From IMG/VR virus record IMGVR_UViG_3300021406_000010, positions 102,489 through 166,488 of that record: a stretch of 64,000 bases of DNA. One strand, given 5' to 3'. Under the pieces are notes generated by a model, which had not been told where the DNA came from, searched no databases, and was given only the letters and a program-made list of their open reading frames with translations. Within the stretch, counting starts at the first letter, position 1. Each line of letters starts with the position of its first letter. The translations under genes and the position numbers were made by a program. Shown in pieces: positions 1 to 64,000 of the stretch. Origin of the DNA: a virus.

Positions 1-82
1 AGATGTCCCGGTCAGCCGGGACGGGCAGCACGAACGCGTTGCCGTCCCGGTCGATGATCACGATGGCCTCACGGATGCTCAT
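1..82 (-). CDS. hypothetical protein, 3' end off the window
   Basis: The first 27 codons of a gene that continues past the left edge. The peptide begins MSIREAIVIIDRDGNAF and shows no recognisable family. The ATG overlaps the stop of the upstream gene by ATGA, which indicates translational coupling and supports this start. Confidence 0.6.
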   Translation of the reverse strand, partial: MSIREAIVIIDRDGNAFVLPVPADRDI

Positions 83-276
83 GCGCCCTCCTCGCCTACG
101 ATCTCCACGGTGGTGTCGTTCATGTACTCGTTGACCGCCTCTTGCCACGCGACATCCAGGTACTTCTCGCAGGCCTTGGGATCGTCCGGGATGTGGTCAT
201 CGGGAACCTCGATGTAGTGCGTGCCCTGCACGCCGATGTTGTGGCTGCTCCCGTAGGTGATCTTCAGGTATGGCAT
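79..276 (-). CDS. small acidic hypothetical protein
   Basis: A 65-aa acidic protein (MPYLKITYGSSHNIG at the N-terminus, many Asp/Glu) of unknown function. The ATG lies 6 nt after a TATAGT hexamer belonging to the conserved AGCAAGGAAAGCT promoter element, and there is no room for an SD before it, so a leaderless mRNA is inferred. It heads an operon with the next gene to the left (ATGA overlap) and follows the end of the long fibre gene. Confidence 0.7.
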   Translation of the reverse strand: MPYLKITYGSSHNIGVQGTHYIEVPDDHIPDDPKACEKYLDVAWQEAVNEYMNDTTVEIVGEEGA

Positions 277-282
277 GGTCCT

Positions 283-306
283 ACTATAGCAAGGAAAGCT
301 GTATTA
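283..306 (-). promoter_or_regulatory. conserved promoter element (AGCAAGGAAAGCT core)
   Basis: Plus-strand sequence ACTATAGCAAGGAAAGCTG followed by TATTAG. On the minus strand it reads as AGCTTTCCTTGC then the -10 box TATAGT, with 6 nt to the ATG at 276. The same element recurs at several operon heads in the window. Promoter function is inferred from position and conservation. Confidence 0.6.
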
Positions 307-3300
307 GAGAACGGCGGCGAGAGCCTGGTAGGCGGCCAGCATCGCGGGCGGCGCGGTGGTAACCGAGTAGCCGCCGGTGCCCAGCCAGTACGCGTCGGAG
401 CCGGGCTTGCCCGCTGCCCGGCGGGAGGCGAAGAACGAGGCCAGGTAGGCGGTGAAGGCCTCCCCCTGCGCGGCGGTGAAGGCGGCCAGGTTGACGCCGG
501 TGCCCGCCAGGCCCAGCGGCTTGCCGTGAGCGTCGGCGAACGCGGCGGACGCGGCCAGGGTGGCTGCCCCGCTGCCGGGCGGCGGCCCCGTGCAGAAGAA
601 CGTCGGGGCGATGACGTCGACCAGGTCATCGCCCGGGTACCAGGCCTGCAGCCACCCGGAGTCGACCGAGGCGGCGGAGACCGTCACGACGTGCCGGTAG
701 CCGTTCTGGCGGATGACGGCCGCGTAGCCGGGCAGCATGGCCAGCCAGTCGGCGGGATTGATGAACGCCGAGTCGGCCCCCGCCCAGATGCTCACCGACG
801 CCTGCAGGCCACCTGCCTGGCAGGAGGCGAGGAAGGCCCCCAGCCGGGCGGGGGTGGTGGTGGCATCGGGGCGGAAGTCGAGGAGCACCCGGCGCACCCC
901 CGCGTCCCCCGCCGCCAGGGAGGACGCCAGGGACGCCGGGATGACGTTGCCCAGGGCGATCCGGCGGGCGGGCAGCGGCAGCCCCGTGGCGGCCAGCAGG
1001 GCGGCCACGGACGGGTCAGAGGCGGGCACCGGGCCGAGGTCCGCGCCCAGCCCCCAGGCGGGCACCGGGATGACCAGGGCGGCGGCGGCGAGGGAGGCCG
1101 GGGCGGCGAGGGCAGCCGCCGCCGGGCGGACGGTGCCGGTGAGGACCTGGTAGTCGGCGCCGTACCCGTCGGCGTAGGGGTCGGCGTAGACGTCGCCCGC
1201 GCCGCCGGGGGCGTAGGTGTCGGTGAAGATGTCAGTGAAGATGTCGGTGAACGCCTGCGGCTCCTGTCCCTGGGCGGCGGGCGGCTCCCACGCCAGGGCG
1301 CTGCCGAGGACGGCGTCCGGCGGCGGCTGCGGCGGCCCGGGGAAGTCACTGGCCGGGGAGGACACCCCCAGCGCCTGCCGGGTGGCGAAGAACCAGTCGC
1401 TGGGCAGCGGCCCGGACGGCGCCTGCCAGCGGGGGTCCCTGTCCACCGTGCCGTAGCGGTCGAGCGGGGCGAGGTTCGGGCCGTGGCCAACCCCCGCCGC
1501 CCTGGCGGGGACGCCGTGCGGCCAGGTGGCGTACCAGGGGCGGATGGCCAGCGAGGAGATGAACGTGCCCGGCTGCCAGGCGGTGGCCCGCCACATGAGC
1601 TGGGCGCCCTGCCCGGGGGCGGCCGGGGGGAAGGACAGCACGCCGTGCGGGTCGTTGCGGACGTCGTAGGCGGGGCACCAGGTGGCGCCGCCGTCGTTGG
1701 AGAACTCCCACAGCACGGAGTCCTGGAAGATGCTGATGTTATCGACGGACCACGCGTCGCCCGTCGACTCCTTCTGGATGAGCTGCACGGTGAGGGTCGT
1801 CCCCAGCGGGGCGGTGCTGGTGTCCGCCTGCGCCCAGGTGACGGCCCCGATGGCCGCCCACGCGGGGTAGGCGGAGGCCACCTGCGCCCAGTCAAGGGAC
1901 GAGACGATCCCCTGGCCCATGGTGAAGCCGGCGAGCCACTCGGTGACCGATCCCCCGGCCACCGCCTGCTCCGCCTCGGCGATGACCATCCCGGTGGCGC
2001 CGTCCAGCAGCTGCAGGAACAGCGGGGCCGACAGCGCCGCCGGGGAGAACACGCGGGCGGCGGCATAGGCGCGGGCCGACCCGGTGGCCGTCACCGGCGG
2101 CCCGGTCCAGGCGATGCCGCCCATCGCGGTGGACGCGGGCGCCAGCCCGATGTCCAGCCACGCGGGAACCGCCGCCATCGCGCCCGCCCAGGTGCCCCAC
2201 AGCGGCTGCAGCGCCCCCCAGGTCACTGGCTGGGCCGAGGCGCCCGGGGCTGGGGAGGCGCCGCGCGTCACCTGGGCCATGGCCCCCAGCTGCGCCTGCT
2301 GCGGCGACAGCGACAGCGGCAGCGCGTCGCCGACGGCCAGCCAGCCGCCGAAGGACGGGCCGGAGAAGTCCGCGTCCGGAAGCAGCTGCGCCGGGCCCGA
2401 CTGGACGGTGGCGAACTGCACCCCGGTGACCGCGTGCGCGGACGGCAGCACGAGGCTCCGCACCTGGGCGCCGCCCGGCGGGACATTGCCGGACAGCACC
2501 AGGCCGGTGCCCGGCTGGAGCGCCCATCCGCCCGGGGTAATGGTGGCCGGGTCGGCGGTCCCCGGGTCGGAGAACGTCTCAACGTACTGCTCCGTGTCGG
2601 CGGTCGCGGTGTAGGAGACCCTGAACAGGGCGACCGCCGACAGGGCGACGAAGTAGGCGACCCGGCTGATCACGGCGTAATCGGCCTCCTGGCAGGCCGT
2701 CGGGCCGGCTAGCTGGGCGGGCGCGGCGGCGGCGGGCGGCTGCCAGGGCTGCATGTTGTACAGGCTGCCGCCGCGCAGCGCGAGCGCCGAGGCGGCGGCC
2801 AGGTCCGGCGCGTAGAGCGCCTCGGTCGGCAGGACGGTCCCGGCTGGCGGGAAGCGCGGCGCCGCCGGGGTGTCGGGGAAGAACGTCGCCGCCGAGATGG
2901 CGGCGCTGGCCTGCAGCCCGGCGTCGGGCGCCGACCCCGCCGGGGGACCGCCGTCCGGGGGCAGGGGCGGCAGCCGGGCGGTGGCCGTGACGGGCCTCAG
3001 GTACTCGTAAGGCTCCGGCTGCAGGCCGGTGAACTCCAGCTTCCAAGCGGCGGCGAGCACCGGCTCCAGCTGGACGTACCCCCGCGCCAGCGTGAAGCTG
3101 CCCCGGACCGGGACCCACGCGCAAGCCTCGTAGGCGCCGCCGAGGCCGCCGGCGAACCCCCACGGGCTGACCGGGGGGAGGATGAGGGGCGGGGCGAAGC
3201 GCAGCACCGCGTTCGCGGTGGTGGCCTGGCTGCCCGCCAGCGGGGGCGTGACGTAGGCCCCCGGCCCGGCGGCGAACTCCGCCAAGTCGGCCGGAATCCC

Positions 3301-4730
3301 GCCGGACAGGCCGAGGGCCTCCTGCTTGACGACGAACGCGGTGAGGGTGTAATTGCCCGCCAGGACCTGGATGCCGCCGGAGGCTGCAGCAGGCCGCCGA
3401 AGCAGAAGGCCGGGCCGCCCTGCAGGGGCAGCGCCAGCGGGGCCTGGAACATGGCACCCGCCGGAGCCCAGCAGAACAGCCGCAGGCCGTCCTGCCCGAA
3501 CGCGAAGGCCAGCCGGTCCCCGGGCGCGAAGCTGAACGACCAGGTGCCGGCCGTCCCGCCGCCGGGCAGGGTGACGGCCCAGGTGCCCGCCGAGAAGGTG
3601 AGCGTCAGCACGCTGGTGTCGAGGATGACGTAGGTTCCCTGGTCGGTGCTGGCGAAGGAGGGCATCAGCTCGATCCCGGCCCACCACGGGGAGGAGGCGA
3701 TGGTGCCGGACGCCTGGCCGGGCACGGTGAGCCAGCCGGGCTGGGCGGGGAAGGAGATCCCCGCCGCGACGGCCGACGGCGGGACGGTCCCCCCGGTCGT
3801 GATCAGCCCCGGGGGCACCGGGTCGTCGAGGGCCGCGAAGGAGGCTCCCGGCGGCGGCGGGGAAGGCGACCAGTAGATGCTCATCCGCACCCCGCTGGTC
3901 ACCGGGTCGATGAAGATCCGGTCGGTGACCTGCGGGTTCCCGTTCGCGTCGCGGGAGTCCAGGTACAGCTGGACGACGCAGGACGAGGCGGGCTGCGGGG
4001 CGCACCGCCACGGCAGGCCGCCCAGCAGGCCGACGGCGCGGTTCTCGCGCAGCTGCACGGTGACGGGGCTGCCGTTCAGGTCGGCGGTGGTGGTGAACGG
4101 CTGGCGGAGGGTGGGGACCGACGGGCTGCGGGGCATCGGCGGCACGTCCGAGGACGACAGGACGCGGGTGCCGACGTCGAGGTTCATCGCCCCCAGCGGG
4201 TAGGGGACGGGATGCCCGGACGGGCCGAGGGGGACCTGCTGCCACGGGGCGGGCGCGGCCCGGGTGAGGCGCAACAGCAGCCGGGACGTAACGACGGGCT
4301 GGACCTGCTCGTCGTGGTGAGCCCAGTGGCCGGCCCCGTAGTGGTAGGGGTTCAGCCCGGCGTCCAGGGCGACGGGGCTGTCCACCATGGCGGGCACCGA
4401 CCCGCTGGTGGCGACGGACAGCGGGGCGCCGGAGGATCCGGCGAGCGGCTGCCACAGCGACCCGTCCCACCAGAAGAACGCGGCCACGTGCGGGAAGCGG
4501 GGCAGGTCGACGGCGACGTAGTTGACGATGCGGTCCTGGCCGAGGGAGACGGCGAGCTCCTCGACGGTGGGATCGCCTGCCAGCCGGGGCTGGGAGGACC
4601 AGAACCGCTGGCTGGCCGGCGGGGAGGACGCGGCGGCGGGCTGCGCCTGCGCGACGGGGATCCCGTCGGCGTAGACCGGGGCCACCGAGGGGATGGCGAA
4701 GGACCCGGGAACGCGCAGCGGGGTGGTCAT
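304..4730 (-). CDS. large tail fibre/tailspike with C-terminal glycoside-hydrolase-like domain (frameshifted)
   Basis: Reconstructed product of about 1475 aa. The first ~450 residues (MTTPLRVPGSFAIPS...) are in one frame down to about 3385. The rest (...SGGIQVLAGNYTLTAF... to the stop at 304) is in another, so one nucleotide appears to be missing near 3375-3400. The N-terminal part looks like a baseplate or fibre attachment region. The middle contains beta-rich, jelly-roll-like segments with repeated Trp/Gly turns. The last ~230 residues resemble a TIM-barrel glycoside hydrolase: alternating beta segments such as RRVLLDFRPDA and HVVTVSAAS, then WYPGDDLVDVIAPTFF, which recalls the WYPGDxYVD strand of GH26-like enzymes. 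The ATG overlaps the upstream stop (ATGA). A role in host surface recognition and degradation is inferred; catalytic residues cannot be assigned. Confidence 0.7.
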
Positions 4731-6106
4731 GACGACCTCATCACCGGCACCCGGGGACCGGACCAGGGGGCCGCCTTCACCGCGACGGAGGACGCCGCGC
4801 GGGCGGCGGCGGCCCTCGCGACCGGGATGACCGCCTCCTGCGGGAGGTACTGCACCGTCCCGCCGGCCTGGGGGCGGAACGTGACCGACTGGAAGTCCTG
4901 GCCGTCGGTCACGGTCACGTCATTGGGGTCGGCGCCGGTCACCGCGCGGGCGGTGACCGCCGTGACGTCGGGCGCGTAGCTGCACTCGAACCCCGAGGAG
5001 CGGGACAGCGGCGGGGACGGCGTGACGTAGGACCCAGGCGGGAGCGAGGATCCGGACGGTCCCTGGTAGGACCCGGCAATGGCACTGTAAGCGCTACTCG
5101 AAGCCGGCGGGGTGACGACGGTGACGACCTCCCAGTACTGGCTGGGCGACCAGGCCGACCGGGCGGGGACCGGGACCAGCACCCCGGTCGGGCCGGGGAT
5201 GACGGAGACGATGCAGGAGGCGGGCTTCAGCACCTCGGCGACCGCCAGGATGGCGTAGTAGTCGGCGGACTGCCGGGCGAGGCCCTCGGTGGTGGGCGGG
5301 TACTGGGCGGACGGCACGATGACGACCTCGCCGGGGGCGTTGCCGGCGAGCAGCCCGGTGTAGGCGGGGATGCCCTCCACCGATTGCCAGGGAGTCCCGG
5401 CCGGGAACGCGGACCACAGCGGGTACTGGGCGGCGACCTGCGCCCAGGACAGGCCGCCCGGTGGCGGCCCGGGGGCGCCGCCGGTCAGCCGCCACATCTC
5501 GTAGACCTGGCACTCCGAGCTGGTGACGGCCTCCGCGATGGCCCTGATGCCGGGCACGGTCCCGCCGAGGGTGATCGCCCGCGCCAGGGCGATGACGCGC
5601 TCCCGGTACAGGGCGTCGGCGGCCTCCACCGCGTCCCACCCGTCGGGGCTGGCCAGGTCGGAGTACGGGTTGACGGCAGCCCCGGTGGCCGGGTTGACCG
5701 GGATGGCCCCCGCCGGCCCGCGCTGGGCGCCGAACAGCGCCCCGTAGAAGGAGTCCAGGTCGTAGAACCGGGTGCTGGTGATGGCCTGCTGCAGGCGGGC
5801 CACCAGCTGCCGCTTGCGGAGCTGGCCGGCGCCCCCGGCCCCCAGCAGCGCCTGCATCAGGAGCGTCAGCAGCGAGCCGGGCGAGGTGTCGTAGACACTG
5901 GACGGGAAGTTGACCAGCTGGGGCGGCACCTGCAGGTCGGGAGACAGCAGGCCGGTCGCGGTGGCGGTGCCCGGCGGGAGCGGCTGGGCCTGCGGCGCCT
6001 GCAGCGACAGCACCGACGGCCGGGCGACGTTCGGCCAGGAGAACAGGTCGGTCCCCTCGTTGACGATGATGCTCGTCAGCGAGGGGTCAGTCAGCACTTG
6101 CGGCAC
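4727..6106 (-). CDS. baseplate/tail protein I-like
   Basis: A 459-aa protein beginning at GTG with SD AAGGGAGG (MPQVLTDPSLTSI). It lies between the baseplate J-like gene and the giant fibre, the usual place of P2 gpI-type proteins that join baseplate wedge and fibre. Residues ~150-230 (DALYRERVIALARAITLGG, then the QVYEMWRLTGG region) resemble the central part of tail protein I families. The C-terminal half is Pro/Ser/Thr-rich and probably fibre-binding. It is the first gene left of the repeat element at 6.2-6.86 kb. The assignment rests mainly on order and weak sequence features. Confidence 0.55.
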   Translation of the reverse strand: MPQVLTDPSLTSIIVNEGTDLFSWPNVARPSVLSLQAPQAQPLPPGTATATGLLSPDLQVPPQLVNFPSSVYDTSPGSLLTLLMQALLGAGGAGQLRKRQLVARLQQAITSTRFYDLDSFYGALFGAQRGPAGAIPVNPATGAAVNPYSDLASPDGWDAVEAADALYRERVIALARAITLGGTVPGIRAIAEAVTSSECQVYEMWRLTGGAPGPPPGGLSWAQVAAQYPLWSAFPAGTPWQSVEGIPAYTGLLAGNAPGEVVIVPSAQYPPTTEGLARQSADYYAILAVAEVLKPASCIVSVIPGPTGVLVPVPARSAWSPSQYWEVVTVVTPPASSSAYSAIAGSYQGPSGSSLPPGSYVTPSPPLSRSSGFECSYAPDVTAVTARAVTGADPNDVTVTDGQDFQSVTFRPQAGGTVQYLPQEAVIPVARAAAARAASSVAVKAAPWSGPRVPVMRSS

Positions 6107-6194
6107 GGCGTCCTCCCTTGCTTCCGCGCCCGGGAGAAGGCTGCCCAGTTGGCAGCGCAGCCTACGGCACCGAAGGTTACCGGCTAGTAGGAGA

Positions 6195-6860
6195 AGGGCC
6201 AGTGCAGCGAGTGCACGGGACCTGGCGTTAAGGCTCCCATTGAAAGCTAAAGAACGTAAAACATAACTACTACTACTATTTTTTAATTATTTAGTATTTG
6301 TATTTACGTATTTAAGTCTTAGGAGGAGCTACGCGGGGGTCGTCCCCTCCCCCCTTTGGATGGCTACGCGGGTCGGCCCCCTCCCCCTCTGCCCACTGGA
6401 GGGCTACGCGGTCGTCAGTGCACATCGAACGGGGCCAGTGCACATCGCCTCTTTTTCGATTCATGCTATTGGCCAGGTGCAGTGCACATCGCCAGTTTCG
6501 CCAGTGCAGATAGCGTTTTTCGATTCATGTACCTGAGCTGGTATTAGTGCACAAGTGCAGTTCGATTGGCCGTTTTGGGTTCCCTCACGCGAGGCCCCGG
6601 ATGGTAGTGACTAATACGCTACTTACCGTGGTCAAGTCTCATGCTGGGTATGGCAAGCACGTTGCTAGCTATTGCAAGCAATTTGAGTCTCCCCCGGGGC
6701 GATGCGTTCGCCAGGCGCCAAAATGGCGATTTTATCTGCACTTGTGCACTATCCGCACTTCAGCAGAACTTTTCGAGCGTCAGTTCTGCACTTTCATCTG
6801 CACTGGAAGTGCACTGGCCCTTTCCCGATGTGCACTGGCAAGCGCATGCCGTGGTCGTGC
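6195..6860. repeat. iteron-rich AT-rich non-coding element, copy 1 (origin/partition candidate)
   Basis: A gene-free stretch between the tail protein I-like and baseplate J-like genes. It holds AGTGCAGCGAGTGCAC at 6201, an AT-rich tract (6261-6312), three GCTACGCGG repeats (about 6327-6410), several AGTGCACATCG or AGTGCAGAT half-sites (6417-6510), and the palindrome AGTGCACAAGTGCAG at 6546. The same palindrome occurs in reverse at 6736 and is followed by further TGCACT sites to 6837. Reverse-complemented, copy 2 (39.57-40.1 kb) has the same elements in the same order, down to shared stretches such as CTGCACTTGTGCACTATCCG. An origin, partition or recombination role is inferred. Confidence 0.65.
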
Positions 6861-6867
6861 AGTGACC

Positions 6868-8688
6868 CTAAGCGAATGCGCCGAGAGTGTTGATGGCCTT
6901 CGTGACCAGGACGACACCGCCGAGGACGGGCAGCGCTGCGGCGGCCATGGTCACGGGAAGCGGGTTCCCGGCGGAGTCGACGTACGAGGCGATCGTCACG
7001 CCCCCCAGGACCTGCTGGATCCCGACGTCGTAGTTGTTCGCTGCGGCGCCCGTGAAGCCGGGGTAGTCGGCCCCGGTGAGGAACCGGCAGGCGGTGATGC
7101 CGGGGGTGCCCTCCACTGCCTGCAGGACGCTGGACGGGTACACGACCGCCCCGAACCCGATGGCCCCGAGCCAGGAGGACAGCGCCTGGGTGACGGCCGC
7201 CTGGGCGGTCGCGGGAGTGGCTCCCGGGTCGTAGACGACCGCCAGGCTGAACTGCAGCTGCAGCTGGATGGCCTGGTGGGCCTGCACGTCGGTGCCCGCC
7301 AGCCGCCAGTTCTCCAGCTGCTTCTGGATGGCGGCGGGGACGTCGTTGTAGGTGTAGCCGTCGCTGATCGTCAGGGGGGTCCCGCCGGGGGGCTGCATCC
7401 CGGCGGCCCACTCCAGGCCGAAGTCGGAGTAGGGGGACCAGCCGAAGGCCCCCGTCCGGTGGGCCACCTGGTAGGCATAGCTGACGCCGCCCGCGACGCT
7501 GCCCAGCGGCTGCGCCAGGGTGGCCTGCCCGTAGGTGACCCCGTTGACGACCATCACCGGCGGGACGGTGAGGACCGGGCCCCATGGCAGGGCGATGAAG
7601 GCGTTCCCGGGGGCGGGGGAGCTGCCGTCCGGCCGGGTGAAGGACCCGGCGTACCAGGGGGAGGAGCCGGAGGCGGAGAAGACGGTGGCGGCCGAGAACC
7701 TCAGCGACGCGGCGGCGGCCATGGGGCGCTGCCCGGAGCACCAGACGTCGACCCGGCTGTAGATCCCCTGCGCCGGGGAGTTGCGGGAGTAGGCGTCCAT
7801 GTACAGGAAGCTGACGTCGATCAGCTGCCCCTGCGGGAAGTAGGAGGCGTCCACCACCTGCACCGAGGGCGGGCTCGCGGCGGAGTTCCAGGTGTACTGC
7901 AGGCCCGGGGCGGCCACGTCCCCGTTGTCGATGTCGCGGCCCACCACCTGGCCCGCCGGGTAGGTGAACTGGGCGTCCGGGATGGTGGTGGCGGCCTGGC
8001 CGCCGGACACCTGCAGCTGCTCCCGGTACCTGGTGGCGCCGTCGATGACGTTGGCGGCGGTGCACTCCGGGTCGGCGAGGGCGATCCCGAGGAACATCTG
8101 GCTGGTGCCGGCCATCGACCGGAACGCGGTGGCGCTCCAGCGGGCCTGCAGCTGGGCGTCGGCCTCCTGGCTCGCGCCGCCGGACAGCGCGTTCAGGTTG
8201 GTGACCCCCGAGACCTCGGAAACCGGGGTGAGCAGCTGGGTGAGGGACCCGGCCGCCGCGTTCCCGGCGGGGCCTGCGATCACCGCCTGGACCGGGAGGG
8301 TGACTGACAGCGCCCCCGGGTTGAGGATCCCGGCGGTGACCGTCTGGATCACCACGGTGCCGTCGGCGGTGGCCACCTGGGTGGCGACCGGGATGGTGAC
8401 GACGTCGGTCGCGGTGCCGCGCGTGAAGGTGACGGTGCCGTAGGAGCGGGCGGCCGGGTACCGGGACAGGCCGAACAGCTGGACGAAGGCGTCGAGGTCC
8501 GCGCCCGCCTTCGAGGTGACGTCGTAGCTGTAAGCGAGCATTTGCTGGTCTATGGTGGCTGATGACACCGACGCGGCCACCACGTCGATGATCTTGCGGA
8601 CCACGCTGCCCAGGGAGGTGTCCAGGTCGGGCACGCTGGCGGCGAGCACCGCGATCATCTGGGACGCGACGTCAGCCTGGCTGGCCAC
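6868..8688 (-). CDS. baseplate J-like protein (wedge, T4 gp6/P2 gpJ type)
   Basis: A 606-aa protein. The N-terminal ~300 residues follow the Baseplate_J pattern: MASQADVASQMIAVLAAS, then the TFTRGTATDVVTIPVATQVA strand region, AVIAGPAGNAAAGSLTQL, and SGGASQEADAQLQARWSAT. The last motif is the family's '(S/N)GG.d.E.D..lraR' segment. The middle carries an extra Ser/Pro/Tyr-rich insertion, and the C-terminal ~110 residues resume with QLQFSLAVVYDPG and a DVGIQQVLGGVTIASYVD end. It would form the baseplate wedge ring that triggers sheath contraction. It starts at GTG 17 nt after the gp25-like gene and ends next to repeat element 1. Confidence 0.85.
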   Translation of the reverse strand: MASQADVASQMIAVLAASVPDLDTSLGSVVRKIIDVVAASVSSATIDQQMLAYSYDVTSKAGADLDAFVQLFGLSRYPAARSYGTVTFTRGTATDVVTIPVATQVATADGTVVIQTVTAGILNPGALSVTLPVQAVIAGPAGNAAAGSLTQLLTPVSEVSGVTNLNALSGGASQEADAQLQARWSATAFRSMAGTSQMFLGIALADPECTAANVIDGATRYREQLQVSGGQAATTIPDAQFTYPAGQVVGRDIDNGDVAAPGLQYTWNSAASPPSVQVVDASYFPQGQLIDVSFLYMDAYSRNSPAQGIYSRVDVWCSGQRPMAAAASLRFSAATVFSASGSSPWYAGSFTRPDGSSPAPGNAFIALPWGPVLTVPPVMVVNGVTYGQATLAQPLGSVAGGVSYAYQVAHRTGAFGWSPYSDFGLEWAAGMQPPGGTPLTISDGYTYNDVPAAIQKQLENWRLAGTDVQAHQAIQLQLQFSLAVVYDPGATPATAQAAVTQALSSWLGAIGFGAVVYPSSVLQAVEGTPGITACRFLTGADYPGFTGAAANNYDVGIQQVLGGVTIASYVDSAGNPLPVTMAAAALPVLGGVVLVTKAINTLGAFA

Positions 8689-8705
8689 CTGGCGTCACCC
8701 GCCCG

Positions 8706-9140
8706 TCACGGGGAGACCGTCCGGACGGCCGACAGGCGCTGGCCGCCCTGGGTGGTGAGGGAGACGGCCACCGCGATCGCGTCCGGCCGGGAGCCGGGCG
8801 CGGCGGTGACCGAGTCGACGGAGGCGATGACGTCGTCGGCGGCCAGCTGGCTGCGAGTGCCCGCCATCGCGGTGGCGGTGATCACCTGCTGCTGGGCCGC
8901 CATCAGCTGCGCCAGCACCCGGGACGCCTCGGCGGTGACCATCGCCCCGGTCCCGGCCAGCTGGGGGGAGCCGAGCATCCCGGTGAGGGCGGATCCCCAC
9001 TGCGGGTGGAACGGGTCGCTGCCGTACGGCTCGGACAGCGCCGTGGCCACCCGCTGGCGGAGGTAGTCGGTGCCGGTGACGGTGGCCAGGTCGCCGCCGG
9101 ACACGAGCAGGTCGCCCCCCACGATGGCGAGGTCCCTCAC
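8706..9140 (-). CDS. gp25-like baseplate wedge protein
   Basis: A 144-aa protein of the size and pattern of T4 gp25/P2 gpW lysozyme-like wedge proteins. The N-terminus gives MRDLAIVGGDLLVSGGDLA. It is followed by YLRQRVATALSEPYGSDPFH, the usual 'l.q.i...l.T..GervfrPdfG' region, and the C-terminus by predicted beta strands (DAIAVAVSLTTQ). The wedge protein nucleates sheath assembly. Its position directly before the J-like gene is the conserved gpW-gpJ order of contractile tails. GTG start. Confidence 0.75.
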   Translation of the reverse strand: MRDLAIVGGDLLVSGGDLATVTGTDYLRQRVATALSEPYGSDPFHPQWGSALTGMLGSPQLAGTGAMVTAEASRVLAQLMAAQQQVITATAMAGTRSQLAADDVIASVDSVTAAPGSRPDAIAVAVSLTTQGGQRLSAVRTVSP

Positions 9141-9171
9141 GAGGGCATCACCTCCCAGGCCTTCCGTGCCC

Positions 9172-9486
9172 CTATGACGGCAGCGGGCCGATCACCTGCG
9201 CCTGGCTGCCGGCATAGACGTAGCCGGAAGCCGGCTGCGGGTAGCTTCCCGGCGGCAGGCCAGTGGTATGGATGAGGTACTCCGCGTTGCCGTCCGCCAC
9301 CGCTGACAAGACGGTCGGCGCCTCGGCCTCAGTCCAGCCGGAAGCCGCCGCCAGCTCCGCAGCGGACAGGCCGCTCGTCCACTCGTACAGCTTATTGATG
9401 GTCACGAGGGCGTTGCGATGCGCCAGCAGCGCCTGCTGGATGAGGGTCATCACCTGCGCCTGCGACAGGCCGGTGTTGATCGCCAA
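9172..9486 (-). CDS. hypothetical baseplate-associated protein
   Basis: A 104-aa protein (MAINTGLSQAQVMTLIQQAL) with an amphipathic helical first half (QQALLAHRNALVTINKLYEW) and a Gly/Pro/Tyr tail. It lies between the large Gly-rich fibre and the gp25-like gene. SD AGGAGG lies upstream of the ATG. No family is recognised; a small structural or adaptor role is inferred from context only. Confidence 0.6.
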   Translation of the reverse strand: MAINTGLSQAQVMTLIQQALLAHRNALVTINKLYEWTSGLSAAELAAASGWTEAEAPTVLSAVADGNAEYLIHTTGLPPGSYPQPASGYVYAGSQAQVIGPLPS

Positions 9487-9494
9487 GGGTCCTC

Positions 9495-12400
9495 CTAGAA
9501 GTCGAGCGGATAGGTGCCGAAGATGCGGACGGTGTCTCCTGCCGTCGCGTCGTAGACGTGCACGACCCCGGTGCTGAGCATCTCGCAGACCAGCGGGATG
9601 CCGAGGAACGGCGACCCGGCGTTCTGCACGCAGCCTAGCGGCTGGTTGGAGGCCGGCCAGTAGGCGGCCGGCAGCGCCACGGTTATGTTCGAGTTATTCG
9701 CGACTCCGGAGGGGACGTTGAGGATTCCGGAGACCATGACCGTGTTGTCGGACCTGTACTTGTACTTGAAGGTCCCCGTCCAGCTGTTCGCGAGGGAGAA
9801 CGAGTGGGGCACCTCGGGCACCGCCGGGATGACGCCCGGCTGGAAGGCGGTGACCGGCCCGGTGTACCCGGCCGCGTAGGCGTTGCCGCCCGGGTCGGTG
9901 CCCGCCTGCGGCGACAGGGCGCACTCCAGGACTGAGCTGGACACGTAGGTGATCTTCACCTGGCCGTCGGCGCCGGATCCTCCGATTGGCTGGGAGCTGG
10001 ACCCGGAAGTGCCGGTCACCGTGACGGAGGCCGAGCTCGCTCCCCCGGCGAAGTACCCGTACTGGGTGAGGTCCGGCTCGGAGGTGGACGGGCCGGTCAT
10101 CAGCGACTTGGCCGCGCCGGACTTCAGGGCCGCCCCCAGGCCGGGCGGGTTGATGACCTTGGTCGCGCCCTCGGTGATGCCCGCCTGGTACTGGCCGTGC
10201 TTGTCGCCTGAGCCGAGCGAGGAAATGGTCCCGGGGAACGACGTCCGGTTCGACCACCCGAAGGTGATCGTCATGCCGCTGCCGTACCAGGAGTGCTGGT
10301 TGGTGATCTTCACCGACGCGGACGTGATGGTCACCCCGGACAGGTCCGACTGGACCGATGAGGGCAGCAGCCAGAACCCGAACTGGTTGCCGGCCGGAGC
10401 GCCGCTCGACGCCCCCTGGTAGACGGAGCCGCCGGCGTTCCGCTGGGCCCCGCCGATGTCGGTGCCGTAGTACGACGCTGAGCTGCTGGCGTTGTAGGTC
10501 CTGCTGAACGGCGAGGTAGTAGTGGACTGCCCGGAGCCGCCGCCGCCGCCGCCAGGGCCGCTGCCGCTGGCCCCGCTTGCCGCGCTGCCGCCGCTCGCCC
10601 CGCCTGCGCCGCCGCCGCCCGCGCCCGCAGCCCCGCCAGGGCCGTTGTAGACGCCGTTGCCGCCCGCCCCGGAGGGGCCCCCGGAGCCGCCGCCGGAGCC
10701 GCCGTCCGCGTGGCCGCCGGTAACTCCCATGCCGCTGCCGCCGTCGTGGTGGATGGTGTTGGCCGACCCGGTGCCCCCGGCCCCGCCCGTCCCCTGGGCG
10801 GGTGAGGCGTCTCCCCCGTTGGCGTAGACCCCGGTCCCGTCGAAGAAGGTGTCGCCGCCGCCCTGCCCGTCGGAGTTGCCGGTGTACGCGCCGTTGCCGC
10901 CGTTGCCGACGGTGTAGCTGTAGGTGGTGGCCCCGGTCGGGTCGAGGGGGTAGCTCGGCTCGCAGGCGTACTCGCCGGCTCCCCCGCCGTCCTGGCCGGT
11001 AGTGCCGTTTCCGTGGTTGGCCCCGGCGGCGGCGCCCCAGCACTCGATTTTCCCGGACGGGATGCCGGGCGGGGGCGTGAAGGAGTAGGTTCCGGCGGCG
11101 GGCTGGGTGATGGTCGTGGTGGTGGTCGTGTAGGCGTAGAGCACGCCGCCGACGGTGTCGAAGGTGATGTCGGTCTCCGTCATCGTCCCGCCGGAGATGG
11201 CGGTCGCGGCGATGGTGGAGGCGGAGATGGACCCGTCCTGGAAGCTTCCGCTGGCGATGGAGCAGGAGTTGACGTTCAGCCCGGAGATGCCGCCCTGCGC
11301 GACGAAGAGGCCGGCGGGGTAGGGGTTCCCCTGGCCGTCGGCGCCGGCCGCAGCCGACCACGACCCGATGAGGTTCCCCAGTGCCGGGGTGCCGGAGTAG
11401 ACGAGGATCTCGCCGGAGGTGCCGAAGGCGATGAACTGGCCGCCCTCGATGGTGGTGCCGTCGACCACGCCCGCCAGGACGATGCCCGCCGCGATCTGCT
11501 CGGCGGTGATGGTCCCGGCGGCGATCTGCGCGGCCGTGATGGTTCCCGCCGCGATCTGCGCGGCCGTGATGGTATTGGCGGCGATGAGCGCGGCGGTCAC
11601 CGACCCGGCCGCGATGGACTGGGTGCCGAACTGGAACGGCACCCAGTTGGAGCCGTTCCAGGTGGTCAGGGCGAAGCCCTGGTTGCCGTTGAACCACAGG
11701 TCGCCGGCGGCCGGGGACGAGGGCTGGGAGAACCCGACGCTGGTGGTGACGCCGCCGATGTCGGAGGCGGTGAAGTCGACCTGCCCGGGGGTGATGCCCG
11801 CGTTGGCGGCCAGCTGCAGGGCGGTGAGGCTGCCCGCCGCGATGGCCCGGGAGCCGAACTGCAGGAGCCGCCACCCGCCCCCGTCCCATACCGACACCGA
11901 GTTGCCCTGGGCCGGGTTGATCCAGATGTCGCCCAGGACCGGGGCCGGCGGCTGCGACGTCCCGGTGATCACGGAGGTGCCCCCGAGGTCGGAAGCGGTG
12001 ACGGACAGCTGGCCGGCGGTGATCCCGGCGGCCGGGGCGAGCTGCGCGCCGGTGATGGTGCCGGGTGCTATCTTGGCCGCCGTGACGGCCCGGTCGGCGA
12101 TGGCGTTAGTGCCGACCTGCAGCGGCACCCACCGGGACCCGGACCAGCTTGTGAGGGCGTTGCCCTGCGCGGCGTTCACCCACAGGTCCCCGGGCGCCGG
12201 GGCTGCGGGCGCGGCGGCGGAGGCCGTCACGGCGGGCGCGGCGGCGGCGGGGAGGTCTGCCGGGGAGGCAGCGGCGAACGCGGCGAACGTCCACGTGCCC
12301 AGGTCCTGGGTGATGATCCACATCTCGCCCGGGGCCGGGGGCGGCGCCTTGCTGCGCTGCATCAGCATCGTCACGGCGACCTGGGTGCCCTGCCGGTCGA

Positions 12401-12509
12401 CGGTGATGGCGGTGGCCCCGTCGGCGGATATCGACCGGACGGTGACCAGCTTGGCGGACAGGCCGACGCTGTGGGTGGCCGGGTTGAGCGGCTGGCGGGG
12501 AGCGGCCAT
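9495..12509 (-). CDS. Gly-rich repeat tail fibre/baseplate protein
   Basis: A 1004-aa virion protein starting MAAPRQPLNPATHSVG. Residues ~95-330 contain three diverged ~75-aa repeats, each with GD(L/I)W(V/I/F)N..QGN....W.G..W..LQ and a following AI....(V/L)TA..IA segment, plus a run of AAGTITAAQI copies. Residues ~480-680 form a very Gly-rich block (ECWGAAAGANHG onward), as in glycine-rich adhesin domains of phage fibre tips. The C-terminus has beta-sandwich-like strands (WTGTFKYKYRSDNTVMVSG). A receptor-binding or short-fibre role is inferred. The ATG overlaps the hub gene's stop (TGATG), so the two are coupled. Confidence 0.7.
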   Translation of the reverse strand: MAAPRQPLNPATHSVGLSAKLVTVRSISADGATAITVDRQGTQVAVTMLMQRSKAPPPAPGEMWIITQDLGTWTFAAFAAASPADLPAAAAPAVTASAAAPAAPAPGDLWVNAAQGNALTSWSGSRWVPLQVGTNAIADRAVTAAKIAPGTITGAQLAPAAGITAGQLSVTASDLGGTSVITGTSQPPAPVLGDIWINPAQGNSVSVWDGGGWRLLQFGSRAIAAGSLTALQLAANAGITPGQVDFTASDIGGVTTSVGFSQPSSPAAGDLWFNGNQGFALTTWNGSNWVPFQFGTQSIAAGSVTAALIAANTITAAQIAAGTITAAQIAAGTITAEQIAAGIVLAGVVDGTTIEGGQFIAFGTSGEILVYSGTPALGNLIGSWSAAAGADGQGNPYPAGLFVAQGGISGLNVNSCSIASGSFQDGSISASTIAATAISGGTMTETDITFDTVGGVLYAYTTTTTTITQPAAGTYSFTPPPGIPSGKIECWGAAAGANHGNGTTGQDGGGAGEYACEPSYPLDPTGATTYSYTVGNGGNGAYTGNSDGQGGGDTFFDGTGVYANGGDASPAQGTGGAGGTGSANTIHHDGGSGMGVTGGHADGGSGGGSGGPSGAGGNGVYNGPGGAAGAGGGGAGGASGGSAASGASGSGPGGGGGGSGQSTTTSPFSRTYNASSSASYYGTDIGGAQRNAGGSVYQGASSGAPAGNQFGFWLLPSSVQSDLSGVTITSASVKITNQHSWYGSGMTITFGWSNRTSFPGTISSLGSGDKHGQYQAGITEGATKVINPPGLGAALKSGAAKSLMTGPSTSEPDLTQYGYFAGGASSASVTVTGTSGSSSQPIGGSGADGQVKITYVSSSVLECALSPQAGTDPGGNAYAAGYTGPVTAFQPGVIPAVPEVPHSFSLANSWTGTFKYKYRSDNTVMVSGILNVPSGVANNSNITVALPAAYWPASNQPLGCVQNAGSPFLGIPLVCEMLSTGVVHVYDATAGDTVRIFGTYPLDF

Positions 12510-15124
12510 CAGGGGCCGGCCGTCCCTGTCCCGGGCAGCGGCAGGTTGGTGCCCGCCGTGAGGCCCCCCGCTACCGGCAGGCCGATGAGCTGGCCGCCGG
12601 AGTTGTTGCCGCTGCCGGGCAGCCGGGCGGGGGCGGCGATGTTCACCTGGGTGGTGAAGGACCCGCCGGGGCCGGTCTGCCAGGTGTGGGTGACGGTGGT
12701 GACGTAGGCCTGGAAGCCGTAGGCGGGGACCTGCAGCAGCATGCCGGGCCACAGCTCCGGCATGAAGGTGAGGGCGACGTCGGAGTTGTACTGGTAGGCC
12801 CAGCTCCTCATGAACAGGAACAGGGCGGAGAAGAACTCGCCCGACGGGCCGATGACCCCCGGCATCTCCTCCAGGTCTGGGCGGGCGCCGAACCGGCCGT
12901 AGACGTAGCTGATGAACTTCTGCGCCTGGGCGGCGGTCGGCTCCAGGCCGAACAGGGCGTACATGATGGCGGGGATGTCGATGGTCGCGATGCCGGTGGT
13001 GGACAGGGCGTAGATGACGTCGAGGGGCAGCGTCTGGCCGGTGGCGGACAGGGTGATCCCGGACGCGGTGCCGCTGCCCAGGTCGACCTGCTGGGCGGGC
13101 GGCGCGACCACGTACTGGTGGGTGACCAGGTTGGTGTCGTCCCACGTGACGCTGAAGTCGATCAGCTCGATCGGCTCGACCTGCATGATGGCGGCGGTGC
13201 CCCAGATCCCGTAGTAGTCGGGGAACCACGCGATCAGGTCCCCGTTGGGGGCCGAGCAGTAGCTCCGCATGCAGGACCCGAGCAGGTTGCGGATGTAGGG
13301 CAGCAGCGGCTGGTCGTTGAGCAGGACGCGCGGCCCGGTGAACACGGCGGAAATGGCGGCCGACTCGGAGTCGAACGTCGGGAACCAGGGACTGGGGCCG
13401 AACAGCTTGTCGAACTGGTCGTTCGGGTTGTACCACGGCTGGGTGGAGGACGGGGATACTTGCAGCGCCTGCCCGCTGGCGGTCGCGGAGACCGCGCCGC
13501 CGGAGGTGAGGGCGCCGCCCGTCGGCACTGACTTGAACGCGGCGACGGTGCCGTTGTAGGCCGAGTAGTCGAACCCCGGGGCCAGCCCGGCGCACGTCCA
13601 GTAGGAGGCGGCGTTCCCGACGACCCCGGCGAATGTCCCGGTGTGGTGGGCGCCGACCGTGCTGCTGCCGGTCCCGGTGCTGATCTCGACGTGGCTGGAC
13701 GCGCCGGGGCCGCCGAGGAACATCAGCGCGCCGGGGATGTTCATCCCCGCCTGGGCGGACACGATCTGCCCTGACGACTGGCACCAGGCGCTCTGCTCGG
13801 CGGCTGTGCGAGGGCACCCGCCGAGGCTGCCGAGGGCGTGGAAGACGCACCACTGGACGAACGAGGAGCAGTCGAGCTGGGTGGGGACCGCCACGTTGGG
13901 GGCGGAGTCGCCGCCCAGCTGGTAGGGGATGTGCGGGTCGGACTGGACCAGCCCGAGGGCGGTGCCGAGCAGCTGGGTGCAGCTGGCCTTGCCCGCCTTG
14001 GCGTTGGAGGCGAGCGGGGCGAAGCCGGGGGAGTTGCCGAGCGAGCTGGCTCCCTGGGCATTGGACAGGACGCCGACGATCTGGGTGGCCATGTTCAGCC
14101 ACTGGTCGTAGTACGCCTGCCCCTGGGCGGCGGTGTTGAACGCCACCTGGACCATGTTCGCGACCACGCCGGGGTCGATCGACGCCCGGTTGCCGATCTT
14201 CAGCTCCACCGAGAAGAACTTCTGCGTGGCGTAGGTGACGTTGGTGACCTGCGCCACCGTCCCCCACCCGGCGGCCGGCCGCTGCTGGAACAGGCCGTAG
14301 GCCCCGTCAATGTTGGGGGTCGGGATGTTGGTGAGGGTCGACTCCCCCATGGCGGTCTCGATGCCGATGACCGCGTCCCGGGTGGTGCCGCCCATCTGCA
14401 GCGCCGTGTTGTAGATCAGCACCGCGAGGGAGGCCTGGGTGGCGTCGAGGCTGAACCCGGCGTACGTCCCGGCCTTCAGCGCCCCCGACGGGACGGTCCC
14501 GCCGCCGCCCCCGGGCAGCGAGCCGCCAACCGACCCGCCAACCGTCCCGGCCGCCCCGAGGGTGGCGTAGAACTGCTGGGCGAGGGCGTCGGCCGCCGCC
14601 GTGTCCGCCTTGACCGCCTGGGCGATCTTGTACGCCCACGCGGTCCAGCCCTGCGGGATCCCGGCGATGTGGACCTTCTCGGCCGGCCAGCCGGTGACGT
14701 TCTGCAGGATGGCCAGCACCGCCGCCGTGACGCCCCCGTCGTCGGGGTTCTTGGCGCTCGCCATCGCCTGGGCGACCATGTTCTGCGAGGCGGCGAGGCC
14801 GGGGTCCCAGAACCAGTACTGCAGCCTCTTCAGCGAGCACGACGCGGTCAGCTGCACCGACGTGGGCCAGGCGGTGACCAGCGGGACCGAGTTCAGGTAG
14901 CCGGTGAAGACCCTGAGCCAGGTGATCCGCTTCATCATGACGATGATCCGGTCGTTGGGAACGAATATCCCGGTGTACTTCCGGAACGGGTTCTGCAGGG
15001 TGAAGGCGAAGGTCGACACCCCGTCGGAGCGGCGCACCATGGTCCCCTGGGTGACGTCGTCGCTGATGTCGATGATCCCGTTGGCCTGGGTGAGGATGTA
15101 GATCTTGCAGGCTGGCGAATACAT
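12509..15124 (-). CDS. baseplate hub with SLT-like and NlpC/P60 cell-wall hydrolase domains
   Basis: An 871-aa protein starting MYSPACKIYILTQ. Residues ~1-100 resemble hub or gp27-like domains (FVPNDRIIVMMKRITWLRVF). Residues ~235-330 look like a lysozyme/SLT-type muramidase: a Glu in AVIGIETAMGES and the YGLFQQRPAAGWGT motif typical of actinophage tail lysozymes. Residues ~395-520 are an NlpC/P60 peptidase with catalytic Cys in LDCSSFVQWC and His in GASSHVEI. The C-terminal ~300 residues return to hub-like beta structure. It would pierce and locally digest peptidoglycan during DNA injection. The ATG overlaps the stop of the 32-aa TM peptide (TGATG). Confidence 0.8.
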   Translation of the reverse strand: MYSPACKIYILTQANGIIDISDDVTQGTMVRRSDGVSTFAFTLQNPFRKYTGIFVPNDRIIVMMKRITWLRVFTGYLNSVPLVTAWPTSVQLTASCSLKRLQYWFWDPGLAASQNMVAQAMASAKNPDDGGVTAAVLAILQNVTGWPAEKVHIAGIPQGWTAWAYKIAQAVKADTAAADALAQQFYATLGAAGTVGGSVGGSLPGGGGGTVPSGALKAGTYAGFSLDATQASLAVLIYNTALQMGGTTRDAVIGIETAMGESTLTNIPTPNIDGAYGLFQQRPAAGWGTVAQVTNVTYATQKFFSVELKIGNRASIDPGVVANMVQVAFNTAAQGQAYYDQWLNMATQIVGVLSNAQGASSLGNSPGFAPLASNAKAGKASCTQLLGTALGLVQSDPHIPYQLGGDSAPNVAVPTQLDCSSFVQWCVFHALGSLGGCPRTAAEQSAWCQSSGQIVSAQAGMNIPGALMFLGGPGASSHVEISTGTGSSTVGAHHTGTFAGVVGNAASYWTCAGLAPGFDYSAYNGTVAAFKSVPTGGALTSGGAVSATASGQALQVSPSSTQPWYNPNDQFDKLFGPSPWFPTFDSESAAISAVFTGPRVLLNDQPLLPYIRNLLGSCMRSYCSAPNGDLIAWFPDYYGIWGTAAIMQVEPIELIDFSVTWDDTNLVTHQYVVAPPAQQVDLGSGTASGITLSATGQTLPLDVIYALSTTGIATIDIPAIMYALFGLEPTAAQAQKFISYVYGRFGARPDLEEMPGVIGPSGEFFSALFLFMRSWAYQYNSDVALTFMPELWPGMLLQVPAYGFQAYVTTVTHTWQTGPGGSFTTQVNIAAPARLPGSGNNSGGQLIGLPVAGGLTAGTNLPLPGTGTAGP

Positions 15125-15222
15125 CAGGACCGCCACGGGCCGTCCCCTCCGCCGTGCCGCCTGATCCACACGACGATCAGCATCGCCGCCAGCACCCCCA
15201 GGACCAGCAGGAGCGCGCTCAC
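15124..15222 (-). CDS. 32-aa single-pass membrane peptide
   Basis: A short reading frame MSALLLVLGVLAAMLIVVW followed by IRRHGGGDGPWRS: one strongly hydrophobic helix and a basic C-terminal tail. Its GTG overlaps the upstream stop (GTGA) and its TGA overlaps the hub ATG (TGATG). Coupling on both sides supports real translation. It could help insert the hub into membranes or be a small holin-like peptide; function unknown. Confidence 0.6.
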   Translation of the reverse strand: MSALLLVLGVLAAMLIVVWIRRHGGGDGPWRS

Positions 15223-15851
15223 GGGCCGGTCCCGGTCAGGTTCGGGGGCGGTCCCTGCCCGGGGGCGTAGGGGATCGTGACGGGCGACGACGGCGCCACG
15301 GTGCCGTAGTTGAACGGCACCTGGGTCCCGGACAGCTGGTCGCCGAACGGGTAGAAGTACTGGATCGCCGGGTCGGACGCGAACGCGCTCCACTTGTTGA
15401 CGACGGAGCTGGCGGCCACCACGGCGGGCTGGTGGGGCGACAGCCCGGCCTCGAAGATGAACTGCGGGGTGAACATCATCATCCCGGTGTGCGCTCCCCA
15501 CTCGTAGCCGACGAGGGGGATGCCGTGCTCGGTGAAGCCCCGCGACGGCACGGTGACCACCATCAGCGGGAAAGACGTCCAGGTGATGTTGGGGTCCAGC
15601 ACCAGCTGGGCGAAGGACGCCATCCAGGCGTTGAAGTCGAGCCGCTCGTCCCAGTCCTTCAGCAGCACCTGGACGGAGAACTGCTGGCGGGCGCTCTTGT
15701 GCGGGTAGTAGGCCCGGGTGGTGCGGCCCTGGTCCTCGGCGGAGATCATCTGCACGCCGTGGGACAGGTCCCCGGCGCGCACCTGGTAGGCGTGGGTGAC
15801 GCCCTGGGCGTCGGGGTAGCTGAACGTGGCGTTCAGGCCCTGCCGCGTCAT
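15219..15851 (-). CDS. tail/baseplate structural protein
   Basis: A 210-aa protein (MTRQGLNATFSYPDAQGVTH) with many aromatic residues and predicted beta strands (RQQFSVQVLLKDWDERLDF, GMMMFTPQFIFEAG). It is encoded between a 76-aa gene and the hub gene in a chain of overlapping stop/start codons. Position suggests a tail-tip or hub-adjacent protein; no specific family is recognised. Confidence 0.65.
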   Translation of the reverse strand: MTRQGLNATFSYPDAQGVTHAYQVRAGDLSHGVQMISAEDQGRTTRAYYPHKSARQQFSVQVLLKDWDERLDFNAWMASFAQLVLDPNITWTSFPLMVVTVPSRGFTEHGIPLVGYEWGAHTGMMMFTPQFIFEAGLSPHQPAVVAASSVVNKWSAFASDPAIQYFYPFGDQLSGTQVPFNYGTVAPSSPVTIPYAPGQGPPPNLTGTGP

Positions 15852-16081
15852 CAGCGGGGCCGTGCGTCGATGCCGGCGGAGTCCATGACGACGGGCCCGG
15901 CGGCGGCCGGGGCGTAGACGGGCACGGCGAGGGACTCGTACTCGGCGGCGGTCATGTCGGGGACCAGCCGGTACTGGGTCATCCCGAACCCCATCATGGG
16001 GACCATGACGGCCTCCCCCGCCGGGAGCGGCATGGATATCGGGACGTCGGACGCCCAGGCGGGGCGGTCGGCAACGGGCAC
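15851..16081 (-). CDS. small tail-region protein
   Basis: A 76-aa Met/Pro-rich protein (GTG start, MPVADRPAWASDVPIS; core MVPMMGFGMTQYRLVP). It sits between the LysM-position tail protein and the 210-aa tail protein, where myoviruses often encode a small LysM or tail-tip protein, but no LysM signature is seen. The SD GGGAGGAGG lies in the 3' arm of a GGAA-type hairpin. Confidence 0.55.
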   Translation of the reverse strand: MPVADRPAWASDVPISMPLPAGEAVMVPMMGFGMTQYRLVPDMTAAEYESLAVPVYAPAAAGPVVMDSAGIDARPR

Positions 16082-16087
16082 GGGGAC

Positions 16088-16111
16088 CTCCTCCCTACTT
16101 CCGGGGAGGAG
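16088..16111 (-). promoter_or_regulatory. hairpin sequestering the SD of the 76-aa gene
   Basis: On the minus strand CTCCTCCC pairs with GGGAGGAG (8 bp) around a CGGAAGTA loop. The 3' arm contains the SD, 7 nt before the GTG. It is one of a family of GGAA-containing hairpins upstream of late genes. A translational control role is inferred. Confidence 0.45.
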
Positions 16112-16117
16112 CCTCGC

Positions 16118-16725
16118 CTAGGGCCCGCCGAGCGTTCCTGTTGCCTGGCCGTTGAATTTTGTGAACTTCCAGCCGATTCCGTCGGATATGCGGGCCATGA
16201 AGGCGCTCACCGCGTCGTAGGCCTGCTGGGAGAAGGCCCCGTTGGTGGTGCCCGCCTTCACCAGCGACGGGCTGCCGTCCTGCACGATGAACAGGGTCAG
16301 GACGTACTGGTGGGAGAACTTGCCGTAGCGCATGATCACGCTGGCGTCCCCGTCGGGGTCGGCGAGGCCCTTGACGTAGACCAGGAAGTTCCAGTTGCGG
16401 GGCGGATAGGAGAAGACCGCCGGCGGGTGCATCTGGGCGTTCGCGGTGGCGTCGGCCGACTGGGCCTCCATGATGGCGGTGATGCCGCCGAGGAAGGCCT
16501 CGGCCTGCTGCCAGCTCTCCCCCGTCACGGCGTCGGAGTGGTCCTGGCCGAAGGACCCGCGCACCGTCAGGTCCGACAGCCGCGAGCCGGTCACCTGGAT
16601 GACGCGCCCGCCGATGGTCTCCGTGACGGAGGTAAGAGGACCTCGTAGCTCCAATCGATCGCGTCAGGATCGATTCGGAAGGCTATCGAGGGGCCGCCCG
16701 GATATCCGAGCGTGGCAGTTCCCAT
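16118..16725 (-). CDS. tail protein following tape measure (apparent frameshift)
   Basis: The N-terminus MGTATLGYPGGPSIAFR...DAIDWSYEV starts at 16725 with SD GGGAGG. It is in a different frame from the remainder (TSVTETIGGRVIQVTGSR...TLGGP, stop at 16118). The frames join near 16629-16645, where adding one nucleotide would give a continuous ~202-aa protein. The combined pattern (YPGG.....RI.P..IDW.Y......ETIGGRV.QV.G..LSDLTV.G.FGQD) matches tail proteins encoded next to tape measures in actinophages. It may be a true frameshift mutation, a consensus error or recoding. A shorter product from an internal TTG (178 aa) is possible but would lose a conserved segment. Confidence 0.6.
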
Positions 16726-16830
16726 AAGGCACCACCTCCCTTCAGTGCCCTGGCCCTGGCGAGCGATCCCCTGGCAAGGGCAAGTTGCTTCAGCGTCTCG
16801 GGCGTTTCGTCGTCCCTCCTTCCGGGCCGG

Positions 16831-18729
16831 CTACCGGCTCGCCTGGTGCACGTAGGGGTTGGCGGGCACCTGCGAGGTGGCAGCCGCCTGGTCGTTGTTC
16901 GCGGGCAGCACCTTCAGGAGCTGCCGCGCCTCGGGGGTCAGCGCGATGGTGAGCGCCTGGGAGAAGGGGCCGGCCGCCTGCGGCTGGGCCGGCCCCAGGG
17001 GGACCGGGGCCGGCTTCGGGACGGGGACCCTGGCCGGCGGCGTGACAGGCGGCGTGACGGGCTTCGGCGAGGTTCCGACGGGGATGCCGCCGAGTACGTT
17101 GCCCTGGGACCCCGGCGACGGGGACTGCCCGACGGGGATGCCGCCGAGCACGGTCGGCACGACGGCGGGAGGCGCGCCCCCCGTGCCGCCCGTCGTCGTG
17201 CCGCTGGTGCCGAGGGTGGCCTCGTTCACCCCTACCGTCTGCGAGACGATCCACTGGAACGCCTGGGCGGAAGTCATCTGGACGCCGGTGAGGGCGGAGA
17301 TCTCCTGCGCCCACAGGTTCTCGTTGATGTTGCCGCTAACCTGGTTGGCGTTCAGGAACGCGGTGGCGACGCTGTCGCGGAGGCCGGGGTTCCTCGCCAC
17401 GGCGGCGGCGCCGCCTGCCTGCGCGATCAGCTGCTGCAGGGACTGCGTCATCTGGGGGGTCATCAGCCCGCCCAGGGTCAGGAACTGCATGTTCTGGCCG
17501 GCCAGCTGCTGGGCGTACAGTTGCGGGTTGTTGCGCGCCGTGTACTGCAGCTGGGCGGGGGACTGGCCGGTCATGCCCGCCAGCAGGTACTGGCGCTGCT
17601 GCGACAGCTCCCCGGAGAAGTTCACCCCGGCGAACTCCTTGCCCAGCAAGCCCTGCATGTTGGCGATCCCGCCAGCCAGGGCGGTGGCGCCGTTGCCGGC
17701 CCCCATGCCGAGCGCCTGGGAGAAGTACGCGTTGAACTGCTGGCGGGCCGTCTCGGCCGAGGTGCCCGCGTTGCCGGCGTCCTGCGACAGCTGCTCCATG
17801 GTGCGCGACAGCTGCTGCAGGTTGACGTTGGCGTCCTGGGTGGCGGACTGCAGGACGGACAGCGAGTCGTTCACGTCCATGCCCATGGAGTTGTAGTTGT
17901 GGTAGACGAAGTTGAGGGCGCTCTGCCGGTTCTGCGGCTGCTGGCCCTCCCCGATGGCCCCCTGGTTGAACCCCATCGCGGTCACCCCGGCGAACGACTG
18001 CGCCGCCGCGCCCTGCGGCATCAGGCCCGTCATGCTCAGCTGGTAGACCGCCTGGTGCAGCCGCTCGGTCTGGGCGTTCCAGTTGCCGCCGCCCTCGACC
18101 TCCTGGTACGGCCGGGCCGCCTCGCGCTGGGTGAGGTAGGGGTTGCCGTTGGCGAACCAGTTGTACAGGTCGGTGACCAGGCCCACGCCGGGGATCTGCT
18201 GCAGCAGGCCGGCCGGGGTGCCGCCCGAGGCTGCCACCCGTGCCCCGACCTGCTGGCCGAAGGTGAGGGCCGCCGCGCCGCCACCGGGGGCTCCGCCTCC
18301 TCCTCCGCCGCCGCCGCCGCCGCCTCCACCGCCTCCTCCTCCTCCGGGCGGCCCGTAGAGGGTCCCGCCCCCGGCCTGGCTGTAGAGCCACGAGCCCAGC
18401 TGCTGGGCGCCGTAGGCCTGCAGGTTCTGCAGGGAGGAGGCGGCCCCCATGGGCGACAGCTGGGTGGCGCCCGCCGTGGCCACGGCCGACCCGCCGCGCT
18501 GCAGCTGGGCGATCACGTCCGGGTCCATGTTCGTCGTGGGCGGCACCTGGCTCGCCTGGTAACGGCGCGATGCGCTGCTGGTCCGGGTCAGCGCGCTGGT
18601 CTGCGCGCTGATGACCTGCTCCAGGGACTGCAGCTGGCGGACCACCACCTGCAGCCCCTGGGTCATCTGGGCGGCGGCCGATGCCGCGCCCACCGTCGAC
18701 TGCGGCTGGCCTGGCCAGGGGATGGTCAC
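16831..18729 (-). CDS. tape measure protein
   Basis: A 632-aa protein rich in Gln, Ala and Gly. It has helical segments (TQGLQVVVRQLQSLEQVISA), a polyglycine run near residues 128-145, long Gln-rich helices in the middle (QQLSRTMEQLSQDAGNAG) and a Pro-rich linker with two VLGGIPVG repeats before the C-terminus. It follows the frameshifted chaperone gene directly, the canonical position. By the usual ~0.15 nm per residue this length predicts a tail near 95 nm. GTG start with SD AGGA just after the chaperone stop at 18742. It sets tail length and occupies the tube lumen. Confidence 0.75.
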   Translation of the reverse strand: MTIPWPGQPQSTVGAASAAAQMTQGLQVVVRQLQSLEQVISAQTSALTRTSSASRRYQASQVPPTTNMDPDVIAQLQRGGSAVATAGATQLSPMGAASSLQNLQAYGAQQLGSWLYSQAGGGTLYGPPGGGGGGGGGGGGGGGGGGAPGGGAAALTFGQQVGARVAASGGTPAGLLQQIPGVGLVTDLYNWFANGNPYLTQREAARPYQEVEGGGNWNAQTERLHQAVYQLSMTGLMPQGAAAQSFAGVTAMGFNQGAIGEGQQPQNRQSALNFVYHNYNSMGMDVNDSLSVLQSATQDANVNLQQLSRTMEQLSQDAGNAGTSAETARQQFNAYFSQALGMGAGNGATALAGGIANMQGLLGKEFAGVNFSGELSQQRQYLLAGMTGQSPAQLQYTARNNPQLYAQQLAGQNMQFLTLGGLMTPQMTQSLQQLIAQAGGAAAVARNPGLRDSVATAFLNANQVSGNINENLWAQEISALTGVQMTSAQAFQWIVSQTVGVNEATLGTSGTTTGGTGGAPPAVVPTVLGGIPVGQSPSPGSQGNVLGGIPVGTSPKPVTPPVTPPARVPVPKPAPVPLGPAQPQAAGPFSQALTIALTPEARQLLKVLPANNDQAAATSQVPANPYVHQASR

Positions 18730-18741
18730 GGGACCACGTCC

Positions 18742-19640
18742 TCACGTCCACTCGGGATGGGGCTCCGGGGCCGGCGGCGGCGGCCGGGACGGCTCGCGGA
18801 TCGTCACCCGGCTGCTGGCGGCCACCAGTGACTCGAGCGCGGCCATGTCGGAGGCGAACGAGGCGGGGGTGGCCCTCTCCAGCCGCAGGGCGCTCCCGGC
18901 GGGCGGCGTCCCGTCCCCGGGGGCGGGAGCTTCCTCGAAGTGACCGGGCCACGCTTCCAGGGCGCTGACCAGGCCGGAGGCGACCGCTGCGGACAGGATG
19001 AGGTCCTGGCGGTCCTGCAGGCGGCGCCCCTCGTCGAGCCAGTGCAGGACCTCGGTGGCGGCCAGGCAGGCGCGGGGGAGGTGCCGTCCCGACAGCTGCC
19101 CGCGCCTTTCCGCCAGCCGCAGCTGCTGCTCTACCCAGGGATCGCAGTGCCCGCCGGGGCTGGTGCTTTTCCCAGGGCCTCGATCACCTCCCGCTGGCGG
19201 ACCTCCAGTGCCAGGTAGGCGGTGAAGATCGCGTCAATCGTCGGCGGGAACCACCGGCGGGCGTAGTTGTACCGCTCGTAGGCCCACTTGCGCTCCTGCC
19301 CGGGGTGCTCGCCGAGCGGCACCGGCATCGGCTGCCCGTCGATGGCGGTGACGCACATCCCGGCCATCGCCGTGGCGTAGGACTTGGCGCCGCCCAGGCC
19401 GCCCTCGTGGTCGCGGACCAGCGACGCGACGAGCAGCTCCTCGTCGGTGGTGAGGGTCTTCAGCTCGATCCGGTGGCCGCACCAGTCGAACCACGCGGTC
19501 AGGTACCCGAGCCGCAGCAGGCCGGTCAGGTCGTCGCGCCACGAGCCGGTGTCCGGCTCGTCGAGGTGCAGGTCGAGGACATCCTCCGGCGGCGGGACGG
19601 CAGACGCCGCCGGGGATTCCTCGTCGGGGAACGCGGTCAC
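18742..19640 (-). CDS. tail assembly chaperone, -1 frameshift fusion product
   Basis: Predicted 299-aa product of a programmed -1 shift on G_GGA_AAA at 19173-19167. The ribosome reads 158 codons of the upstream chaperone (...IEALGK), slips back one base and continues STSPGGHCDPWVEQQLRLAERRG... to the TGA at 18742-18744. The second part is helical and has no start or SD of its own. This G/GT-type arrangement immediately before the tape measure gene is conserved in tailed phages; the fusion binds the tape measure during tube assembly. Confidence 0.75.
19131..19640 (-). CDS. tail assembly chaperone (zero-frame product)
   Basis: A 169-aa acidic, helical protein (MTAFPDEESPAASAVPP...), with WFDWCGHRIELKTLTTDEE and RRWFPPTIDAIFTAY segments recalling phage tail chaperone gpG-like proteins. 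The stop lies 34 nt past the slippery site, so most product is this short form. It follows two small Ig-like genes and starts by overlapping the stop of the 59-aa gene. Confidence 0.75.
   Translation of the reverse strand: MTAFPDEESPAASAVPPPEDVLDLHLDEPDTGSWRDDLTGLLRLGYLTAWFDWCGHRIELKTLTTDEELLVASLVRDHEGGLGGAKSYATAMAGMCVTAIDGQPMPVPLGEHPGQERKWAYERYNYARRWFPPTIDAIFTAYLALEVRQREVIEALGKAPAPAGTAIPG
19167..19173 (-). other. -1 programmed frameshift slippery heptamer
   Basis: The minus-strand sequence CTG GGA AAA GCA contains G_GGA_AAA with exact zero-frame phasing, as in lambda G/T-type tail chaperone frameshift sites. A -1 slip enters an open frame of 141 codons that ends just before the tape measure start. 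Confidence 0.75.
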
Positions 19641-19816
19641 GCCGGGCTGCCTCCCCAGCGCAGCTGCATGGCCTGGCTGCGCATCCGGAGGTTCGGGTCC
19701 TCCTGCTCGAGGGAGACGCTGGCGGAGGTCGCGCCGGGCACGGTGACCGTCACCTCCGCCGAGCCGGTGGCAGTGCCGTCCGGCCCGGTGACGGTGGCGG
19801 TGATGGTGACGATCAC
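19637..19816 (-). CDS. small beta-rich hypothetical protein
   Basis: A 59-aa Thr/Val-rich protein (MIVTITATVTGPDGTATGS) that looks like two or three strands of an Ig-like fold. The GTG overlaps the upstream stop (GTGA). It pairs with the 103-aa beta-rich gene before it and may form a small virion decoration or Ig-like accessory. Function unknown. Confidence 0.55.
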   Translation of the reverse strand: MIVTITATVTGPDGTATGSAEVTVTVPGATSASVSLEQEDPNLRMRSQAMQLRWGGSPA

Positions 19817-20124
19817 GCCGGCAGCGCGGGGATGACGCCGGTGAAGACGGCGGTGCCCGCGACGTTGGACTGCTGGGTGTAGGCGGTGCTGACCGAGTCG
19901 GACACCGCGACGGTGAGCGGGAGGGCGGGAGCCGCGCCGGCGGTGTAGGTGGCGCTGCCGGTGGACGCGGTGCCGTCGAGGGCGGTGACGCTCGCGGTGA
20001 CGGTGACGGTGACGCCCGGGTTGGCGGGGTCGAGGTACTCGACGGTGACGGTGATCGGGTCGCCGACGGCGTAGGCGGCCTTGTCGGTGGCGACGGTGAC
20101 GGCGGGCGGCACGGGGGTGGTCAA
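19813..20124 (-). CDS. Ig-like small protein
   Basis: A 103-aa protein starting at TTG with SD GGAGG (MTTPVPPAVTVATDKAAYA). It shows a bacterial Ig-like pattern: VTVATDKAAYAVGDPITVTV, then repeated T/V strands. It lies upstream of the tail chaperones, where contractile-tailed phages sometimes place Ig-domain tail decorations. The role is inferred. Confidence 0.6.
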   Translation of the reverse strand: MTTPVPPAVTVATDKAAYAVGDPITVTVEYLDPANPGVTVTVTASVTALDGTASTGSATYTAGAAPALPLTVAVSDSVSTAYTQQSNVAGTAVFTGVIPALPA

Positions 20125-20179
20125 GGTTCCTCCACGGGCGGGGCGGGCAAGGGGTCTCACTTCTTCCGGGGGGCATCGC

Positions 20180-20191
20180 TATGCTCGCTGC
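20180..20191 (+). promoter_or_regulatory. -10 box of a leaderless gene
   Basis: TATGCT followed by 6 nt (CGCTGC) and then the ATG at 20192. It has the same spacing as the other leaderless starts in this window but lacks the AAGGAAAGC core. Confidence 0.5.
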
Positions 20192-20482
20192 ATGACCGTT
20201 CGCGCGCCCTTCACCCCGGCCCAGGTCGCCAGCCTCAACGGCTACCAGGCGTCCGCTTCCTTCCACGGGTTCACCTGCGGGGATGATGCCTGTCCCGGCG
20301 CCGATGGCGAGCGTGTCGCCCTGCGCGCGCAGGAGGACGGCTGGCACTGCCCCGCGTGCCCGTACACGCAGGACTGGGCGCATGACTTCATGGCCGACGG
20401 GTCGTGGCAGCGGCTCTCCGGCGTTACCGTCACCGTCGGCGGCGTGCGGGTGAGGGGCGAGATCGGGGAGATCACGGGCTAG
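20192..20482 (+). CDS. small zinc-binding-like protein
   Basis: A 96-aa protein on the plus strand, opposite the surrounding tail genes. It begins MTVRAPFTPAQVASLNGYQ and has Cys pairs in FTCGDDACPG and GWHCPACPYTQDWAHDFM, consistent with a zinc ribbon. Small proteins with this FTPEQV..LN.YQ...CPYTQDWAH layout are familiar in actinophages, function unknown. A TATGCT box 6 nt before the ATG suggests leaderless expression. Confidence 0.7.
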   Translation: MTVRAPFTPAQVASLNGYQASASFHGFTCGDDACPGADGERVALRAQEDGWHCPACPYTQDWAHDFMADGSWQRLSGVTVTVGGVRVRGEIGEITG

Positions 20483-20877
20483 GCTGGGCGCAGGATTCCC
20501 GCAGGGGGACGCTCAGGAGATGGGATGGCCGGCGCAGCACGGAGCCGGCGGGCGCCAGCGGCCCGGAAGGCTGGCCCCTGTCCCCCATCGCAACAGCGAG
20601 GCCCGCGCCCTATGTCAAGGGGCACGGGCCTCGCGCGTCCGCTAGGATGGCCGCCATGCTGCGGTGAGTACCGGGTGACGCCGGGAGGGGCCAGCAGACA
20701 GCGCGGGAGCCGCCGCAGGAGCCCTGGTACCGGGGAGACGCCGCGAGCACAGCGCGCCGGGCTATGCCCGCCCGCCACCACCGTATGCCGGCCTCCGGCC
20801 GGCCTGGGGGCCGTCTGCCTCCGGACGAGACTGGCGGTCGCCCGGACTATCCCCCTCGCCAGGACATCCTTGCCGGA
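20483..20877. other. intergenic region with hairpins
   Basis: A gene-free stretch between the convergent 96-aa gene and the tail tube gene. It holds a strong hairpin (20596-20634), TAGGCT (20481) and TAGGAT (20643) hexamers that could be plus-strand -10 boxes, and a GC-rich inverted sequence around 20790-20815 (GCCGGCCTCCGGCCGGC). No convincing gene is present. Confidence 0.45.
20596..20634. terminator. hairpin, probable bidirectional terminator
   Basis: GCGAGGCCCG pairs perfectly with CGGGCCTCGC across a 19-nt loop. It sits between converging transcription units. No long U-tract, as is common in high-GC actinobacteria. Confidence 0.5.
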
Positions 20878-21418
20878 TTATGTCGGATTGAACTGGTTCG
20901 AGTTCAAGGGCACGTAGTGGGTATACGCGAACGTGATTCCTTTTGTTACAGCCAGTGCGCCTACGGTGACTGTCTCCCCGTCGTTGATGTCCACTACCGT
21001 GACGTTCTGGTAGACCTTGCCGCGCCAGGACCCGGGAGTGCCCTCCGTGCCGGGCGGCTTGATCACCATCGAGGCCGTCACGTAGTTCGGGTCCTTCTGC
21101 AGCGCCAGGAAGATGTCGACCATGTTCCAGGTCCCGGCCAGGCCGGCCAGCTGCCACCAGACGGGCTGGTTCCACAGCTCGCGGATGGTCACCATGACGG
21201 TGCCGCCGGAGATCACCCTGGACGTGGCGATCTCCACCGGGAAGCTGGAGCCGATCGGCTGGATGAATTGATAAGGCTGGCCGGCATCCGAGAAGGCCCT
21301 CTGGCCTGAGTCCTCGCATTAACCAGCCTTCACAGAAGGCAATTGGTGCTTTGTTATATGACAACACAGTGTAGCCTGAACCGACTACCCTGGCCTTCGT
21401 GGCGGCGATGGTGACCAC
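20878..21418 (-). CDS. tail tube protein, disrupted reading frame
   Basis: The C-terminal 145 residues (CEDSGQRAF...SNQFNPT) and the N-terminal part (MVTIAATKARVVGSG...NKAPIAFCEGW, GTG at 21418) are in different frames. The switch lies at 21316-21334. Removing the 16 nt from TGT (21334) to just before TGC (21318) gives a continuous ~174-aa protein with PIAFCEDSGQRAFSD, the size expected of tail tubes. IATSRVISGGTVMVTI and LWNQPVWWQLAGL are typical of these tube proteins. A GCCTTC-TGT-GAAGGC hairpin lies at the junction. The 5' part is less GC-rich than the rest and lies beside an HNH gene. It may be recoded, mutated, or an assembly problem. Confidence 0.6.
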
Positions 21419-21472
21419 CTCCTTTCGGCGAGTCTCGCGACATACTAACTATCGCAAGATAGTATTGGCTTA

Positions 21473-22336
21473 ATGAACATCATCGAGTACGAGCAGATCC
21501 TTCGTTCCGGAGACATCGGCAGGCTCCCTGAACTGGACCGGTGGTACTGGTCCAAGGTCACTGTCATTGACGACGAGGATTCCTGCTGGGAGTACCGCGA
21601 GGCCACCCGCAAGCGCCCTCGCGGTAACTACGGGGCAGTGAGCATGGTCAACCCGAAGACGGGCCGCCGTGGCACGGTCAATGCCCAGCGGGTTGCCTTC
21701 TGGCTCGTCCATGGCCACATGCCGGAGGTCGGCCGCCATGAGTGCGATAACCCGCCCTGCTGCCGACCGAAGCACATCCTCAACGGCAGCACTGCCGACA
21801 ACAACCGGGACAAGGTCCTTCGCGGACGAGCGCTCGGGATCGGCGGGCAGAATGCCCTGAACCCCGACCTTGTCCGACAAGCGAGGACCATGTACCGCTC
21901 TGGCGTGGGAGTGCCGGAGATCGCGCGCCGCCTGGGCAAGAAGCTGGACGCTCTCCAGCTTGCGGTGAACGGGGTCACATGGGGATGGCTCATGGACCCG
22001 CCGCCGGTTGCGCCACATGAGCGGCGCAAGTCCGGGGGTAAACTCACCCAGCCGCAGGTCGACGAGATCAGGAGACTTCGAGCCGAAGGCAAGGGCATCG
22101 CCGAGCTGGGGAAGAGGTTCGGAGTCCACCACTCGAACATCTCCATCATCTGCCGGGACCTGCCCAGGGTCCGAGCCGTCCGGAAGGATGCCCGGTTCAC
22201 CGATGAGCAGGTTCGCGAGATCCGGCGCCTTGGAGCAGAAGGCGAGAAGAGGGCGGTGATCGGAAGGCAGTTCGGCATCACCGAAGATGCCGTCCGCAAG
22301 ATCGTCTCGCGCTACTCCTACTCCCATGTCGCCTAG
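21473..22336 (+). CDS. HNH homing endonuclease with HTH repeats
   Basis: A 287-aa protein inserted on the plus strand between the sheath and tube genes. The HNH_3-type centre is near residues 70-120: AQRVAFWLVHGHMP, HECDNPPCCRPKHILNG, then DNNRDKVLRGRAL, with the expected His, Cys pairs and Asn. It is followed by three HTH-like repeats (VRQARTMYRSGVGVPEIARR, VDEIRRLRAEGKGIAELGKR, VREIRRLGAEGEKRAVIGRQ) that would read the target site. The ATG is 7 nt after TAGTAT. Its stop overlaps the sheath stop tail-to-tail in CTAG. Confidence 0.85.
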   Translation: MNIIEYEQILRSGDIGRLPELDRWYWSKVTVIDDEDSCWEYREATRKRPRGNYGAVSMVNPKTGRRGTVNAQRVAFWLVHGHMPEVGRHECDNPPCCRPKHILNGSTADNNRDKVLRGRALGIGGQNALNPDLVRQARTMYRSGVGVPEIARRLGKKLDALQLAVNGVTWGWLMDPPPVAPHERRKSGGKLTQPQVDEIRRLRAEGKGIAELGKRFGVHHSNISIICRDLPRVRAVRKDARFTDEQVREIRRLGAEGEKRAVIGRQFGITEDAVRKIVSRYSYSHVA

Positions 22337-23868
22337 GCCCCCGTCGCCGAGGCGTTCTGCTGCGACTGCACCGCCACCAGGCCGCTGGACAGGTTCACCG
22401 ACATCTGCACCGTAATAAAGTTCAGCGGGATGGCCGGGGCGTAGGAGAACGTCACCGCGATGATGGTCGGGCTGCCCGTCGGGTACGTCTGCTGGATCAC
22501 CGACAGGCTGGAGTAGGCCTGGATCACCGAGGCGCCGATCGCCGCCTCGAGCACCCCGATGACCGCCTCCTGCACGGTGCTGACCGTGGTCGCGGTGATC
22601 GGGGAGCCGATCAGGCCGCTGCCCATCAGGCCCTGGCTGACCGCCAGCAGCAGCGAGTCCGACTGCCGCACCAGGGAGATCTCCTGGAAGTTCTGCGCGG
22701 ACATGTCAGTCGTGAGGCCCTGGCGGCACGCCAGCACGCCGCTGAAGTTCAGCCCGCAGACCGACACCCCGGACGCCGCCAGCGAGTTCATGAAGGCCGG
22801 GGTCATCCTGGCGACGTCAGCCGGGGACAGCCCGGAGGTGCCCTTGATGACCTGGCCGGTCAGGCCGGTGCTGACCGGCAGCGACGACAGGACCGCCCCG
22901 AGCGCGACGGCGAGGTAGCAGCCCGACGCCTGCACGACCTGCGTGGTGACGCCGTTGTACAGCTGGACGACCTCCGGATAGGCGAGCACGGTGCGGCGGC
23001 TGCCGATCGAGGCCGCCAGCGTCGGGACGGGGATGTCGGCCTCGCCGTAGTTGCGGGGCAGCCCGATGATGGCCATCCGGGGGAAGCCGTCGTTGTAGGC
23101 GCTCCACATGGCGGCGTCGGTCTCCTGCGCCAGGGTCTGCAGGAGCGCCGCGACGGTGGTCGGGGACGAGGTGAGGTCGTCGGCGAAGACCGGCACCACG
23201 ATGGTCGCCGCCACCTGGCTGGCCACCTTGGCGTACGCGGAGGCGTACTGCTGCAGGAAGGTTCCGTCGCCCGGGTTGAGGGCCACGCACAGCAGGGTGG
23301 TGGCGCCGTTGGCGAACGCCACCTGGGCGGCGAGCGACAGCGGGTTCGCCACCTGGGACGCGTTGGGAGCGGCGGGCACCGCCGACAGGAACGGCTGCCC
23401 GTAGGCGTTGATGACCGACTGCGGGTCGGTGAACGACTGCGGCCGGAAGTAGGTGCCGTCGGCGTAGGAGTAGGTGATGAAGACCTGCTGGCCGTTCGCG
23501 ATCGCGGTGCTGGTGCTGACCCGGGTGATGGTCGCCCGCGCCAGGGTCGGGTCGCCTGACGGGTCGGGGATGGCGGTCAGCGCGTAGTCCACCCCTAGGG
23601 CCAGGACCGCGCCGGACGCGGTCGCCACGACAGGGGCGGGGATGGCGGGCGGCCCGGACTGCGCGGTGAGGAACGCCCCCGAGTAGGTGAGGGCCGTCGC
23701 GGTGGCCGAGGAGATGAGCAGCGACTGGACGGCGGTCCGGTACCCAGTCGCCGGGCCGACCAGGGTCAGCACCCGGGACGGGACCAGCACGGGGGTGACG
23801 ATGGGGGTGCTGACGTCCTGCACGTACACGCCCGGGGAGATGTATCCCGTGAAGCTCGGTATCGTCAA
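22333..23868 (-). CDS. contractile tail sheath protein
   Basis: A 511-aa protein starting at TTG with SD AGGAGG 7 nt upstream (MTIPSFTGYISPGVYVQDVS). The 'PGVYV.ev' N-terminus, ATGYRTAVQSLLIS, YADGTYFRPQSFTDPQSVIN, a VGPATG domain and the C-terminal INVQ-like strands (PLNFITVQMSVNLSSG) match tail sheath proteins. It polymerises around the tube and contracts for injection. The next structural gene to the left is the tube, separated only by the HNH insertion. Confidence 0.9.
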   Translation of the reverse strand: MTIPSFTGYISPGVYVQDVSTPIVTPVLVPSRVLTLVGPATGYRTAVQSLLISSATATALTYSGAFLTAQSGPPAIPAPVVATASGAVLALGVDYALTAIPDPSGDPTLARATITRVSTSTAIANGQQVFITYSYADGTYFRPQSFTDPQSVINAYGQPFLSAVPAAPNASQVANPLSLAAQVAFANGATTLLCVALNPGDGTFLQQYASAYAKVASQVAATIVVPVFADDLTSSPTTVAALLQTLAQETDAAMWSAYNDGFPRMAIIGLPRNYGEADIPVPTLAASIGSRRTVLAYPEVVQLYNGVTTQVVQASGCYLAVALGAVLSSLPVSTGLTGQVIKGTSGLSPADVARMTPAFMNSLAASGVSVCGLNFSGVLACRQGLTTDMSAQNFQEISLVRQSDSLLLAVSQGLMGSGLIGSPITATTVSTVQEAVIGVLEAAIGASVIQAYSSLSVIQQTYPTGSPTIIAVTFSYAPAIPLNFITVQMSVNLSSGLVAVQSQQNASATGA

Positions 23869-23888
23869 CGCGCCGCCTCCTGTCCCTG

Positions 23889-23901
23889 GCCCTTCCGGGG
23901 C
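23889..23901 (-). promoter_or_regulatory. GGAA-loop hairpin upstream of sheath SD
   Basis: Minus-strand GCCCC-GGAA-GGGC sits 8 nt before the AGGAGG SD of the sheath gene. It matches hairpins before other structural genes. Confidence 0.45.
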
Positions 23902-24042
23902 TAGCAGGCCTTGTAGCCTGGAGGCGCACCGCTCTGTCCACTGAGCTGCGCGCATGCAGGGCCATGAGGCCGTTAGCAGCGGCCTCGTGGCCTGGGCGGT
24001 CCCCCGCCGTCCCTTGGCAGGGAAAGATCCGGCGGGGACCGC

Positions 24043-24672
24043 TCAGGACGTGATGGCAACCGACAGCGGAGGCGCGCCGGGGTAGAACTGGTCGGTCGCG
24101 GTCACCTGGATCTCCTCCAGGACGGCGAGCTCGTAGGTGACCGGGTCGGAGACGAACTCGCCCACCACCTGGACGGCGAACCCGCGCTCGTAGATGACGT
24201 CCATCGTGCCCCACGGGGTGCCCGGGGCGGCGGCCACGGCGCGGTCCTCGACGCTGTCCCAGCCCCAGGTGGAGGCGATCAGCGGATTGGCCTCCACCAC
24301 CTGGCGGAACTGCGACGGGAATGACGACTGGGCGGCGAAGGCGGTCAGCGACACCAGCTGGTCGTACACCATGTCCCGCTCGTTGGACGTCAGGGCGACG
24401 ATGGTGAAGGTCACGTGGCCGGCGAACTTCCAGCGGGCGTAGGCGTTGCCCGCCGGGTCCTGCTCGGTGTAGGCGATGCCGACGTTGCGGAGCTCGGCGC
24501 CCTCGTAGTCCACCCAGATGGCGGGGTACTGGGCATCATCGACCGGATACTCCACGGACACGTACGGGGGCCTGGTGCCCCCGGCCGGGTCCGGCTCGGG
24601 GTAGCGCACCCGGAAGGACTGCTCGATGGCCTGCACGGCAGAGGTCTTCAAAGACCGGAGGAACCCGCTCAC
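24043..24672 (-). CDS. tail terminator / neck protein
   Basis: A 209-aa protein (MSGFLRSLKTSAVQAIEQSF) of the size and strand/helix pattern of tail-terminator proteins: DAQYPAIWVDYEGAEL, then KFAGHVTFTIVALTSNERD, typical of a sheath/tube capping protein. It lies directly upstream of the sheath gene, where contractile phages encode it. It would cap the tube and join the tail to the head. Confidence 0.65.
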   Translation of the reverse strand: MSGFLRSLKTSAVQAIEQSFRVRYPEPDPAGGTRPPYVSVEYPVDDAQYPAIWVDYEGAELRNVGIAYTEQDPAGNAYARWKFAGHVTFTIVALTSNERDMVYDQLVSLTAFAAQSSFPSQFRQVVEANPLIASTWGWDSVEDRAVAAAPGTPWGTMDVIYERGFAVQVVGEFVSDPVTYELAVLEEIQVTATDQFYPGAPPLSVAITS

Positions 24673-24750
24673 ATGGCTTCCGTGGCACCCGGCAGTTGCA
24701 GCTGCCGGGATGCCCGTTCGGAGCCTGCACCTCCCTCCCAGAGGATGTTA

Positions 24751-24846
24751 GCAAGGAATGCCGTATGCTTGAGGCGCTTCGCAGTTGCAGGGACTTGCTC
24801 TCGCCGGGCAAGACGGCCCGCCTGGGGTGGTAGCCAGGCGGGCCGT
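24751..24846 (+). ncRNA. promoter-hairpin cassette 1 (possible small RNA)
   Basis: AGCAAGGAATGCCG followed by -10 box TATGCT (24764-24769). After about 40 nt comes a 13-bp hairpin (24812-24824 with 24834-24846) followed by a T-rich sequence. There is no open frame of note. A short plus-strand transcript from about 24776 to 24855 is inferred. Confidence 0.4.
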
Positions 24847-24857
24847 TCTCGTCCTTG

Positions 24858-24946
24858 GCAAGGAATGCCGTATGATGGCCATGGCTATTCGCAGTAGCCC
24901 TGGCCGGGTGAAAGCAGGCCGCCCTCTGGTAGCGAGGCGGCCTGCT
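24858..24946 (+). ncRNA. promoter-hairpin cassette 2 (possible small RNA)
   Basis: GCAAGGAATGCCG then TATGAT (24871-24876), and the hairpin 24913-24926 with 24934-24946 (one bulged C). It lies 107 bp after cassette 1 with the same layout but a different loop and spacer, so only the promoter part is conserved in sequence. Confidence 0.4.
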
Positions 24947-24955
24947 CCCGACCTG

Positions 24956-25045
24956 GCAAGGAATGCCATATGATGGCATCATCCCCGCCAGGGGTTAGTC
25001 CCCCTGGCCCGACGGCCCGCCACGGCGGGCCGTTTCCGTTTCCGG
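24956..25045 (+). ncRNA. promoter-hairpin cassette 3 (possible small RNA)
   Basis: GCAAGGAATGCC then TATGAT (24969-24974). An internal CCAGGGG-TTAGT-CCCCTGG hairpin follows, then a terminal ACGGCCCGC-CACG-GCGGGCCGT hairpin (25012-25033) followed by TTCCGTTTCC. It is the third unit of the array, 98 bp after cassette 2. Confidence 0.4.
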
Positions 25046-25204
25046 CTATCCTTGCCATCGGATGCGCAGCGTAGACGGACGTCCCGCAAGGGGCGGCGTA
25101 AGGCGGGGCCGGCTGGCCGGCGGCCGTCCCGCAGTCCAGCCTGGCGCCAGGCGGCACCGAGCGGCATCCTCGGTCCTGGGCCACGGCGCTCCCGGCCCGG
25201 GACC

Positions 25205-25906
25205 CTAGAACCGGGCGCGCCATCCCCGGTCGGCCGCGTAGACGCGAACCGGGAGGATGCCACCCTGTTCAGCGGCCAGCGCCATCGCGTGGTTCAGGAA
25301 CTTGCGGGGAGACAGGCCGGGGTGCCGCCAGCGGACCCCGACGTTCCCCGCCGCGATCGCCCCGCCCGTGCGGCCCGCCGTGGTCCAGGGCGCAGCGGCC
25401 TCGCGCCTGCCGATCCGCCCGGGGGCGCCCGGGTAGGAGGCGAGCACCGTGTACTCCTCCATGGTCCCGTCGGCCTTCCTCCGCCGCCTGGTCAGGCGCT
25501 GGCCGATCGGCGCGGCCCGGCGGAAGATCAGCACCTGCGTCCTGCCCGACAGGGTGACCCTGGTGCGGGCGCGGGGGTTCCGCTCCCGCTCGGTGCCGGA
25601 AGGGTCGTCGACCCACATGGGGATCGTCTTGCCCGCCAGCCCGGTCATGGTGAACGGCCGGATGCCCTGCTCCTGGAACCAGACCCACGAGTCCGCCCAT
25701 CCCACCCCGAAGAATCCCGCTCCGTACAGCGGGAACAGGCGGCTGGCGGAAGCTCCGGTGAGCTTCGGCATGACGCGGCGGGCCTCCCGGACCGCCGCGT
25801 TGGCCATGACGCGGGCGGCGGGTCCCTTGAGGCCGGGGATGAGCATGACGAGGCGGTCCGGGTGCTGCGAGATCATCATCTCCTGGATCTCGGCGAGGGC
25901 GGGCAT
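25205..25906 (-). CDS. neck/head-tail connector-like protein
   Basis: A 233-aa basic protein (MPALAEIQEMMISQHPDRL). VMANAAVREARRVMPKLTG followed by a 'GVGWADSWVWFQEQG' segment recalls HK97 gp10-like/minor neck proteins that join connector and tail, including the late 'L..AM..AA' helix (FLNHAMALAAEQGG). It lies upstream of the tail terminator gene, as expected. The identification is by pattern and order only. Confidence 0.55.
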   Translation of the reverse strand: MPALAEIQEMMISQHPDRLVMLIPGLKGPAARVMANAAVREARRVMPKLTGASASRLFPLYGAGFFGVGWADSWVWFQEQGIRPFTMTGLAGKTIPMWVDDPSGTERERNPRARTRVTLSGRTQVLIFRRAAPIGQRLTRRRRKADGTMEEYTVLASYPGAPGRIGRREAAAPWTTAGRTGGAIAAGNVGVRWRHPGLSPRKFLNHAMALAAEQGGILPVRVYAADRGWRARF

Positions 25907-26889
25907 CAGGAGACTGCCGCCCAGAAGCTCACTCCCGGGACGTTGGCCGACGGGGCGATGCTTCCCGGCAGCGCCGACAGGCTAGTGCCGTTGACCGCGT
26001 ACCGGTACGCCGCCGGGGCCAGCCCGGCGCCGTAGGCCACCGGCGAGGCGCGGACGAGGACGGGCTGCGTCCCGCCCACGCAGAGGATGTCGGCCCAGTA
26101 GGTCCCGGCCGTGACGGCCTGCGGCACCGCGAGGGTCACCGGCGCGTCCCCCGCCGCGCCCTGCAGGACGGAGAGGGCGCTCCCCTGCGACAGCAGGGTG
26201 CCCGTGGGGCCGACCAGGCCCATCGCGGCGGACGTCATCCCCGATCCCGGGGTGGCGAGGAGCACGTGCACGGCGGAGATGACCTGCGCCGACCGAACGG
26301 GGACCCGGATCAGGTAATGGGTGCCCGAGGCGGTGGCCTGGGTGCCCTGGTACAGGTTCGGGTCCCCGTTCCAGGCGATGTACCCCTGGTCGGACGGCAT
26401 CCACCCGCCGAGGAGCTGCTCCATGGACGACAGCGGGACGTCGTCGCTCGTCACGTACCACAGGCCGAAGGTGGCGCTGTACTGCAGGAGTGTCCCCTGG
26501 CTCATCAGCAGCAGGCTGGCCGAGACGCCCCCGGACGCCCGGTTGATGCGGTCGAGGCCGCTGGCGGTGACCGTCAGGGCGTACTGCAGCGCCGGGGCCG
26601 CGCCGACGACCTTGAAGCCCGCCAGGGTGCCGTCGGCCGGGGCGGCGGGCAGTGTCGCGGTGAAGGACCCCGCGCTGATGTCGCACGGGTAGTAGCCGTT
26701 GGGGGTGACGGCGAAGGAGGCCGCCTGGACGGCCTGCGGTATCAGCGCTCTGGCCGTGGACGACTGGGCCTGCAGGGCCGCGACGGCACTGCCGAGCCAG
26801 GCCAGCGCGTCGGAGATCTCGTTATGGTCGGCGATGTGCCCCGGCTGCCCGGCCGCGCGGGTGTCCGGGGGCGGCGCTGGCATCGACAT
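25906..26889 (-). CDS. tail fibre-like protein
   Basis: A 327-aa protein. The N-terminus (PPDTRAAGQPGHIADHNEISDALAWLG) matches that of the 286-aa protein at 37998-38858 (TPAAGQTGHVQAHAQISDALSWL), so the two share an attachment domain. The rest is beta-rich, with Ser/Gly/Thr repeats and a C-terminal PGVSFWAAVS typical of fibre tips. A fibre or head-fibre role is inferred. The stop and the next gene's ATG share one base. Confidence 0.6.
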   Translation of the reverse strand: MSMPAPPPDTRAAGQPGHIADHNEISDALAWLGSAVAALQAQSSTARALIPQAVQAASFAVTPNGYYPCDISAGSFTATLPAAPADGTLAGFKVVGAAPALQYALTVTASGLDRINRASGGVSASLLLMSQGTLLQYSATFGLWYVTSDDVPLSSMEQLLGGWMPSDQGYIAWNGDPNLYQGTQATASGTHYLIRVPVRSAQVISAVHVLLATPGSGMTSAAMGLVGPTGTLLSQGSALSVLQGAAGDAPVTLAVPQAVTAGTYWADILCVGGTQPVLVRASPVAYGAGLAPAAYRYAVNGTSLSALPGSIAPSANVPGVSFWAAVS

Positions 26890-26914
26890 GGCGTCTCCTG
26901 GTCAGCTTCCTTGC

Positions 26915-26991
26915 TATGATGGCGGTGGTTATCATGAGTTCGTCTTGTGGAGGACGACGCGAAGGGCGCCTGGTTCGTGCCGGGCGCCCTT
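26915..26991 (+). ncRNA. promoter element plus hairpin, antisense to tail operon (possible small RNA)
   Basis: CTTCCTTGC followed by the -10 box TATGAT (26915-26920). About 40 nt later a 9-bp hairpin AAGGGCGCC/GGCGCCCTT (26962-26970 with 26983-26991) is followed by T-rich sequence. It lies between two minus-strand genes. The hairpin may also terminate the 715-aa gene, which ends at 26995. Confidence 0.4.
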
Positions 26992-26994
26992 TCG

Positions 26995-29142
26995 TCATCC
27001 GGGCAGCGGGAAGGTAACGGGCGCCTGGTAGGCGCCGGACGCAGCGGGCGGCGGCTGCTCACCGGGGATGAGCGGCCCGTTGACCTGCTCGATCCAGGCG
27101 TAGCTGGCCGGCAGCCGGGTGTAGGTGCCCAGCACCCGCGCCAGGAGGTCCTGCGCCGGGGGGATCACGTACGCGACGGACGCCACGGGGTCCTCCAGGG
27201 CGGCGCTCATCATGTCGTAGGAAATGGCTGCCGTCGCCTGCCACGGGGAGGCGAAGCCGGTGCGGAGGGTGACCCGGGCGGGCACGGCCAGCTGGTAGCG
27301 GCGGCCGTCGGACCGGAACAGGTAGTCCAGCGGGTAGGCGCGGAAGTCAGGTACCGACTGGACGTTGACGGTGCCGGGCGCGACGGTGCCCTTCGCGGTG
27401 CGCTGCTGCCCCTGGTCGGCGTCGGTGAGGATGGCGGGCCGCACGATGAGGGCCCGCACCCCCGGCACCTGCGCGGGAACGGCGGCGATCAGCTGGGTGC
27501 CGTAGCACAGGGTGCACCGGTACTGGTTGCCCTGCCCGTAGGCGGCGGAGACCTGCGCCTCGGCCGACGCCGAGTAGTCAGGAGTGGGTAGCGGCCGGGA
27601 GATGACCGACGACGGGGAGAAGCAGCGGGCGCAGCGGACGGCCAGCCCGGCGGCCAGGTCCGGGGGGCGCCACAGCAGGGCGAGCATGACCAGCTCCCCG
27701 AACTGCCATAGGGCCTGGGCGTGCCGCTGCCGTTCCTGGTCGATGGCCCATCCCTGGACGTCCCGCTGCCAGGCGGGCTGCGGGCGCCCTGGACGCGGCG
27801 GCGAGGACGGGACGGGCAGCGCCGCCCCGGTGGCGGCCAGCGACGCGGTCGCGGCCATCGCGGCGCGGGCGGCGGACTCGGCCAGCGGGACGGCCCGCAG
27901 CAGGGGGGCCGCCGCGAGCCCGGCGGGAGCCGGGACGGCCCCGTGGGCGGTAGCGGCCAGGACGGGGCGGGCGGAAAGGACGGCGCCGGCCTGCCTGGCG
28001 GCCAGCGCGGTGGCGTGCAGCAGCGGGGAAGCGGAGAGGTAAACGCCAGGTGACGTGCTGGCGACGGCGTGCAGCAGCGGGGAAGCGGAGAGGTGCACGG
28101 CACCCGGCGCGGATCTTGTTCCCCGGGCAGTGAGGGCGCCGCCCGCCGTGAGGTGCGCGGCACCCTGCAGCAGCCCGTGGGCGTTCGCGGCCAGGACAGG
28201 GGACGCCGCCAGGCGGACGGCTCCGTGGCTGGCCAGCGTGGCGGCGACGTGCAGTGAGGAGACTGCGGCCAGGGCGGCGGCTGCCTGCCGGGAGGAGGTG
28301 GCGGGAGCCGCGAGGGACGCGGCGGCTGCCAGCGCGGCACCCCCGGGGCGCGCCACGGTGCCCGTGGCGGACAGCACGGCGGCAGCGGGCAGCCGGGCAC
28401 CGGGAACGTACCCCGCCGCGCCCAGCGTGGCCGCCGCCGCCAGCGCTGCCCCGCCACGGGCTGTCGCCGTCGCGGCGGGGACCAGGAAGGGTGCCGCCGC
28501 CAGCGCGGCGGACGCCTGGTCAGTCACCCTGGCGGCGGCCGTGAAGGACGCCGCCGCCGCGAGGGACGCGGCGCCGGGCATGAAGCGCTGGGAGGTGGCG
28601 GTCAGCGAGGTGCCCGCCGCCAGCACGGCGGCGGCAGCGCGGCCGGGGGCCAGCAGGGCGGGGGCGGCGGCGAGGTGCGCGGTGACGGCCGACGCGGTCG
28701 CCTGCAGCACGGGGGACGCGGCGAGGTGCGCCGGGGAGGTCCTGGCGATGGTCGCGGTGGCGGCCAGCAGCGGGGCGGCGGACAGCGCCGGGACGATCCC
28801 GCCTGCCGTCATGACGGGGGTCGCGGAGAAGGAGGCCGCCGCGACCTTGATGACCCGTCCGGCGGCCCTCAGGACTGGTGCCGCCGACAGGGCCGTGCCG
28901 GTGCCGCCGACGCCGAGGACCGGGGCGGCGGACAGGCGGGCCTGGCCGCGCACCAGGGCGGACCCGGTGGCCGCGAGGGCCGGGACGGCGGCCAGGGGGG
29001 CCTGCGCCTGCCGGGAGGTGACCGCCGTCGCGTGCAGCAGCGGGGCGGCCGTGAGGGAAGACGAGCCGACCTTGCCGCGAGTCCCCGCCGGGCTGACGGC
29101 GAACGCGGCCGTGAGGGCGGCGGCGCCGTTGACGGTGGGCAC
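26995..29142 (-). CDS. virion protein with long Ala-rich repeat array
   Basis: A 715-aa protein. Residues ~5-430 are about 20 degenerate repeats of roughly 19 residues, built on (A/S)LxAxPxLxAxA (for example ALSAAPVLRAAG, HLSASPLLHAVAS, YLSASPLLHATAL). Residues ~440-715 form a distinct domain. This carries two Cys pairs (AVRCARCFSPSS, YRCTLCYGTQL) and the stretch ALIVRPAILTDADQGQ...FRAYPLDYLFRSDGRRY, which resembles a recurrent actinophage structural protein. A tail-associated stalk or fibre is inferred; the repeat may fold as a solenoid. Confidence 0.6.
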   Translation of the reverse strand: MPTVNGAAALTAAFAVSPAGTRGKVGSSSLTAAPLLHATAVTSRQAQAPLAAVPALAATGSALVRGQARLSAAPVLGVGGTGTALSAAPVLRAAGRVIKVAAASFSATPVMTAGGIVPALSAAPLLAATATIARTSPAHLAASPVLQATASAVTAHLAAAPALLAPGRAAAAVLAAGTSLTATSQRFMPGAASLAAAASFTAAARVTDQASAALAAAPFLVPAATATARGGAALAAAATLGAAGYVPGARLPAAAVLSATGTVARPGGAALAAAASLAAPATSSRQAAAALAAVSSLHVAATLASHGAVRLAASPVLAANAHGLLQGAAHLTAGGALTARGTRSAPGAVHLSASPLLHAVASTSPGVYLSASPLLHATALAARQAGAVLSARPVLAATAHGAVPAPAGLAAAPLLRAVPLAESAARAAMAATASLAATGAALPVPSSPPRPGRPQPAWQRDVQGWAIDQERQRHAQALWQFGELVMLALLWRPPDLAAGLAVRCARCFSPSSVISRPLPTPDYSASAEAQVSAAYGQGNQYRCTLCYGTQLIAAVPAQVPGVRALIVRPAILTDADQGQQRTAKGTVAPGTVNVQSVPDFRAYPLDYLFRSDGRRYQLAVPARVTLRTGFASPWQATAAISYDMMSAALEDPVASVAYVIPPAQDLLARVLGTYTRLPASYAWIEQVNGPLIPGEQPPPAASGAYQAPVTFPLPG

Positions 29143-29145
29143 CGG

Positions 29146-29655
29146 CTATCCCCCCCGGGGGCGGGTCATGGTCGCGGCCAGCGCCCGCAGCACCCGCTCC
29201 TGCGCGCCAAGGGCGTCAAGGACCTCCCTCAGGCCGCCCTCGGTGGTCACGTCGAGGCGGTCCAGGGCGACGGCGATGCCCTTCCTGGCCTCCTCGGCGT
29301 CCTCGAAGGTCTTCGCGGCCCGCGCGTCCGAGGCCGTGGCCTGGACGGCCTGCCCGACCATGATGATGGACAGCAGGACGAGCTGCAGGAAGAACGAGGC
29401 CGTCCACTGCACGATGCCGTACAAGCCCCCGTGGATGGCGGTGGGCAGCGCCAGCAGGTCAAGCGCGGCGAAGGCGTAGGCGCACCACATCGTCCCCACG
29501 GCCCGGGTGATCCGCAGCGCCAGCCACGCGTTGGCCCGGGTGACCCACGGGCTGCCCGGCGGGGGCCGCAGGTGGTCGGCGGCGTGCAGGTGCACGGGCA
29601 TCCCGCGCCTGGTGAAGCCGAAGTGCGGCCTGCTGGCGTGGCCCGGCTGCGGCAT
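29146..29655 (-). CDS. DUF1003-like membrane protein
   Basis: A 169-aa protein with a basic N-terminus and two membrane helices (AYAFAALDLLALPTAIHGG and ASFFLQLVLLSIIMVGQAV). These are followed by a charged helix (DARAAKTFEDAEEARKG), the layout of DUF1003/low-affinity iron-permease-like proteins. It lies in a PadR-led group of membrane/secreted genes within the tail cluster. SD GGGGAGG with a CCCCGGAAGTGG hairpin directly upstream. Confidence 0.6.
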   Translation of the reverse strand: MPQPGHASRPHFGFTRRGMPVHLHAADHLRPPPGSPWVTRANAWLALRITRAVGTMWCAYAFAALDLLALPTAIHGGLYGIVQWTASFFLQLVLLSIIMVGQAVQATASDARAAKTFEDAEEARKGIAVALDRLDVTTEGGLREVLDALGAQERVLRALAATMTRPRGG

Positions 29656-29692
29656 GGCACCTCCCCTGTGCCACTTCCGGGGACCGGAGCTG

Positions 29693-30007
29693 TCAGGGCG
29701 AGAGCAGGCGCCCCGCGAGGGACAGGCGCCCCGCTGCCGCCGACAGCTCCCGCACGGCCACATCCGCGCCCTCGCGGGTGAGGACGTAGTACCTGCGCGG
29801 CGGACGGCCGGCCCTGACAGGGTCGATTTCCTCCCACGAGGACGAGATCCAGCCGAGGCGCTCCATCTTGTGCAGCAGCGGGTACACGGACCCCGACGTG
29901 ATCCCGGTCTCCCGGATGAGGCTCAGGCCGAACAGGGGAGCCTGCGGGTCCCTCATGAAGACGCGGAGGATCATCAGGAGCTGGAGCGTGACAGGAGATC
30001 GAGACAT
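29693..30007 (-). CDS. PadR-family transcriptional regulator
   Basis: A 104-aa winged-helix protein: MSRSPVTLQLLMILRVFM, LFGLSLIRETGITSGSVYPLLHKME (recognition helix 'SGSVYPLLHKmE', the PadR hallmark) and the wing GRPPRRYYVLTREGADV. The ATG is 6 nt after TAGAAT, so leaderless expression is inferred. It precedes the membrane protein gene, which it may regulate together with itself. PadR proteins usually sense small hydrophobic molecules or phenolics. Confidence 0.85.
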   Translation of the reverse strand: MSRSPVTLQLLMILRVFMRDPQAPLFGLSLIRETGITSGSVYPLLHKMERLGWISSSWEEIDPVRAGRPPRRYYVLTREGADVAVRELSAAAGRLSLAGRLLSP

Positions 30008-30042
30008 AGATCAATTCTACATAGGGAGCAGCAGGACACGAA

Positions 30043-30078
30043 CGAGGCCCGGCCCCCGTCACTGGGGGCCGGGCCTCG
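30043..30078. terminator. strong hairpin terminator
   Basis: CGAGGCCCGGCCCC pairs with GGGGCCGGGCCTCG (14 bp, 8-nt loop) between the secreted-protein gene and the PadR gene. It probably ends the 30110-31012 transcript. Confidence 0.65.
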
Positions 30079-30109
30079 CCATGCAGAAGATATTCAACCC
30101 GGAGACATC

Positions 30110-31012
30110 CTACGGGATGGCGGTCACCGTGAAGGCCGATCCGACTCCCGGGGGGCTGGGCTGCAGGGTGACGGCGCCGGAGGGGGTGCCGTCCTGGGTG
30201 CCGATGTACTCCCGCAGGTTCTCCGCGTTCAGCGTCAGGCGCGAGTTGGTGCCGCCCGCCTTCAGCTGCGGCGCCAGGAGCTGGGTGAGGCCGTCGCGGG
30301 TGAAGGCGGCCAGGGTGCCGCCCGCCAGCAGGCTGGCGTCCGCGCCGCTCGTGGTGTCGGTGCCGACGCCGAACTGGTGGAAGCGGACGTTCGGCCCGAA
30401 CAGGGACAGGCCGCTGAAGCCGAGGGCGTTGCCCGGCTCGGTGTCCCCCGCCACGAAGGCGATCTCGTTGAGGAAGGTGCTGTCGTGGATCTCCATGTAG
30501 TACTTCTGGCCGGCCGGGACGCAGAAGATGCCAGCCCCGTCGGGGATGGGCTTCAGGTTAGCGGGCGGCAGCGGCACTCCGGGCGCCCCGGTAAACGTCA
30601 GTCCCTCCTCCAGCGTCCACTGGTCAGACTGGGCACCGCCGTCGGCGCAGGTGCCGGGGTGCACGGTGTCGTCCCATACCAGGCCAAGGCCGACAGTGTC
30701 ACTGGGGATGTTGGATACCGCCTGCAGGACGCCGCCGACGGCGATGGTGTCGGCGGGGACGCTGGCCGGCTCATCGGGCGCCACCACGTTCCAGCGGACG
30801 TCGTTGAAGGCCTTCAGCCCGTTGTTGACCCCCGCGTACCCGGCCAGGTTCTGCGACCAGGCCGGGGTCCCCACCACGGACGCGCTCGCCGTGCCGATCA
30901 GGGCCACCGCCCCGACCGTGACGGCAGCGGCGGCGGCGAGGAAGATCACCATGCTGACGATGCCGGCCAGCGCGTTCCGGAAGGCCCGCCTCAGGAGCCT
31001 CTTGGCAATCAC
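30110..31012 (-). CDS. secreted or membrane-anchored protein
   Basis: A 300-aa protein with a basic N-terminus and a hydrophobic helix (residues ~14-42: ALAGIVSMVIFLAAAAAVTV). The helix ends in an ASA-like signal peptidase site (GTASASVVG). The mature part is beta-rich with two Cys residues (HPGTCADGG, AGIFCVPAG) and a KYYMEIHDSTFLNEIAFV segment. It resembles secreted actinobacterial proteins more than virion parts. A cell-surface or superinfection-related role is possible. Flanked by hairpins. Confidence 0.65.
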   Translation of the reverse strand: MIAKRLLRRAFRNALAGIVSMVIFLAAAAAVTVGAVALIGTASASVVGTPAWSQNLAGYAGVNNGLKAFNDVRWNVVAPDEPASVPADTIAVGGVLQAVSNIPSDTVGLGLVWDDTVHPGTCADGGAQSDQWTLEEGLTFTGAPGVPLPPANLKPIPDGAGIFCVPAGQKYYMEIHDSTFLNEIAFVAGDTEPGNALGFSGLSLFGPNVRFHQFGVGTDTTSGADASLLAGGTLAAFTRDGLTQLLAPQLKAGGTNSRLTLNAENLREYIGTQDGTPSGAVTLQPSPPGVGSAFTVTAIP

Positions 31013-31100
31013 CTGTCATTACCTCCCTGTAGGATGCGCCCCCTGCGGGGCACGCTGGCCAAGCCTAGCGAGAGGGGGGCATGGCGGGCGACGGCGAGTT

Positions 31101-31901
31101 CTATCCGTGACCTTCCTTGCCATCGGCTATAGGTCCGGCACTGGCGGTCACCCCACGGCCTTCCGCGATCCTTTCCAGGGCCAGGCGCCCTTCGGCAATG
31201 CGGGCGCGGTACCGGCCTGGGCCGTCGCACCCGTCGGGGAGGTCACCCTGGCCCGCGAGCCGGACGAGGGCCTCGTGCACCGGGCAGCGGAACAGCTCGC
31301 CGCCCAGCCGCTCGCGCAGCGGGTGCTGGACGGCGAACCCGTCCCCACTGATGACGACGACGTCGAGGTGCTCCTGGCTGGACAGGATCTTCTGGGCGGC
31401 TCCCCGGTCGGGGCACAGGGGGGCCAGGCACTCGATGAGGCCTCCCGCCATGAGGTGCAGGGCTTGGCCGCAGCCCATGGGGCAGTACGCGCCGCTGATG
31501 TCGCGGATCATGGCAATGATCTTAACCATGACGATGAACAGTAACCGCCTTTCCCTCATGGCGGCTACCGTCGCCTCGTTCACGTCCCGCATCGGGTGCG
31601 GGACGTGCCGGGTGGCGATGACGTGCTCCAGGAGGGAAGCGGCCATGGCGGCCGGGGTCTGGCAGTCAATCCACGCGCCGCATGGTCGTGCCCAGTTCCT
31701 GCCGGTGACGGTGCGGGCGCTCACGTGGGCGGTGCACATCAGGACGGTGTCCTCGTAGCACTGGCCGATGGCCAGCGGCCATTCGGCCATGTCGGTCACC
31801 CGGATGACCTCGCACTCAGCGCGGATGAGGTCCTGCTCTTGCGGGGTCATCTCACGGCCCGCCAGGTTGGCGAGGTGAATGGTGTCCTGGATGCCGATCA
31901 C
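31101..31901 (-). CDS. DUF6085-like zinc-binding hypothetical protein
   Basis: A 266-aa protein. The C-terminal half has CPMGCGQALHLMAGGLIEC, LCPDRGAAQKILSS, HLDVVVISGDGFAVQHPL and RCPVHEALV, a Cys/His pattern that I associate with actinophage DUF6085 proteins. The N-terminal half (MAEWPLAIGQCYEDTVLM, RPCGAWIDCQTPAAMAASLL) is a separate conserved-looking domain. GTG start preceded by a short ATGATGAGC..TGGTGA overlap. It heads no visible operon. A hairpin lies upstream. Confidence 0.6.
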   Translation of the reverse strand: MIGIQDTIHLANLAGREMTPQEQDLIRAECEVIRVTDMAEWPLAIGQCYEDTVLMCTAHVSARTVTGRNWARPCGAWIDCQTPAAMAASLLEHVIATRHVPHPMRDVNEATVAAMRERRLLFIVMVKIIAMIRDISGAYCPMGCGQALHLMAGGLIECLAPLCPDRGAAQKILSSQEHLDVVVISGDGFAVQHPLRERLGGELFRCPVHEALVRLAGQGDLPDGCDGPGRYRARIAEGRLALERIAEGRGVTASAGPIADGKEGHG

Positions 31902-31928
31902 CAGCTCATCATGCCAGGGAACGGAGAT

Positions 31929-31964
31929 GGCCCCCGCCGTTCTCGGGCCGAAAGCGCGGGGGCC
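31929..31964 (-). promoter_or_regulatory. promoter-like element followed by hairpin
   Basis: On the minus strand GGCTTCCTTG-TTATGG is immediately followed by a GGCCCCCGC/GCGGGGGCC hairpin, about 28 nt before the GTG of the DUF6085-like gene. It could be an attenuator or a terminator for an upstream gene. Confidence 0.35.
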
Positions 31965-32069
31965 ATAACAAGGAAGCCTACATCGTCGTGGTCACGCTGG
32001 CAAGCCGTGGCGCTGCGGAGGGTGACTAGCCAGCCCGAGACATACGTCATCCGGGCATAAAATCGCCCC

Positions 32070-32249
32070 TCATGCCCACCCCGCGTCCAGCTCGAGCATG
32101 GTGAGGATGATCGTGTCACGGTCCAGGTGCCCGGCCTCGCGGTAGAGCCGGGACCGGCGCTCCAGCTCCTCCGGCGGCAGTGGCTTCACGAACGGGCCGA
32201 GGGCGCGCAGGCAGTCCTCGGGGGAGGGGCCGTCATCCGGCGTGGTCAT
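32070..32249 (-). CDS. small hypothetical protein
   Basis: A 59-aa acidic helical protein (MTTPDDGPSPEDCLRALG; PPEELERRSRLYREAGHLDR). It overlaps the 3' end of the 82-aa gene by 17 nt. Last gene of a four-gene set of overlapping small genes. No family recognised. Confidence 0.6.
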   Translation of the reverse strand: MTTPDDGPSPEDCLRALGPFVKPLPPEELERRSRLYREAGHLDRDTIILTMLELDAGWA

Positions 32250-32481
32250 CGCACAGCCCCTGGACACACTTGTGGCGGGGGTCGCCGGGCGGCAGCAGGG
32301 CGAGCCGCATGACCTCCGCCCAGCCTTCGGGCGCCGGCTGGTCGGCTGCCGACACCCTCCGCCAGGACAGGGCCGCCACGCAGGTCACGTCGTTGCACAC
32401 CCGCAACCCGGCCCGGTGCTTGTCCGGGTCCAGTACCCACTCCGCGTCGGGAGTGTCGGGCAGCTCAACCTCGATGATCAT
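32233..32481 (-). CDS. small hypothetical protein
   Basis: An 82-aa protein (MIIEVELPDTPDAEWVLDP) with Cys at CNDVTCVAAL and HKCVQGLC. Its ATG overlaps the stop of the 98-aa gene. The PGDPRHKCVQGLC end suggests a small metal-binding or phage regulatory protein. Unassigned. Confidence 0.6.
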   Translation of the reverse strand: MIIEVELPDTPDAEWVLDPDKHRAGLRVCNDVTCVAALSWRRVSAADQPAPEGWAEVMRLALLPPGDPRHKCVQGLCDDHAG

Positions 32482-32774
32482 CTTGCCTCCTGCGGCATCA
32501 GCCGACGGTACTCGGCCTCGTGCAGCATTTCCAGCGTCGGGTAGCCGAACGCCTCGATGTTCATGTCCCATAGCGCGATCCTGTCCTGGAGCCGCTTCAG
32601 GGCCGACAGGCACGGCGGGCATAGCCTGAACGTCCCGGCGTTCGCGCCGGGCCACAGGTCCCACTCCGGCCTGGGGCGGGTCGCGGTGACCTCGCAGCAG
32701 TCCCGGCCATCGCAGGTCCCGGGGTGCCCCCATGCATCGCAGGCGCACTGGCAGAGGCGCTCAGGCGCCGACAC
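32478..32774 (-). CDS. Cys-rich hypothetical protein
   Basis: A 98-aa protein with a dense N-terminal Cys cluster (CQCACDAWGHPGTCDGRDCC) and another pair in FRLCPPCLSALKRL, consistent with two zinc sites, then a helical C-terminus. The ATG overlaps the end of the 102-aa gene by 14 nt. Function unknown. Confidence 0.6.
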   Translation of the reverse strand: MSAPERLCQCACDAWGHPGTCDGRDCCEVTATRPRPEWDLWPGANAGTFRLCPPCLSALKRLQDRIALWDMNIEAFGYPTLEMLHEAEYRRLMPQEAR

Positions 32775-33069
32775 TTACGGTCACCGCCCTCCGGTAGCCG
32801 TGGGCGGACGGCGGGCAGTTCATGTCGGGCCTGACCGTCAGCCAGAAGCCGCCGTCCATCTCGGCCCCGAAAGCGCAGCAGCCCTCGCCGTCCCAGCCGT
32901 GGCAGAGCCACCAGTCCCCGGCCGCCTCATAGCGCATCGGGCCGTGCACGGCGCAGCGCGGGACCGGCAGGACGCGCACGCTGCCAGCGGCCAGGACGGG
33001 ATCGGGCGGGATGGGCTTGGCGAAGGCTGCATGCACCTCAGGGCTGGCAAAGAAGTCGGCATCTGGCAC
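32761..33069 (-). CDS. GWDGEGC-family hypothetical protein
   Basis: A 102-aa protein (MPDADFFASPEVHAAFAKP, GTG start, SD CGAAGG). The core RCAVHGPMRYEAAGDWWLCHG-WDGEGC matches the 76-aa protein at 52556 (CEIHGG...RWECAG-WDGEGC), so these are paralogs of a small Cys-His family. It is overlapped on the same strand by the run-on C-terminus of the 34016 gene. Confidence 0.6.
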   Translation of the reverse strand: MPDADFFASPEVHAAFAKPIPPDPVLAAGSVRVLPVPRCAVHGPMRYEAAGDWWLCHGWDGEGCCAFGAEMDGGFWLTVRPDMNCPPSAHGYRRAVTVSVGA

Positions 33070-34016
33070 CCTTCGATCTTGCCATGCTGCCGTCCGGGAC
33101 AGCTCCTGTCAGTACCAGGTCTCCAGCGCGCCCACATACGTGGACGCGCCGCAACACTCCCTGCTATTCTAGTCGGGGCGTATCTGCCATAACTGCCGCC
33201 GCTCACTAGTACACGAGGATTGCCGGCCATGATATGGCGGATCTTGAAGACGTCCAGCAGCCCCTTGAGATCGGCTTCCTCGTCCTTGATGACCTGCCGC
33301 CACCGGTCGGCGTAGTCGCGGCGGTCCAGCCGGGCCACCGGCGGGCCGGACATCATCGGCTGCTCGGTGTAGGACCGGACCAGCTGCCGGCAGCACTCCG
33401 TGTAGGACCAGCTGGCCAGCAGGCCGCCCCACAGCGCGACCGGGTACATCGGGCCCGAGATCCCGTCGAGGGTGTAGTTGCTCCACGGCTGGGCGGAGGC
33501 GTTGATCTTGGACAGCGCGATGGCCGCCATCTGGGCCATCCGGCCCCGGGACCAGTGCGCCTGGAAGTAGGACTGCAGGTTGGGGCCGCCGCCCGCGCTG
33601 TCGAACGCGTCCCGGAACCGGGACCACACCTGGGCCTCCAGGAAGTCCTGCATGGCGGGCGGCAGCGCGTCCCAGGACGGGTTGGCGGGGCCGATTTCCA
33701 GGTAGGACGCGTACTGCTGCGGCACTCCGCCGATCGCGTAGGACCAGTCCAGCTCCGCGTATCCGACATACTGCGTCTGGGCGCTGGTGGGGGTGATGAC
33801 GTAGGTGCCGGACCCCTCGCGGGTCGCGGCGGCCGACCCCAGCCCGGTGACCGTCCCGTCGGGGTTGCCCAGCACCAGCTGGCCGGCGACCGCAGAGCCG
33901 TCCGGGTCGGCGAGGACGCCGCCGATGTAGGTGAGCAGGGTCAGCGCGGGAGCGGAGAACTGGGAGACGTACGTCCGCTCGCGCCAGTCGATCAGGCCAG
34001 GGTCGGTGACCGTCAC
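32838..34016 (-). CDS. tail-region structural protein, C-terminus runs on without a stop
   Basis: A 392-aa frame. The GTG overlaps the upstream stop (GTGA). Residues 1-~275 look like a genuine protein (MTVTDPGLIDWRERTYVSQF; WSYTECCRQLVRSYTEQP; DLKGLLDVFKIRHIMAGN). The last ~115 residues cross a terminator-like hairpin and then overlap the whole 5' part of the 102-aa gene in another frame, and look like non-coding sequence. The natural stop may have been lost by an indel near 33170-33200. Position within the fibre cluster suggests a fibre-associated protein. Confidence 0.5.
   Translation of the reverse strand: MTVTDPGLIDWRERTYVSQFSAPALTLLTYIGGVLADPDGSAVAGQLVLGNPDGTVTGLGSAAATREGSGTYVITPTSAQTQYVGYAELDWSYAIGGVPQQYASYLEIGPANPSWDALPPAMQDFLEAQVWSRFRDAFDSAGGGPNLQSYFQAHWSRGRMAQMAAIALSKINASAQPWSNYTLDGISGPMYPVALWGGLLASWSYTECCRQLVRSYTEQPMMSGPPVARLDRRDYADRWRQVIKDEEADLKGLLDVFKIRHIMAGNPRVLVSGGSYGRYAPTRIAGSVAARPRMWARWRPGTDRSCPGRQHGKIEGCQMPTSLPALRCMQPSPSPSRPIPSWPLAACASCRSRAAPCTARCAMRRPGTGGSATAGTARAAALSGPRWTAASG
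33126..33149. terminator. hairpin, probable terminator
   Basis: GCGCGCCCAC pairs with GTGGACGCGC (one mismatch) with a 4-nt loop, beyond the likely true end of the 34016 gene and before the Cys-rich small genes. Confidence 0.4.
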
Positions 34017-34672
34017 AGGGAGTTTCCGGACGTGTACGCCATCAGCAGGGCAATGACCTTCATGCCGGTCACGCCGATCGCCGTCGGGTAACTGGACGAC
34101 ACGGTGACCGTGCCGCCGATCTTGTGCTGGCCGGGCAGGACGGACGGGATGACGGCCATCGACACGGCCTCTATTCCCAGGCTGAGGCCTGAGTCCCCGG
34201 GAGTGCCGGCGAAGCGGATCCCCTCGGGGAAGCCGCCCATCTGCTGGTTGACGCCGTCGAAGCTGATCTGCTGGTTGGCGCCCTGCGTCTTGTTGTTGGG
34301 GCAGGTGTAGGAGCCGGTCAGCCAGATGGCCAGCGAGGACGCCCTGGGGGTGCTGACGGTGAGGACGTTGTAGGAGCCGGACGACCCGGGGCTGACGGAG
34401 GAGTTGACGAGGGCGCCGCCGGCGAAGCCGGGGGCGGAGTCCCGCAGGTCGGCCCATCCGGTCCCGGTCCAGTAGGTGAGCTGCTTGGCGTCGGTGAGGA
34501 AGGCGAGCCGCCCCGCCTGGGCCGCCCCCCACGCAGGACGGGTGGCTGACGTGCAGATGAACACGCCGGGGTTGGCGTCGAGGATGCCCAGGTTGCCGGT
34601 GAAGTCCGACAGCTGGAAGGGGTCCGTGGGCTGGTTGAGCTTCAGGCCGAGGACCGTGCTGAATGTGGCGAT
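34013..34672 (-). CDS. fibre-like protein with apparent ATC start
   Basis: A 219-aa product if translation begins at ATC, 5 nt after a perfect AGGAGG SD. The frame upstream of the first GTG clearly codes (ATFSTVLGLKLNQPTDPFQL, SDFTGNLGILDANPGVFICT), a typical phage fibre N-terminus, so a GTG start at 34564 would truncate it. The rest is beta-rich (SGSYNVLTVSTPRASSL; TSGNSL end). It lies 1 nt after the stop of the 781-aa protein gene and overlaps the next gene by GTGA. ATC is a very rare initiator, so a base-call error (ATG to ATC) is the alternative. Confidence 0.6.
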   Translation of the reverse strand: MATFSTVLGLKLNQPTDPFQLSDFTGNLGILDANPGVFICTSATRPAWGAAQAGRLAFLTDAKQLTYWTGTGWADLRDSAPGFAGGALVNSSVSPGSSGSYNVLTVSTPRASSLAIWLTGSYTCPNNKTQGANQQISFDGVNQQMGGFPEGIRFAGTPGDSGLSLGIEAVSMAVIPSVLPGQHKIGGTVTVSSSYPTAIGVTGMKVIALLMAYTSGNSL

Positions 34673-34673
34673 G

Positions 34674-37019
34674 TCAGCCTCCTAGCCCGGTTCCTGCCTT
34701 GATGGTGCCTGCTGGGGTGTATATCGGGTTCACGGTATTTGCCGGGTCGAGGGAGCCGGTGCCGGTCGTGATGGACCCCTCGTGTCCGGGCTGCGCCTCG
34801 TTGTAGTTCAGCGGCACCACGTACCCCGAGTAGGCGCTCCACGGGCCGAGGCCCAGCTGGTTGCCCGCCGCCACCCGGAACCGGTACCCCTGGCTGTAGG
34901 GGGTGGTGCCGTCCGGGCGGTAGATGACCGGCGTGTTGGGGGTCAGGCCCTGCGTGAAGGTCGCCGATATGGAGGCCGGGTCCGCCCCCCACCAGTACTC
35001 GGCCACGATGGAGTCCCCCGCCGCCGCGTTCACGGACCCGGCGGCGAGGGCGATCTGGTACTGCGCCCACGGGCCGGTGCCCACCTGGGCGATGGTGTAG
35101 TCGTACCCGTACTCCAGCACCTGCGCGTCGGCCTGCAAGGGGTCGGCCTCGCCGCCGGCGATCTCGCCGCTGGCGAGGACCGACTGGGCAGACGAGGTGA
35201 GGTCACGGACGACCACCTGGCCGGGCGGGGTGATGACGCCGGACTTGCTGGTGGTCGCCAGGGTGGTGTTCAGGGCGGGGGGCGCGGCGCCCGTCGAGGT
35301 GGGCGGCGCGGTGAGGGTGAGGTTCGTCGCGATGGCCGTCGGCGATCCTGCTGCCTGCTGCCGGGTGTAGGTGCTGCCGCCGACCTGGGTGACGTAGGCG
35401 TACCAGCCGGTAGCCGTGCCGCTGGCGGCCGGGGAGGTGATGACCATGTTGTCGGTGGCCGTCACCGTGACCGAGGTGGACGCCGAGCCGACCGACTCCC
35501 CGTTGGCGTTCACGTAGGTGACGATCACCTTGTACACGCCGCCGGCCAGGGTGGACCCGGAACCGGTGTTGCCGGTGACAGTGGGGGCCGCCGGGGCGGC
35601 GATGGCGGCGGCGAGCAGGGTGAGGGCGTCAGCCTGGTACGTGGGCTGGCCGGTGACCGACCCGCCGGACGGGGACGGCTGGCCGTAGTTGGCGGGCTGC
35701 CCGGTGGCGGGCACCCACATGGTGCCAAGGTCCTGGCACTGCAACAGGTAGTACTGCACCGGGGCCAGCCCGGCGGGCGGCTGCCAGGTGACCGTCGCGC
35801 CCCGGTTGACCGCCACCGCGCTCGTCATGACGGGGGCGCCCGGCACCGAGGACGGCGCGTTGGAGTCCCAGTAGGTGGCGTCGCCCCAGGAGTAGGCGAT
35901 GGACACGCTATTGCCGCTGGCGAAGTGGGCCGCCACGATGGGCGTGACGTACGCGACGGTGGTAGGGCCGTTCCCGGCCGTGGTCACGGTGTAGTCGGTG
36001 CCCAGCACCATCAGGGTGGACGTAGTGGTGTTGGTCACCACGATGGTGCTCGCGACGACGCCCTGCTGGGACAGGTAGTCGGGCACCCCGGGGAGGTCGG
36101 CGGCGAAGGCGTCAACCTGGGACTGCAGGGCCGTCGGGGCGGCGGGAGCCCCCGAGTAGCTGGTGTCGGCGACGATGGCCGGGTAGGCCGAGTTGAGCAG
36201 CGTCGGGGTGGCGTTGACCTGGTTGCCGAGGATGTCGGTCAGCGTCGTGTCCTTGACCCCCGCCGCGACCCCCGCCGACGGGGCGCGGTACGCGTTGGGG
36301 GACGGGAACATCGCCGGGACGAGGTTCCCCCCGGCCCCGGCGATGGTGTCCAGGGTCCCCGACAGGTAGTTGGTCGAGGGGGCGAAGGTCTCCGGCAGCT
36401 GGCCGCCGTAGGCGGACTCGGTGTCGGGCGCCCCAAGTGGCCAGCCGGTCGTCCCGGGGACGGTGTCGGTGACGGCGTACTCGCTGCCCGGGGCGCCGGT
36501 CTCGCTGGAGGACTGGGCGCCGGCGGCAGGGTCGGTCAGCGACCCGCCGGCGGCCTGGTCCCCGATGCCCGCCACGGTGGAGCCGGTGGTCGGGTCGACG
36601 GACGCGAACCCGGCGGTCCCGGGGGGAGCGGAGGTGGTCCCGGCGGGCTGGCCCTGGAAGTCCCCGGCCGCGTACCCGGGGTCGGGAATGGTGCCGTACC
36701 TGTAGGTGACCCGGCAGGAGTCGCCGCTGGACGCGCCGCCGGTGGAGACCCAGGTGACGGAGTAGGTGAGCGTCTCCCCCGCTCCGCTGGCGGTGAGCTT
36801 GTAGTCGGTGCCGAGGGCAAGGGCCTTGGAGGCGGTCACGTCGTAGACGGCGATGACGTCCGCCGTCGGGGTCGCCCCGGCCGCCTCCTGGGACGGGTAG
36901 GAGGTGATCGCCGTCTTGCTCAGGGGGGACGGCGTCGCCGTCAGCGTGATGACGTCGGTCTGCGTGACGACGCCCTCGGCGACCACGCCGAAGAAGTCGG
37001 GAGTGGAAGGGGTGGTCAT
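34674..37019 (-). CDS. large fibre/baseplate protein with FN3-like modules
   Basis: A 781-aa protein (MTTPSTPDFFGVVAEGVVTQ). Residues ~395-450 resemble an FN3 domain (SVPGAPVMTSAVAVNRGATV...TWQPPAGLAPVQYYLLQ). Residues ~480-590 form a module (GGVYKVIVTYVNANGESVG, GWYAYVTQVGGSTYTRQQ, APPTSTGAAPPALNTT) also present in the 286-aa protein at 37998. A further beta domain ends FRVAAGNQLGLGPWSAYSG. A virion surface/adsorption role is inferred. The ATG overlaps the upstream stop. Confidence 0.6.
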   Translation of the reverse strand: MTTPSTPDFFGVVAEGVVTQTDVITLTATPSPLSKTAITSYPSQEAAGATPTADVIAVYDVTASKALALGTDYKLTASGAGETLTYSVTWVSTGGASSGDSCRVTYRYGTIPDPGYAAGDFQGQPAGTTSAPPGTAGFASVDPTTGSTVAGIGDQAAGGSLTDPAAGAQSSSETGAPGSEYAVTDTVPGTTGWPLGAPDTESAYGGQLPETFAPSTNYLSGTLDTIAGAGGNLVPAMFPSPNAYRAPSAGVAAGVKDTTLTDILGNQVNATPTLLNSAYPAIVADTSYSGAPAAPTALQSQVDAFAADLPGVPDYLSQQGVVASTIVVTNTTTSTLMVLGTDYTVTTAGNGPTTVAYVTPIVAAHFASGNSVSIAYSWGDATYWDSNAPSSVPGAPVMTSAVAVNRGATVTWQPPAGLAPVQYYLLQCQDLGTMWVPATGQPANYGQPSPSGGSVTGQPTYQADALTLLAAAIAAPAAPTVTGNTGSGSTLAGGVYKVIVTYVNANGESVGSASTSVTVTATDNMVITSPAASGTATGWYAYVTQVGGSTYTRQQAAGSPTAIATNLTLTAPPTSTGAAPPALNTTLATTSKSGVITPPGQVVVRDLTSSAQSVLASGEIAGGEADPLQADAQVLEYGYDYTIAQVGTGPWAQYQIALAAGSVNAAAGDSIVAEYWWGADPASISATFTQGLTPNTPVIYRPDGTTPYSQGYRFRVAAGNQLGLGPWSAYSGYVVPLNYNEAQPGHEGSITTGTGSLDPANTVNPIYTPAGTIKAGTGLGG

Positions 37020-37441
37020 CCTGCGCTCCGGTCGGCTGTCTCGTCAACGGTCACCATGGGGCCGAGGCTGGCCGCCAGGGCGCGGAACGGCGCGCTGTGG
37101 TCGCGCGTCCTGACCTCGCCGGTGCGCGGGTCGACCTCCATTCCCGCCTCTTCCAGGGCGAGGCGGGCGCGCTCGGCGGCGGCGGCCACCCGGTTGCGGT
37201 CGCCGTCGGGGTCCCCCCGGTTCACGGTGAGGCCCGGGGAGGTCTGCACGATGTTGGCGGACACCGCCTCGTCGAGGGGGTCCATCCCGCGAAGCGCCCA
37301 CGCCAGGTCCCCGGCCCGCGCGATGTCGAACGCCGAGGTGACGCCGCTCAGCTGGGCGTGCGGGGCGTCTGACCCGGCGGTGTCCGAGGTGTCGTAGGTG
37401 CCCGTCATCGCCGACAGGTCGCGGGCGCCGTGGTAGGGCAC
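37016..37441 (-). CDS. hypothetical protein
   Basis: A 141-aa acidic protein starting at GTG (MPYHGARDLSAMTGTYDTSD), 1 nt after the upstream stop. It has a helical RNRVAAAAERARLALEEAGM region and ends in MVTVDETADRSAG. Lies between the 174-aa gene and the large FN3 fibre. No family recognised; possibly an assembly factor for the fibre. Confidence 0.55.
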   Translation of the reverse strand: MPYHGARDLSAMTGTYDTSDTAGSDAPHAQLSGVTSAFDIARAGDLAWALRGMDPLDEAVSANIVQTSPGLTVNRGDPDGDRNRVAAAAERARLALEEAGMEVDPRTGEVRTRDHSAPFRALAASLGPMVTVDETADRSAG

Positions 37442-37442
37442 G

Positions 37443-37967
37443 TCAGGCCTCGAGCACCCAGGGGCCGTCGCCCCTCTTGACGCAGCGGGCGGACAGCTGC
37501 CGGTGCCGGTCGCACAGCGGCGGCCTGCCCGCCTGCTCCAGCTCCTTGACCGGCACCTGCTCGCCGCACGCCAGGCCGTCGCGGGCGCCGGGGCCGATGC
37601 ACATGGCCACGATGATGTCGGCCGCGTGCGGGGCCTCCATGGACTCCCGGGCGGCCGTCTCCTGGGCCGCGTTCCGGCGCCGGAACGCGTCCGTCTGCTT
37701 GGCCATGGCCGCGACCACCACCGGGTGGTCATCGCCCTCCACCACCTCGAAGATGCCCTGCCGCAGCGCCCTGGCGAACTGCGGGGTGCGCAGCAGCGCC
37801 TCCGGGATCGGCTGGACGTCCTCCCCGTCGGGGTGCCCGCGCCCCTGGAAGAGGATCTCGTAGTTACGGCGCGCGTCGGCCGCGATGGTGGTGGGGCCGG
37901 ACATCATGTTGCGGCACATGACGGTCGCCGTGTCCAGGAACCCGGGCGGGGCGTAATCGGTAGTCAC
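37443..37967 (-). CDS. hypothetical protein with Cys-His motif
   Basis: A 174-aa protein (MTTDYAPPGFLDTATVMC). The helical middle (ALRQGIFEVVEGDDHPVVV; AFRRRNAAQETAARESME) is followed by a possible zinc site (MCIGPGARDGLACGEQVP, PLCDRHRQL, ARCVKR). SD AGGAGG with a GGAA hairpin just upstream. Function unknown. Confidence 0.55.
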   Translation of the reverse strand: MTTDYAPPGFLDTATVMCRNMMSGPTTIAADARRNYEILFQGRGHPDGEDVQPIPEALLRTPQFARALRQGIFEVVEGDDHPVVVAAMAKQTDAFRRRNAAQETAARESMEAPHAADIIVAMCIGPGARDGLACGEQVPVKELEQAGRPPLCDRHRQLSARCVKRGDGPWVLEA

Positions 37968-37977
37968 TGGGCCTCCT

Positions 37978-37991
37978 GCCCCTTCCGGGGC
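37978..37991 (-). promoter_or_regulatory. GGAA-loop hairpin upstream of SD
   Basis: Minus-strand GCCCC-GGAA-GGGGC directly abuts the AGGAGG SD of the 174-aa gene. This is the cleanest copy of the hairpin class. A near-identical copy lies at 38870-38882 before the next gene. Confidence 0.5.
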
Positions 37992-37997
37992 AGCGGG

Positions 37998-38858
37998 TCA
38001 GCACCCGGGGGAGGCGAACAGGAACAGCCAGCGGCCCCGCGCGGCCGAGTAGCGGAACACCAGCTGGTCGGCGACCCCCGGGGTGGCCGACAGCACCGGG
38101 TGCCCCTGGGTGCCGAAGGAGTAGCCGCCAGCCCCGGTGGTGTTCACCGACGGCGCGGCGGCCCCGGTCCAGGTTGGCGGGGCCGCCAGGATCAGCGGGA
38201 CCCCGGGGAGGGACGGCGAGCCTGGTGGCTGCTGCCGGGTGTAGGACGATCCCCCGGCCTGCGTCGAGTAGGCGTACCAGCCGGCGGCGGAGTACGCGGC
38301 GGGCGGCGGCGGGACGGTGATCACCGACGCGGCGCCGGTGGTGGTGACCGGGGCCGAGACCGACGCGGCGGTCTCCCCGGTGGCGTTCACGGTGGTCACC
38401 GCGAGCCGGTAGGTGCCCGCCGCGACCGTGCCGCCCGACGGCGCGAAGGAGGGCGCGGGCGCGGGCGGGACGGCGAGCGGGCCGGGGAAGACCGCCGTCC
38501 AGGGGCCGCCGGAGAGGGGCTGGCCCAGCTCGAAGGAGGCCCACTGCCCGTCCGACGGGCCGGCGGGGAGGCCCATCACCCGGTTCCCGCCAAGGGTCAC
38601 CCGAAAGTCATTGCCGAGGAGCGCGCTCACCGCGATCACCGGGGCGTCGGCCAGCGGGACCACCGCCGGGGAGGCCGCCCCGGACATCGCGCCGCCCGCC
38701 AGCCGCAGGTACCGGGCGTCCAGCTGCGGCAGGCTCAGATCCCCCGCCTGGACCGCCGCGACCAGCCAGGAAAGGGCGTCGGAGATCTGGGCGTGGGCCT
38801 GGACGTGCCCGGTCTGCCCGGCGGCGGGGGTGTCGGGCGGGATCAGGGGTGTCGTCAC
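37998..38858 (-). CDS. tail fibre-like protein, paralog of 25906-26889
   Basis: A 286-aa protein (MTTPLIPPDTPAAGQTGHVQ). The N-terminal ~35 residues match the 327-aa fibre-like protein. Residues ~140-240 carry the same module as the 781-aa protein (GTYRLAVTTVNATGETAAS; GWYAYSTQAGGSSYTRQQ; APPTWTGAAAPSVNTT). The C-terminus RGRWLFLFASPGC suggests a trimer tip. SD AGGAGG with the GCCC(C)-GGAA-GGGC hairpin upstream. Confidence 0.6.
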   Translation of the reverse strand: MTTPLIPPDTPAAGQTGHVQAHAQISDALSWLVAAVQAGDLSLPQLDARYLRLAGGAMSGAASPAVVPLADAPVIAVSALLGNDFRVTLGGNRVMGLPAGPSDGQWASFELGQPLSGGPWTAVFPGPLAVPPAPAPSFAPSGGTVAAGTYRLAVTTVNATGETAASVSAPVTTTGAASVITVPPPPAAYSAAGWYAYSTQAGGSSYTRQQPPGSPSLPGVPLILAAPPTWTGAAAPSVNTTGAGGYSFGTQGHPVLSATPGVADQLVFRYSAARGRWLFLFASPGC

Positions 38859-39093
38859 GCTGGCCTCCTGCCCCTTCCGGGCAGCGCCAGGGAGGGGGAA
38901 GGGCTAACCGGCGGCGCGGGGATTCCCCTAGCAGCCTCCGGACCTCCGTCTCCCGGTACCGCCGGTGCCCTCCCAGCGTGCGGATGGACGTGAGCTTCCC
39001 GGCCTTCGCCCACCGCGTGACCGTCTTGGGGTCGACGCGGAACATCGTGGCAACCTCGGCGGGGGTCAGCAGCGGCTCGGCGATGGGCGGCAC
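38608..39093 (-). CDS. BldC/MerR-type DNA-binding protein
   Basis: The GTG start gives MPPIAEPLLTPAEVATMFRV then DPKTVTRWAKAGKLTSIRTL and GGHRRYRETEVRRLLGE: a complete MerR-like helix-turn-helix very close to actinobacterial BldC (itself only ~68 aa). The frame stays open to 38608 (161 aa in all), but the last ~85 residues overlap the following gene's first 250 nt in another frame and look random. The real protein probably ends near 38900 after an indel, or the frame is truly extended. A regulator of late or host genes is inferred. Confidence 0.65.
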   Translation of the reverse strand: MPPIAEPLLTPAEVATMFRVDPKTVTRWAKAGKLTSIRTLGGHRRYRETEVRRLLGESPRRRLALPPPWRCPEGAGGQRDDTPDPARHPRRRADRARPGPRPDLRRPFLAGRGGPGGGSEPAAAGRPVPAAGGRRDVRGGLPGGGPAGRRPGDRGERAPRQ

Positions 39094-39169
39094 GGGGGTC
39101 CTTCCGGAGGGCGCGGGGGCCTGGCGGGGAGATTCTATGACTTTCCGGGGCAACTGGCAGCCAATTGCC

Positions 39170-39538
39170 CTATCCCGGGATAACGGGCGGCATGGTGATG
39201 ACGCCTGACTGGGTCGTGAACGGCAGGTCGAGGGCGACCACGACCATCTGCACCAGGACGTAGGACTGCCGGGTGGCCGCGTCCAGGTCGTCCCAGCGGG
39301 CGACCAGCGGGCGGGTTGCCCGCCACGCATCGTGGACGTCCCGGGGCAGCAGGCCGCGCCGGGCGCCGGCCACCGCATGGCGGTACCACTCCTGCTGGGC
39401 GGCTGACAGCAGCGCCCAGCAGGAGTCACGGGGCAGCCCTGACTCGGAGCGAAACTGGGACACGGCAGCGTGGCATATGCGCGCGAGTGGTTCGGTACTG
39501 ATGAGAATTCCCCGAGTGGCGGTAGTGACTGGCAGCAC
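39170..39538 (-). CDS. RyR-domain-like hypothetical protein
   Basis: A 122-aa product from a GTG at 39538 (MLPVTTATRGILISTEPLAR); the frame is open further upstream into repeat element 2, so the start is uncertain. ARICHAAVSQFRSESG, then SAAQQEWYRHAVAGARRG, HDAWRATRPL and a C-terminal TRQSYVLVQMVVVAL follow the order of small phage RyR-domain proteins ('H..Nr....g......W......q..s...gV...h...W......l......k....V..v'). The key motifs are degenerate. Tentative. Confidence 0.4.
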   Translation of the reverse strand: MLPVTTATRGILISTEPLARICHAAVSQFRSESGLPRDSCWALLSAAQQEWYRHAVAGARRGLLPRDVHDAWRATRPLVARWDDLDAATRQSYVLVQMVVVALDLPFTTQSGVITMPPVIPG

Positions 39539-39574
39539 TCCCAGGAGGCCATCCCATGGTACTAAGCCTGCCGA

Positions 39575-40100
39575 CGGCCGTGCCCAGTGCAGAACGGAGC
39601 ACGGCCAGTGCAGTGCCAGTGCAGTTGAAAGTGCAGAACTAGATGTCGAATAAACGATCCTGGCTGCGGATAGTGCACAAGTGCAGATCGAAGCCTGTTT
39701 CCGGCAACGCGGAGCGTCCTGCCCACCGCCGTCCACAGGGTGTGGATAACTTGCTAACGCTAGCTAGCAAAGCGCTAGCCATAATGATAGACGTCCCCGC
39801 GTAGGCTCTCCCGTGGACGACCAGGCCCATGCGCGTGGACGCCTGGCCGGCTCAGCGAGGAGGGCGGCCTGGGGAGATCGCGCGGGGCAACATGGCGAAA
39901 GCATCTGCACTTGTGCACTTTCCGCAGGTCAGGGGCACTTTCGATCTGCACTCAGATCTGCACTCAGATCTGCACTGGCGCTCCGGGGATGTGCACTGGG
40001 GTTCCCCGCGTAGGACTGCCCAGGACCAAGAACATAAAGCTAATGATAATAATTTAAAAGTTGTAGTAGTAGTTAGTTATTAGTAGTTGTATAGAGGCTG
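39575..40100. repeat. iteron-rich AT-rich non-coding element, copy 2 (origin candidate)
   Basis: A gene-free stretch with AGTGCA half-sites at 39585-39635 and the palindrome AGTGCACAAGTGCAG at 39672. A DnaA box lies at 39741, followed by TTGCTA/TAGCAA inverted repeats (39750-39770) and CCCCGCGTAG at about 39797. The reverse-oriented palindrome CTGCACTTGTGCACT lies at 39904 and three head-to-tail 12-bp repeats CAGATCTGCACT at 39943-39978. A second CCCCGCGTAG (about 40005) and an AT-rich tract at 40035-40090 complete it. Read on the minus strand it parallels element 1. The remaining ~90 bp to the next gene hold TAGCG-rich sequence and nothing else recognised. Confidence 0.65.
39741..39749 (-). 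other. DnaA box (TTATCCACA)
   Basis: Plus-strand TGTGGATAA is a perfect match to the classic DnaA box on the minus strand. An inverted partial box (GTCCACAGG) lies 10 bp away at 39731. It sits inside the iteron element and near the AT-rich tract. Confidence 0.55.
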
Positions 40101-40180
40101 TTTGTTCGACTTCACGCGCACTTAGTAGGCTAACTTGTTACTAGCGGGTAACCTACGCTGCCGTAACTAGCGCTGACGGC

Positions 40181-40414
40181 TCACTCCCCCGGCGGGGAAG
40201 CCTCCACGCGTTCGGCTTGCCCTTGCGCCGTTTCAACGCTGGCGAGCAGCAGCGGCACGTCGCAGTCGTACAGCTCCACCAGGTGGCCCACGTCCGGGTG
40301 AGATCCCCAAACAAGGAAGGGCACCCGCTGCTGGACGTCCTCTAGCGCGCTAGCGGGAAGCGATAGCTGGTACCAGCACCGCCGGACTGACCGGGACGCG
40401 ATCACTCCGGCCAC
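40181..40414 (-). CDS. hypothetical protein
   Basis: A 77-aa protein (GTG, MAGVIASRSVRRCWYQLSL) containing VPFLVWGSHPDVGHLVELYD. It overlaps the 79-aa gene upstream by 13 nt and is the last gene before element 2. No family recognised. Confidence 0.5.
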   Translation of the reverse strand: MAGVIASRSVRRCWYQLSLPASALEDVQQRVPFLVWGSHPDVGHLVELYDCDVPLLLASVETAQGQAERVEASPPGE

Positions 40415-40641
40415 GCCTTCAGCGCCAGTCTCACCTGCGGGTCGCCGTCACCGAGGACCTCCAGGAGCTGCGCCCGGAGCGGTAGCGGGGCCAGCCCCCC
40501 GCCATGGAGGGCGACCTGGTCCCGGAGCGCCTCGATGATGGCGGCCCTGGCGGTCTTCGCTCCGAGGGTGTCCCCGGTGACGCGCTCCCTGGCCAGCCCC
40601 AGGGCGGCGGTGACGACGGCGGCTGCCTCCTGCTGGTCCAT
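40402..40641 (-). CDS. hypothetical helical protein
   Basis: A 79-aa helical protein (MDQQEAAAVVTAALGLARE...VLGDGDPQVRLALKAWPE). The ATG is 6 nt after TAGAAT, so it is probably leaderless and heads the two-gene unit running toward element 2. Divergent from the 272-aa gene on the plus strand. Confidence 0.6.
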   Translation of the reverse strand: MDQQEAAAVVTAALGLARERVTGDTLGAKTARAAIIEALRDQVALHGGGLAPLPLRAQLLEVLGDGDPQVRLALKAWPE

Positions 40642-40690
40642 GTCCCTATTCTAGCCGCGCGGTCTTTTGCCTGATTGCGGGCTTTATTGC

Positions 40691-40746
40691 TATGCTGGCA
40701 CGCGATGCACCAGGGCAAGACACCAGCGACGAGAGGGCATGCATGA
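40691..40746 (+). promoter_or_regulatory. -10 box with leader mini-ORF MHQGKTPATRGHA
   Basis: TATGCT (40691-40696) is followed 8 nt later by a 13-codon reading frame (40705-40746) whose TGA overlaps the ATG of the 272-aa gene (ATGA). A leader peptide coupled to the main gene is inferred. Confidence 0.4.
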
Positions 40747-41561
40747 AGTACCTGCAGATCGAGCGCACCGAGCCGGATAGCGGCGGGCCGAAGCGCACCC
40801 CGCGTGAGGAGTTCCGCCCCCTGGTCCGGGCCGAGCACCTGGAGGCGCTGAACATCGGCGCCGAGCCGGAGCTCTACCCGGACACGTCCCCCTCGCAGGG
40901 CTTTCCGTGGGAGAGCGACCCTTCCATGTGCACCTGGTTCATCCAGACGCAGGTCGTGAAGGGCCTCCTGGAGCCGTTCGCGGTACTGGACGTCAAGGGC
41001 GACGGCGTATTCGCCTACCCGTACTCCCACAGGTACCTCCAGCTGGGCGACAAGCCGGATGACGGCGACCTGGCGCCTGGCAACGTGGACGCCAAGATGG
41101 CCGCGTTCATGCGGAAGTACTTCAAGGGCGCCGACCGGCCGCAGAACCCCGGCGGCACCTGCATCATGTCCGCGATCATGGCCGGGGACGCCCACTACCT
41201 GGGGACCGCCGAGGACCCGGGGGAGTACTTCAAGACCCCGTTCAAGGACCGCCCGCTGCGGATCCGCATCGGCCCTGGCGATGGGGCGCTGGAGGACCTC
41301 TCCCGCCTCATCGCCTACCTGGAGCAGGCGAAGCCCACCGATGAGGGGTACGGGCTGCACGGCGAGTGGCGCGAGGTCTGGGGCTTCCCCATCCTCGGCG
41401 AGGACGCGGACGGCAAGGCCAGCGAGGCCTACGAGCAGCTCCGGGAGGTGCAGGAGAAGCACCCGTGGGTGCACCCGTGGCTCTTCCAGGGCGTCCGGAG
41501 CGTTCCTGAGATCGTCGAGGACGTGGCGCTCGCCCTCGTCCCGCAGGACACCAGCGCGTAA
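40743..41561 (+). CDS. hypothetical protein
   Basis: A 272-aa protein (MKYLQIERTEPDSGGPKRTP), soluble and mixed alpha/beta. It contains PSMCTWFIQTQVVKGLLEPF and YFKGADRPQNPGGTCIMSAI, and a C-terminal HPWVHPWLFQGVRS...VEDVALALVPQ. No recognised family. Starts at the ATG overlapping a leader mini-ORF, with SD-like GAGAGGG. It is on the plus strand among minus-strand genes and is followed by a strong terminator. Confidence 0.7.
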   Translation: MKYLQIERTEPDSGGPKRTPREEFRPLVRAEHLEALNIGAEPELYPDTSPSQGFPWESDPSMCTWFIQTQVVKGLLEPFAVLDVKGDGVFAYPYSHRYLQLGDKPDDGDLAPGNVDAKMAAFMRKYFKGADRPQNPGGTCIMSAIMAGDAHYLGTAEDPGEYFKTPFKDRPLRIRIGPGDGALEDLSRLIAYLEQAKPTDEGYGLHGEWREVWGFPILGEDADGKASEAYEQLREVQEKHPWVHPWLFQGVRSVPEIVEDVALALVPQDTSA

Positions 41562-41581
41562 TCGCCCTGAACGCGAGAGAA

Positions 41582-41613
41582 GACCGCTGGCATCCCGGGG
41601 GCTGCCAGCGGTC
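41582..41613. terminator. hairpin terminator between convergent genes
   Basis: GACCGCTGGCA pairs with TGCCAGCGGTC (11 bp) and is followed by CTCTTGCTTCC. It separates the 272-aa gene from the DUF397 gene. Confidence 0.7.
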
Positions 41614-41626
41614 CTCTTGCTTCCCG

Positions 41627-41842
41627 TCAGGATCCGAAGTGATCGAACTCGCCGTTAACGGCGCCGCCGAGGAAGGCATGCCACTCGGCAGGGGTGAACC
41701 GGAGCACGGGGCCGGACGGGTCCTTGCTGTGCCGGACGCCGACCATCCCGCCCGGGAGGTCGGCGACTTCGGCGCAGGCGCCGTTGGAGAAGCTGAGCGA
41801 GCTCTTGACCCAGCGCGGGCCGGAATCATCGGTCTCAGGCAT
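41627..41842 (-). CDS. DUF397 protein
   Basis: A 71-aa protein with the DUF397 signature: WVKSSLSFSNGACAEVADLP, GGMVGVRHSKDPSGPVLRFT, PAEWHAFLGGAVNGEFDHF. DUF397 is an actinomycete family normally paired with Xre-type regulators in development and antibiotic control, so this supports an actinomycete host and may interfere with host regulation. It is preceded by, and overlapped with, a 14-aa leader frame. Confidence 0.9.
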   Translation of the reverse strand: MPETDDSGPRWVKSSLSFSNGACAEVADLPGGMVGVRHSKDPSGPVLRFTPAEWHAFLGGAVNGEFDHFGS

Positions 41843-41892
41843 GAGCGCTCCCCGTGAGGGTTTCGGCGGAAGTTGCCATGAACCCGATCATA
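41835..41892 (-). promoter_or_regulatory. -10 box and leaderless leader mini-ORF (MATSAETLTGSAHA)
   Basis: TATGAT (plus ATCATA 41887-41892) stands 7 nt before an ATG at 41879 that opens a 14-codon frame ending inside the first codons of the DUF397 gene. The leader contains GGGGAG, which serves as SD for the DUF397 ATG. Confidence 0.45.
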
Positions 41893-41935
41893 GGAATAAT
41901 TGCCATCAGGCGCAGCTGAACGCGCCAGCCTGCAT

Positions 41936-42199
41936 TCACGTCGTCTCGTCCAGCGTGACCGCGAGCGGGATGCCGCACGGTCCCGGCGCGGCGTGCAGGT
42001 GCCTGACGACGTACGCGCTGGTTCCCCATTCCTCCTGGACCCGGCAGATAAGGCCCTCGGCCTCCAGGTAGTGCATGACCGTGATGACGCGCCCCCGGGG
42101 GAGGCCGGTCAGCGCCGCCGCCTCCGTGGCGCTGACGCGCCCGGTGCCGTGCCGTCGCAGCCACTCAAGGACCGTCGCCCTGTCCCTGCCCGCTCGCAT
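41936..42199 (-). CDS. winged-helix DNA-binding protein
   Basis: An 87-aa protein (MRAGRDRATVLEWLRRHGTG) with an HTH (VSATEAAALTGLPRGRVITV) and a following MHYLEAEGLICRVQEEWG wing. This is the layout of small MarR/ArsR-like or replication-initiator wHTH domains. It overlaps the upstream gene by 35 nt. A GCCC-GGAA-GGGC hairpin (42217-42228) lies just before its SD. Probable phage transcriptional regulator. Confidence 0.65.
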   Translation of the reverse strand: MRAGRDRATVLEWLRRHGTGRVSATEAAALTGLPRGRVITVMHYLEAEGLICRVQEEWGTSAYVVRHLHAAPGPCGIPLAVTLDETT

Positions 42200-42683
42200 C
42201 GCCCTCCCTGTCCTCGGCCCTTCCGGGCGGCGAGATGAAGGCGTGGCACCAGCCGCAGTAGCCCTCGTCCACGTCCGGCGGGTGGTAGCTGACCTTGTGG
42301 CACTTCGGGCACCTGACCGAGCGGAGGGGCACCGCCCAGGCCGGGCTTCCCGGCTCGCCAGCCCCGCCCTGGAGGGACGGCCAGCCGAGCAGTTCCTCCA
42401 GGGCCTTCTCGATTCCCGGCATGATCGCCGCCACGGCCGCGTCAGTTTCGTCCAGCGTTCCATTGTCGGCCCTAGGCCACCCGTGGCGGGCGGCCAGGGC
42501 GGCTGTCTCTCCCGGGCGGTATCCGTGCAGGGCGATCCACATCCTCGGCACCGTCCAGGTCCCGGCCGGGGTGATCACCTCGATGCCCGGCGGCCGGTCC
42601 TGCAGCATCTCCTGGATGGCCTCCCAGGAATCGGTGGTGACCTGGTGAACCTGCCCGCACGGGCAGTCAGTTACCTCGTGCAT
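42165..42683 (-). CDS. zinc-ribbon hypothetical protein
   Basis: A 172-aa protein (MHEVTDCPCGQVHQVTTDSW). The N-terminal CPCGQVH and C-terminal RCPKCHKVSYHPPDVDEGYC-GWC motifs indicate one ribbon or two half sites. The middle (VPRMWIALHGYRPGETAAL; IMPGIEKALEELLGW) is unassigned. Confidence 0.6.
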   Translation of the reverse strand: MHEVTDCPCGQVHQVTTDSWEAIQEMLQDRPPGIEVITPAGTWTVPRMWIALHGYRPGETAALAARHGWPRADNGTLDETDAAVAAIMPGIEKALEELLGWPSLQGGAGEPGSPAWAVPLRSVRCPKCHKVSYHPPDVDEGYCGWCHAFISPPGRAEDREGDASGQGQGDGP

Positions 42684-43023
42684 GATTAGCCCCTTCCCCT
42701 GGGACCAGCGACTCGCCGGGGTAGAAGTACAGCCGCAGCATCAAGTCCAGCTCGCAGGCGTACTCCATGGAGCTCAGGCCGCCTTCGGCGTACCTGGACG
42801 AGGCGCTGTCGAACTTGTCCTTGAGCGCCGCCTTGGCCAGTGGCCGGGGAGGGGCCGCCCGCGCGGCCAGGACGGCGCGGACCTCCGGGATGCTGAACCG
42901 GCGGTGCCCGCCAGGAGTGACGTCAGACGGGATGATCCCGCTTCGGGCGTAGCCCCGGACCGTGGCGGCGCTCAGCGCGAGGTCGGCAGCCACGTCGGCC
43001 ACGGGGGAAGTTCGTGAAGCCAT
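42667..43023 (-). CDS. MerR-like DNA-binding protein
   Basis: A 118-aa protein from the ATG at 43023 (MASRTSPVADVAADLAL). It has a MerR/BldC-type HTH (SAATVRGYARSGIIPSDVTP, GGHRRFSIPEVRAVLAAR) and a helical C-terminal tail (SSMEYACELDLMLRLYFYPG). The ATG is 7 nt after TATCAT, so leaderless expression is inferred. It is a second BldC-like protein besides the one at 38.6-39.1 kb. Confidence 0.7.
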   Translation of the reverse strand: MASRTSPVADVAADLALSAATVRGYARSGIIPSDVTPGGHRRFSIPEVRAVLAARAAPPRPLAKAALKDKFDSASSRYAEGGLSSMEYACELDLMLRLYFYPGESLVPGEGANHARGN

Positions 43024-43052
43024 GAGGATCATGATATCGCGCTTCCATCGCC

Positions 43053-43436
43053 TTACATGCAGGGGAGCACCGGCTCGTCGCCCAGCACCAGGACCCGCCC
43101 GCCCGACGGCTGGCGGGCGGCCATCAGGTCATCCCACTCGGAAGAGCGCATCCTGCGCCGTGGCCGTTCCTCCTGGCACGGCGGCTCCCCGGACCGCAGT
43201 CCCGCCATGAACCGCACGAGCTCCATGCCCTCCCGGTTGCCGCGCCGCTCATTGCACCACTTGTGCGCGGGGCGCAGGTTCTCCGGTGAGTCTGGCCCGC
43301 CGCGCGCCAGGGGGATGACGTGGTCGCGGGTGGCCCGCATCCGGTCGCGCTGCCCGTCCCGCCTGAAGTCAATTGGCCGCAGGCACAGCCAGCAGTCATC
43401 GCCGTAGAGCTCGCGAAGCTGCCGGATGCTGATCAT
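43053..43436 (-). CDS. HNH nuclease
   Basis: A 127-aa protein with a compact HNH fold: CWLCLRPIDFRRDG, TRDHVIPLARGGPDSPENLR and AHKWCNERRGNREG (zinc Cys pairs, catalytic DH, N and H). It may be a free-standing homing nuclease or a DNA-processing nuclease. The ATG is 6 nt after TAAACT in a copy of the AGCAAGGAAAGCT promoter element. Confidence 0.85.
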   Translation of the reverse strand: MISIRQLRELYGDDCWLCLRPIDFRRDGQRDRMRATRDHVIPLARGGPDSPENLRPAHKWCNERRGNREGMELVRFMAGLRSGEPPCQEERPRRRMRSSEWDDLMAARQPSGGRVLVLGDEPVLPCM

Positions 43437-43442
43437 GACTTG

Positions 43443-43460
43443 AGTTTAGCAAGGAAAGCT
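43443..43460 (-). promoter_or_regulatory. conserved promoter element
   Basis: Plus-strand AGTTTAGCAAGGAAAGCT gives the minus-strand -10 box TAAACT with a 6-nt spacer to the HNH ATG at 43436. Confidence 0.6.
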
Positions 43461-43467
43461 GTAACAG

Positions 43468-43749
43468 TCAGCCCTGTTGCCTGCGCCGGGCAGGCTCCTG
43501 CCCTTGCGCCGGATGCAAAGAGCGAGAACGTAACCGCCGCCACATGCCTGTCACCCGCCACAGGGTGACCGCCGCCCGCCCCATCCGGTGCCCGCATAGC
43601 CAGCATCCCGCCCGGTCAGCGGCCCGCTCCGCCGCCAGCCGCAGCCGGGTGCGCCACGGCAGCGGAGTCATGAGCCGGGGATGGCCGCCCCGGGAAAGGG
43701 CCTTCTCGAGCCGGGCCTCGAGCTTGCGCAGCTCCTCGTCGCTGATCAC
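43468..43749 (-). CDS. basic hypothetical protein
   Basis: A 93-aa, very basic protein (MISDEELRKLEARLEKALSR then RLRLAAERAADRAGCWLCGH). CWLCGHRMG recalls half a zinc site. The GTG overlaps the upstream stop. It is the last gene of the operon that starts at 46562. Confidence 0.55.
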   Translation of the reverse strand: MISDEELRKLEARLEKALSRGGHPRLMTPLPWRTRLRLAAERAADRAGCWLCGHRMGRAAVTLWRVTGMWRRLRSRSLHPAQGQEPARRRQQG

Positions 43750-44027
43750 CGGGCCAGCACGTCCAGGGCCACTCTCACGGACTTGCGCACGTCATGCTCT
43801 TCCGGCGGCCAGGAGGCGTGCACCCGGCACCACCCCGGGCGTCCCCTCGCTCGCGGCAGCCCGCTGGTCACCATGATGGCGATGCGCGGGCGCCCGTGGT
43901 CGGCGAGCATTACCCAGTACCCCAGCTGGCCGGGAGGCTTCCCTCCGGCCGCCTCCTCCGCCTGGGCCAGTTCCAGCTCGTCCCCGACCCAGGCGCTCAC
44001 CTGCGCGTGCAGGTCGCCGCCGCTCAC
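43746..44027 (-). CDS. hypothetical protein
   Basis: A 93-aa protein beginning at a GTG that overlaps the upstream stop (MSGGDLHAQVSAWVGDELEL). It contains GYWVMLADHGRPRIAIMVTS, a possible beta hairpin, and ends RKSVRVALDVLAR. No family recognised. Confidence 0.55.
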   Translation of the reverse strand: MSGGDLHAQVSAWVGDELELAQAEEAAGGKPPGQLGYWVMLADHGRPRIAIMVTSGLPRARGRPGWCRVHASWPPEEHDVRKSVRVALDVLAR

Positions 44028-44338
44028 CGGCCAGACCTCCCCAGCACCGTGCAGTCCCGGTGGGTGATCATGACTGCGTCCTCCTCGCGCTCCCCGCCCG
44101 TCACGTCGCAGTGATCGTGCCGGGTCATCTTCCATGACCCTGGCGGGCCGTCCGGGGAGACGATGACGTTCACCCCGAACAGGAACTCCCATGATGAGTA
44201 GCGGCGGGCGGGAACGTGGGTGCTGGCTGCGGCCAGGGCGTCGCAGACGTCCTGCGCGCACGTCAGCACCTTATGGCAGGGGGTGCCATAGTGCTCTCGC
44301 AGCAGCGCGAGGACCGGCTCCAGCTCCTGGGGCGTCAT
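44024..44338 (-). CDS. hypothetical protein
   Basis: A 104-aa protein (MTPQELEPVLALLREHYGTP) with RRYSSWEFLFGVNVIVSPDG and a C-terminal HDHCDV...THRDCTVLGRSG Cys/His region. Coupled by overlap to both neighbours. Unassigned. Confidence 0.55.
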   Translation of the reverse strand: MTPQELEPVLALLREHYGTPCHKVLTCAQDVCDALAAASTHVPARRYSSWEFLFGVNVIVSPDGPPGSWKMTRHDHCDVTGGEREEDAVMITHRDCTVLGRSGR

Positions 44339-44649
44339 GCCCGCAGCCTCCCGTCAGCCAGAGCCCGATCCATGTCCCGGATGAGCGCCAGGCGCGTGAC
44401 GAACGGCCGAAACCGCAGCGTGATGTCCAGCACGTTTGCCTTCGCGGTGACCTGCAGCACGTTAGTCCTTGTCTTCCCGCTGGGGATGGAGCGGATCCAC
44501 CCGTGGCCCAGGATGCGGTTGAACTTGACCAGCACCTCGCGGTCCTTCTCGGTGACCACGATGATGATCGCGGCTCCCTTGAAGTGGTAGCTGCCCTTGG
44601 CGTCGAAGTACCCGGTCGCCCACCACAGGTCCTGGTCGGTGATCGTCAT
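44335..44649 (-). CDS. LAGLIDADG-like small protein
   Basis: A 104-aa protein with one LAGLIDADG-type motif (LWWATGYFDAKGSYHFKG), then IIIVVTEKDREVLVKFNRI and GHGWIRSIPSG, the usual helix-strand order of a single LAGLIDADG half. Such single-motif proteins act as homodimeric homing endonucleases or lose activity. The acidic residue is Asp (YFDAKG). Confidence 0.7.
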   Translation of the reverse strand: MTITDQDLWWATGYFDAKGSYHFKGAAIIIVVTEKDREVLVKFNRILGHGWIRSIPSGKTRTNVLQVTAKANVLDITLRFRPFVTRLALIRDMDRALADGRLRA

Positions 44650-44969
44650 GCCGGCTGCTCCTCGTGGTGGGAAGGGTTAGCGCAGTACACCGAACAGCCT
44701 CCTGGGTGCCGGAGGTGCTCGCGAGGGCGCGCGCAGGCCTGGAAACCGGGCCGCTGCTCCCAGTCCCACCCGTGTACCATCGCCGCCGCCTCCGGCTCGG
44801 TGACCGGGTTGATCGCGGTGACGTGCGTATGGCCCAGCGCCTTCAGGTCGTGCTCCATGCCCGCGCGGCAGGTCGCCATGTGCCCGGACCATCCCTTGTG
44901 CGGCCCGTCGGGAACGAGGCGCAGCACGAAGCACCGGTGTCCGCAGAACTTGCAGTAGGACCCGGCCAT
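44646..44969 (-). CDS. zinc-binding hypothetical protein
   Basis: A 107-aa protein (MAGSYCKFCGHRCFVLRLVP) with CKFCGHRC, SGHMATCRAGMEHD and CARPREHLRHPGGCSVYC. The His/Cys pattern HMATC..G is common in actinophage zinc proteins. The ATG overlaps the end of the 64-aa gene. Confidence 0.6.
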   Translation of the reverse strand: MAGSYCKFCGHRCFVLRLVPDGPHKGWSGHMATCRAGMEHDLKALGHTHVTAINPVTEPEAAAMVHGWDWEQRPGFQACARPREHLRHPGGCSVYCANPSHHEEQPA

Positions 44970-45163
44970 CAGGGGACTTCCTTCGGGTCCGGCATGCCAG
45001 GGCTGGTCTCCCATAGCCGGTTCTGGATGATCGACTCGGCCTCGTAGGCGGCACTTCCGATGTCGTCCCAGCCGCCAGAGGAACCGAACCCGATCTCCGT
45101 GAAGTCCTCCTCGTAATGGCCGCGCCGCTTGACGGAGAACTCGATGAGGTACATGTCGGACAT
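44969..45163 (-). CDS. small hypothetical protein
   Basis: A 64-aa acidic protein (MSDMYLIEFSVKRRGHYEED) with a WDDIGSAAYEAESIIQNRLW helix. Start chosen at the ATG that overlaps the upstream stop by one base (TGATG). Unassigned. Confidence 0.55.
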   Translation of the reverse strand: MSDMYLIEFSVKRRGHYEEDFTEIGFGSSGGWDDIGSAAYEAESIIQNRLWETSPGMPDPKEVP

Positions 45164-45417
45164 CAGGGGACTTCCTCCCGTACGGTTACCGTCACGGCGC
45201 ACAGGTGCGGTTCGCGGCCCGTGGCGCAGTTATTGCAGGTAACAACGCTTTCCCCTAGCTCGGCTAGGTGCCAGGCGCAGATCCCGAGCCTGATCGCGTG
45301 CTCATGCACGCAGGCCGCCTCGATCAGCGTCACGGGATCTGTCATGCACGTGAATCCGTTCAGGGACCAGGTGCAGAACAGGACGGCGTCCCCGGGCGGG
45401 ATGTCCTCCAGCCTCAT
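45163..45417 (-). CDS. small Cys-rich hypothetical protein
   Basis: An 84-aa protein (MRLEDIPPGDAVLFCTWSLN). It has HEHAIRLGICAWHLAELGES and VVTCNNCATGREPHLCAVTV: Cys/His residues that could form a zinc site. A 51-nt gap separates it from the upstream gene. Confidence 0.55.
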   Translation of the reverse strand: MRLEDIPPGDAVLFCTWSLNGFTCMTDPVTLIEAACVHEHAIRLGICAWHLAELGESVVTCNNCATGREPHLCAVTVTVREEVP

Positions 45418-45468
45418 CGCGCGCTCCCTGGACGGAAGGGCGGCCTGTCAGCGGCGGCCATCGGCATG

Positions 45469-45666
45469 TCAGGCGTCCTTCACGTCGGCCGGGTAGGCCC
45501 AGGAGGCGAAGGTGCACTCGGCCTCGGCCCTGGCCATGCGGCCCAGGGCATCCTTGCGCTGGGCCGCGCTCATCGCCTCCCACTCGGCGCGCGGGACGAC
45601 CTCGATCCGCTCGCTCCGGCGGGCCTCCCCGTGCCCGACGATGATCCGCACTACGTCCCCGGTCAC
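45469..45666 (-). CDS. small hypothetical protein
   Basis: A 65-aa protein from a GTG overlapping the upstream stop (MTGDVVRIIVGHGEARRSER). The second half is a charged helix (EWEAMSAAQRKDALGRMARA). Unassigned. Confidence 0.5.
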   Translation of the reverse strand: MTGDVVRIIVGHGEARRSERIEVVPRAEWEAMSAAQRKDALGRMARAEAECTFASWAYPADVKDA

Positions 45667-45905
45667 GATGCCGCGCTCCTTTCCTGTAGGGCCTCGCAGG
45701 TCCTGCTGTGCTCGCTCAGCCAGTGGACCCCGGGCGTCCCGTTCGGGACGGCCACCATGCCATGTCCCTGGCAGTGATCGCAGGAATCGCAGCAGAACGG
45801 CCTGACCCCGTTGGTCAGCCGCTCGCACCCCGGAGACTGGCACTTGTGCAGGTCCCCGGGAGGGCAGCCGAGCACCCGGCAGTCGTGGGCCCGGCCGCTC
45901 ACCAT
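45663..45905 (-). CDS. small zinc-finger-like protein
   Basis: An 80-aa protein with CRVLGCPPGDLHKCQSPGCE, FCCDSCDHCQGHG and HSRTCEALQ, dense in Cys and His and likely to bind one or two zinc ions. The GTG start overlaps the upstream gene. Function unknown; may be a host-takeover factor. Confidence 0.55.
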   Translation of the reverse strand: MVSGRAHDCRVLGCPPGDLHKCQSPGCERLTNGVRPFCCDSCDHCQGHGMVAVPNGTPGVHWLSEHSRTCEALQERSAAS

Positions 45906-46063
45906 GGCTCCGCGCCTCCCTGCAGGGGCCTGCCGTACAGCTGCTCGTACATCCGGGCGATGGTCATCCGGTCCTTCTCGCGGCTGCTGACGTAGTCCTC
46001 GGGCAGGTTGGTGATGAGGATCAGCGCGCTCTCCTCGGCCGTGCTCAGCTTTTCCGGCTCCAT
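45899..46063 (-). CDS. small hypothetical protein
   Basis: A 54-aa helical acidic protein (MEPEKLSTAEESALILITNL; REKDRMTIARMYEQLYG). ATG 2 nt after the upstream stop. Unassigned. Confidence 0.5.
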   Translation of the reverse strand: MEPEKLSTAEESALILITNLPEDYVSSREKDRMTIARMYEQLYGRPLQGGAEPW

Positions 46064-46065
46064 GC

Positions 46066-46380
46066 TCAGCCCCTGAGCTCGTCGGGGCCGACCGGGATCC
46101 AGGCCGACTCGATGAACCGGACCTCGTAGGGCCAGGCGACGCTGTTCTCCGCCACGTGGCGGGCGATGTGCTCCTCGGAGTTGCACTGCGACTGGCCGAT
46201 GCCGCTGAAGCGGCGGCGGCCGTTGGCCTTCCTGCGGTTGACGAAAGCCGCGCCGCGCTCCGGGTGGACGGTCCACCAGCACCTCACGACGTGCCGGAAG
46301 TAGATCCCGCCGGCGGGAGCTGCCAGCTCGTCCAGGGAGATGAAGTTGAAGTCATCCTCGGGCAGCTTGTCGCTTGCCAT
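46066..46380 (-). CDS. hypothetical protein
   Basis: A 104-aa protein (MASDKLPEDDFNFISLDELA) containing GIYFRHVVRCWWTVHPERGA and SVAWPYEVRFIESAWIPVG. The ATG shares one base with the stop of the 60-aa gene (TGATG). Unassigned. Confidence 0.55.
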   Translation of the reverse strand: MASDKLPEDDFNFISLDELAAPAGGIYFRHVVRCWWTVHPERGAAFVNRRKANGRRRFSGIGQSQCNSEEHIARHVAENSVAWPYEVRFIESAWIPVGPDELRG

Positions 46381-46562
46381 CAGAGAGTCCCTCCCGGGCA
46401 CAGCGCGACGTCGTCGAGCTGCCAGTTTCCGTCCCCGTGCACGACCGGCTCCAGCGCCCTGCGCATGTCCGCGTCGACCTGGGAGACCACCTCAAGGTCG
46501 GCGGTTCCCTCGGGGACCAGCACCCTGACGGCGACCACCACCATCTTCCGGTTCTTCGTCAT
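46380..46562 (-). CDS. small beta-rich hypothetical protein, operon head
   Basis: A 60-aa protein (MTKNRKMVVVAVRVLVPEGT, then ADLEVVSQVDADMRRALEPV). The ATG is 6 nt after TATCAT in the conserved promoter element, so it heads the operon running down to about 43468. Unassigned. Confidence 0.6.
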   Translation of the reverse strand: MTKNRKMVVVAVRVLVPEGTADLEVVSQVDADMRRALEPVVHGDGNWQLDDVALCPGGTL

Positions 46563-46568
46563 GCCCCC

Positions 46569-46593
46569 ATGATAGCAAGGAAAGCTGTATAGT
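46569..46593. promoter_or_regulatory. bidirectional conserved promoter element
   Basis: ATGATAGCAAGGAAAGCTG followed by TATAGT: a minus-strand -10 (TATCAT) 6 nt before the ATG at 46562, and a plus-strand -10 (TATAGT, 46588-46593) pointing at the 46-aa gene and the flavohemoglobin. Confidence 0.6.
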
Positions 46594-46642
46594 AGAAGCA
46601 CGACGGGAAGCCCGGAAGGGGTGCCGGATAGCCGGGAAGGCG

Positions 46643-46783
46643 ATGAGCGTAATGCTCAGCATCAGGGAGTACATGGAGGCCAGCGCTGACCACCGGCCGC
46701 TGACCCCGCAGGAGCAGGCGGACGCGATCACGGGCAACACCGACCTGGAACAGGACCCTCAGGCGCTGCCGGTCCCCTGTTAG
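46643..46783 (+). CDS. small hypothetical protein (46 aa)
   Basis: A short reading frame MSVMLSIREYMEASADHRPL...LPVPC with SD GGGAAGG 3-6 nt before the ATG and a promoter element ~50 nt upstream. It precedes the flavohemoglobin gene. The helical, acidic peptide is unassigned and may simply be a leader. Confidence 0.45.
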   Translation: MSVMLSIREYMEASADHRPLTPQEQADAITGNTDLEQDPQALPVPC

Positions 46784-46830
46784 CAACCCTCCTTGCCAGC
46801 GCCCGCCTTTCCACGGTAGGCTTCCTGGCT

Positions 46831-47988
46831 ATGCCCGGAATGGACCCGAAGCTCCTGCAGGCAAGCCTCGACGCGGTGGCCGGGCGCGAGCGGGAGCTGG
46901 CCGAGTTCTTCTACGCCCGCCTGTTCCTCCTCGCCGTCAACCGCGACCAGCCTGAGGTCCAGGCCATGTTCCCGCTGGTGATGACCGCCCAGCGGGACCG
47001 CCTGCTGGGTGCCCTGGTGCAGGTCGTGCAGCTCGCCGCCAGCGGCGACACGGCCGCGCTGACCGCCCTGCTGGAGGACACGGGCCGCAGCCACCGGATG
47101 ATCGCCGCCCTGCGTCCCGAGCACTTCCCGCTGGTCGGCGAGGCCCTGCTCGCCACCCTCGCCGAGTACGCCGGGAAGGCCTGGACGGCCGAGGTGGCCG
47201 CCACCTGGAACGAGGCCTACGCCCTGGTGTCCTCCGTGATGGTCAAGGCGATGGAGGACGACGGGTCTCCCCGGTGGTGGGACGCGACGGTGATCTCCTC
47301 GCGGATGCTGTCGCGGGACGTCCTGGGCCTCCTGGTGCACCTCGGCCAGCCGATGGCGTGGGAGCCGGGCCAGTCGGTGAAGGCCGAGATCGACGGGCCG
47401 CCCGCGCCGTCCGTCCGCCGCTGGCTCACCCCCGTCAACGCCCCGCCCGGCGCGGGCGACCGGCTGGAGTTCCACGTCCGGGTCATCCCCTGGGGGGTGT
47501 TCGGTCCCGCCCTGGCAAGGGCGGCCAGGCAGGGCGCGGCGCTGAGGCTCAGCGCCCCCGGCGGGACGCTGCGGCTGGACGGGGAGTCATCCCGGCCGGT
47601 GCTCATGATCGCCGGGTCTACCGGGCTGTCGCCGATGCTGGCGATGCTGGAGGCCCTCGCCCGCCGCCCGGACCCGCCGGCGACGTCGCTGTACTTCGGG
47701 GCGCGCGACCCCGAGGGGCTTTACGCGGCCCCCGAGCTGGATGGCATGACCGCCTCGCGCCCGTGGCTGTCCGTCACGTACGCGGTGGAGGCCCCGGCGG
47801 GAAGCACCCCCGGGTACCAGGGGGCGCACGGCACCGTCACGAGCGCGGCAATGCGGGACGGCCGCGACTGGAGCGGCCATGACGTGTACGCGTGCGGGCC
47901 GCCGACCATGGTCCGGGCGGCCCTGGACCGCCTGGCCAGGGCAGGCGTCCCGCCGGGCCAGGTGCACGCCGAGGAGTTCCTGTCCTAG
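46831..47988 (+). CDS. flavohemoglobin-type globin/FAD/NAD oxidoreductase
   Basis: A 385-aa protein. The globin domain (~1-135) has the B-helix EFFYARLF with the distal Tyr, CD-corner MFPLVM, proximal His in TGRSHRMIAALRPEHF and VGEALLATL. The FAD-binding beta barrel (~150-250) has RRWLTPVN where classical Hmp has RxYS, so FAD binding is atypical. The NAD domain (~250-385) has MIAGSTGLSPMLAMLEAL, a YFGARDPEGLY strand and DVYACGPPTMV with the C-terminal HAEEF. The family detoxifies nitric oxide (NO dioxygenase) or senses oxidants; this subtype resembles actinobacterial forms. It lies 19 nt upstream of a DivIVA-like gene. Start may be 46831 or 46840. Confidence 0.85.
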   Translation: MPGMDPKLLQASLDAVAGRERELAEFFYARLFLLAVNRDQPEVQAMFPLVMTAQRDRLLGALVQVVQLAASGDTAALTALLEDTGRSHRMIAALRPEHFPLVGEALLATLAEYAGKAWTAEVAATWNEAYALVSSVMVKAMEDDGSPRWWDATVISSRMLSRDVLGLLVHLGQPMAWEPGQSVKAEIDGPPAPSVRRWLTPVNAPPGAGDRLEFHVRVIPWGVFGPALARAARQGAALRLSAPGGTLRLDGESSRPVLMIAGSTGLSPMLAMLEALARRPDPPATSLYFGARDPEGLYAAPELDGMTASRPWLSVTYAVEAPAGSTPGYQGAHGTVTSAAMRDGRDWSGHDVYACGPPTMVRAALDRLARAGVPPGQVHAEEFLS

Positions 47989-48007
47989 CCACGAGAGGGA
48001 GGGGTCA

Positions 48008-48538
48008 ATGGCACCCGCCAGCACGGGCCCGCTGCGGCGCAGGCTCACCGCCGACGACATCAGGAACTACGATTTCCCCGCGCGGTTCGGGCGGCCGGAC
48101 ATGGACGACGTGCGCATTTTCCGGGAGCGCGTGGCCGCCGAGGTGGAGCAGCTCGCCCTGGAGGCCCGTGACGCGCGCCGGTTCCCGGCCGCCGAGGTGG
48201 CGGCCCGGGAGGCCACCCGGATCCTGGCGGGCGCCCGGCGCACCGGCGAGGGCGTCATCGCGACTGCCCAGGCGCAGGCCCGGGACGTGACCCTCACGGC
48301 CCGGGACCGGGCCGAGAGGCTGGTCGCCGACGGCCACGCCCTCCGCGACGGGATCCTGGACCAGGCGCGCGGCCAGGCGGAGGCGGTCGTCGCCGAGGCG
48401 GCGGCCCGCTTCCCGGTCGATGCCCAGGCGCAGGTCGCCTACCTGCAGTCATTCGCGGAGCTGCTGACCGGGCAACTGCGCAGCGCCATCGAGGTGCTGG
48501 AGGCCCGGCGCCCGGGGATGCCGCCCGTCACTTCCTGA
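48008..48538 (+). CDS. DivIVA-like coiled-coil protein
   Basis: A 176-aa protein. The N-terminus LTADDIRNYDFPARFGRPDM then DDVRIFRERVAAEVEQL follows the DivIVA lipid-binding domain ('lTp.di....F.....gYd..eV..Fl..v..e'). The rest is Ala/Arg-rich coiled coil (GVIATAQAQARDVTLTARDR). DivIVA/Wag31 organises polar growth in actinomycetes, so a phage copy could redirect cell-pole growth. SD GAGGGAGGGG. Cotranscribed with the flavohemoglobin. Confidence 0.75.
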   Translation: MAPASTGPLRRRLTADDIRNYDFPARFGRPDMDDVRIFRERVAAEVEQLALEARDARRFPAAEVAAREATRILAGARRTGEGVIATAQAQARDVTLTARDRAERLVADGHALRDGILDQARGQAEAVVAEAAARFPVDAQAQVAYLQSFAELLTGQLRSAIEVLEARRPGMPPVTS

Positions 48539-48647
48539 AGGCTGCGGCCGGGGGTACGCGGGCAGGCCAGGCTAGCACCGGGCTGCCGTAATCCCCCTGC
48601 TTATTAGGGCCGCGAGGGCCACGCCGCGATCTCACGGTACCCGGTCG

Positions 48648-48899
48648 CTACCGCAGTTCGCGGCGGACCACCCGCACCATGTCGCCTTCGGTGCCGTACC
48701 CGCAGAACCACACCCAGTCATCCGTGACCATGGCCTCATTCAGCTTCCGGTCCCGCTCGTCGGCCAGCTCGGGGTGCCGGTCATTGGCCTCGACCTCCTG
48801 CCCGGCATGAGCGATGGCCGCCGCCTTATCAGCGAACGGCGCTACCTCCACGTCACCATGGCGGTCCTCGGTGATCACGATGAAGACTTCAGTCGCCAT
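48648..48899 (-). CDS. small acidic hypothetical protein
   Basis: An 83-aa protein (MATEVFIVITEDRHGDVEVA) with an AIAHAGQEVEANDRHPELAD helix and a WVWFCGYGTEGDMVRVV end. Last gene of the long operon starting at 51834. Resembles small phage proteins of unknown role. Confidence 0.55.
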   Translation of the reverse strand: MATEVFIVITEDRHGDVEVAPFADKAAAIAHAGQEVEANDRHPELADERDRKLNEAMVTDDWVWFCGYGTEGDMVRVVRRELR

Positions 48900-49050
48900 C
48901 TTTCCCCCTGGGCCGTCCATGACGTCTCTCCCACTCCCGGTACCGGCGCGGGCCGACGATGATGATGACGGCCGACCAGGCCATCCCGGCGCAGGACAGC
49001 ACGACGGCGATGATGAGCACCACCGTGCCGATGCCGTGGCTCTCGATCAT
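48889..49050 (-). CDS. small membrane protein
   Basis: A 53-aa protein with one hydrophobic helix (GTVVLIIAVVLSCAGMAWSAV) and a basic tail (PRRYREWERRHGRPRGKDG), likely N-out/C-in. It overlaps both neighbours. A membrane accessory or lysis-modulating role cannot be excluded. Confidence 0.6.
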   Translation of the reverse strand: MIESHGIGTVVLIIAVVLSCAGMAWSAVIIIVGPRRYREWERRHGRPRGKDGD

Positions 49051-49424
49051 GCCGTGCTCTCGCTCAGCAGCACGTCCTCGGTGACGATCACCAGCCGCCA
49101 CTGGTCCTTCCCGAGGTCCGTGGTCACCTTCACCGGCACCGGGAACCAGTCCTCAAGCTGACTTCCCGGGCCGTCCCAGAGGGCGGGGTCGACCATGAGG
49201 AGCTGCCGGATCGCGGGGTGCATCTCCAGGCGCAGCCCGTCCGGCCTCTTGTCGCCCGGCGCGTAGTTGCACTGCACGTAGCTGACCACGCTGGTGACCA
49301 GGTGCCGGACCGCCTGCTGCTCCGCCGTCCACCCGGGGCAGTCCGGCACGCTGAAGTCGGCGGTGAACTGCGGGTGCGGGCCGTGCGGCTCCTCGTTCCC
49401 GCACGCGGGGTAGGGCAAGTTCAT
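49047..49424 (-). CDS. hypothetical protein
   Basis: A 125-aa protein (MNLPYPACGNEEPHGPHPQF) with a Cys/His-rich N-terminus, a helical TAEQQAVRHLVTSVVSYVQC region and beta strands at the end (QWRLVIVTEDVLLSESTA). Coupled to its neighbours. Unassigned. Confidence 0.55.
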   Translation of the reverse strand: MNLPYPACGNEEPHGPHPQFTADFSVPDCPGWTAEQQAVRHLVTSVVSYVQCNYAPGDKRPDGLRLEMHPAIRQLLMVDPALWDGPGSQLEDWFPVPVKVTTDLGKDQWRLVIVTEDVLLSESTA

Positions 49425-49627
49425 GGCGGGAGGGTACCGGAATCCGGGCAGCTGGCGAGGGAGGTGCCGTGCAGCGCCTCATGATGCCAGCCGAGGTTGC
49501 CGATGTCGCTGTCGCCTGGGGTCAGCGATGACATGACGTACTGCTCGCCGGGCGCGATGGGGATCCCGCACCCCCAGCCGCAGCAGTGCACCTTACGGGC
49601 GGTGCGCTCCTGGTAGATGAGGGTCAT
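49421..49627 (-). CDS. small Cys-rich hypothetical protein
   Basis: A 68-aa protein (MTLIYQERTARKVHCCGWGC) with CCGWGCGIPIAPGEQYV, the pattern of small phage proteins that bind one zinc. ATG overlaps the upstream stop. Confidence 0.55.
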   Translation of the reverse strand: MTLIYQERTARKVHCCGWGCGIPIAPGEQYVMSSLTPGDSDIGNLGWHHEALHGTSLASCPDSGTLPP

Positions 49628-49854
49628 AGCGGCTCCTCTAGCTCGCGCACCACCTCGCCGTATCCTTGCTTGGCGATGGCCCACTTGATGTACCCCGGGT
49701 TGCCGTAGACGCGGACGACGTAGCAGCCCTCCACCATTACGTAGTCGGGCGCTCCCGCGACCACGGCCGGGCCGAGCTGCTGGACGGTTGTGTCGAGCAG
49801 CTCCGGGCTGGCCGTGCGGACGAGGATGTCGGTGAACTCAGGCTTCGTGCTCAC
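49624..49854 (-). CDS. small hypothetical protein
   Basis: A 76-aa protein from a GTG overlapping the upstream stop (MSTKPEFTDILVRTASPELL). It contains YVMVEGCYVVRVYGNPGYIK, a beta-rich core. Unassigned. Confidence 0.55.
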   Translation of the reverse strand: MSTKPEFTDILVRTASPELLDTTVQQLGPAVVAGAPDYVMVEGCYVVRVYGNPGYIKWAIAKQGYGEVVRELEEPL

Positions 49855-50021
49855 TTCGCGTGCACCAGGACCTTCCCGGACGTCAGCATCCACTTGACCT
49901 CCTCGACCCGCGCTGCGGCCATCAACCTGGTCGAGACGATCTCCCCTACTCGCGGCACGGCGGCCACCTCATACTCCTCCTCCGGAACCCCCGGGCGCCC
50001 CGATATCACCGTGATCTTCAC
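49851..50021 (-). CDS. small hypothetical protein
   Basis: A 56-aa protein from a GTG overlapping the upstream stop (MKITVISGRPGVPEEEYEVA), with VPRVGEIVSTRLMAAARVEE and a basic end. Looks like a small beta-barrel fold. Unassigned. Confidence 0.5.
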   Translation of the reverse strand: MKITVISGRPGVPEEEYEVAAVPRVGEIVSTRLMAAARVEEVKWMLTSGKVLVHAK

Positions 50022-50572
50022 GTTCCGGCCGCCTTCCGGCCCGCTGCCCATCCCGAGCCGAACTGCACGCTGGCCTCCCGCCTGCCCAGCCCGCGCTCGA
50101 CCGCCGCCGCGAGCAGCGCCTCCCGGGAAGGCTCCTCGCTGGATCCGCCCCGGGCAAGCCTCCAGGCGCAGTTGTAGAGGGTCATCGCCCGGCGGCCCGC
50201 CGGGGCGTCGCGCATCGCCCCGGCCTCCATGGCGATCCTGCCCTCGGGGGAAAGCTCCCGCTGGCGCCGCTCGTACGCCTCCGGCGACCAGAACATGACG
50301 CTGCCCCTGGGGCCGTCGGCGCCGGTCCTGATCAGGGTGCCGTCGCGGGAGAGGGCCTCCAGCGCGCTGGCCACCTGCCCGGCGAGCACCTTCCACGCCG
50401 CCCAGGAGGCGGACTTGCCGCCGCGAGTCCCGTCATCCCTGAAGTCCAGGCCGAGGTCCGCGCAGACGCCGTCGGGGAACTCCGAGTCTGCCAGGGGGAT
50501 GGGCCCTTCCCACCGCAGGGCGCGCTCCCTTGTCGCGGCGAGGACGGCGGCGTAGTCGGCCGTGGCCGTCAT
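50018..50572 (-). CDS. hypothetical protein
   Basis: A 184-aa protein (MTATADYAAVLAATRERALR). GKSASWAAWKVLAGQVASAL and SREALLAAAVERGLGRREAS are helical and could include an HTH-like unit (SALEALSRDGTLIRTGADGP). It starts 51 nt after the 62-aa gene. Possibly a wHTH replication or regulatory protein, not certain. Confidence 0.55.
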   Translation of the reverse strand: MTATADYAAVLAATRERALRWEGPIPLADSEFPDGVCADLGLDFRDDGTRGGKSASWAAWKVLAGQVASALEALSRDGTLIRTGADGPRGSVMFWSPEAYERRQRELSPEGRIAMEAGAMRDAPAGRRAMTLYNCAWRLARGGSSEEPSREALLAAAVERGLGRREASVQFGSGWAAGRKAAGT

Positions 50573-50623
50573 GATGCGCCGGCCGCCCGGGTCCGGGACG
50601 CCCCGTCCTTCACGCTGTACACG

Positions 50624-50812
50624 TCACGACCTCTCGATCCGCATGCCGATGACGGTGGCCCCGGCCTCCACGACCCTGATGTCCTGCCGGACCGAGGCGG
50701 GACGGTGACGCCCGAGCCAGTCCTCCAGCTCGTCAGCAGCCTCGTGGAGCCCCGGAGAAAACTCGCCGTCCCTGGCCGCGCGCCACTGGGCGATAAGGTC
50801 TTCGAGTGTCAT
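50624..50812 (-). CDS. small hypothetical protein
   Basis: A 62-aa protein (MTLEDLIAQWRAARDGEFSP; GLHEAADELEDWLGRHRP). SD CAGGAGG lies within the last codons of the HNH gene, and ATG overlaps its stop (TGATG). An internal copy of the conserved promoter element lies 30 nt upstream. Unassigned. Confidence 0.6.
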   Translation of the reverse strand: MTLEDLIAQWRAARDGEFSPGLHEAADELEDWLGRHRPASVRQDIRVVEAGATVIGMRIERS

Positions 50813-51150
50813 CAGGCCTCCTGGATGTTAGTCATGCGGCCAGCATAGCAAGGAAGCCTGTAATCCGGTAGCGGGCCAGGCCCGGCCGACGCTGCCGACC
50901 CGGGGACGCCGAGGTCGCGCTCCTCGTTGCACCGCGCGTGCGCCAGCCGCATGTTCTCGTCGTCGTCGGTGCCGCCCATAATGACGGGAACGACGTGGTC
51001 CCGGGAGGCGCGCACCGGGTCGGTGCTACTGGTGATCGTGAAGTCGATCAGGAGCCCGCACCACCAGCAGCCATCGCCGTCCCGCTCGCGCAGGCGGCGA
51101 AACTGGGCGGCTACCCGCTTGGGCTTCCGGTGAGGCCGCTTCCTGCTCAC
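50812..51150 (-). CDS. HNH nuclease
   Basis: A 112-aa protein (GTG, MSRKRPHRKPKRVAAQF). The HNH motif is clear: CWWCGLLIDFTITS, ASRDHVVPVIMGGTDDDENM and AHARCNEERDLG. The last seven residues (MTNIQEA) are encoded downstream of a promoter element, so an internal transcript starts within this gene. Similar in layout to the HNH at 43053 but divergent in sequence. Confidence 0.8.
   Translation of the reverse strand: MSRKRPHRKPKRVAAQFRRLRERDGDGCWWCGLLIDFTITSSTDPVRASRDHVVPVIMGGTDDDENMRLAHARCNEERDLGVPGSAASAGPGPLPDYRLPCYAGRMTNIQEA
50842..50858 (-). promoter_or_regulatory. internal conserved promoter element
   Basis: AGCATAGCAAGGAAGCC gives minus-strand -10 TATGCT, 6 nt before the in-frame ATG at 50835 inside the HNH gene. 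It would drive the downstream part of the operon (50812 and below). Confidence 0.5.
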
Positions 51151-51380
51151 GTCCCCGCCAGGCCCCACTCGGTCACGGGGCGCAGGTCCAGGAACTTATG
51201 GCTGCCGTCGTCCAGCCGTAGCAGGCAGGTCCACCAGTCGGCGTGGGCCTTGACGAGGGTGCCCTCCCAGGTGCCGTTGTCGGCCCAGGAGGGGATGCCC
51301 CGGTGCCTCACCACGAGGCGGACCCGCTGGCCCTCGAGGGGCCTCAGCTCCTCCGGCCGTGGCCAGCCGGGGTAGCTCAT
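51147..51380 (-). CDS. small hypothetical protein
   Basis: A 77-aa protein (MSYPGWPRPEELRPLEGQRV) with a beta-barrel look (VRLVVRHRGIPSWADNGTWE; LLRLDDGSHKFLDLRP), comparable with small SH3/KOW-like folds. Overlaps neighbours by stop/start. Confidence 0.55.
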   Translation of the reverse strand: MSYPGWPRPEELRPLEGQRVRLVVRHRGIPSWADNGTWEGTLVKAHADWWTCLLRLDDGSHKFLDLRPVTEWGLAGT

Positions 51381-51649
51381 GACGATCCCGCAGCGCGGGG
51401 AGGACGGCCGAGCCGCACCACGCTGGCGCACAGCCGCAGCTTCTCCCGCGCCGCGCCGGAATGGTAGAAGCTCGTCGGCTCGTCATCCCGCGCGTCGTCG
51501 AGCACCTCCTGGGCATGGAACACGTAGCACCCGTCGCACAGCGGCGTTCCCGGGTCGCAGTCGAGGCACAGGTCCCGGGCGTCGTTGGGGGCGGGCCTTG
51601 CGCCGCAGCGGTCGCAGGCGGGTTCCTCGGGGATGGCTTCCGGGCTCAT
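51377..51649 (-). CDS. B-box-like zinc-binding protein
   Basis: A 90-aa protein with CDRCGARPAPNDARDLCLDC, GTPLCDGCYVFHAQ: two zinc sites in B-box/ribbon style. GTG/ATG overlap with the next gene. Function unknown. Confidence 0.6.
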   Translation of the reverse strand: MSPEAIPEEPACDRCGARPAPNDARDLCLDCDPGTPLCDGCYVFHAQEVLDDARDDEPTSFYHSGAAREKLRLCASVVRLGRPPRAAGSS

Positions 51650-51666
51650 TCAGGATCTCCGGCCTG

Positions 51667-51834
51667 TCATGAGTAGAGGGCAGCGGCGATGGCGAATATC
51701 CCGGCACCGAAGCACGTGACGGCAGTGAACCATATGCTCCGGGAGCTGTAGCCCGGGCTTCTCGCTCTCCAGGCGTTCCAGAGGCCGGCGACCGCTGCCA
51801 GGGAACCTGCGGAGACGCAGAGCAGGAATCTCAT
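51667..51834 (-). CDS. small two-helix membrane protein, operon head
   Basis: A 55-aa protein with two hydrophobic segments (FLLCVSAGSLAAVAGLW; WFTAVTCFGAGIFAIAAALY) joined by a basic loop (RARSPGYSSRS). The ATG is 6 nt after TATAGT of a bidirectional promoter element, so it leads the operon down to 48648. Its size and topology would fit a holin-like or membrane-modifying protein. Confidence 0.6.
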   Translation of the reverse strand: MRFLLCVSAGSLAAVAGLWNAWRARSPGYSSRSIWFTAVTCFGAGIFAIAAALYS

Positions 51835-51840
51835 GACGCC

Positions 51841-51865
51841 ACTATAGCAAGGAAAGCTGTATCAT
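51841..51865. promoter_or_regulatory. bidirectional conserved promoter element (best example)
   Basis: ACTATAGCAAGGAAAGCTG followed by TATCAT. The minus -10 TATAGT is 6 nt before the ATG at 51834, and the plus -10 TATCAT is 6 nt before the ATG at 51872. Thirteen bases separate the two -10 boxes, so the two -35 regions would overlap the opposite promoter. Confidence 0.7.
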
Positions 51866-51871
51866 AGGGCC

Positions 51872-52423
51872 ATGGGAAAGGACACCGCCAGGGCGGAGGC
51901 CCTCTGGGAGCTGCAGGACGCGTACGAGCGGCTGGTCCTCGCCCGCGCCCACGTCGTCCACGTGCTGCGCGAGGTCCGCTCGGTGGTGACGGAGCGCAGG
52001 AACTACGATGACGGGCGGCAGGTCCCCCGAGTCTCCCGCTACGCCAGCCCGGAGGACGTCATCGCCGGGCTGCACCGCCTCAGCCGCCTGGCCCGGCTGG
52101 TGCAGCCCGGCAGGCAGAACCGGGTGAAGCCCGAGGTGCTCATGCGGCGGTTCGAGTCGGCGGTCGCGGCGGTCGGTGAGCTGGAGGAGCGGATCGGGGA
52201 GATGGAGCGGGAACTGCAGGAGCCGCAGTCCCAGGCGGCAGGGTACTACCAGCTGAAGCCAGTGCTGCCCGCCGGGCAGAACGCCGCCTTGCCGCGCGGG
52301 ACGTGCCCTGAGTGCGGGCGGGAAGTCGGCATCCGGCAGGACGGGACGTTCCGGTTCCACCGGGGCAGGCACAGGGGCACCTGTCCTGGTTCGCACCAGG
52401 AAGCGCCGGGACCGGTGGCCTAG
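51872..52423 (+). CDS. coiled-coil protein with C-terminal zinc finger
   Basis: A 183-aa protein (MGKDTARAEALWELQDAYER). Long helices (LVLARAHVVHVLREVRSVVT; VAAVGELEERIGEMERELQE) are followed by a CPECGREVGIRQDG...RFHRGRHRGTC ribbon. Leaderless start from the bidirectional element. May bind nucleic acid. Confidence 0.65.
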   Translation: MGKDTARAEALWELQDAYERLVLARAHVVHVLREVRSVVTERRNYDDGRQVPRVSRYASPEDVIAGLHRLSRLARLVQPGRQNRVKPEVLMRRFESAVAAVGELEERIGEMERELQEPQSQAAGYYQLKPVLPAGQNAALPRGTCPECGREVGIRQDGTFRFHRGRHRGTCPGSHQEAPGPVA

Positions 52424-52555
52424 GCTCGTGCTGGCCCCGGTGCGTCCACGGCGGGGCCAGGGGCTGCAGCTGCCACGCCAGCAGGCAGGGGTGGTGGCGC
52501 GGGTGGCCGCCCGCGAGGACCGGCGTTGAGGCCGCGACCTGCCCGGCCGCAGCCC

Positions 52556-52786
52556 TCACGGACGCGCGCCTCCGACGACATGCACTCCTGGCCAGCGGCT
52601 TATTCCTGCTGCCACGCGTCTGGCAGCACCAGATGGCAGGCCATGGGGAAGGTTCAGGCAGCCCTCACCGTCCCATCCCGCGCACTCCCATCGCTGCCCG
52701 AATGGCTCAGGACGGTCCTTGGGCCTAAGCACGCCTCCGTGGATCTCGCAGGTGAGGCTTGGCATTGCTTCGTCACAGTAGCTCAT
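52556..52786 (-). CDS. GWDGEGC-family small protein
   Basis: A 76-aa protein (MSYCDEAMPSLTCEIHGGVL). RWECAGWDGEGCLNLP matches the 102-aa protein at 32761 (WWLCHGWDGEGCCAF). A Cys-His pair (CEIHGG) completes a likely zinc site. The true start could be the internal ATG (MPSLTCEIHGG). Unassigned. Confidence 0.55.
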   Translation of the reverse strand: MSYCDEAMPSLTCEIHGGVLRPKDRPEPFGQRWECAGWDGEGCLNLPHGLPSGAARRVAAGISRWPGVHVVGGARP

Positions 52787-52795
52787 TGTTGCGCT

Positions 52796-53332
52796 TCACC
52801 TGACTCCGCTGCCGCGCCGGAAGTTGGATGCCTGCCCAGAATCACGGGTGCGTCCTGGGTCGCGCTCGATGACGATCCCCGCCTGGGCCAGCCACCTGGA
52901 CAGCGTGGGCGGCGAGACGGACATGCGGCGCGAGATCTCGGACTGGCTGGCTCCCTCTCCCGCGAGCCTGCGGATTTCCCCGATCTTCTCGTCGTAGGAA
53001 CTCGGGACACCCCTTTTGCCGACGGGCAGCTCGATGCCGTGCTCGGCGGCGATCAGCTTGAGGGTGTCAGCTCCCAGGCGCAGACCCTTGCAGATCTGGT
53101 TCGGGCTGCTCCCGGTGGCGGCGAGCTCCCGCACGGCCGGGGCCCGCTCGGCTCGCGCCTGGCGTGCAGCGGCGGCCGTCTGGTGCTCGCCCGCCTGGCC
53201 TGCCTCGCGTAGCACCCGGTAAACGGTGGACGGGGAGAGGTTCAGGTCCAGGGCGATCTTGCCGGCTGGGTCGCCGGTCCTCGCCTGGTGATCTAGCACG
53301 CGCTGGCGGGTTTCGGCGGTAGTGGCTGCCAT
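52796..53332 (-). CDS. HTH regulatory protein (resolvase/transposase-type HTH)
   Basis: A 178-aa protein with up to three homeodomain-like HTH units: TRQRVLDHQARTGDPAGKIA with LNLSPSTVYRVLREAG, LAATGSSPNQICKGLRLG, and KIGEIRRLAGEGASQSEISR with RMSVSPPTLSRWLAQAG. The series resembles a DNA-reading segment of homing endonucleases or a repressor without a nuclease. The ATG is 6 nt after TATAAT. Divergent from the HNH gene at 53371. Confidence 0.65.
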   Translation of the reverse strand: MAATTAETRQRVLDHQARTGDPAGKIALDLNLSPSTVYRVLREAGQAGEHQTAAAARQARAERAPAVRELAATGSSPNQICKGLRLGADTLKLIAAEHGIELPVGKRGVPSSYDEKIGEIRRLAGEGASQSEISRRMSVSPPTLSRWLAQAGIVIERDPGRTRDSGQASNFRRGSGVR

Positions 53333-53338
53333 GCCTTC

Positions 53339-53363
53339 ATTATAGCAAGGAAGCTTGTATGGT
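53339..53363. promoter_or_regulatory. bidirectional conserved promoter element
   Basis: ATTATAGCAAGGAAGCTTG followed by TATGGT. Minus -10 TATAAT, 6 nt before the HTH gene; plus -10 TATGGT, 7 nt before the HNH ATG at 53371. Confidence 0.65.
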
Positions 53364-53370
53364 GTCTGTC

Positions 53371-53883
53371 ATGAGGCAGACCGAAACATGGCTCCCGGTG
53401 CCTGAACCGGGATTCGAGGAACTGTATGAGGTGTCTAGCCTCGGGCAGGTGCGCAGCCTGCCCCGGCAGACCGCCAGGGGCATCCTGGGCGGCCGGGTGC
53501 TCAAGCAAAGCCCTGATAGCTCCGGGCACCTGGCCGTCAGTCTTTCCAGGGACGGGAAGTGCATCAAGCGGTGCGTCCACAAGCTGGTGGCAATGGCATT
53601 CCTTGGCCTGTGCCCTCCGGGCCTGGAAGTCTGCCACGGGAGCCTTGGGCAGAAGTGCAACTGGGCCTCGAACTTGCGCTATGACACGCACGAGGCGAAT
53701 ATGCAGGACCGACGCCGTGACGGCAATTACGCAAACGCCGAGAAGGAAGTTTGTCCTCACTGCGATCAGCCGTACAGGATTCGTCCGAGCGGAATCGGGC
53801 GGTACTGCGTGCAGCGCGAAACAGAGAACCGCCGTAAGTCCAGGGCAAGAGCCAGGGAGCGCCTTGGTGCGACTGAAGACTAG
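53371..53883 (+). CDS. NUMOD4-HNH homing endonuclease
   Basis: A 170-aa protein. The NUMOD4 N-terminus WLPVPEPGFEELYEVSSLGQ then VRSLPRQ, and the HNH_3 core SGHLAVSLSRDGKCIKRCVH, KLVAMAFLGLCPPG, VCHGSLGQKCNWASNLRY with a final EANMQDRR. It ends with a CPHC...YC zinc knuckle. It is less GC-biased than its surroundings, lies just past the major capsid gene and probably is mobile. Start at M5 of the long frame, 7 nt after TATGGT. Confidence 0.85.
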   Translation: MRQTETWLPVPEPGFEELYEVSSLGQVRSLPRQTARGILGGRVLKQSPDSSGHLAVSLSRDGKCIKRCVHKLVAMAFLGLCPPGLEVCHGSLGQKCNWASNLRYDTHEANMQDRRRDGNYANAEKEVCPHCDQPYRIRPSGIGRYCVQRETENRRKSRARARERLGATED

Positions 53884-53901
53884 AGTCGACTACATTCTAC
53901 G

Positions 53902-54930
53902 CTAGCTCTTAGTGATCGACGCTAGTCCGCGCGGGTTGAGTATCGACATAGCAATCATCTCGTCAAAAACCCATCCCTTCCAGAAAGCCTCGACGTTGTG
54001 GTTCTCCTCGACGTCGAGGCTGTAAAGAATGGGCAGAACTCCAAGGAAATTCGGTTCAGGAGCCAGGAATATCTTTGCCTGAGGGACGATAATGCTTCTC
54101 TGAAGCTGGAATTCGCCGAATGAGGTAATGGTTTCCCCGGCCACTACTCGGTCTTTAAATGCCCAGCCAGTTTGGTTAATATCCCATCTGAAAAGGTCCC
54201 GGTAGTCGAACGGGTTCATCAGCAGCCGGGCGCTGGGCAGCTCGTGCAGGTCCGTCATCGCGACGGCGGAGTACAGCGACCCGGGGGTAAGGTAGCCCGA
54301 CGCCTCGGTGATGTTGTGGTTCGGGGTGACCACGTGGTCTGGCCGGGTCGCGTAGTCCGTGATCGCGGCCTGCAGGAGCACCAGGAGCCGGGCGTCCTCC
54401 TGCTTGAGGATGGCCTGCTTGGTCTCGTCCTGCGCCTGCTCGACGGCGTTGATCCGCAGGTAGAACAGGTCCTCCTTGCGCAGCGCGGGGCGCGACGCGA
54501 TGCGGAAGAACCGGACCGGGATGCGCTTGCCCTCGAACGGGGTGACGCGGACCTCGCCCTCGGTGCCAGACAGGATGTAGGCCTGGCCCAGGTCGTCCCA
54601 GACGTCGTACTCCACCGGGGTGCCGGGGGTGACGGGGTCCTCGACCAGCACGTTGCGGACGATGCCCTGGTAGCGGAGCTTCAGCTGGATCGGGCCGACC
54701 ATCCCGACGCCGAGGCGGCGGAAGCCGTGCATCTCGTCGGACAGGATGAGCGCCATCTTGCGGACCTTGGCCTCGCGGGTCAGGCTGACCCCGCCGGTCC
54801 TCGCCCGCCGGGCCTCGATCTGCGCGATGTAGTCGTCAGACCGGCGCGACGCGACGCGGGGGCGGAGGCCGCCGCCCTGGGGCGCGAGCGTCAGCTGCCC
54901 GCCGCCTGAGACGGGGACCAGGTCGTTCAT
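53902..54930 (-). CDS. major capsid protein
   Basis: A 342-aa HK97-fold-like capsid protein (MNDLVPVSGGGQLTLAPQGG). VRKMALILSDEMHGFRRLGV, VRFFRIASRPALRKEDLFYL, DYATRPDHVVTPNHNITEAS, and the C-terminal NPFDYRDLFRWDINQTGW, followed by the FLAPEPNFLGVLPILYSLDV strand, match actinophage capsid proteins of large myoviruses. The last ~95 codons (53902-54190) use far more AT-ending codons than the first ~245, a sharp switch that coincides with the neighbouring homing endonuclease gene. Confidence 0.85.
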   Translation of the reverse strand: MNDLVPVSGGGQLTLAPQGGGLRPRVASRRSDDYIAQIEARRARTGGVSLTREAKVRKMALILSDEMHGFRRLGVGMVGPIQLKLRYQGIVRNVLVEDPVTPGTPVEYDVWDDLGQAYILSGTEGEVRVTPFEGKRIPVRFFRIASRPALRKEDLFYLRINAVEQAQDETKQAILKQEDARLLVLLQAAITDYATRPDHVVTPNHNITEASGYLTPGSLYSAVAMTDLHELPSARLLMNPFDYRDLFRWDINQTGWAFKDRVVAGETITSFGEFQLQRSIIVPQAKIFLAPEPNFLGVLPILYSLDVEENHNVEAFWKGWVFDEMIAMSILNPRGLASITKS

Positions 54931-54960
54931 CTGGCGTTCCTTCCTGCCGGCCCGGCGGGG

Positions 54961-55608
54961 TTAGTTCAGCACCGCGCCGGAGGCGCCGGTGTTGTAGTAG
55001 CCGGCCTGCTGCAGGCCGCCGATGGTGATCTTGGTGGAGGAGTTCAGCTTCAGCAGCCTGCCGATGGGCTGCGTCATGGACGTCGAGTTGGCCGCGTAGG
55101 GGATGAGCATCCCCTGGTTGGCGCCGGTGGTGGACACCGCGACCAGCGCGGAGCCGGAGCCGTTGTTCGCGTCGGCGGTCGCCCACCCCGACTGGGTGGC
55201 GTCGAAGGCGGGGGCGAGGATCTCGAACTCCGCGTCGGGGCCGAGCACCCAGACCGCGAACGCGTTGATGCCGGCGTACAGCAGCTCGTCGATGCCGTCG
55301 CCGCCGACGTAGAGGGCGCCCAGGCCGTAGACCGGCGGGCCCTCCCCGGCGGTGAACGTCGACCCGGTGCTGCCGGTGGTGCCGGTGCCGGTGCCGGCCA
55401 TCGTCCGGCCGCCCATCTGGCTCGCGCCCGCGCCCGCGAGGGTGACCAGGTCGCCGCCGGTGCGCACGAACCCCATGCCGGGCCAGATGGGCACCAGCCG
55501 GGTCCACGCGGGATCGAGGAAGCAGCTCTTGGGGGTCGCCTGGGTCCAGGCGTACAACGGCCGGATGCACCGCTTGATGTACGAGTTGCTCTGGAATGTC
55601 CGGATCAC
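54961..55608 (-). CDS. probable head decoration/minor capsid protein
   Basis: A 215-aa protein (MIRTFQSNSYIKRCIRPLYA) with Gly/Thr-rich middle (GGRTMAGTGTGTTGSTGSTF) and a C-terminal RLLKLNSSTKITIGGLQQAG, then GYYNTGASGAVLN. Encoded between the 58-aa protein and the major capsid gene, the usual position of head decoration or stabilisation proteins. GTG start. Confidence 0.6.
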   Translation of the reverse strand: MIRTFQSNSYIKRCIRPLYAWTQATPKSCFLDPAWTRLVPIWPGMGFVRTGGDLVTLAGAGASQMGGRTMAGTGTGTTGSTGSTFTAGEGPPVYGLGALYVGGDGIDELLYAGINAFAVWVLGPDAEFEILAPAFDATQSGWATADANNGSGSALVAVSTTGANQGMLIPYAANSTSMTQPIGRLLKLNSSTKITIGGLQQAGYYNTGASGAVLN

Positions 55609-55727
55609 GGCTCGCGCTCCTCCTCGAAGGCCCTGCTGCTACTCCTTCCGGGTTAGCGGGGCGCGCGACAGCACGCCGGGGGGAGGATCATCACTAGCCA
55701 GGCGGCGCGGCACGAGAGGATTGCATC

Positions 55728-56135
55728 GTGGAAGAGGACGCTGAGGCATTCACCTACGAAGAGCTGGTGAAGGCCGACCGGATGCTGAACGTCGGCATGA
55801 GCCTGGAACTGATGTCCGCGTACATGTACGCCAAGCGCGAGGGCACCTCCGCGCCGGAGTACATCATCAGGATCCTGCGTGCCGAGCGCGACCGCCGGCA
55901 GGAGGTCGACGCCGTCATCCGGGACAGGGACATGGTGGACGGGATCATCGATGACGCCCGGAAGGCCGGAGTCCCCATCGTGGAGTACATCATGTCGGGC
56001 GCTCCCTTCAGCAGCCCGGGGGAGCATCAAGTCGCCACCCCCTGGAAGCTCAATCCCGACTTCCTGGCGAAGCTGCTCACCCTGCTGGAAGAGCGCGCCT
56101 CAGGTGACGTGGGCGACCGCCGAGAACAGCGATGA
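55728..56135 (+). CDS. hypothetical plus-strand protein
   Basis: A 135-aa helical protein (GTG, MEEDAEAFTYEELVKADRML) with RILRAERDRRQEVDAVIRDR and a C-terminal NPDFLAKLLTLLEERASGDV. SD GAGAGGA is 8 nt upstream. Convergent with, and overlapping by 36 nt, the 58-aa gene. Function unknown; the only plus-strand gene inside the head module. Confidence 0.6.
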   Translation: MEEDAEAFTYEELVKADRMLNVGMSLELMSAYMYAKREGTSAPEYIIRILRAERDRRQEVDAVIRDRDMVDGIIDDARKAGVPIVEYIMSGAPFSSPGEHQVATPWKLNPDFLAKLLTLLEERASGDVGDRREQR

Positions 56136-56276
56136 GCCGCCGGTGCCCTGGTTAGCCGGGGCGAGTACGGAGAACTCCTCGTCCGACAGCACCACGACCG
56201 CGCCGCCCTGGTAGCGCTGCCCGTTGGGCAGCACGACGTCCTTCAGGCCGACGTTCAGCGTCACCGAGTAGGCCAC
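56100..56276 (-). CDS. 58-aa head-region protein
   Basis: A short gene MAYSVTLNVGLKDVVLPNGQ...FSAVAHVT, with SD AGGAG 7-8 nt before the GTG, 10 nt after the protease stop. The RYQGGAVVVLSDEEFSVLAP core is typical of small phage head proteins next to the protease/scaffold. It is probably virion-associated. Confidence 0.65.
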   Translation of the reverse strand: MAYSVTLNVGLKDVVLPNGQRYQGGAVVVLSDEEFSVLAPANQGTGGSSLFSAVAHVT

Positions 56277-56286
56277 CTGGCGCTCC

Positions 56287-59200
56287 TCACAGGAACAGGT
56301 CGGAGCCGTCCAGGTCGTCGTCGGCGGCGGCCGGGGCGTAGTGGTGCTGCGAGGCTCCCACTGAGGCCAGCGAGGGAGCCTGCCGGGCGGCGGCCCGCTG
56401 CATGGGGCGCTGCGGGCCGCGCTGCATGGCGATGCGGGACAGGGTGCCGATCTCGTGCTCGATGACCGGGCCGCTCAGCGCGGCGTCCCGCTCGATGCGC
56501 TCGGCCACCGCAAGGGGGTCGCCCTGCTCCAGGCCCGCCTGGACCCGCAGCTGCGCCAGCCGGATGGACGCGAAGGTCCGGGCCGCCGCTGACGCCTCGT
56601 CGTGCTGCACGGACCCCTGGCGCTGCTGCGGCTGGGATGGCTGGCCGCCGGGGGCGCCGCCATCGCCGAGCAGCCACGGGAATGCCGTGCCGTTGGTGCC
56701 TGACCCGCCGATGCCGGGGCCGCTGGCCGCCAGCATGTCGGGCCTGACGCGGACGTCGCTCTCAATGCGCCGCTCGCTGATGGGCACCCCGCCGTCCTGG
56801 CTGGGGTTGGTGCCCTGGACGGGGGCGGTCACGTCGGTGAGCATGGTGGCGGGCGGGGTCTGCATCTCCACGCCGGGGGTGATCGCCGTGGTGGTCTGCT
56901 GGGCGGCCACGCCGGAGTTGGCGCCGGGGGTGGAGCCGGGGCGCGACGGGTCGTCCATCGCGGCGGGCTGGAGGGCCTGCTCGGTGGTCTCCGGGGCAGG
57001 CGCCTCCGGCGGGTCGGGGACGGGGCTCGCCGGGTTGAGGATGTCGGCGTGCCGCTGCAGGACGGCCTGCCGGATCCGCGCCATCTGCGGCTCGACCCCG
57101 GCGGCCCGCGACAGCCAGCTGAGCTGCTCGCGCAGGACCTCGTTCTCGGCGACCAGCGCGGCGGTCCGCTGCTGCGCTCCGGTCTTGCGGGCAGGTGGCA
57201 TGTCCTCGTCCTCTTCCTCGTCCCCGGCCTCGTCCTCGGCTTCCTCCTCCGCCTCGGCCTCGGCTTCTGCTCCTTCCGGGGGGCCGCCGGCCGGCTCCAG
57301 GTCGCCCTGGCCGCACGCCGGGCACGGGACGCCCGGCTGTGCGGCGAGGTCAGGCTCGAACTCCTCGCCGCACGCGGGGCACGCCAGCATGCCCTCCAGT
57401 GCCTCCTCGTCCTCTTCCTCCGGGAAGTTCCCCTGGCCGTCGTCCTGCACGGCCGGCACCCCGTCGGGGGCGAGCTGGTCGGGGTGCAGGAGCTGGGCGT
57501 CCGCGTCGTCCCCCGACCCGATCTCCTCCTCGTCCTCTTCTTCCGGCTCGCCTTCCTCTTTCGCTTCTTCCTCCCCTGGCGGCAGTCCCTCCTTGTCCGC
57601 CTGGCCAGGGACGCCCTCCTCGCCAGGCGGGACCTGCTCGCCGTCCGGGCCGAGGTCCACCTCACCCTGCTGGTCCAGCTGCTCGCGCACCTGATGCGCC
57701 TTCGTGAGGTCCGGGTCGCGGAACATCGACGGCGGCACGATGAAGCCGCAGACGGGGCAGCGGTCGCCCGACCACACCTCCCGCTCGCCGCAGACGGGGC
57801 ACTCTTCCATCCGCAGGGTGTCCACCTGGGAAGGGACCCGGGTCTCCCCGTACGCCTCGCGGCGCAGCGAGCTGGCCGACTGGCGCACGGCGTCCCCGCG
57901 ACCCCAGGGCCGGTACCCGCCGCCGCCGCGAACGAGGTCGGGGGCCTCCCACGGCGCCCGGAATCCCGGGAAGCGGTCCGCTACCGGGGCAGCCGCGCAG
58001 TCCGCGCACAAGTGGGGCGCCATCGCGCTGCGCGGCCAGGCGCCAGGGGCCGTCCCGGCGTCCACGTCCTCCACGGGCGCCAGCCGGTTCCCGCAGGCGG
58101 CGCAACTGGGCGCCTCTTCCTGCCAGGAGCCGTGGTAGTGCATGTTGCGCGGCTCGATCGCCTCCGGGTGGTGCAGCCGGTGATGGTGCTCCCACCGTGG
58201 CCTGGCGTTGTCCTGCATCTTCACGCGCCCCTTGCCCTCGCCGCCCTTGGAGGCCGAGTCCTCGGCCTTGTTCCTGCGGACCTGCCGCAGCCAGGTGACG
58301 GCCTGCACCTGGTGGGCCGAGACCTTCTTCCCGGTCGCCCTCGTCAGGATGTGAGCGGCCTCCCGGTAGGCCTGCGCGACGTGCTCGTAGTGGTGCGGCT
58401 TGTCCAGCGGCGCGCCGCTGACCTCCTCCTTGGTCAGCCGGCGGCCGGTGGCGACCGACAGGGCGTGGCGGTCGACCACCACCCGGGAATGGCCGTTCTT
58501 CTCGTCCTCGGCCGTGTCGCCGCCGTGCTCGATGAGGTGCGCGAACGCGGCCGTCTTGGGCGCCCTCAGCACCTGCGAGTGGTGCTCGCCGGCCAGCATC
58601 CGCATCGCGGCCCGCTGCTGCATGCCCATCGCGCCGGTGCCCGGCCCCGGCGGGTCGCCGGTCATGGCGCGGGAGGCGTTGAACAGGTTGACCGGCCAGG
58701 CAGTCTGCGGGGAGTAGGCGGACAGCAGCCCCGCGCCCAGCGCCGCGTCGCCTGACGCGATGGCCTTGGCCACGTGGTGCGCGTCGGAGTACCACCGGCG
58801 GCCGAGGTGCTTCTCCTCGTCCGTGGAGTCGTGCCAGGCGTCCAGCACGTGCGCGGCCGACACCGGGTGCGCCCGGAACCACGGGTGGTCGCCCGGGGCG
58901 GCCCGCTCTTTCCGGGCGGCCCCGGTCGCCCGGATCCGCCCGACCTCGTCATCGGGTATGTCGTCCGGGGACGGGTAGGAGTCCGACCGTTCCCGGCGGG
59001 TGTGCACGAAGTAGCCCCGGTTGTCGCGGTGCAGGCCCACTCCGTCGAACCGGGGGTCGTTCCCGTAGCCCTTCACCGGCTTCCGGTCCTGCCGTGGCTT
59101 CTTCCTCCTGCGGCGGGCGGCGGTGAACGGGTCGGGCGGCATCCGGTCCTCGTCGCCGCGCGGGCGCTGCGGCAGCGGGTGGCCGCTCAGCTGCTCGAAC

Positions 59201-60282
59201 TGCCGGTGCAGGTGCTGGCGCACCTCCTCGCGGGCCTGGTCCAGGCGCGCCCGCTGGCCCGGGATGGCGTCGTGGACGGCCTGCGGGTCGGCCGGGGTGG
59301 CCTCATGATCCGGGCGCCTGTTCCCGTCGGCGTGGTGCCAGCCGCCGTTGACGTCCAGCTTCCGGACGTTGATCCTGACCGGGTCGTCGCAGTGCACGCA
59401 GTGCGTCCCGCCGTAGACGAGCGGCATCGTGACCCGGGACCGGTCATCCGGGTCCGACGGCCGGGCGTCGTGGTCGTAGGCGCTGACCGGGGACAGGTGC
59501 CGCCACCCGCACGGCAGCCGGGTGGTGTAGCGGACCGGCTCCCCGCAGTCCAGGCAGTGGTTGCCCATGTACTCGCGGAAGTCCGGCTCCCGGGCGGCGG
59601 CCTTTTCCAGGCCCCGGGCGTCCGGCTTGTCGAGGATGTACGCGGTCGAGTCGGCGGGGTCCTCGACCAGCAGGGAGTTCTCGAAGAACGACAGCCCGGC
59701 GCAGACCTCGTGGATGAGGCGCTCCTCGAGCTTGCCCGTCGCCGGGTTCCGCTTGCGGATCTTCTTGCCCTTCATCGCGGGCAGGTGCCTGCAGTACTCC
59801 GCCGGGGACGTGGCCTTGTTGCCGCAGGCCGAGCACGTTGACCACTCGACGTCCACGCCCATCGAGGTGCGGTTGACGCGCCCCTCGATGATCGCCCGCG
59901 CCAGCTTCGGGAACCGCACCGCGTCGATCTCGTGCAGGCCCTCCACCCAGGTGTCCGGGGTGCCGTCCGGGTTCACGTCCCGGTGCAGCGCGACCGCGAC
60001 GATGACGCCCCGCGCCCGCCGGTGGTTGGCATTGTGGTGGTTGACGAAGGCCGGCTTGCCGAGGAACGTCTTGTATCCCTTCTCGATCTCCTCGGCGGGG
60101 AACGTGTCGTGGTTGTCGTTGGTGCGGGAGGAGATCATCCGGGCGCGGACGTAGATGTAGCCCTTGCGCGGCTCGTACTCGAAGGCGACCCGGTGGGCGG
60201 CCTTGCGGATGCCGTCCGCGCTGGCCCCGGCGGGAACCCGCCAGGCCTCCAGGACGCTCGCGCTGGCCTGCTTGCGCAGCAA
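56287..60282 (-). CDS. capsid maturation protease-scaffold fusion with inserted domains
   Basis: A 1331-aa protein. Residues ~1-230: prohead protease (VRARMISSRTNDNHDTFPAE; EEIEKGYKTFLGKPAFVNHH with a His-His pair; HEIDAVRFPKLARAIIEGRV; WSTCSACGNKATSPAEYC zinc site). Residues ~230-400: Cys/His linker (HCLDCGEPVRYT; GGTHCVHCDDPVRI). Residues ~440-690: a domain found elsewhere as a free-standing actinophage protein, DUF7178-like (AHVLDAWHDSTDEEKHLGRR; LSAYSPQTAWPVNLFNASRA; VVDRHALSVATGRRL). Then zinc ribbons (CPVCGEREVWSGDRCPVCGF), acidic scaffold (EEGEPEEEDEEEIGSG), CPACG pairs and a C-terminal coiled coil (AALVAENEVLREQLSWLSRA). TTG start within a strong SD hairpin context. Confidence 0.75.
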   Translation of the reverse strand: MLRKQASASVLEAWRVPAGASADGIRKAAHRVAFEYEPRKGYIYVRARMISSRTNDNHDTFPAEEIEKGYKTFLGKPAFVNHHNANHRRARGVIVAVALHRDVNPDGTPDTWVEGLHEIDAVRFPKLARAIIEGRVNRTSMGVDVEWSTCSACGNKATSPAEYCRHLPAMKGKKIRKRNPATGKLEERLIHEVCAGLSFFENSLLVEDPADSTAYILDKPDARGLEKAAAREPDFREYMGNHCLDCGEPVRYTTRLPCGWRHLSPVSAYDHDARPSDPDDRSRVTMPLVYGGTHCVHCDDPVRINVRKLDVNGGWHHADGNRRPDHEATPADPQAVHDAIPGQRARLDQAREEVRQHLHRQFEQLSGHPLPQRPRGDEDRMPPDPFTAARRRRKKPRQDRKPVKGYGNDPRFDGVGLHRDNRGYFVHTRRERSDSYPSPDDIPDDEVGRIRATGAARKERAAPGDHPWFRAHPVSAAHVLDAWHDSTDEEKHLGRRWYSDAHHVAKAIASGDAALGAGLLSAYSPQTAWPVNLFNASRAMTGDPPGPGTGAMGMQQRAAMRMLAGEHHSQVLRAPKTAAFAHLIEHGGDTAEDEKNGHSRVVVDRHALSVATGRRLTKEEVSGAPLDKPHHYEHVAQAYREAAHILTRATGKKVSAHQVQAVTWLRQVRRNKAEDSASKGGEGKGRVKMQDNARPRWEHHHRLHHPEAIEPRNMHYHGSWQEEAPSCAACGNRLAPVEDVDAGTAPGAWPRSAMAPHLCADCAAAPVADRFPGFRAPWEAPDLVRGGGGYRPWGRGDAVRQSASSLRREAYGETRVPSQVDTLRMEECPVCGEREVWSGDRCPVCGFIVPPSMFRDPDLTKAHQVREQLDQQGEVDLGPDGEQVPPGEEGVPGQADKEGLPPGEEEAKEEGEPEEEDEEEIGSGDDADAQLLHPDQLAPDGVPAVQDDGQGNFPEEEDEEALEGMLACPACGEEFEPDLAAQPGVPCPACGQGDLEPAGGPPEGAEAEAEAEEEAEDEAGDEEEDEDMPPARKTGAQQRTAALVAENEVLREQLSWLSRAAGVEPQMARIRQAVLQRHADILNPASPVPDPPEAPAPETTEQALQPAAMDDPSRPGSTPGANSGVAAQQTTTAITPGVEMQTPPATMLTDVTAPVQGTNPSQDGGVPISERRIESDVRVRPDMLAASGPGIGGSGTNGTAFPWLLGDGGAPGGQPSQPQQRQGSVQHDEASAAARTFASIRLAQLRVQAGLEQGDPLAVAERIERDAALSGPVIEHEIGTLSRIAMQRGPQRPMQRAAARQAPSLASVGASQHHYAPAAADDDLDGSDLFL

Positions 60283-60291
60283 AAGGGGCCA

Positions 60292-60320
60292 CCTCCTCCT
60301 CCCCTCTTCCGGGGAGGAGG
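60292..60320 (-). promoter_or_regulatory. SD-sequestering hairpin upstream of the protease gene
   Basis: CCTCCTCCCC (60295-60304) pairs over 10 bp with GGGGAGGAGG (60311-60320) around a TCTTCC loop (GGAAGA on the RNA). The only AGGAGG for the TTG at 60282 lies in the stem, so folding would block initiation. Confidence 0.5.
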
Positions 60321-60343
60321 AGGAGGCCCTCCCGTGGTACCGG

Positions 60344-60679
60344 TCAGTCGCTAATGTAGTCCGGCATGCCGTCGGCGAGCCACTCCTCGACCGCCCGCGC
60401 CCCGGCCATCGGAGGGTCCTCCCCCAGCCACGCCGCGATCATGGGGTGAGACTCGTCAAGGTGCCACAGCATGGCCCTGCCTCGCGGCTTTTCCATCCTG
60501 ACCAGGCCCGCGCGGGCCATCCGGGCCAGGCCGCAGGAGGCAGTCATGGGCGACACCCCCAGCTCCCGGGCGACGGCCCTGCCCGTCGGCGGGCGCAGGC
60601 TTCCCGCGAGCACCTCCAGCATGCTGAGCTCGTTCTTGGTCAGCAGTGCCCGCAGCCCGTCCTTGGCACGCTCGCTCAT
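60344..60679 (-). CDS. winged-helix regulator
   Basis: A 111-aa protein with a MarR/ArsR-like wHTH: LTKNELSMLEVLAGSLRPPT, GRAVARELGVSPMTASCGLA, RMARAGLVRMEKPRGRAML. It overlaps the upstream gene (60676) by stop/start and lies just before the protease gene, so it may control late head expression. Target unknown. Confidence 0.7.
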   Translation of the reverse strand: MSERAKDGLRALLTKNELSMLEVLAGSLRPPTGRAVARELGVSPMTASCGLARMARAGLVRMEKPRGRAMLWHLDESHPMIAAWLGEDPPMAGARAVEEWLADGMPDYISD

Positions 60680-61374
60680 AGTTGCTCGTCAGGGTAGGCG
60701 GGCATGCCGCTGAGGTACTCCCCGAGGCTTTCGCCGACGGCCTCGATGACCCGCTGGGCGGCAGTCGGCGGATCCTTCTGGTCCCCTGGCTGCCACGGCA
60801 CAGGAGGGCCAGGAATCACCAGTTCCCCGAGGGGCGGCTGGGATTCCACGGGAGCGAGCCCGGTGACGGTCAGGCCGCCCTGCATCCTGAGGGTGCCGGG
60901 CGGCAGGGACGGGTCGGCCTCTACTCGCAGCGTGCCAGGGGCCGCTGCCCTGGCTAGCACCCCTTCCCAGTCATAGGGCGGGAAGAGCAGGTCAGGGATG
61001 CCGGGCAGCACGGTCGCGGTGCCCTCCAGGGCGCTGGCGCCGCTGAGGGCGGCCTCCCCGTACTCCCTGGCGCGAACCGACATCATGGCCTCTGCCTCTA
61101 GCGGCAGGAGCGGCTCAGGGTCCGGCCGGGGCACCAGCACCGGCCAGGGGGGAGACCCGGCGGTCACGGCCACCGGGACGGTGGCCGTGCTGCTCGGCAG
61201 GTCCATGCGGACAGTGTGCCCGTCGTCGTCCGTGCTCACGGTCAGGGTACCCAGCAGGGACCGCAGGTGCGCCTCGGCGTCCTGGCGTACCGCCTCCTCG
61301 CGCCGGGCCAGGGCGCCGCGCCACGGCATCGCGGCCCAGAGGGCCGCCAGCCGCCTCGCCATCGCCTTCATCAT
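60676..61374 (-). CDS. hypothetical protein
   Basis: A 232-aa protein from ATGATG overlapping the upstream stop (MMKAMARRLAALWAAMPWRG). The N-terminal ~30 residues are basic and hydrophobic (possible membrane association). The middle is Pro/Leu-rich (PVLVPRPDPEPLLPLEAEAM) and the C-terminus GESLGEYLSGMPAYPDEQL. Unassigned. Confidence 0.6.
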   Translation of the reverse strand: MMKAMARRLAALWAAMPWRGALARREEAVRQDAEAHLRSLLGTLTVSTDDDGHTVRMDLPSSTATVPVAVTAGSPPWPVLVPRPDPEPLLPLEAEAMMSVRAREYGEAALSGASALEGTATVLPGIPDLLFPPYDWEGVLARAAAPGTLRVEADPSLPPGTLRMQGGLTVTGLAPVESQPPLGELVIPGPPVPWQPGDQKDPPTAAQRVIEAVGESLGEYLSGMPAYPDEQL

Positions 61375-61949
61375 GACTTCGCCCGGCAGTCCGGGCCCAT
61401 GCGGGCGTCGCGGGATGCCTTGTCGGTCAGCAGCGTGCTGCACTTCCTGCACCGGTCGATGCTAGTTGAGAACAGCTCCTGGGACTCAGCCATCCCGTAC
61501 TCATGAATGGCGAGCAGCGCCATCCGCTGCTCGGTGCTGGTCACCTTCTCCGTGCGCATCTTCTTGTCGGTGGGCCCGCCCAGCGCCCGGCGGACGAACG
61601 AGAATCCCTTCCAGTGGCCCTCCTCCTCGACCTTGACCCGCCAGAAATCCAGGTCGTTCATGCCGGTGCGGGACGGGGTGGCGTACCAGCCATCGGGAAC
61701 GCCCCGCAAGGCCCGCAGTCCCGGCAGCGGCGGCTCGGGAGGCGGAGGGGCTTCCCTGGTCACCTCAGCATCCTCGCACCCGCGCAGGTACCGGCGCATT
61801 CTCTCGGCCTGCGGGACGGTCATGACGCCGTCCCGGGCGATCTCCATCATGCGAGGACTTAGCTGGTGCCGTTTGGAGTCCAGCAGGTCCCTGACCTCCT
61901 GGAAAAGTTCTCCGACTGGCCCGGTGCCACTTGCCGCCGCCTGCCTCAT
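61371..61949 (-). CDS. DUF6011-like protein
   Basis: A 192-aa protein (MRQAAASGTGPVGELFQEVR). The C-terminus CRKCSTLLTDKASRDARMGP followed by DCRAK matches the DUF6011 zinc motif ('CrrCgrpLtdp.S...G.GP.C..k') common in actinophages. N-terminal region is helical with a Pro-rich linker (EAPPPPEPPLPG). ATG with SD GGGAGG; a degenerate promoter element (AGTAAGAAAGCC) lies ~40 nt upstream. Confidence 0.65.
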   Translation of the reverse strand: MRQAAASGTGPVGELFQEVRDLLDSKRHQLSPRMMEIARDGVMTVPQAERMRRYLRGCEDAEVTREAPPPPEPPLPGLRALRGVPDGWYATPSRTGMNDLDFWRVKVEEEGHWKGFSFVRRALGGPTDKKMRTEKVTSTEQRMALLAIHEYGMAESQELFSTSIDRCRKCSTLLTDKASRDARMGPDCRAKS

Positions 61950-62017
61950 GCTTCCTCCCGGTCGCCTCGCTGGACCCCAGGATAGTAAGAAAGCCTGTAT
62001 TGCGCAACCTAGGAGAG

Positions 62018-62470
62018 TCATCCTCCGGCAGGTGGCTTGAGGGGGCCGCAGTTCCTGGGGGCGTCCACCCTGGCGACGTAGCCCAGGAGCTGGGAGGCTT
62101 CGGGATTCGGCTTGCTCCTGGTGGCCAGCTGCACGAAGAAGCCCCATATCCGCTCGTCGCCGGCCCGGTACTCGTTGCCGGCCAGGCACCCCTGGTAGGC
62201 CTGCCGTGCCTGCGCCTGCGCCTGCCGCGCTAGCACTTGCGCTTGCGCCTGCTGCGCCTGCGCCTGCCGCGCCTGCTGCGCGACCACGGCGCTGGTGCTC
62301 GCCCACAGCAGGCCGAGCGTGATCCCCCCGCCCACGAGCGCGGCGCAGGTGACCCCGAGGACGATGATGAACAGGCGGTAGAGCCTCACCGCCCTGGTCA
62401 GCCTGGTGACCTCCCTGGCCGCCACGGCCGCCAGGCGGTCTTCCTCGGGCATCTCCGGGTGCTCGCTCAT
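62018..62470 (-). CDS. membrane-anchored Ala/Gln-rich protein
   Basis: A 150-aa protein with a hydrophobic helix (YRLFIIVLGVTCAALVGGGI then TLGLLWAS) followed by an Ala/Gln repeat (QQARQAQAQQAQAQVLARQA). A C-terminal domain has two Cys residues (QGCLAGNEYR; APRNCGPLKP). The ATG overlaps the upstream stop by 4 nt (ATGA). Could be a spanin- or envelope-type protein; not assigned. Confidence 0.6.
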   Translation of the reverse strand: MSEHPEMPEEDRLAAVAAREVTRLTRAVRLYRLFIIVLGVTCAALVGGGITLGLLWASTSAVVAQQARQAQAQQAQAQVLARQAQAQARQAYQGCLAGNEYRAGDERIWGFFVQLATRSKPNPEASQLLGYVARVDAPRNCGPLKPPAGG

Positions 62471-62994
62471 CGCTTCTCCTTCCCCACGTGGTCCACGAGC
62501 GGCAGGAGGATGGCGGCGAGGACCTTGTCCCCGGGATGAACCGGGAAGGCGGCCTCGGCGTCATGGCCCGTCATCTGCCGTAGCGCCTGCTTGAGCTCTG
62601 CCTTCTGGGGTGCCGTGATCCGCTCCTCGTAGAAGGCCTCCAGGAGCGCGTCCACGTGCGCCCTGGCCGGGTCCGGGCTGTGCAGCGCCCTGGCCACCCC
62701 CATGCCCACCTCCCTCCAGAAGACGTCGACCTTTGCCTCCAGCACCGCGATCCGGTCTAGCGTGGCGCCCAGTCCCTTGGTGCCGCGCTCGTCGAGCCGC
62801 GATACCTCCTCCCTGACTTCCCTGATGCGCTCCAGCGGCTGGATCAGCTCCGCGCGGATGACCTCCCGCACCTTCTTGTCCGCTTCCTGGTTGGAGTCCT
62901 TCTTGCGCGAGTAGGTGAAGGCGATGAACGCCAGCACCACTGAGGCTATCGCGGCCAGAAGCGACGCGAGGGCCTCGGCTTCGCCTCCCGTCAC
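62467..62994 (-). CDS. membrane-anchored coiled-coil protein
   Basis: A 175-aa protein: N-terminal membrane helix (LASLLAAIASVVLAFIAFTY), a basic/acidic coiled coil (IQPLERIREVREEVSRLDER; TLDRIAVLEAKVDVFWREVG), and a helical C-terminal region. Together with the next gene it looks like a membrane complex. Unassigned. Confidence 0.6.
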   Translation of the reverse strand: MTGGEAEALASLLAAIASVVLAFIAFTYSRKKDSNQEADKKVREVIRAELIQPLERIREVREEVSRLDERGTKGLGATLDRIAVLEAKVDVFWREVGMGVARALHSPDPARAHVDALLEAFYEERITAPQKAELKQALRQMTGHDAEAAFPVHPGDKVLAAILLPLVDHVGKEKR

Positions 62995-63006
62995 CGCTCG
63001 GCCTTC

Positions 63007-64000
63007 CTAGACGGTGAGCACGTCGTCATCCCAGTCATCCAGGTTGAGTCCCCTGCGCTCAAGTTCTGCCGCCTCATCCTCGTAGTGGGTTCCCTCCAGC
63101 CGCAGCAGGTCCAGGTTCCGGGCGCGGCTCCCGGCCCCCTCGCGGATCAGCTCGTCCGCCTCCGCCTTCGGCAGCGCGTCGGCCGTCTTGGACAGGTACT
63201 GCCGGGCTGCCGCCGCGATGTCGCCCCCTCCCGGCGCGCCGTCGCCGCTGAACTGCCGTGCGGAGGCCGACCGCTGGAACGACGCGATGACGTCGTCGAG
63301 CGATCCCTGCGGCTCGCCCGGCTCCACGGTGACCTCATCAGAGTCGGACCCGCCGCCAGACCACTGCTGCTGGCCGATTGCCTGTATCGACGGGTTGTCC
63401 GGCGACAGCGCCTCGTCCTGCGCCCCCGTCCCGGGCTCCTGGCCGACCGGAGAGGGGGGCCTGGCCTGCGGGGACTCCTCGCGGCCGAGGTCGCCCATCG
63501 AGGTGCCCGTGCGGGTTGCCCGGAAGAAGTCCCGGACTTTCCCGTACTGATCCGGAGCCGTCCGGACTGATCCGGCCGGACAACCGGACAACGCTCCTGG
63601 GTGCTCCTGCACGATCCAGGACGATCCTGAACGGTAAAGGACGGCCCCGAACTCGCCGAGGCCCGCGATCGCGGCGGGCGACTGGTTGTCCCGGCCGTCC
63701 CCGGCATTCTCCTCGCCGATAGTGCCGTCAGCGGCGGCCTGTGCCCGGACACCGCAGTGCGGGCACCCTGCACCATGCACGGCGGGGTCGCGGAATGCCG
63801 GGTCGCACGGCGGCTCCCCGCGCTCAGCCCCCTCCGCCCTGCCGCTCGCGTCACACCGGTAGCACTCGTGTCCTGTAGGGTGCTCGCCGGTCCCGCCACA
63901 GCAGCTGCACCCGCCGCAGTGCGCGTCGGCTGAGCCATCCAGGCCGCAGGCCAGGCATGACCCGTCCGTGGCTTCAGCGAAATCATGGGGGGCGTCCTGG
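63007..64000 (-). CDS. Cys-rich protein, 5' end off the window
   Basis: The frame is open to the right edge (codon boundary at 63999), so the start is outside the window. It begins (in the window) with a Cys-rich part: SCLACGLDGSADAHCGGCSC, then ECYRCDASG, PPCDPAFRDP and CPHCGVRAQ, suggesting several zinc sites. A long disordered, acidic linker (EALSPDNPSIQAIGQQQ) and a helical C-terminal end follow (IAAAARQYLSKTADALPKAE; EDEAAELERRGLNLDDWDDD). It could be a portal-proximal or scaffold-associated protein; unassigned. Confidence 0.55.
   Translation of the reverse strand, partial: QDAPHDFAEATDGSCLACGLDGSADAHCGGCSCCGGTGEHPTGHECYRCDASGRAEGAERGEPPCDPAFRDPAVHGAGCPHCGVRAQAAADGTIGEENAGDGRDNQSPAAIAGLGEFGAVLYRSGSSWIVQEHPGALSGCPAGSVRTAPDQYGKVRDFFRATRTGTSMGDLGREESPQARPPSPVGQEPGTGAQDEALSPDNPSIQAIGQQQWSGGGSDSDEVTVEPGEPQGSLDDVIASFQRSASARQFSGDGAPGGGDIAAAARQYLSKTADALPKAEADELIREGAGSRARNLDLLRLEGTHYEDEAAELERRGLNLDDWDDDVLTV

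Follow-up and report, generated by a model that had tools for sequence, protein, structure and literature searches.

Type III toxin-antitoxin systems such as ToxIN pair a nuclease with a small structured RNA in defence loci. PhiTE, a phage without ToxN, carries a pseudo-ToxI RNA that suppresses ToxN, and ToxI is a 36-nt repeated pseudoknot acting on that toxin (available part of PMC3475682). Besides, actinobacteriophages make non-coding transcripts of the WC1 type, which are abundant in infection according to the accessible text of PMC10986025. A defence candidate, HEC-09 (PADLOC PDLC04163), is listed among systems correlated with phage susceptibility in the part of PMC12447246 available to us. 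The PADLOC profile of HEC-09 describes the protein only, and no RNA partner is reported in the literature searched, as far as its accessible portions go; the PADLOC paper (PMC8565338, accessible part) describes Hma, and the word HEC does not appear in it. A search of the literature on the NYN domain with defence or RNA, which left out preprints and most subscription papers and reached its sources in part, found no such pair.

The locus described here resembles that of PhiTE in that a short intergenic non-coding RNA of a phage resembles a nuclease-paired bacterial RNA, the nuclease itself is absent and repeats are present. Unlike pseudo-ToxI, as far as PMC3475682 describes it in its available part, the RNA (unit 3, below) is predicted to be a two-hairpin molecule with its own promoter and terminator and with an NYN protein as its putative partner, and it is known from sequence alone. 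It is comparable to the Racr RNA anti-CRISPRs as a phage RNA mimicking a bacterial immune RNA, whereas structure and partner differ, judging from the description in the accessible part of PMC10651486. It shares the intergenic location in a phage with the WC1-type transcripts, for which the available part of PMC10986025 gives no known nuclease link.

The window, i.e., the whole stretch of 64,000 nt analyzed, covers bases 102489 to 166488 of a virus record of 166,488 bases. Since the tail sheath is approximately 30% identical to those of cluster C mycobacteriophages, e.g., Myrna, the source is judged to be an actinobacteriophage-like myovirus. Between two minus-strand genes, a tail-terminator-like gene (24043-24672) and a neck gene (25205-25906), codon-usage gene calling leaves a gene-free insertion of 532 nt (24673-25204), in agreement with the earlier note, which had described a gene-free gap containing three promoter-hairpin cassettes. 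The neck/tail-terminator junction does not exceed 42 nt in 32 of the 50 related loci holding both genes and measures 106 to 2312 nt in the other 18 (not all loci are independent), and is an insertion hotspot. The gap is absent from this junction in the cluster C phages Myrna, E3, and Pupper. A similarity search of the gap DNA against phage records gave no match, and a tRNA search gave none. No family of Rfam release 15 reached its gathering score in the window, and Rfam matches in the gap at E values up to 10 were at chance level, none of them lying on unit 3.

Other long junctions have contents of their own. Among the 18 (from the set L086 to L137), extra genes or a homing-endonuclease-like gene were seen inside. 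L088 (positions 3703-3977) and L089 hold a gene-free insertion of 275 nt with several strong hairpins and repeated GTAAGCG, unmatched by the covariance model R1 described below, and L098 (3685-4764) holds an insertion of 1080 nt with a weak coding signal and degenerate GGCCAGGCGAGGC-like repeats.

The three units themselves were found where the earlier note had placed them: the motif GCAAGGAATGCC(R)TATG(M)T stands on the plus strand at 24751, 24858, and 24956 with 0 mismatches, compared with 0.01 sites expected allowing up to 3 mismatches. The looser motif GCAAGGAAAGCTGTAT occurs at 20 sites in the phage genome versus 0 in the reversed control, and at 34 sites in four relatives versus 0 in the control. 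Of these 54 sites, 50 were classed according to their adjoining genes, as called by a home-made gene caller, and four of the 34 sites in relatives, which had no locus, were left unclassed. At sites adjoined only by a reverse gene (n = 22), the hexamer TANNNT was present on the reverse strand in all 22 and on the forward strand in 4, and the starts of the reverse genes fell mainly at two distances, 12 nt (leaderless) and about 40 nt (led); at sites with only a forward gene (n = 11), forward TANNNT was found in 6 and reverse TANNNT in 4. Nine further sites were divergent, and eight, including the three cassettes, had neither gene. Judged by these contexts, the motif is the phage's general two-way promoter, predicted to drive mostly the strand opposite to the direction assigned in the earlier note, which had thus reached the right outcome (a promoter) by an incomplete description. 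In its reverse reading, CAGCTTTCCTTGC-TANNNT, the two-way motif was also observed at 289, 43449, 46575, 51847, and 53345 of the window and at 12 more places of the same genome outside it; it is conserved in relatives, often with a start codon 6 nt past the -10 (leaderless).

The unit promoters (24751-24769, 24858-24876, and 24956-24974) are variants of this genome-wide element. All three have a forward TANNNT at a fixed place, as expected for a sigma-70 -10: TATGCT at 24764-24769 in unit 1 and TATGAT at 24871-24876 and 24969-24974 in units 2 and 3, respectively. No -35 near TTGACA was found in the units, the best for unit 3 agreeing at 2 of 6 positions, and sigma-70 region 2 (PF04542) was not found in this phage (G000) or in G001 and G004. 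On the reverse strand, unit 1 keeps the -10 hexamer TAACAT (24745-24750), whereas units 2 and 3 have CAAGGA and CAGGTC. Because the reverse -10 is lost and TATGAT is kept, units 2 and 3 are predicted to read against the tail genes, as had been claimed for all three, and could read forward only, whereas unit 1 could read both ways. In IMG/VR, the exact sequence of the cassette promoter turned up in 5 contigs, which are unrelated.

Unit 3 carries the main evidence. Its RNA (24981-25044, plus strand, with a start predicted at about 24981) has a layout of about 60 nt, comprising an unpaired 5' CCCC (24983-24986) conserved in the family, an 8-bp hairpin GCCAGGGG-TTAGTC-CCCCTGGC (24987-25008) that covaries and had been overlooked, a CCGA linker, and a 10-bp covarying terminator hairpin ACGGCCCGCC-AC-GGCGGGCCGT (25012-25033) followed by TTTCCGTTT. 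A homologue was found in a relative (L030) at the same junction and on the same strand, with the -10 TATTCT and the same spacing from -10 to core; its core can be aligned with unit 3 position by position until the terminator is reached, and the differences in the terminator stem are paired changes. A covariance model (R1) was built from these two sequences, and unit 3 scores 89.4 bits with R1, which was partly built from it. The next copy, detected with R1, belongs to G033, a distant phage (45.1 bits, E value of 1.8e-11), and lies behind a helicase gene, at another genomic place and under another promoter, with the cassette motif absent. A search pattern drawn from the three copies gave 10 viral stretches, in which, besides two already known, five of eight scored 38 to 48 bits with R1 (two of them, L148 and L151, are identical in sequence). 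With R2, a model of 16 rows including unit 3, nine of them bacterial rows chosen by visual inspection from 80 of the 118 matches listed in the bacterial pattern scan described below, unit 3 scores 73.5 bits with an E value of 5.3e-17 in its own genome, which is better than the 1e-6 used for membership, and the named isolate Dolichospermum phage Dfl-JY45 scores 49.3 bits. By these covariance models, the members comprise eight phage records, as well as bacteria and plasmids.

In a 20-row alignment, 98.3% of pair cells were standard and 10 of 15 pairs were changed on both sides, although the rows were fitted to a model with the same structure and the pair counts lean towards it; 0 of 500 shuffles were as good, and slid controls reached at most 55%. 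In the covarying stem, GCCRGGG is paired with CCCYGGC, and the loop is mostly NAGYA. Because the search pattern forces CCCCGCC, GGG, and GGCCCGAYG, conservation of these in pattern-found rows is not evidence; the pattern placed no constraint on the pairing partners, the loop, the stem of the terminator, or the -10. CCCC, forced in many members, is independent in L295, L342, and L030. The unpaired CCCC begins the RNA about 7 to 10 nt after a -10, and 16 of 21 members have a NANNNT hexamer 7 to 12 nt upstream, whereas L318 has one at 6 nt; none was found upstream in L148, L152, the second tandem copy of L302, or L295, the last having TTGACA and TTTAAT further upstream. Comparison thus shows an RNA gene and its structure at unit 3, and by these models unit 3 is a member of a new, widespread RNA family without an Rfam match. 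The covariation in relatives that had been proposed as a check was found for this unit, in phages and bacteria alike. Its conservation in bacteria and in further phages, with compensatory changes, strongly supports the prediction that unit 3 is a small-RNA gene reading against the tail genes.

Several weaker matches were set aside. A looser viral pattern (18 stretches) gave a sole scorer, L331 (27.1 bits, E value of 7e-5), which is not counted among the eight; weak R1 matches in 7 other phages look like chance terminators or coding sequence; and MT837326 (L301; 25.9 bits) is doubtful and was excluded. Plasmid BLAST matches in Streptomyces, Rhodococcus, and T. thermophilus (L343 to L346) gave no R2 score.

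An alternative is that the units are transcription signals only, namely minus-strand promoters of the tail operon with terminators, and yield no functional RNA. We gave this reading serious weight, since most occurrences of the motif are reverse promoters, with reverse TANNNT at every reverse-context site; moreover, a hairpin beside the motif terminates the upstream gene in several loci, and unit 1 keeps its reverse -10. The missing reverse -10 of units 2 and 3 argues against it, however, and for unit 3, hairpins serving solely as minus-strand terminators are contradicted, since a mere terminator is not expected to retain CCCC, the loop, and the CCGA linker, which are kept across phages and bacteria despite different promoters. 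The reading was rejected for units 2 and 3, and as an account of the locus we regard it as very unlikely.

The bacterial relatives point to a partner protein. The gene adjoining the bacterial RNA encodes an NYN domain (Pfam PF01936), and this neighbor belongs to the HEC-09 family, with profile E values of 3e-95 and 1e-82; the family comprises presumed ribonucleases located in defence islands. Among the 118 matches listed from the bacterial pattern scan (at least 118 exist), 15 score as RNA (9 of 80 and 6 of 38). An NYN gene stands next to the RNA at 11 of these 15 and next to 0 of the 103 RNA-negative loci among the matches listed, a split taken from all 118 later than the by-eye choice of the R2 rows and including two loci, L234 and L165, that match by construction because their proteins were among the tblastn queries. 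When nine RNA-carrying genomes were searched whole, HEC-09 adjoined the RNA in seven. Moreover, a Thermus oshimai plasmid, found via the NYN protein, has the RNA (58.6 bits) 51 nt upstream of HEC-09, the pair standing between a helicase gene and a methylase gene. We take this methylase to be DUF1156-like and the setting to be Hma-like. Of 396 genomes belonging to a single phylum, 6 encode HEC-09 (E value of 1e-40 or better) and 3 carry the RNA; in G384, the only RNA genome of the 396 not previously chosen, the RNA is 17 nt from HEC-09. Comparison thus shows an association between the predicted RNA and HEC-09, and it is this nuclease, rather than the host mRNAs and tRNAs proposed as targets in the earlier note, to which the comparison points.

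On 14 stronger HEC-09 loci, R2 scores at eight (L302 to L308 and L318) and weakly at L320, with no score at L309, L310, L319, L321, and L322; L319 and L322 have an unscored hairpin and terminator upstream of HEC-09. No R2 match was found at the HEC-09-like loci L298 (E. coli plasmid), L299 (Phaeobacter), L297 (M. abscessus prophage), and L296 (gut contig). Beside HEC-09, the RNA usually occurs once and is oriented divergently from the gene. In six of the proteins, the acidic residues D9, D109, D134, and D136 of the NYN domain are invariant, and a structure model of modest confidence (pLDDT of 67.5) best matches the NYN-like solved structure 2qip (E value of 3.7e-9). HEC-09 thus has a predicted NYN/PIN-like fold, unlike ToxN, whose fold we take to be distinct; its Pfam domain and the nearest structure place it outside the ToxN family. 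Besides, same-strand tandem repeats upstream of the toxin, as in ToxIN, are not the rule here: a tandem arrangement was found only in G053 and the same strand as the gene only in L318. In the former (L302/L234), two RNA copies lie head to tail upstream of HEC-09, which recalls the ToxI repeats. In L303 (1501-2106; G047, a Rubrobacter MAG), the HEC-09 gene is broken by a stop and the RNA is intact.

Unit 3 has no adjacent HEC-09, as the bacterial form does, and represents an orphan form. HEC-09 was found in none of the eight RNA-carrying phage records (G000, G004, G033, G041 to G044, and Dfl-JY45), four of which are fragments of 6, 30, 34, and 59 kb; as with pseudo-ToxI, these phage records have the RNA without the nuclease. 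Comparison thus shows a putative orphan state of the RNA in phages. In bacteria, the NYN gene was absent from the stretch at L179, L187, L220, and L249, four of the 15 RNA-positive loci among the 118 matches listed. Since HEC-09 was not found in the whole genomes of L179 and L187 and an orphan copy (69 bits) lies on the Sulfuricystis plasmid pSTJ2 (L342), some bacteria and a plasmid also have the RNA in orphan form.

We propose that three short RNA genes were inserted into the tail operon and would be transcribed from the plus strand by variants of the phage's own promoter. In bacteria, the RNA may bind and restrain (or license) the NYN nuclease, by analogy with type III toxin-antitoxin RNAs. 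A phage lacking HEC-09 that makes this RNA on infection would keep the host nuclease inhibited and benefit from it, unit 3 being an orphan HEC-09 RNA that would act as a decoy, with the pseudo-ToxI RNA of PhiTE as precedent (PMC3475682, available part). We give this explanation about an even chance. Four RNA-positive bacterial loci without an NYN match, the divergent HEC-09 relatives L309, L310, and L321 without such an RNA (with L319 and L322 unscored), the lack of covariance-model matches to units 1 and 2, and the status of HEC-09 as only a candidate defence gene all weigh against it.

The same association fits with the RNA being an activator or guide of the NYN protein, by which the phage would turn the host nuclease on competing phages or host RNA, for superinfection exclusion or host take-over; sequence cannot separate inhibition from activation, and the RNA could activate. 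Contacts or target pairing could involve the conserved pentaloop and the unpaired CCCC, although the infecting phage would have to be spared by the nuclease that it arms, and orphan RNA copies occur on a plasmid too. We consider this quite unlikely. It is also unlikely, in our estimation, that the RNA is an ordinary regulatory small RNA of the phage whose CCCC pairs with G-rich ribosome-binding sites, its NYN link reflecting processing or shared islands. A C-rich 5' single strand ahead of a hairpin and the bacterial orphan copies agree with such a role, whereas the tight adjacency to HEC-09 (11/15 versus 0/103 among the 118 matches listed) and the spacing of 17 to 51 nt in two independent finds do not. 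Phage solitary-repeat RNAs known as RNA anti-CRISPRs (PMC10651486, accessible part) raise a further reading, in which the hairpin mimics a CRISPR repeat. We consider this highly improbable, given that the covarying stem is GCCRGGG/CCCYGGC, not CCCC with GGGG, and that the bacterial partner is NYN, not Cas. In its favor, the CCCCGCC of unit 3 presumably recalls type I-E CRISPR repeats.

Beyond the decoy proposal for unit 3, we tentatively suggest, at somewhat less than even likelihood, that HEC-09 supplies the protein of a nuclease defence module that is controlled by RNA and has yet to be described, that phages ranging from actinobacterial myoviruses to a cyanophage bear only its RNA, as a decoy, and that the three cassettes of the window form a bank of decoy alleles against versions of the module. 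HEC-09, a defence candidate of unclear working, would thereby gain a likely RNA partner, and phages are predicted to disarm it with RNA alone. If true, RNA-controlled defence would come to include a second class of nuclease, and phage RNA mimicry would extend beyond pseudo-ToxI and RNA anti-CRISPRs. The RNA family is now searchable by covariance model.

Units 1 and 2 gave no homologue. Neither was matched by R1 on the window, and at E values of 0.05 or better R2 gave a single match in the whole phage genome, which was unit 3; small-RNA genes, claimed for all three units, are a plausible proposal for units 1 and 2. Since leaderless forward sites show a 6-nt spacing, the unit 1 RNA is predicted to start at about 24776 (24776-24852, loop TTCGCAG). 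It includes a terminator-like hairpin of 13 bp (24813-24846). The unit 2 RNA (24883-24950) is predicted to have a TTCGCAG-loop hairpin (about 24877-24905), overlooked in the earlier note, followed by a GC hairpin with a poor T tail (about 24912-24949). The strong hairpins that had been described were recovered in all three units, that of unit 2 being long and imperfect; the folding z scores are -3.1 to -4.6. T-containing tails were found in modest form after hairpin 1 (TTCTC) and hairpin 3 and not after hairpin 2, and a strict terminator scan called none of the three hairpins.

The transcribed parts, said to differ among the units, are not wholly unrelated. The local alignment score of units 1 and 3 was reached by 1 of 1000 dinucleotide shuffles, compared with 16 of 1000 for units 1 and 2 and 244 of 1000 for units 2 and 3. 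Units 1 and 2 have the loop TTCGCAG in common, for which a tRNA anticodon-arm reading was also considered. Units 1 and 3 have GACGGCCCGCC in common, and one possible drawing of unit 2 has its loop UCGCA, comparable to GCGCA in L154, closed by a U-G pair. These likenesses suggest three diverged versions of one type, units 1 and 2 being probably diverged relatives of unit 3 that would serve other alleles or other RNA-controlled systems.

Follow-up and report, generated by a model that had tools for sequence, protein, structure and literature searches.

In several large actinobacterial phages of soil type, a flavohemoglobin gene, the product of which belongs to the nitric oxide (NO)-destroying heme enzymes, is adjacent to a gene for a DivIVA-like coiled-coil protein. 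Both phage genes are orthologous to neighboring genes of an actinobacterial operon and have been inherited together; the heme pocket of the flavohemoglobin is conserved, and the phage copies are monophyletic. We give somewhat better than even chances to the interpretation that the pair is a heme-flavin cassette which originated from this host operon, spread among unrelated large actinophages, and provides an NO dioxygenase or a related enzyme docked by its DivIVA partner. The phage cassette is real and recurrent, and apparently unreported; the host operon is real and conserved, and apparently undescribed.

The window analyzed here covers the final 64 kb of the IMG/VR record G000 (166,488 bases). 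On its plus strand, the flavohemoglobin gene (46831..47988; 385 aa) is followed, after a 19-nt spacer (47989..48007), by the gene for the DivIVA-like protein (48008..48538; 176 aa, ATG start). The spacer carries a strong Shine-Dalgarno sequence, gagggagggg, for the second gene; coding composition is present in both genes, and a scan for promoters and terminators found neither. Predicted ORFs and Pfam matches confirm what the first-pass annotation described, namely, a 385-aa globin/FAD/NAD ORF with a DivIVA-like ORF 19 nt downstream, on the strand opposite to the surrounding small genes. The nearby minus-strand block contains two lone plus-strand genes (40692-41561 and 51872-52423), both without an informative PHROG match. 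An HNH endonuclease gene (43053-43436, minus strand; PHROG match) also lies in this vicinity, as do a similar HNH-like gene (50812-51168, minus strand) and a LAGLIDADG-like gene (44335-44649, minus strand), the latter two recognized by eye. Homing-type endonucleases flank the pair on both sides and might aid its mobility.

G000 is a 166-kb myovirus that encodes a portal protein (phrog_2833, E = 2.6e-136), tail sheath, baseplate wedge and head-maturation protease. Inspection of translations also revealed RecA- and DnaE-like genes, the relatives of the latter coming from actinophages and others. A second contig, G004 (IMGVR_UViG_3300021170_000018; 64,206 bases), contains both genes, without a single base difference, between the same flanks; the pair is thus no artefact of assembly. 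Because G004 extends from position 147046 of G000 through its end and into its beginning, joining both ends, G000 represents an almost full-length genome that is circular or circularly permuted. Chimeric assembly and bacterial contamination were rejected given the shared flanks, the joined ends and the portal, sheath, baseplate and protease genes. The two contigs are 97-99.7% identical, except for positions 11693-15334 of G000, a recombining or fast-evolving segment with 85-92% identity and small gaps.

Four more phage contigs with the pair emerged from profile searches of IMG/VR, namely, L142 (148,913 bases), L143 (13,439 bases), L144 (150,822 bases) and L178 (190,216 bases); in each of them, a DivIVA-like gene follows the flavohemoglobin gene. 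In every phage sequence read, this is the only DivIVA-like gene.

The 385-aa protein contains, in this order and in one chain, the Globin (PF00042; E = 1.7e-10; residues 51-137, 46981..47241), FAD_binding_6 (PF00970; E = 1.7e-4; residues 152-247, 47284..47571) and NAD_binding_1 (PF00175; E = 6e-16; residues 259-364, 47605..47922) domains, all above the curated Pfam cut-offs; this is the domain architecture of a flavohemoglobin. The GSTGLSP and CGPP motifs of the NAD(P)-binding domain are intact. The structural comparison agrees: the protein matches the solved flavohemoglobins 3ozu and 1cqx over its full length, and the top Foldseek match of its AlphaFold model (pLDDT 85) is the Escherichia coli Hmp (1gvh, E = 6e-23), with whole-chain fold matches to the flavohemoglobins of E. 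coli, Cupriavidus (1cqx) and yeast (4g1v).

We tabulated the key residues in the five phages and in 51 host relatives, 25 of which are paired with a DivIVA gene and 26 unpaired. TyrB10 (Y28, 46912-46914), GlnE7 (Q54) and HisF8 (H88, 47092-47094) are conserved in all five phages and in 25/25 paired hosts, and LeuE11 (L58) in all five phages and 24 of the 25. The first-pass annotation singled out loss of the heme-binding histidine in close relatives as grounds for doubt; the histidine is present in every phage and in all 51 host relatives. The same annotation was correct in that Y28 and H88 are in place, but its description of the catalytic residues does not extend to the second catalytic tyrosine, TyrG5, which is replaced by F99 (47125-47127), nor to GluH23, replaced by M141. 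The TyrG5 position is occupied by Phe also in L143 and L144, by Trp in L178, and by Tyr in L142 and every paired host. At the GluH23 position, all 51 host relatives have Ala or Ser, whereas the glutamate is present in betaproteobacterial relatives. With Phe or Trp in place of TyrG5 in four of the five phages and GluH23 missing across the actinobacterial group, the classical HisF8-TyrG5-GluH23 proximal triad seen in E. coli Hmp is only partly present, and we therefore do not file the window protein as an Hmp-type (type I) enzyme. Its score against the NCBIfam Hmp equivalog, NF009805, is 112.7 bits, against a cut-off of 432.

The RxYS motif of type I enzymes is replaced by R197-W-L-T (47419-47430), as was recognized at first pass, where RRWLT was taken to indicate an atypical FAD site. 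We abandoned this sequence as a distinguishing oddity after the host count: Leu replaces the Tyr of RxYS also in phage L178 and in 8 of the 51 host relatives (3/25 paired, 5/26 unpaired), so that RRWLT is not exceptional. The Leu may weaken FAD binding. The thioredoxin-reductase-like FAD motif of type II flavohemoglobins, D(x)8GxxP, is absent from the window protein; phages L142 and L144 have it, as do several hosts. The window protein shares with Hmp/FHP (E. coli 1gvh, Cupriavidus 1cqx/3ozu) the order of the three domains, the fold, the four conserved heme-pocket residues and the NAD motifs, at about 21-22% identity in the structural alignment, but differs in the TyrG5, GluH23 and RxYS replacements, in being phage-borne and DivIVA-paired, and in falling far under the Hmp equivalog cut-off. 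With the type II enzymes (MtbFHb, Rv0385), it has in common the nature of an actinomycete two-domain flavohemoglobin and an altered FAD site (PMC8883573), but not D(x)8GxxP.

The 176-aa partner scores 25.4 bits against the Pfam DivIVA family (PF05103), just below the 28-bit gathering cut-off, and hence falls short of Pfam membership. Its DivIVA-like homology is evident from the comparison with a profile of the host pair DivIVAs built with the phage sequence left out (53 bits, E = 7e-15), as well as from a match to NCBIfam Wag31 (1.7e-7); for reference, the paired homologue of host L026 scores 54.8 bits against the Pfam family. The N-terminal DivIVA domain is degenerate (LTADDIRNYDFPARFGRPDMDDV), having lost the RG(Y/F) of the membrane loop, and the C-terminal motif (VAYLQSFAELLTGQLRSAIEVL) is conserved, retaining the AYLrtF...qLR..leaL pattern of the host paired proteins. 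The predicted model is weak (pTM 0.38), and a search with the window protein alone retrieved only G004. The phage protein shares with the polar-growth protein DivIVA/Wag31 an N-terminal DivIVA domain and a coiled coil, but is a shorter, separate, flavohemoglobin-linked paralogue. A profile of the five phage sequences scores the host pair DivIVAs (119, 116 and 88 bits) above canonical DivIVAs (79, 70 and 62 bits), which suggests that both genes of the cassette share a history.

A search of 395 genomes (class of a Nakamurella relative) yielded 116 genomes with a flavohemoglobin match at E <= 1e-40, and the neighborhoods of 90 strong loci were read. A same-strand DivIVA-domain gene comes immediately after the flavohemoglobin gene at 24 of these 90 sampled loci; the two genes mostly share a 4-base stop/start overlap, suggestive of translational coupling. 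The paired flavohemoglobins form essentially one clade that includes the phage gene; pairing requires 4 label changes on the tree, compared with about 22 in shuffles. The exceptions are L036, an unpaired long-branch relative, and L119 from Micromonospora, where the downstream gene is DivIVA-like by eye (RRGYERAAVD) without a Pfam match. The flavohemoglobin copy of an Embleya megaplasmid is paired as well. A chance neighborhood was considered and rejected, pairing being confined to a single clade despite 4-5 DivIVA-domain matches per genome. The phylogeny called for at first pass thus finds the same adjacent pair in many actinobacterial genomes, with the phage gene inside their clade, which lends strong support to the original suggestion of a cargo segment taken from a host.

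The host arrangement usually includes a third gene. A truncated hemoglobin (PF01152; E = 1e-16 to 2e-20 in four examples scanned) is encoded directly upstream of the flavohemoglobin at 20/24 paired loci and at none of the 66 unpaired ones. At the remaining four paired loci, the upstream gene codes for a single-domain globin in L121 and L136 (extended versions of L028 and L026), for a second flavohemoglobin in L134 (extended from L092) and for an NO synthase oxygenase in L137 (extended from L116; PF02898, E = 5e-122). In genome G099, the order from position 4628 of L137 onward is NO synthase oxygenase, flavohemoglobin, DivIVA; the same order, with a DivIVA-like gene at the end, is seen on a plasmid of Micromonospora zamorensis (L119, 2748-5763). 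At these two loci, the flavohemoglobin could be the missing reductase of the NO synthase or its detoxifier. A search of open-access papers found no description of the truncated-hemoglobin/flavohemoglobin/DivIVA arrangement.

In the phages, the orthologous flavohemoglobin and DivIVA genes keep the order and strand of the host operon. In the window, 19 nt separate the two genes where hosts usually have a 4-nt overlap, and the DivIVA is shortened. Unlike the operon, the cassette has no truncated hemoglobin (Bac_globin), which was found neither anywhere in G000 nor in the other phage sequences read. The phage pair is therefore a reduced version of the operon, given that most, though not all, paired host loci carry the truncated hemoglobin. 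All five phage flavohemoglobins fall into a single clade (98/97), the sister of which consists of the genes of Actinoallomurus purpureus (L026) and G359 (L028); phage monophyly and these sister genes fit a single capture from an Actinoallomurus-type host followed by exchange between phages. Only 7 of the 184 proteins of G000, including the two of the pair, are common to G399, and 6 to G401, whereas G399 and G401 have 70 proteins in common, so that the cassette is present in two or more lineages that are for the most part unrelated. G399 and G400, which correspond to L142 and L143, respectively, encode portal and major head proteins. In G400 (L163, 1598-11162), the pair is located inside the head module, between the portal and major head protein genes, unlike in G399 and G401; thus, the cassette changes position.

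Searches for other phage flavohemoglobins gave no full-length homologues among 50,697 records of isolated phages, and none were found in PHROGs or in the searched literature; in BFVD, there was only a weak giant-virus globin match and no phage flavohemoglobin. Other phage contigs encode distant globin-domain proteins (L145, L146 and L181; IMG/VR 3300049926_000039, 3300049434_000017 and 3300022906_000037, respectively), with the globin of L145 and L146 following an N-terminal CPHCxGTGN motif. These proteins are a different phage globin family.

Most likely, the cassette supplies a heme-flavin NO dioxygenase, or a related O2/NO redox enzyme, docked by the DivIVA-like partner, which would be a plausible function. 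The involvement of NO/O2 chemistry is suggested by the activity of the family, as far as it is presented in PMC3820574 and PMC6950321, by the part that flavohemoglobin plays in nitrogen-oxide cycling by bacteria, as outlined in PMC4766573, and by the identity of the host partners, a truncated hemoglobin or an NO synthase, which are conserved and consistent with this idea. Under this scenario, a phage ancestor would have taken the pair from an actinobacterial truncated-hemoglobin/flavohemoglobin/DivIVA operon, and the cassette would have later spread between unrelated large actinophages. During infection, electrons would pass from NAD(P)H via FAD to the heme of the flavohemoglobin, which would oxidize NO with O2 to nitrate or catalyze O2/NO redox reactions closely akin to this one. 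Its DivIVA-like partner would oligomerize as a coiled coil and could dock the enzyme, or raise its local concentration, close to the respiratory chain at the membrane or the cell pole. Host respiration and the radical or metal enzymes on which the phage depends would thereby be shielded from NO of host or soil-denitrifier origin. The truncated hemoglobin would have been dropped by the phage, with its own globin domain or that of the host used instead. The NO dioxygenase activity of hemoglobins in vivo is said in PMC2323109 to be limited by reduction, so a scaffold holding the reductase beside the globins would make sense in the host operon.

The absence of GluH23 and the relaxed TyrG5 would also be compatible with a type II-like heme-flavin redox enzyme that is involved in disulfide/mycothione or other electron transfer, instead of NO dioxygenation, and keeps the redox state of the infected cell. 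Type II flavohemoglobins are exclusive to actinomycetes, where some of them are reported to act as disulfide reductases and D-lactate oxidases and not as NO dioxygenases (PMC8883573), and the reductase half of the window protein closely matches stand-alone ferredoxin-type reductases. We nevertheless consider this rather unlikely because the distal TyrB10, GlnE7 and LeuE11, together with HisF8, are fully conserved, the operon partners are those of NO/O2 chemistry, and the window protein lacks D(x)8GxxP, the motif proposed for such an activity.

The DivIVA-like protein itself might be the active component, disturbing the polar growth machinery of the host, with the flavohemoglobin being secondary. 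DivIVA organizes polar growth in Actinomycetota, according to PMC12585849, and the phage copy retains the DivIVA-like N-terminus and coiled coil. However, the N-terminal loop is degenerate, the two genes stay together in hosts and phages, and the phage copies are closest to the small DivIVA paralogue of the operon and not to the canonical polar-growth protein; the early proposal that the phage protein redirects host tip growth thus finds no support, and we view this possibility as improbable. Still slimmer are the chances that the pair is neutral cargo, a captured host segment without a function in the phage, even though the window phage forms a long branch with relaxed TyrG5 and RxYS positions and the pair is oriented against its flanking genes in a moron-like manner: both ORFs are intact in five phages that have diverged to 42-60% identity, the heme residues and NAD motifs are invariant, and the DNA is identical in G004.

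Flavohemoglobin, DivIVA and phage metabolic cargo are each already known, and their combination is not a new kind of system. Phage metabolic genes have mostly been known for photosynthesis, nucleotides and sulfur; the flavohemoglobin-DivIVA cassette suggests that some phages manage NO or O2 chemistry in the infected cell. The host-side operon is as new as the phage side, and its link between globins, NO synthase and a DivIVA-type scaffold suggests that actinobacterial NO chemistry takes place at a defined cell site. More tentatively, and with the odds against it, one can envisage an undescribed actinobacterial module for NO/O2 handling, with globins (a truncated hemoglobin or NO synthase, plus the flavohemoglobin) held at such a site by a DivIVA-type scaffold; unrelated large phages would have passed a minimal two-gene form of it among themselves to control NO in the infected cell, perhaps to counter a host response based on NO. 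If a heme-flavin NO/O2 enzyme is indeed common to unrelated actinophages, nitric oxide would be a factor in the conflict between soil phages and their hosts.
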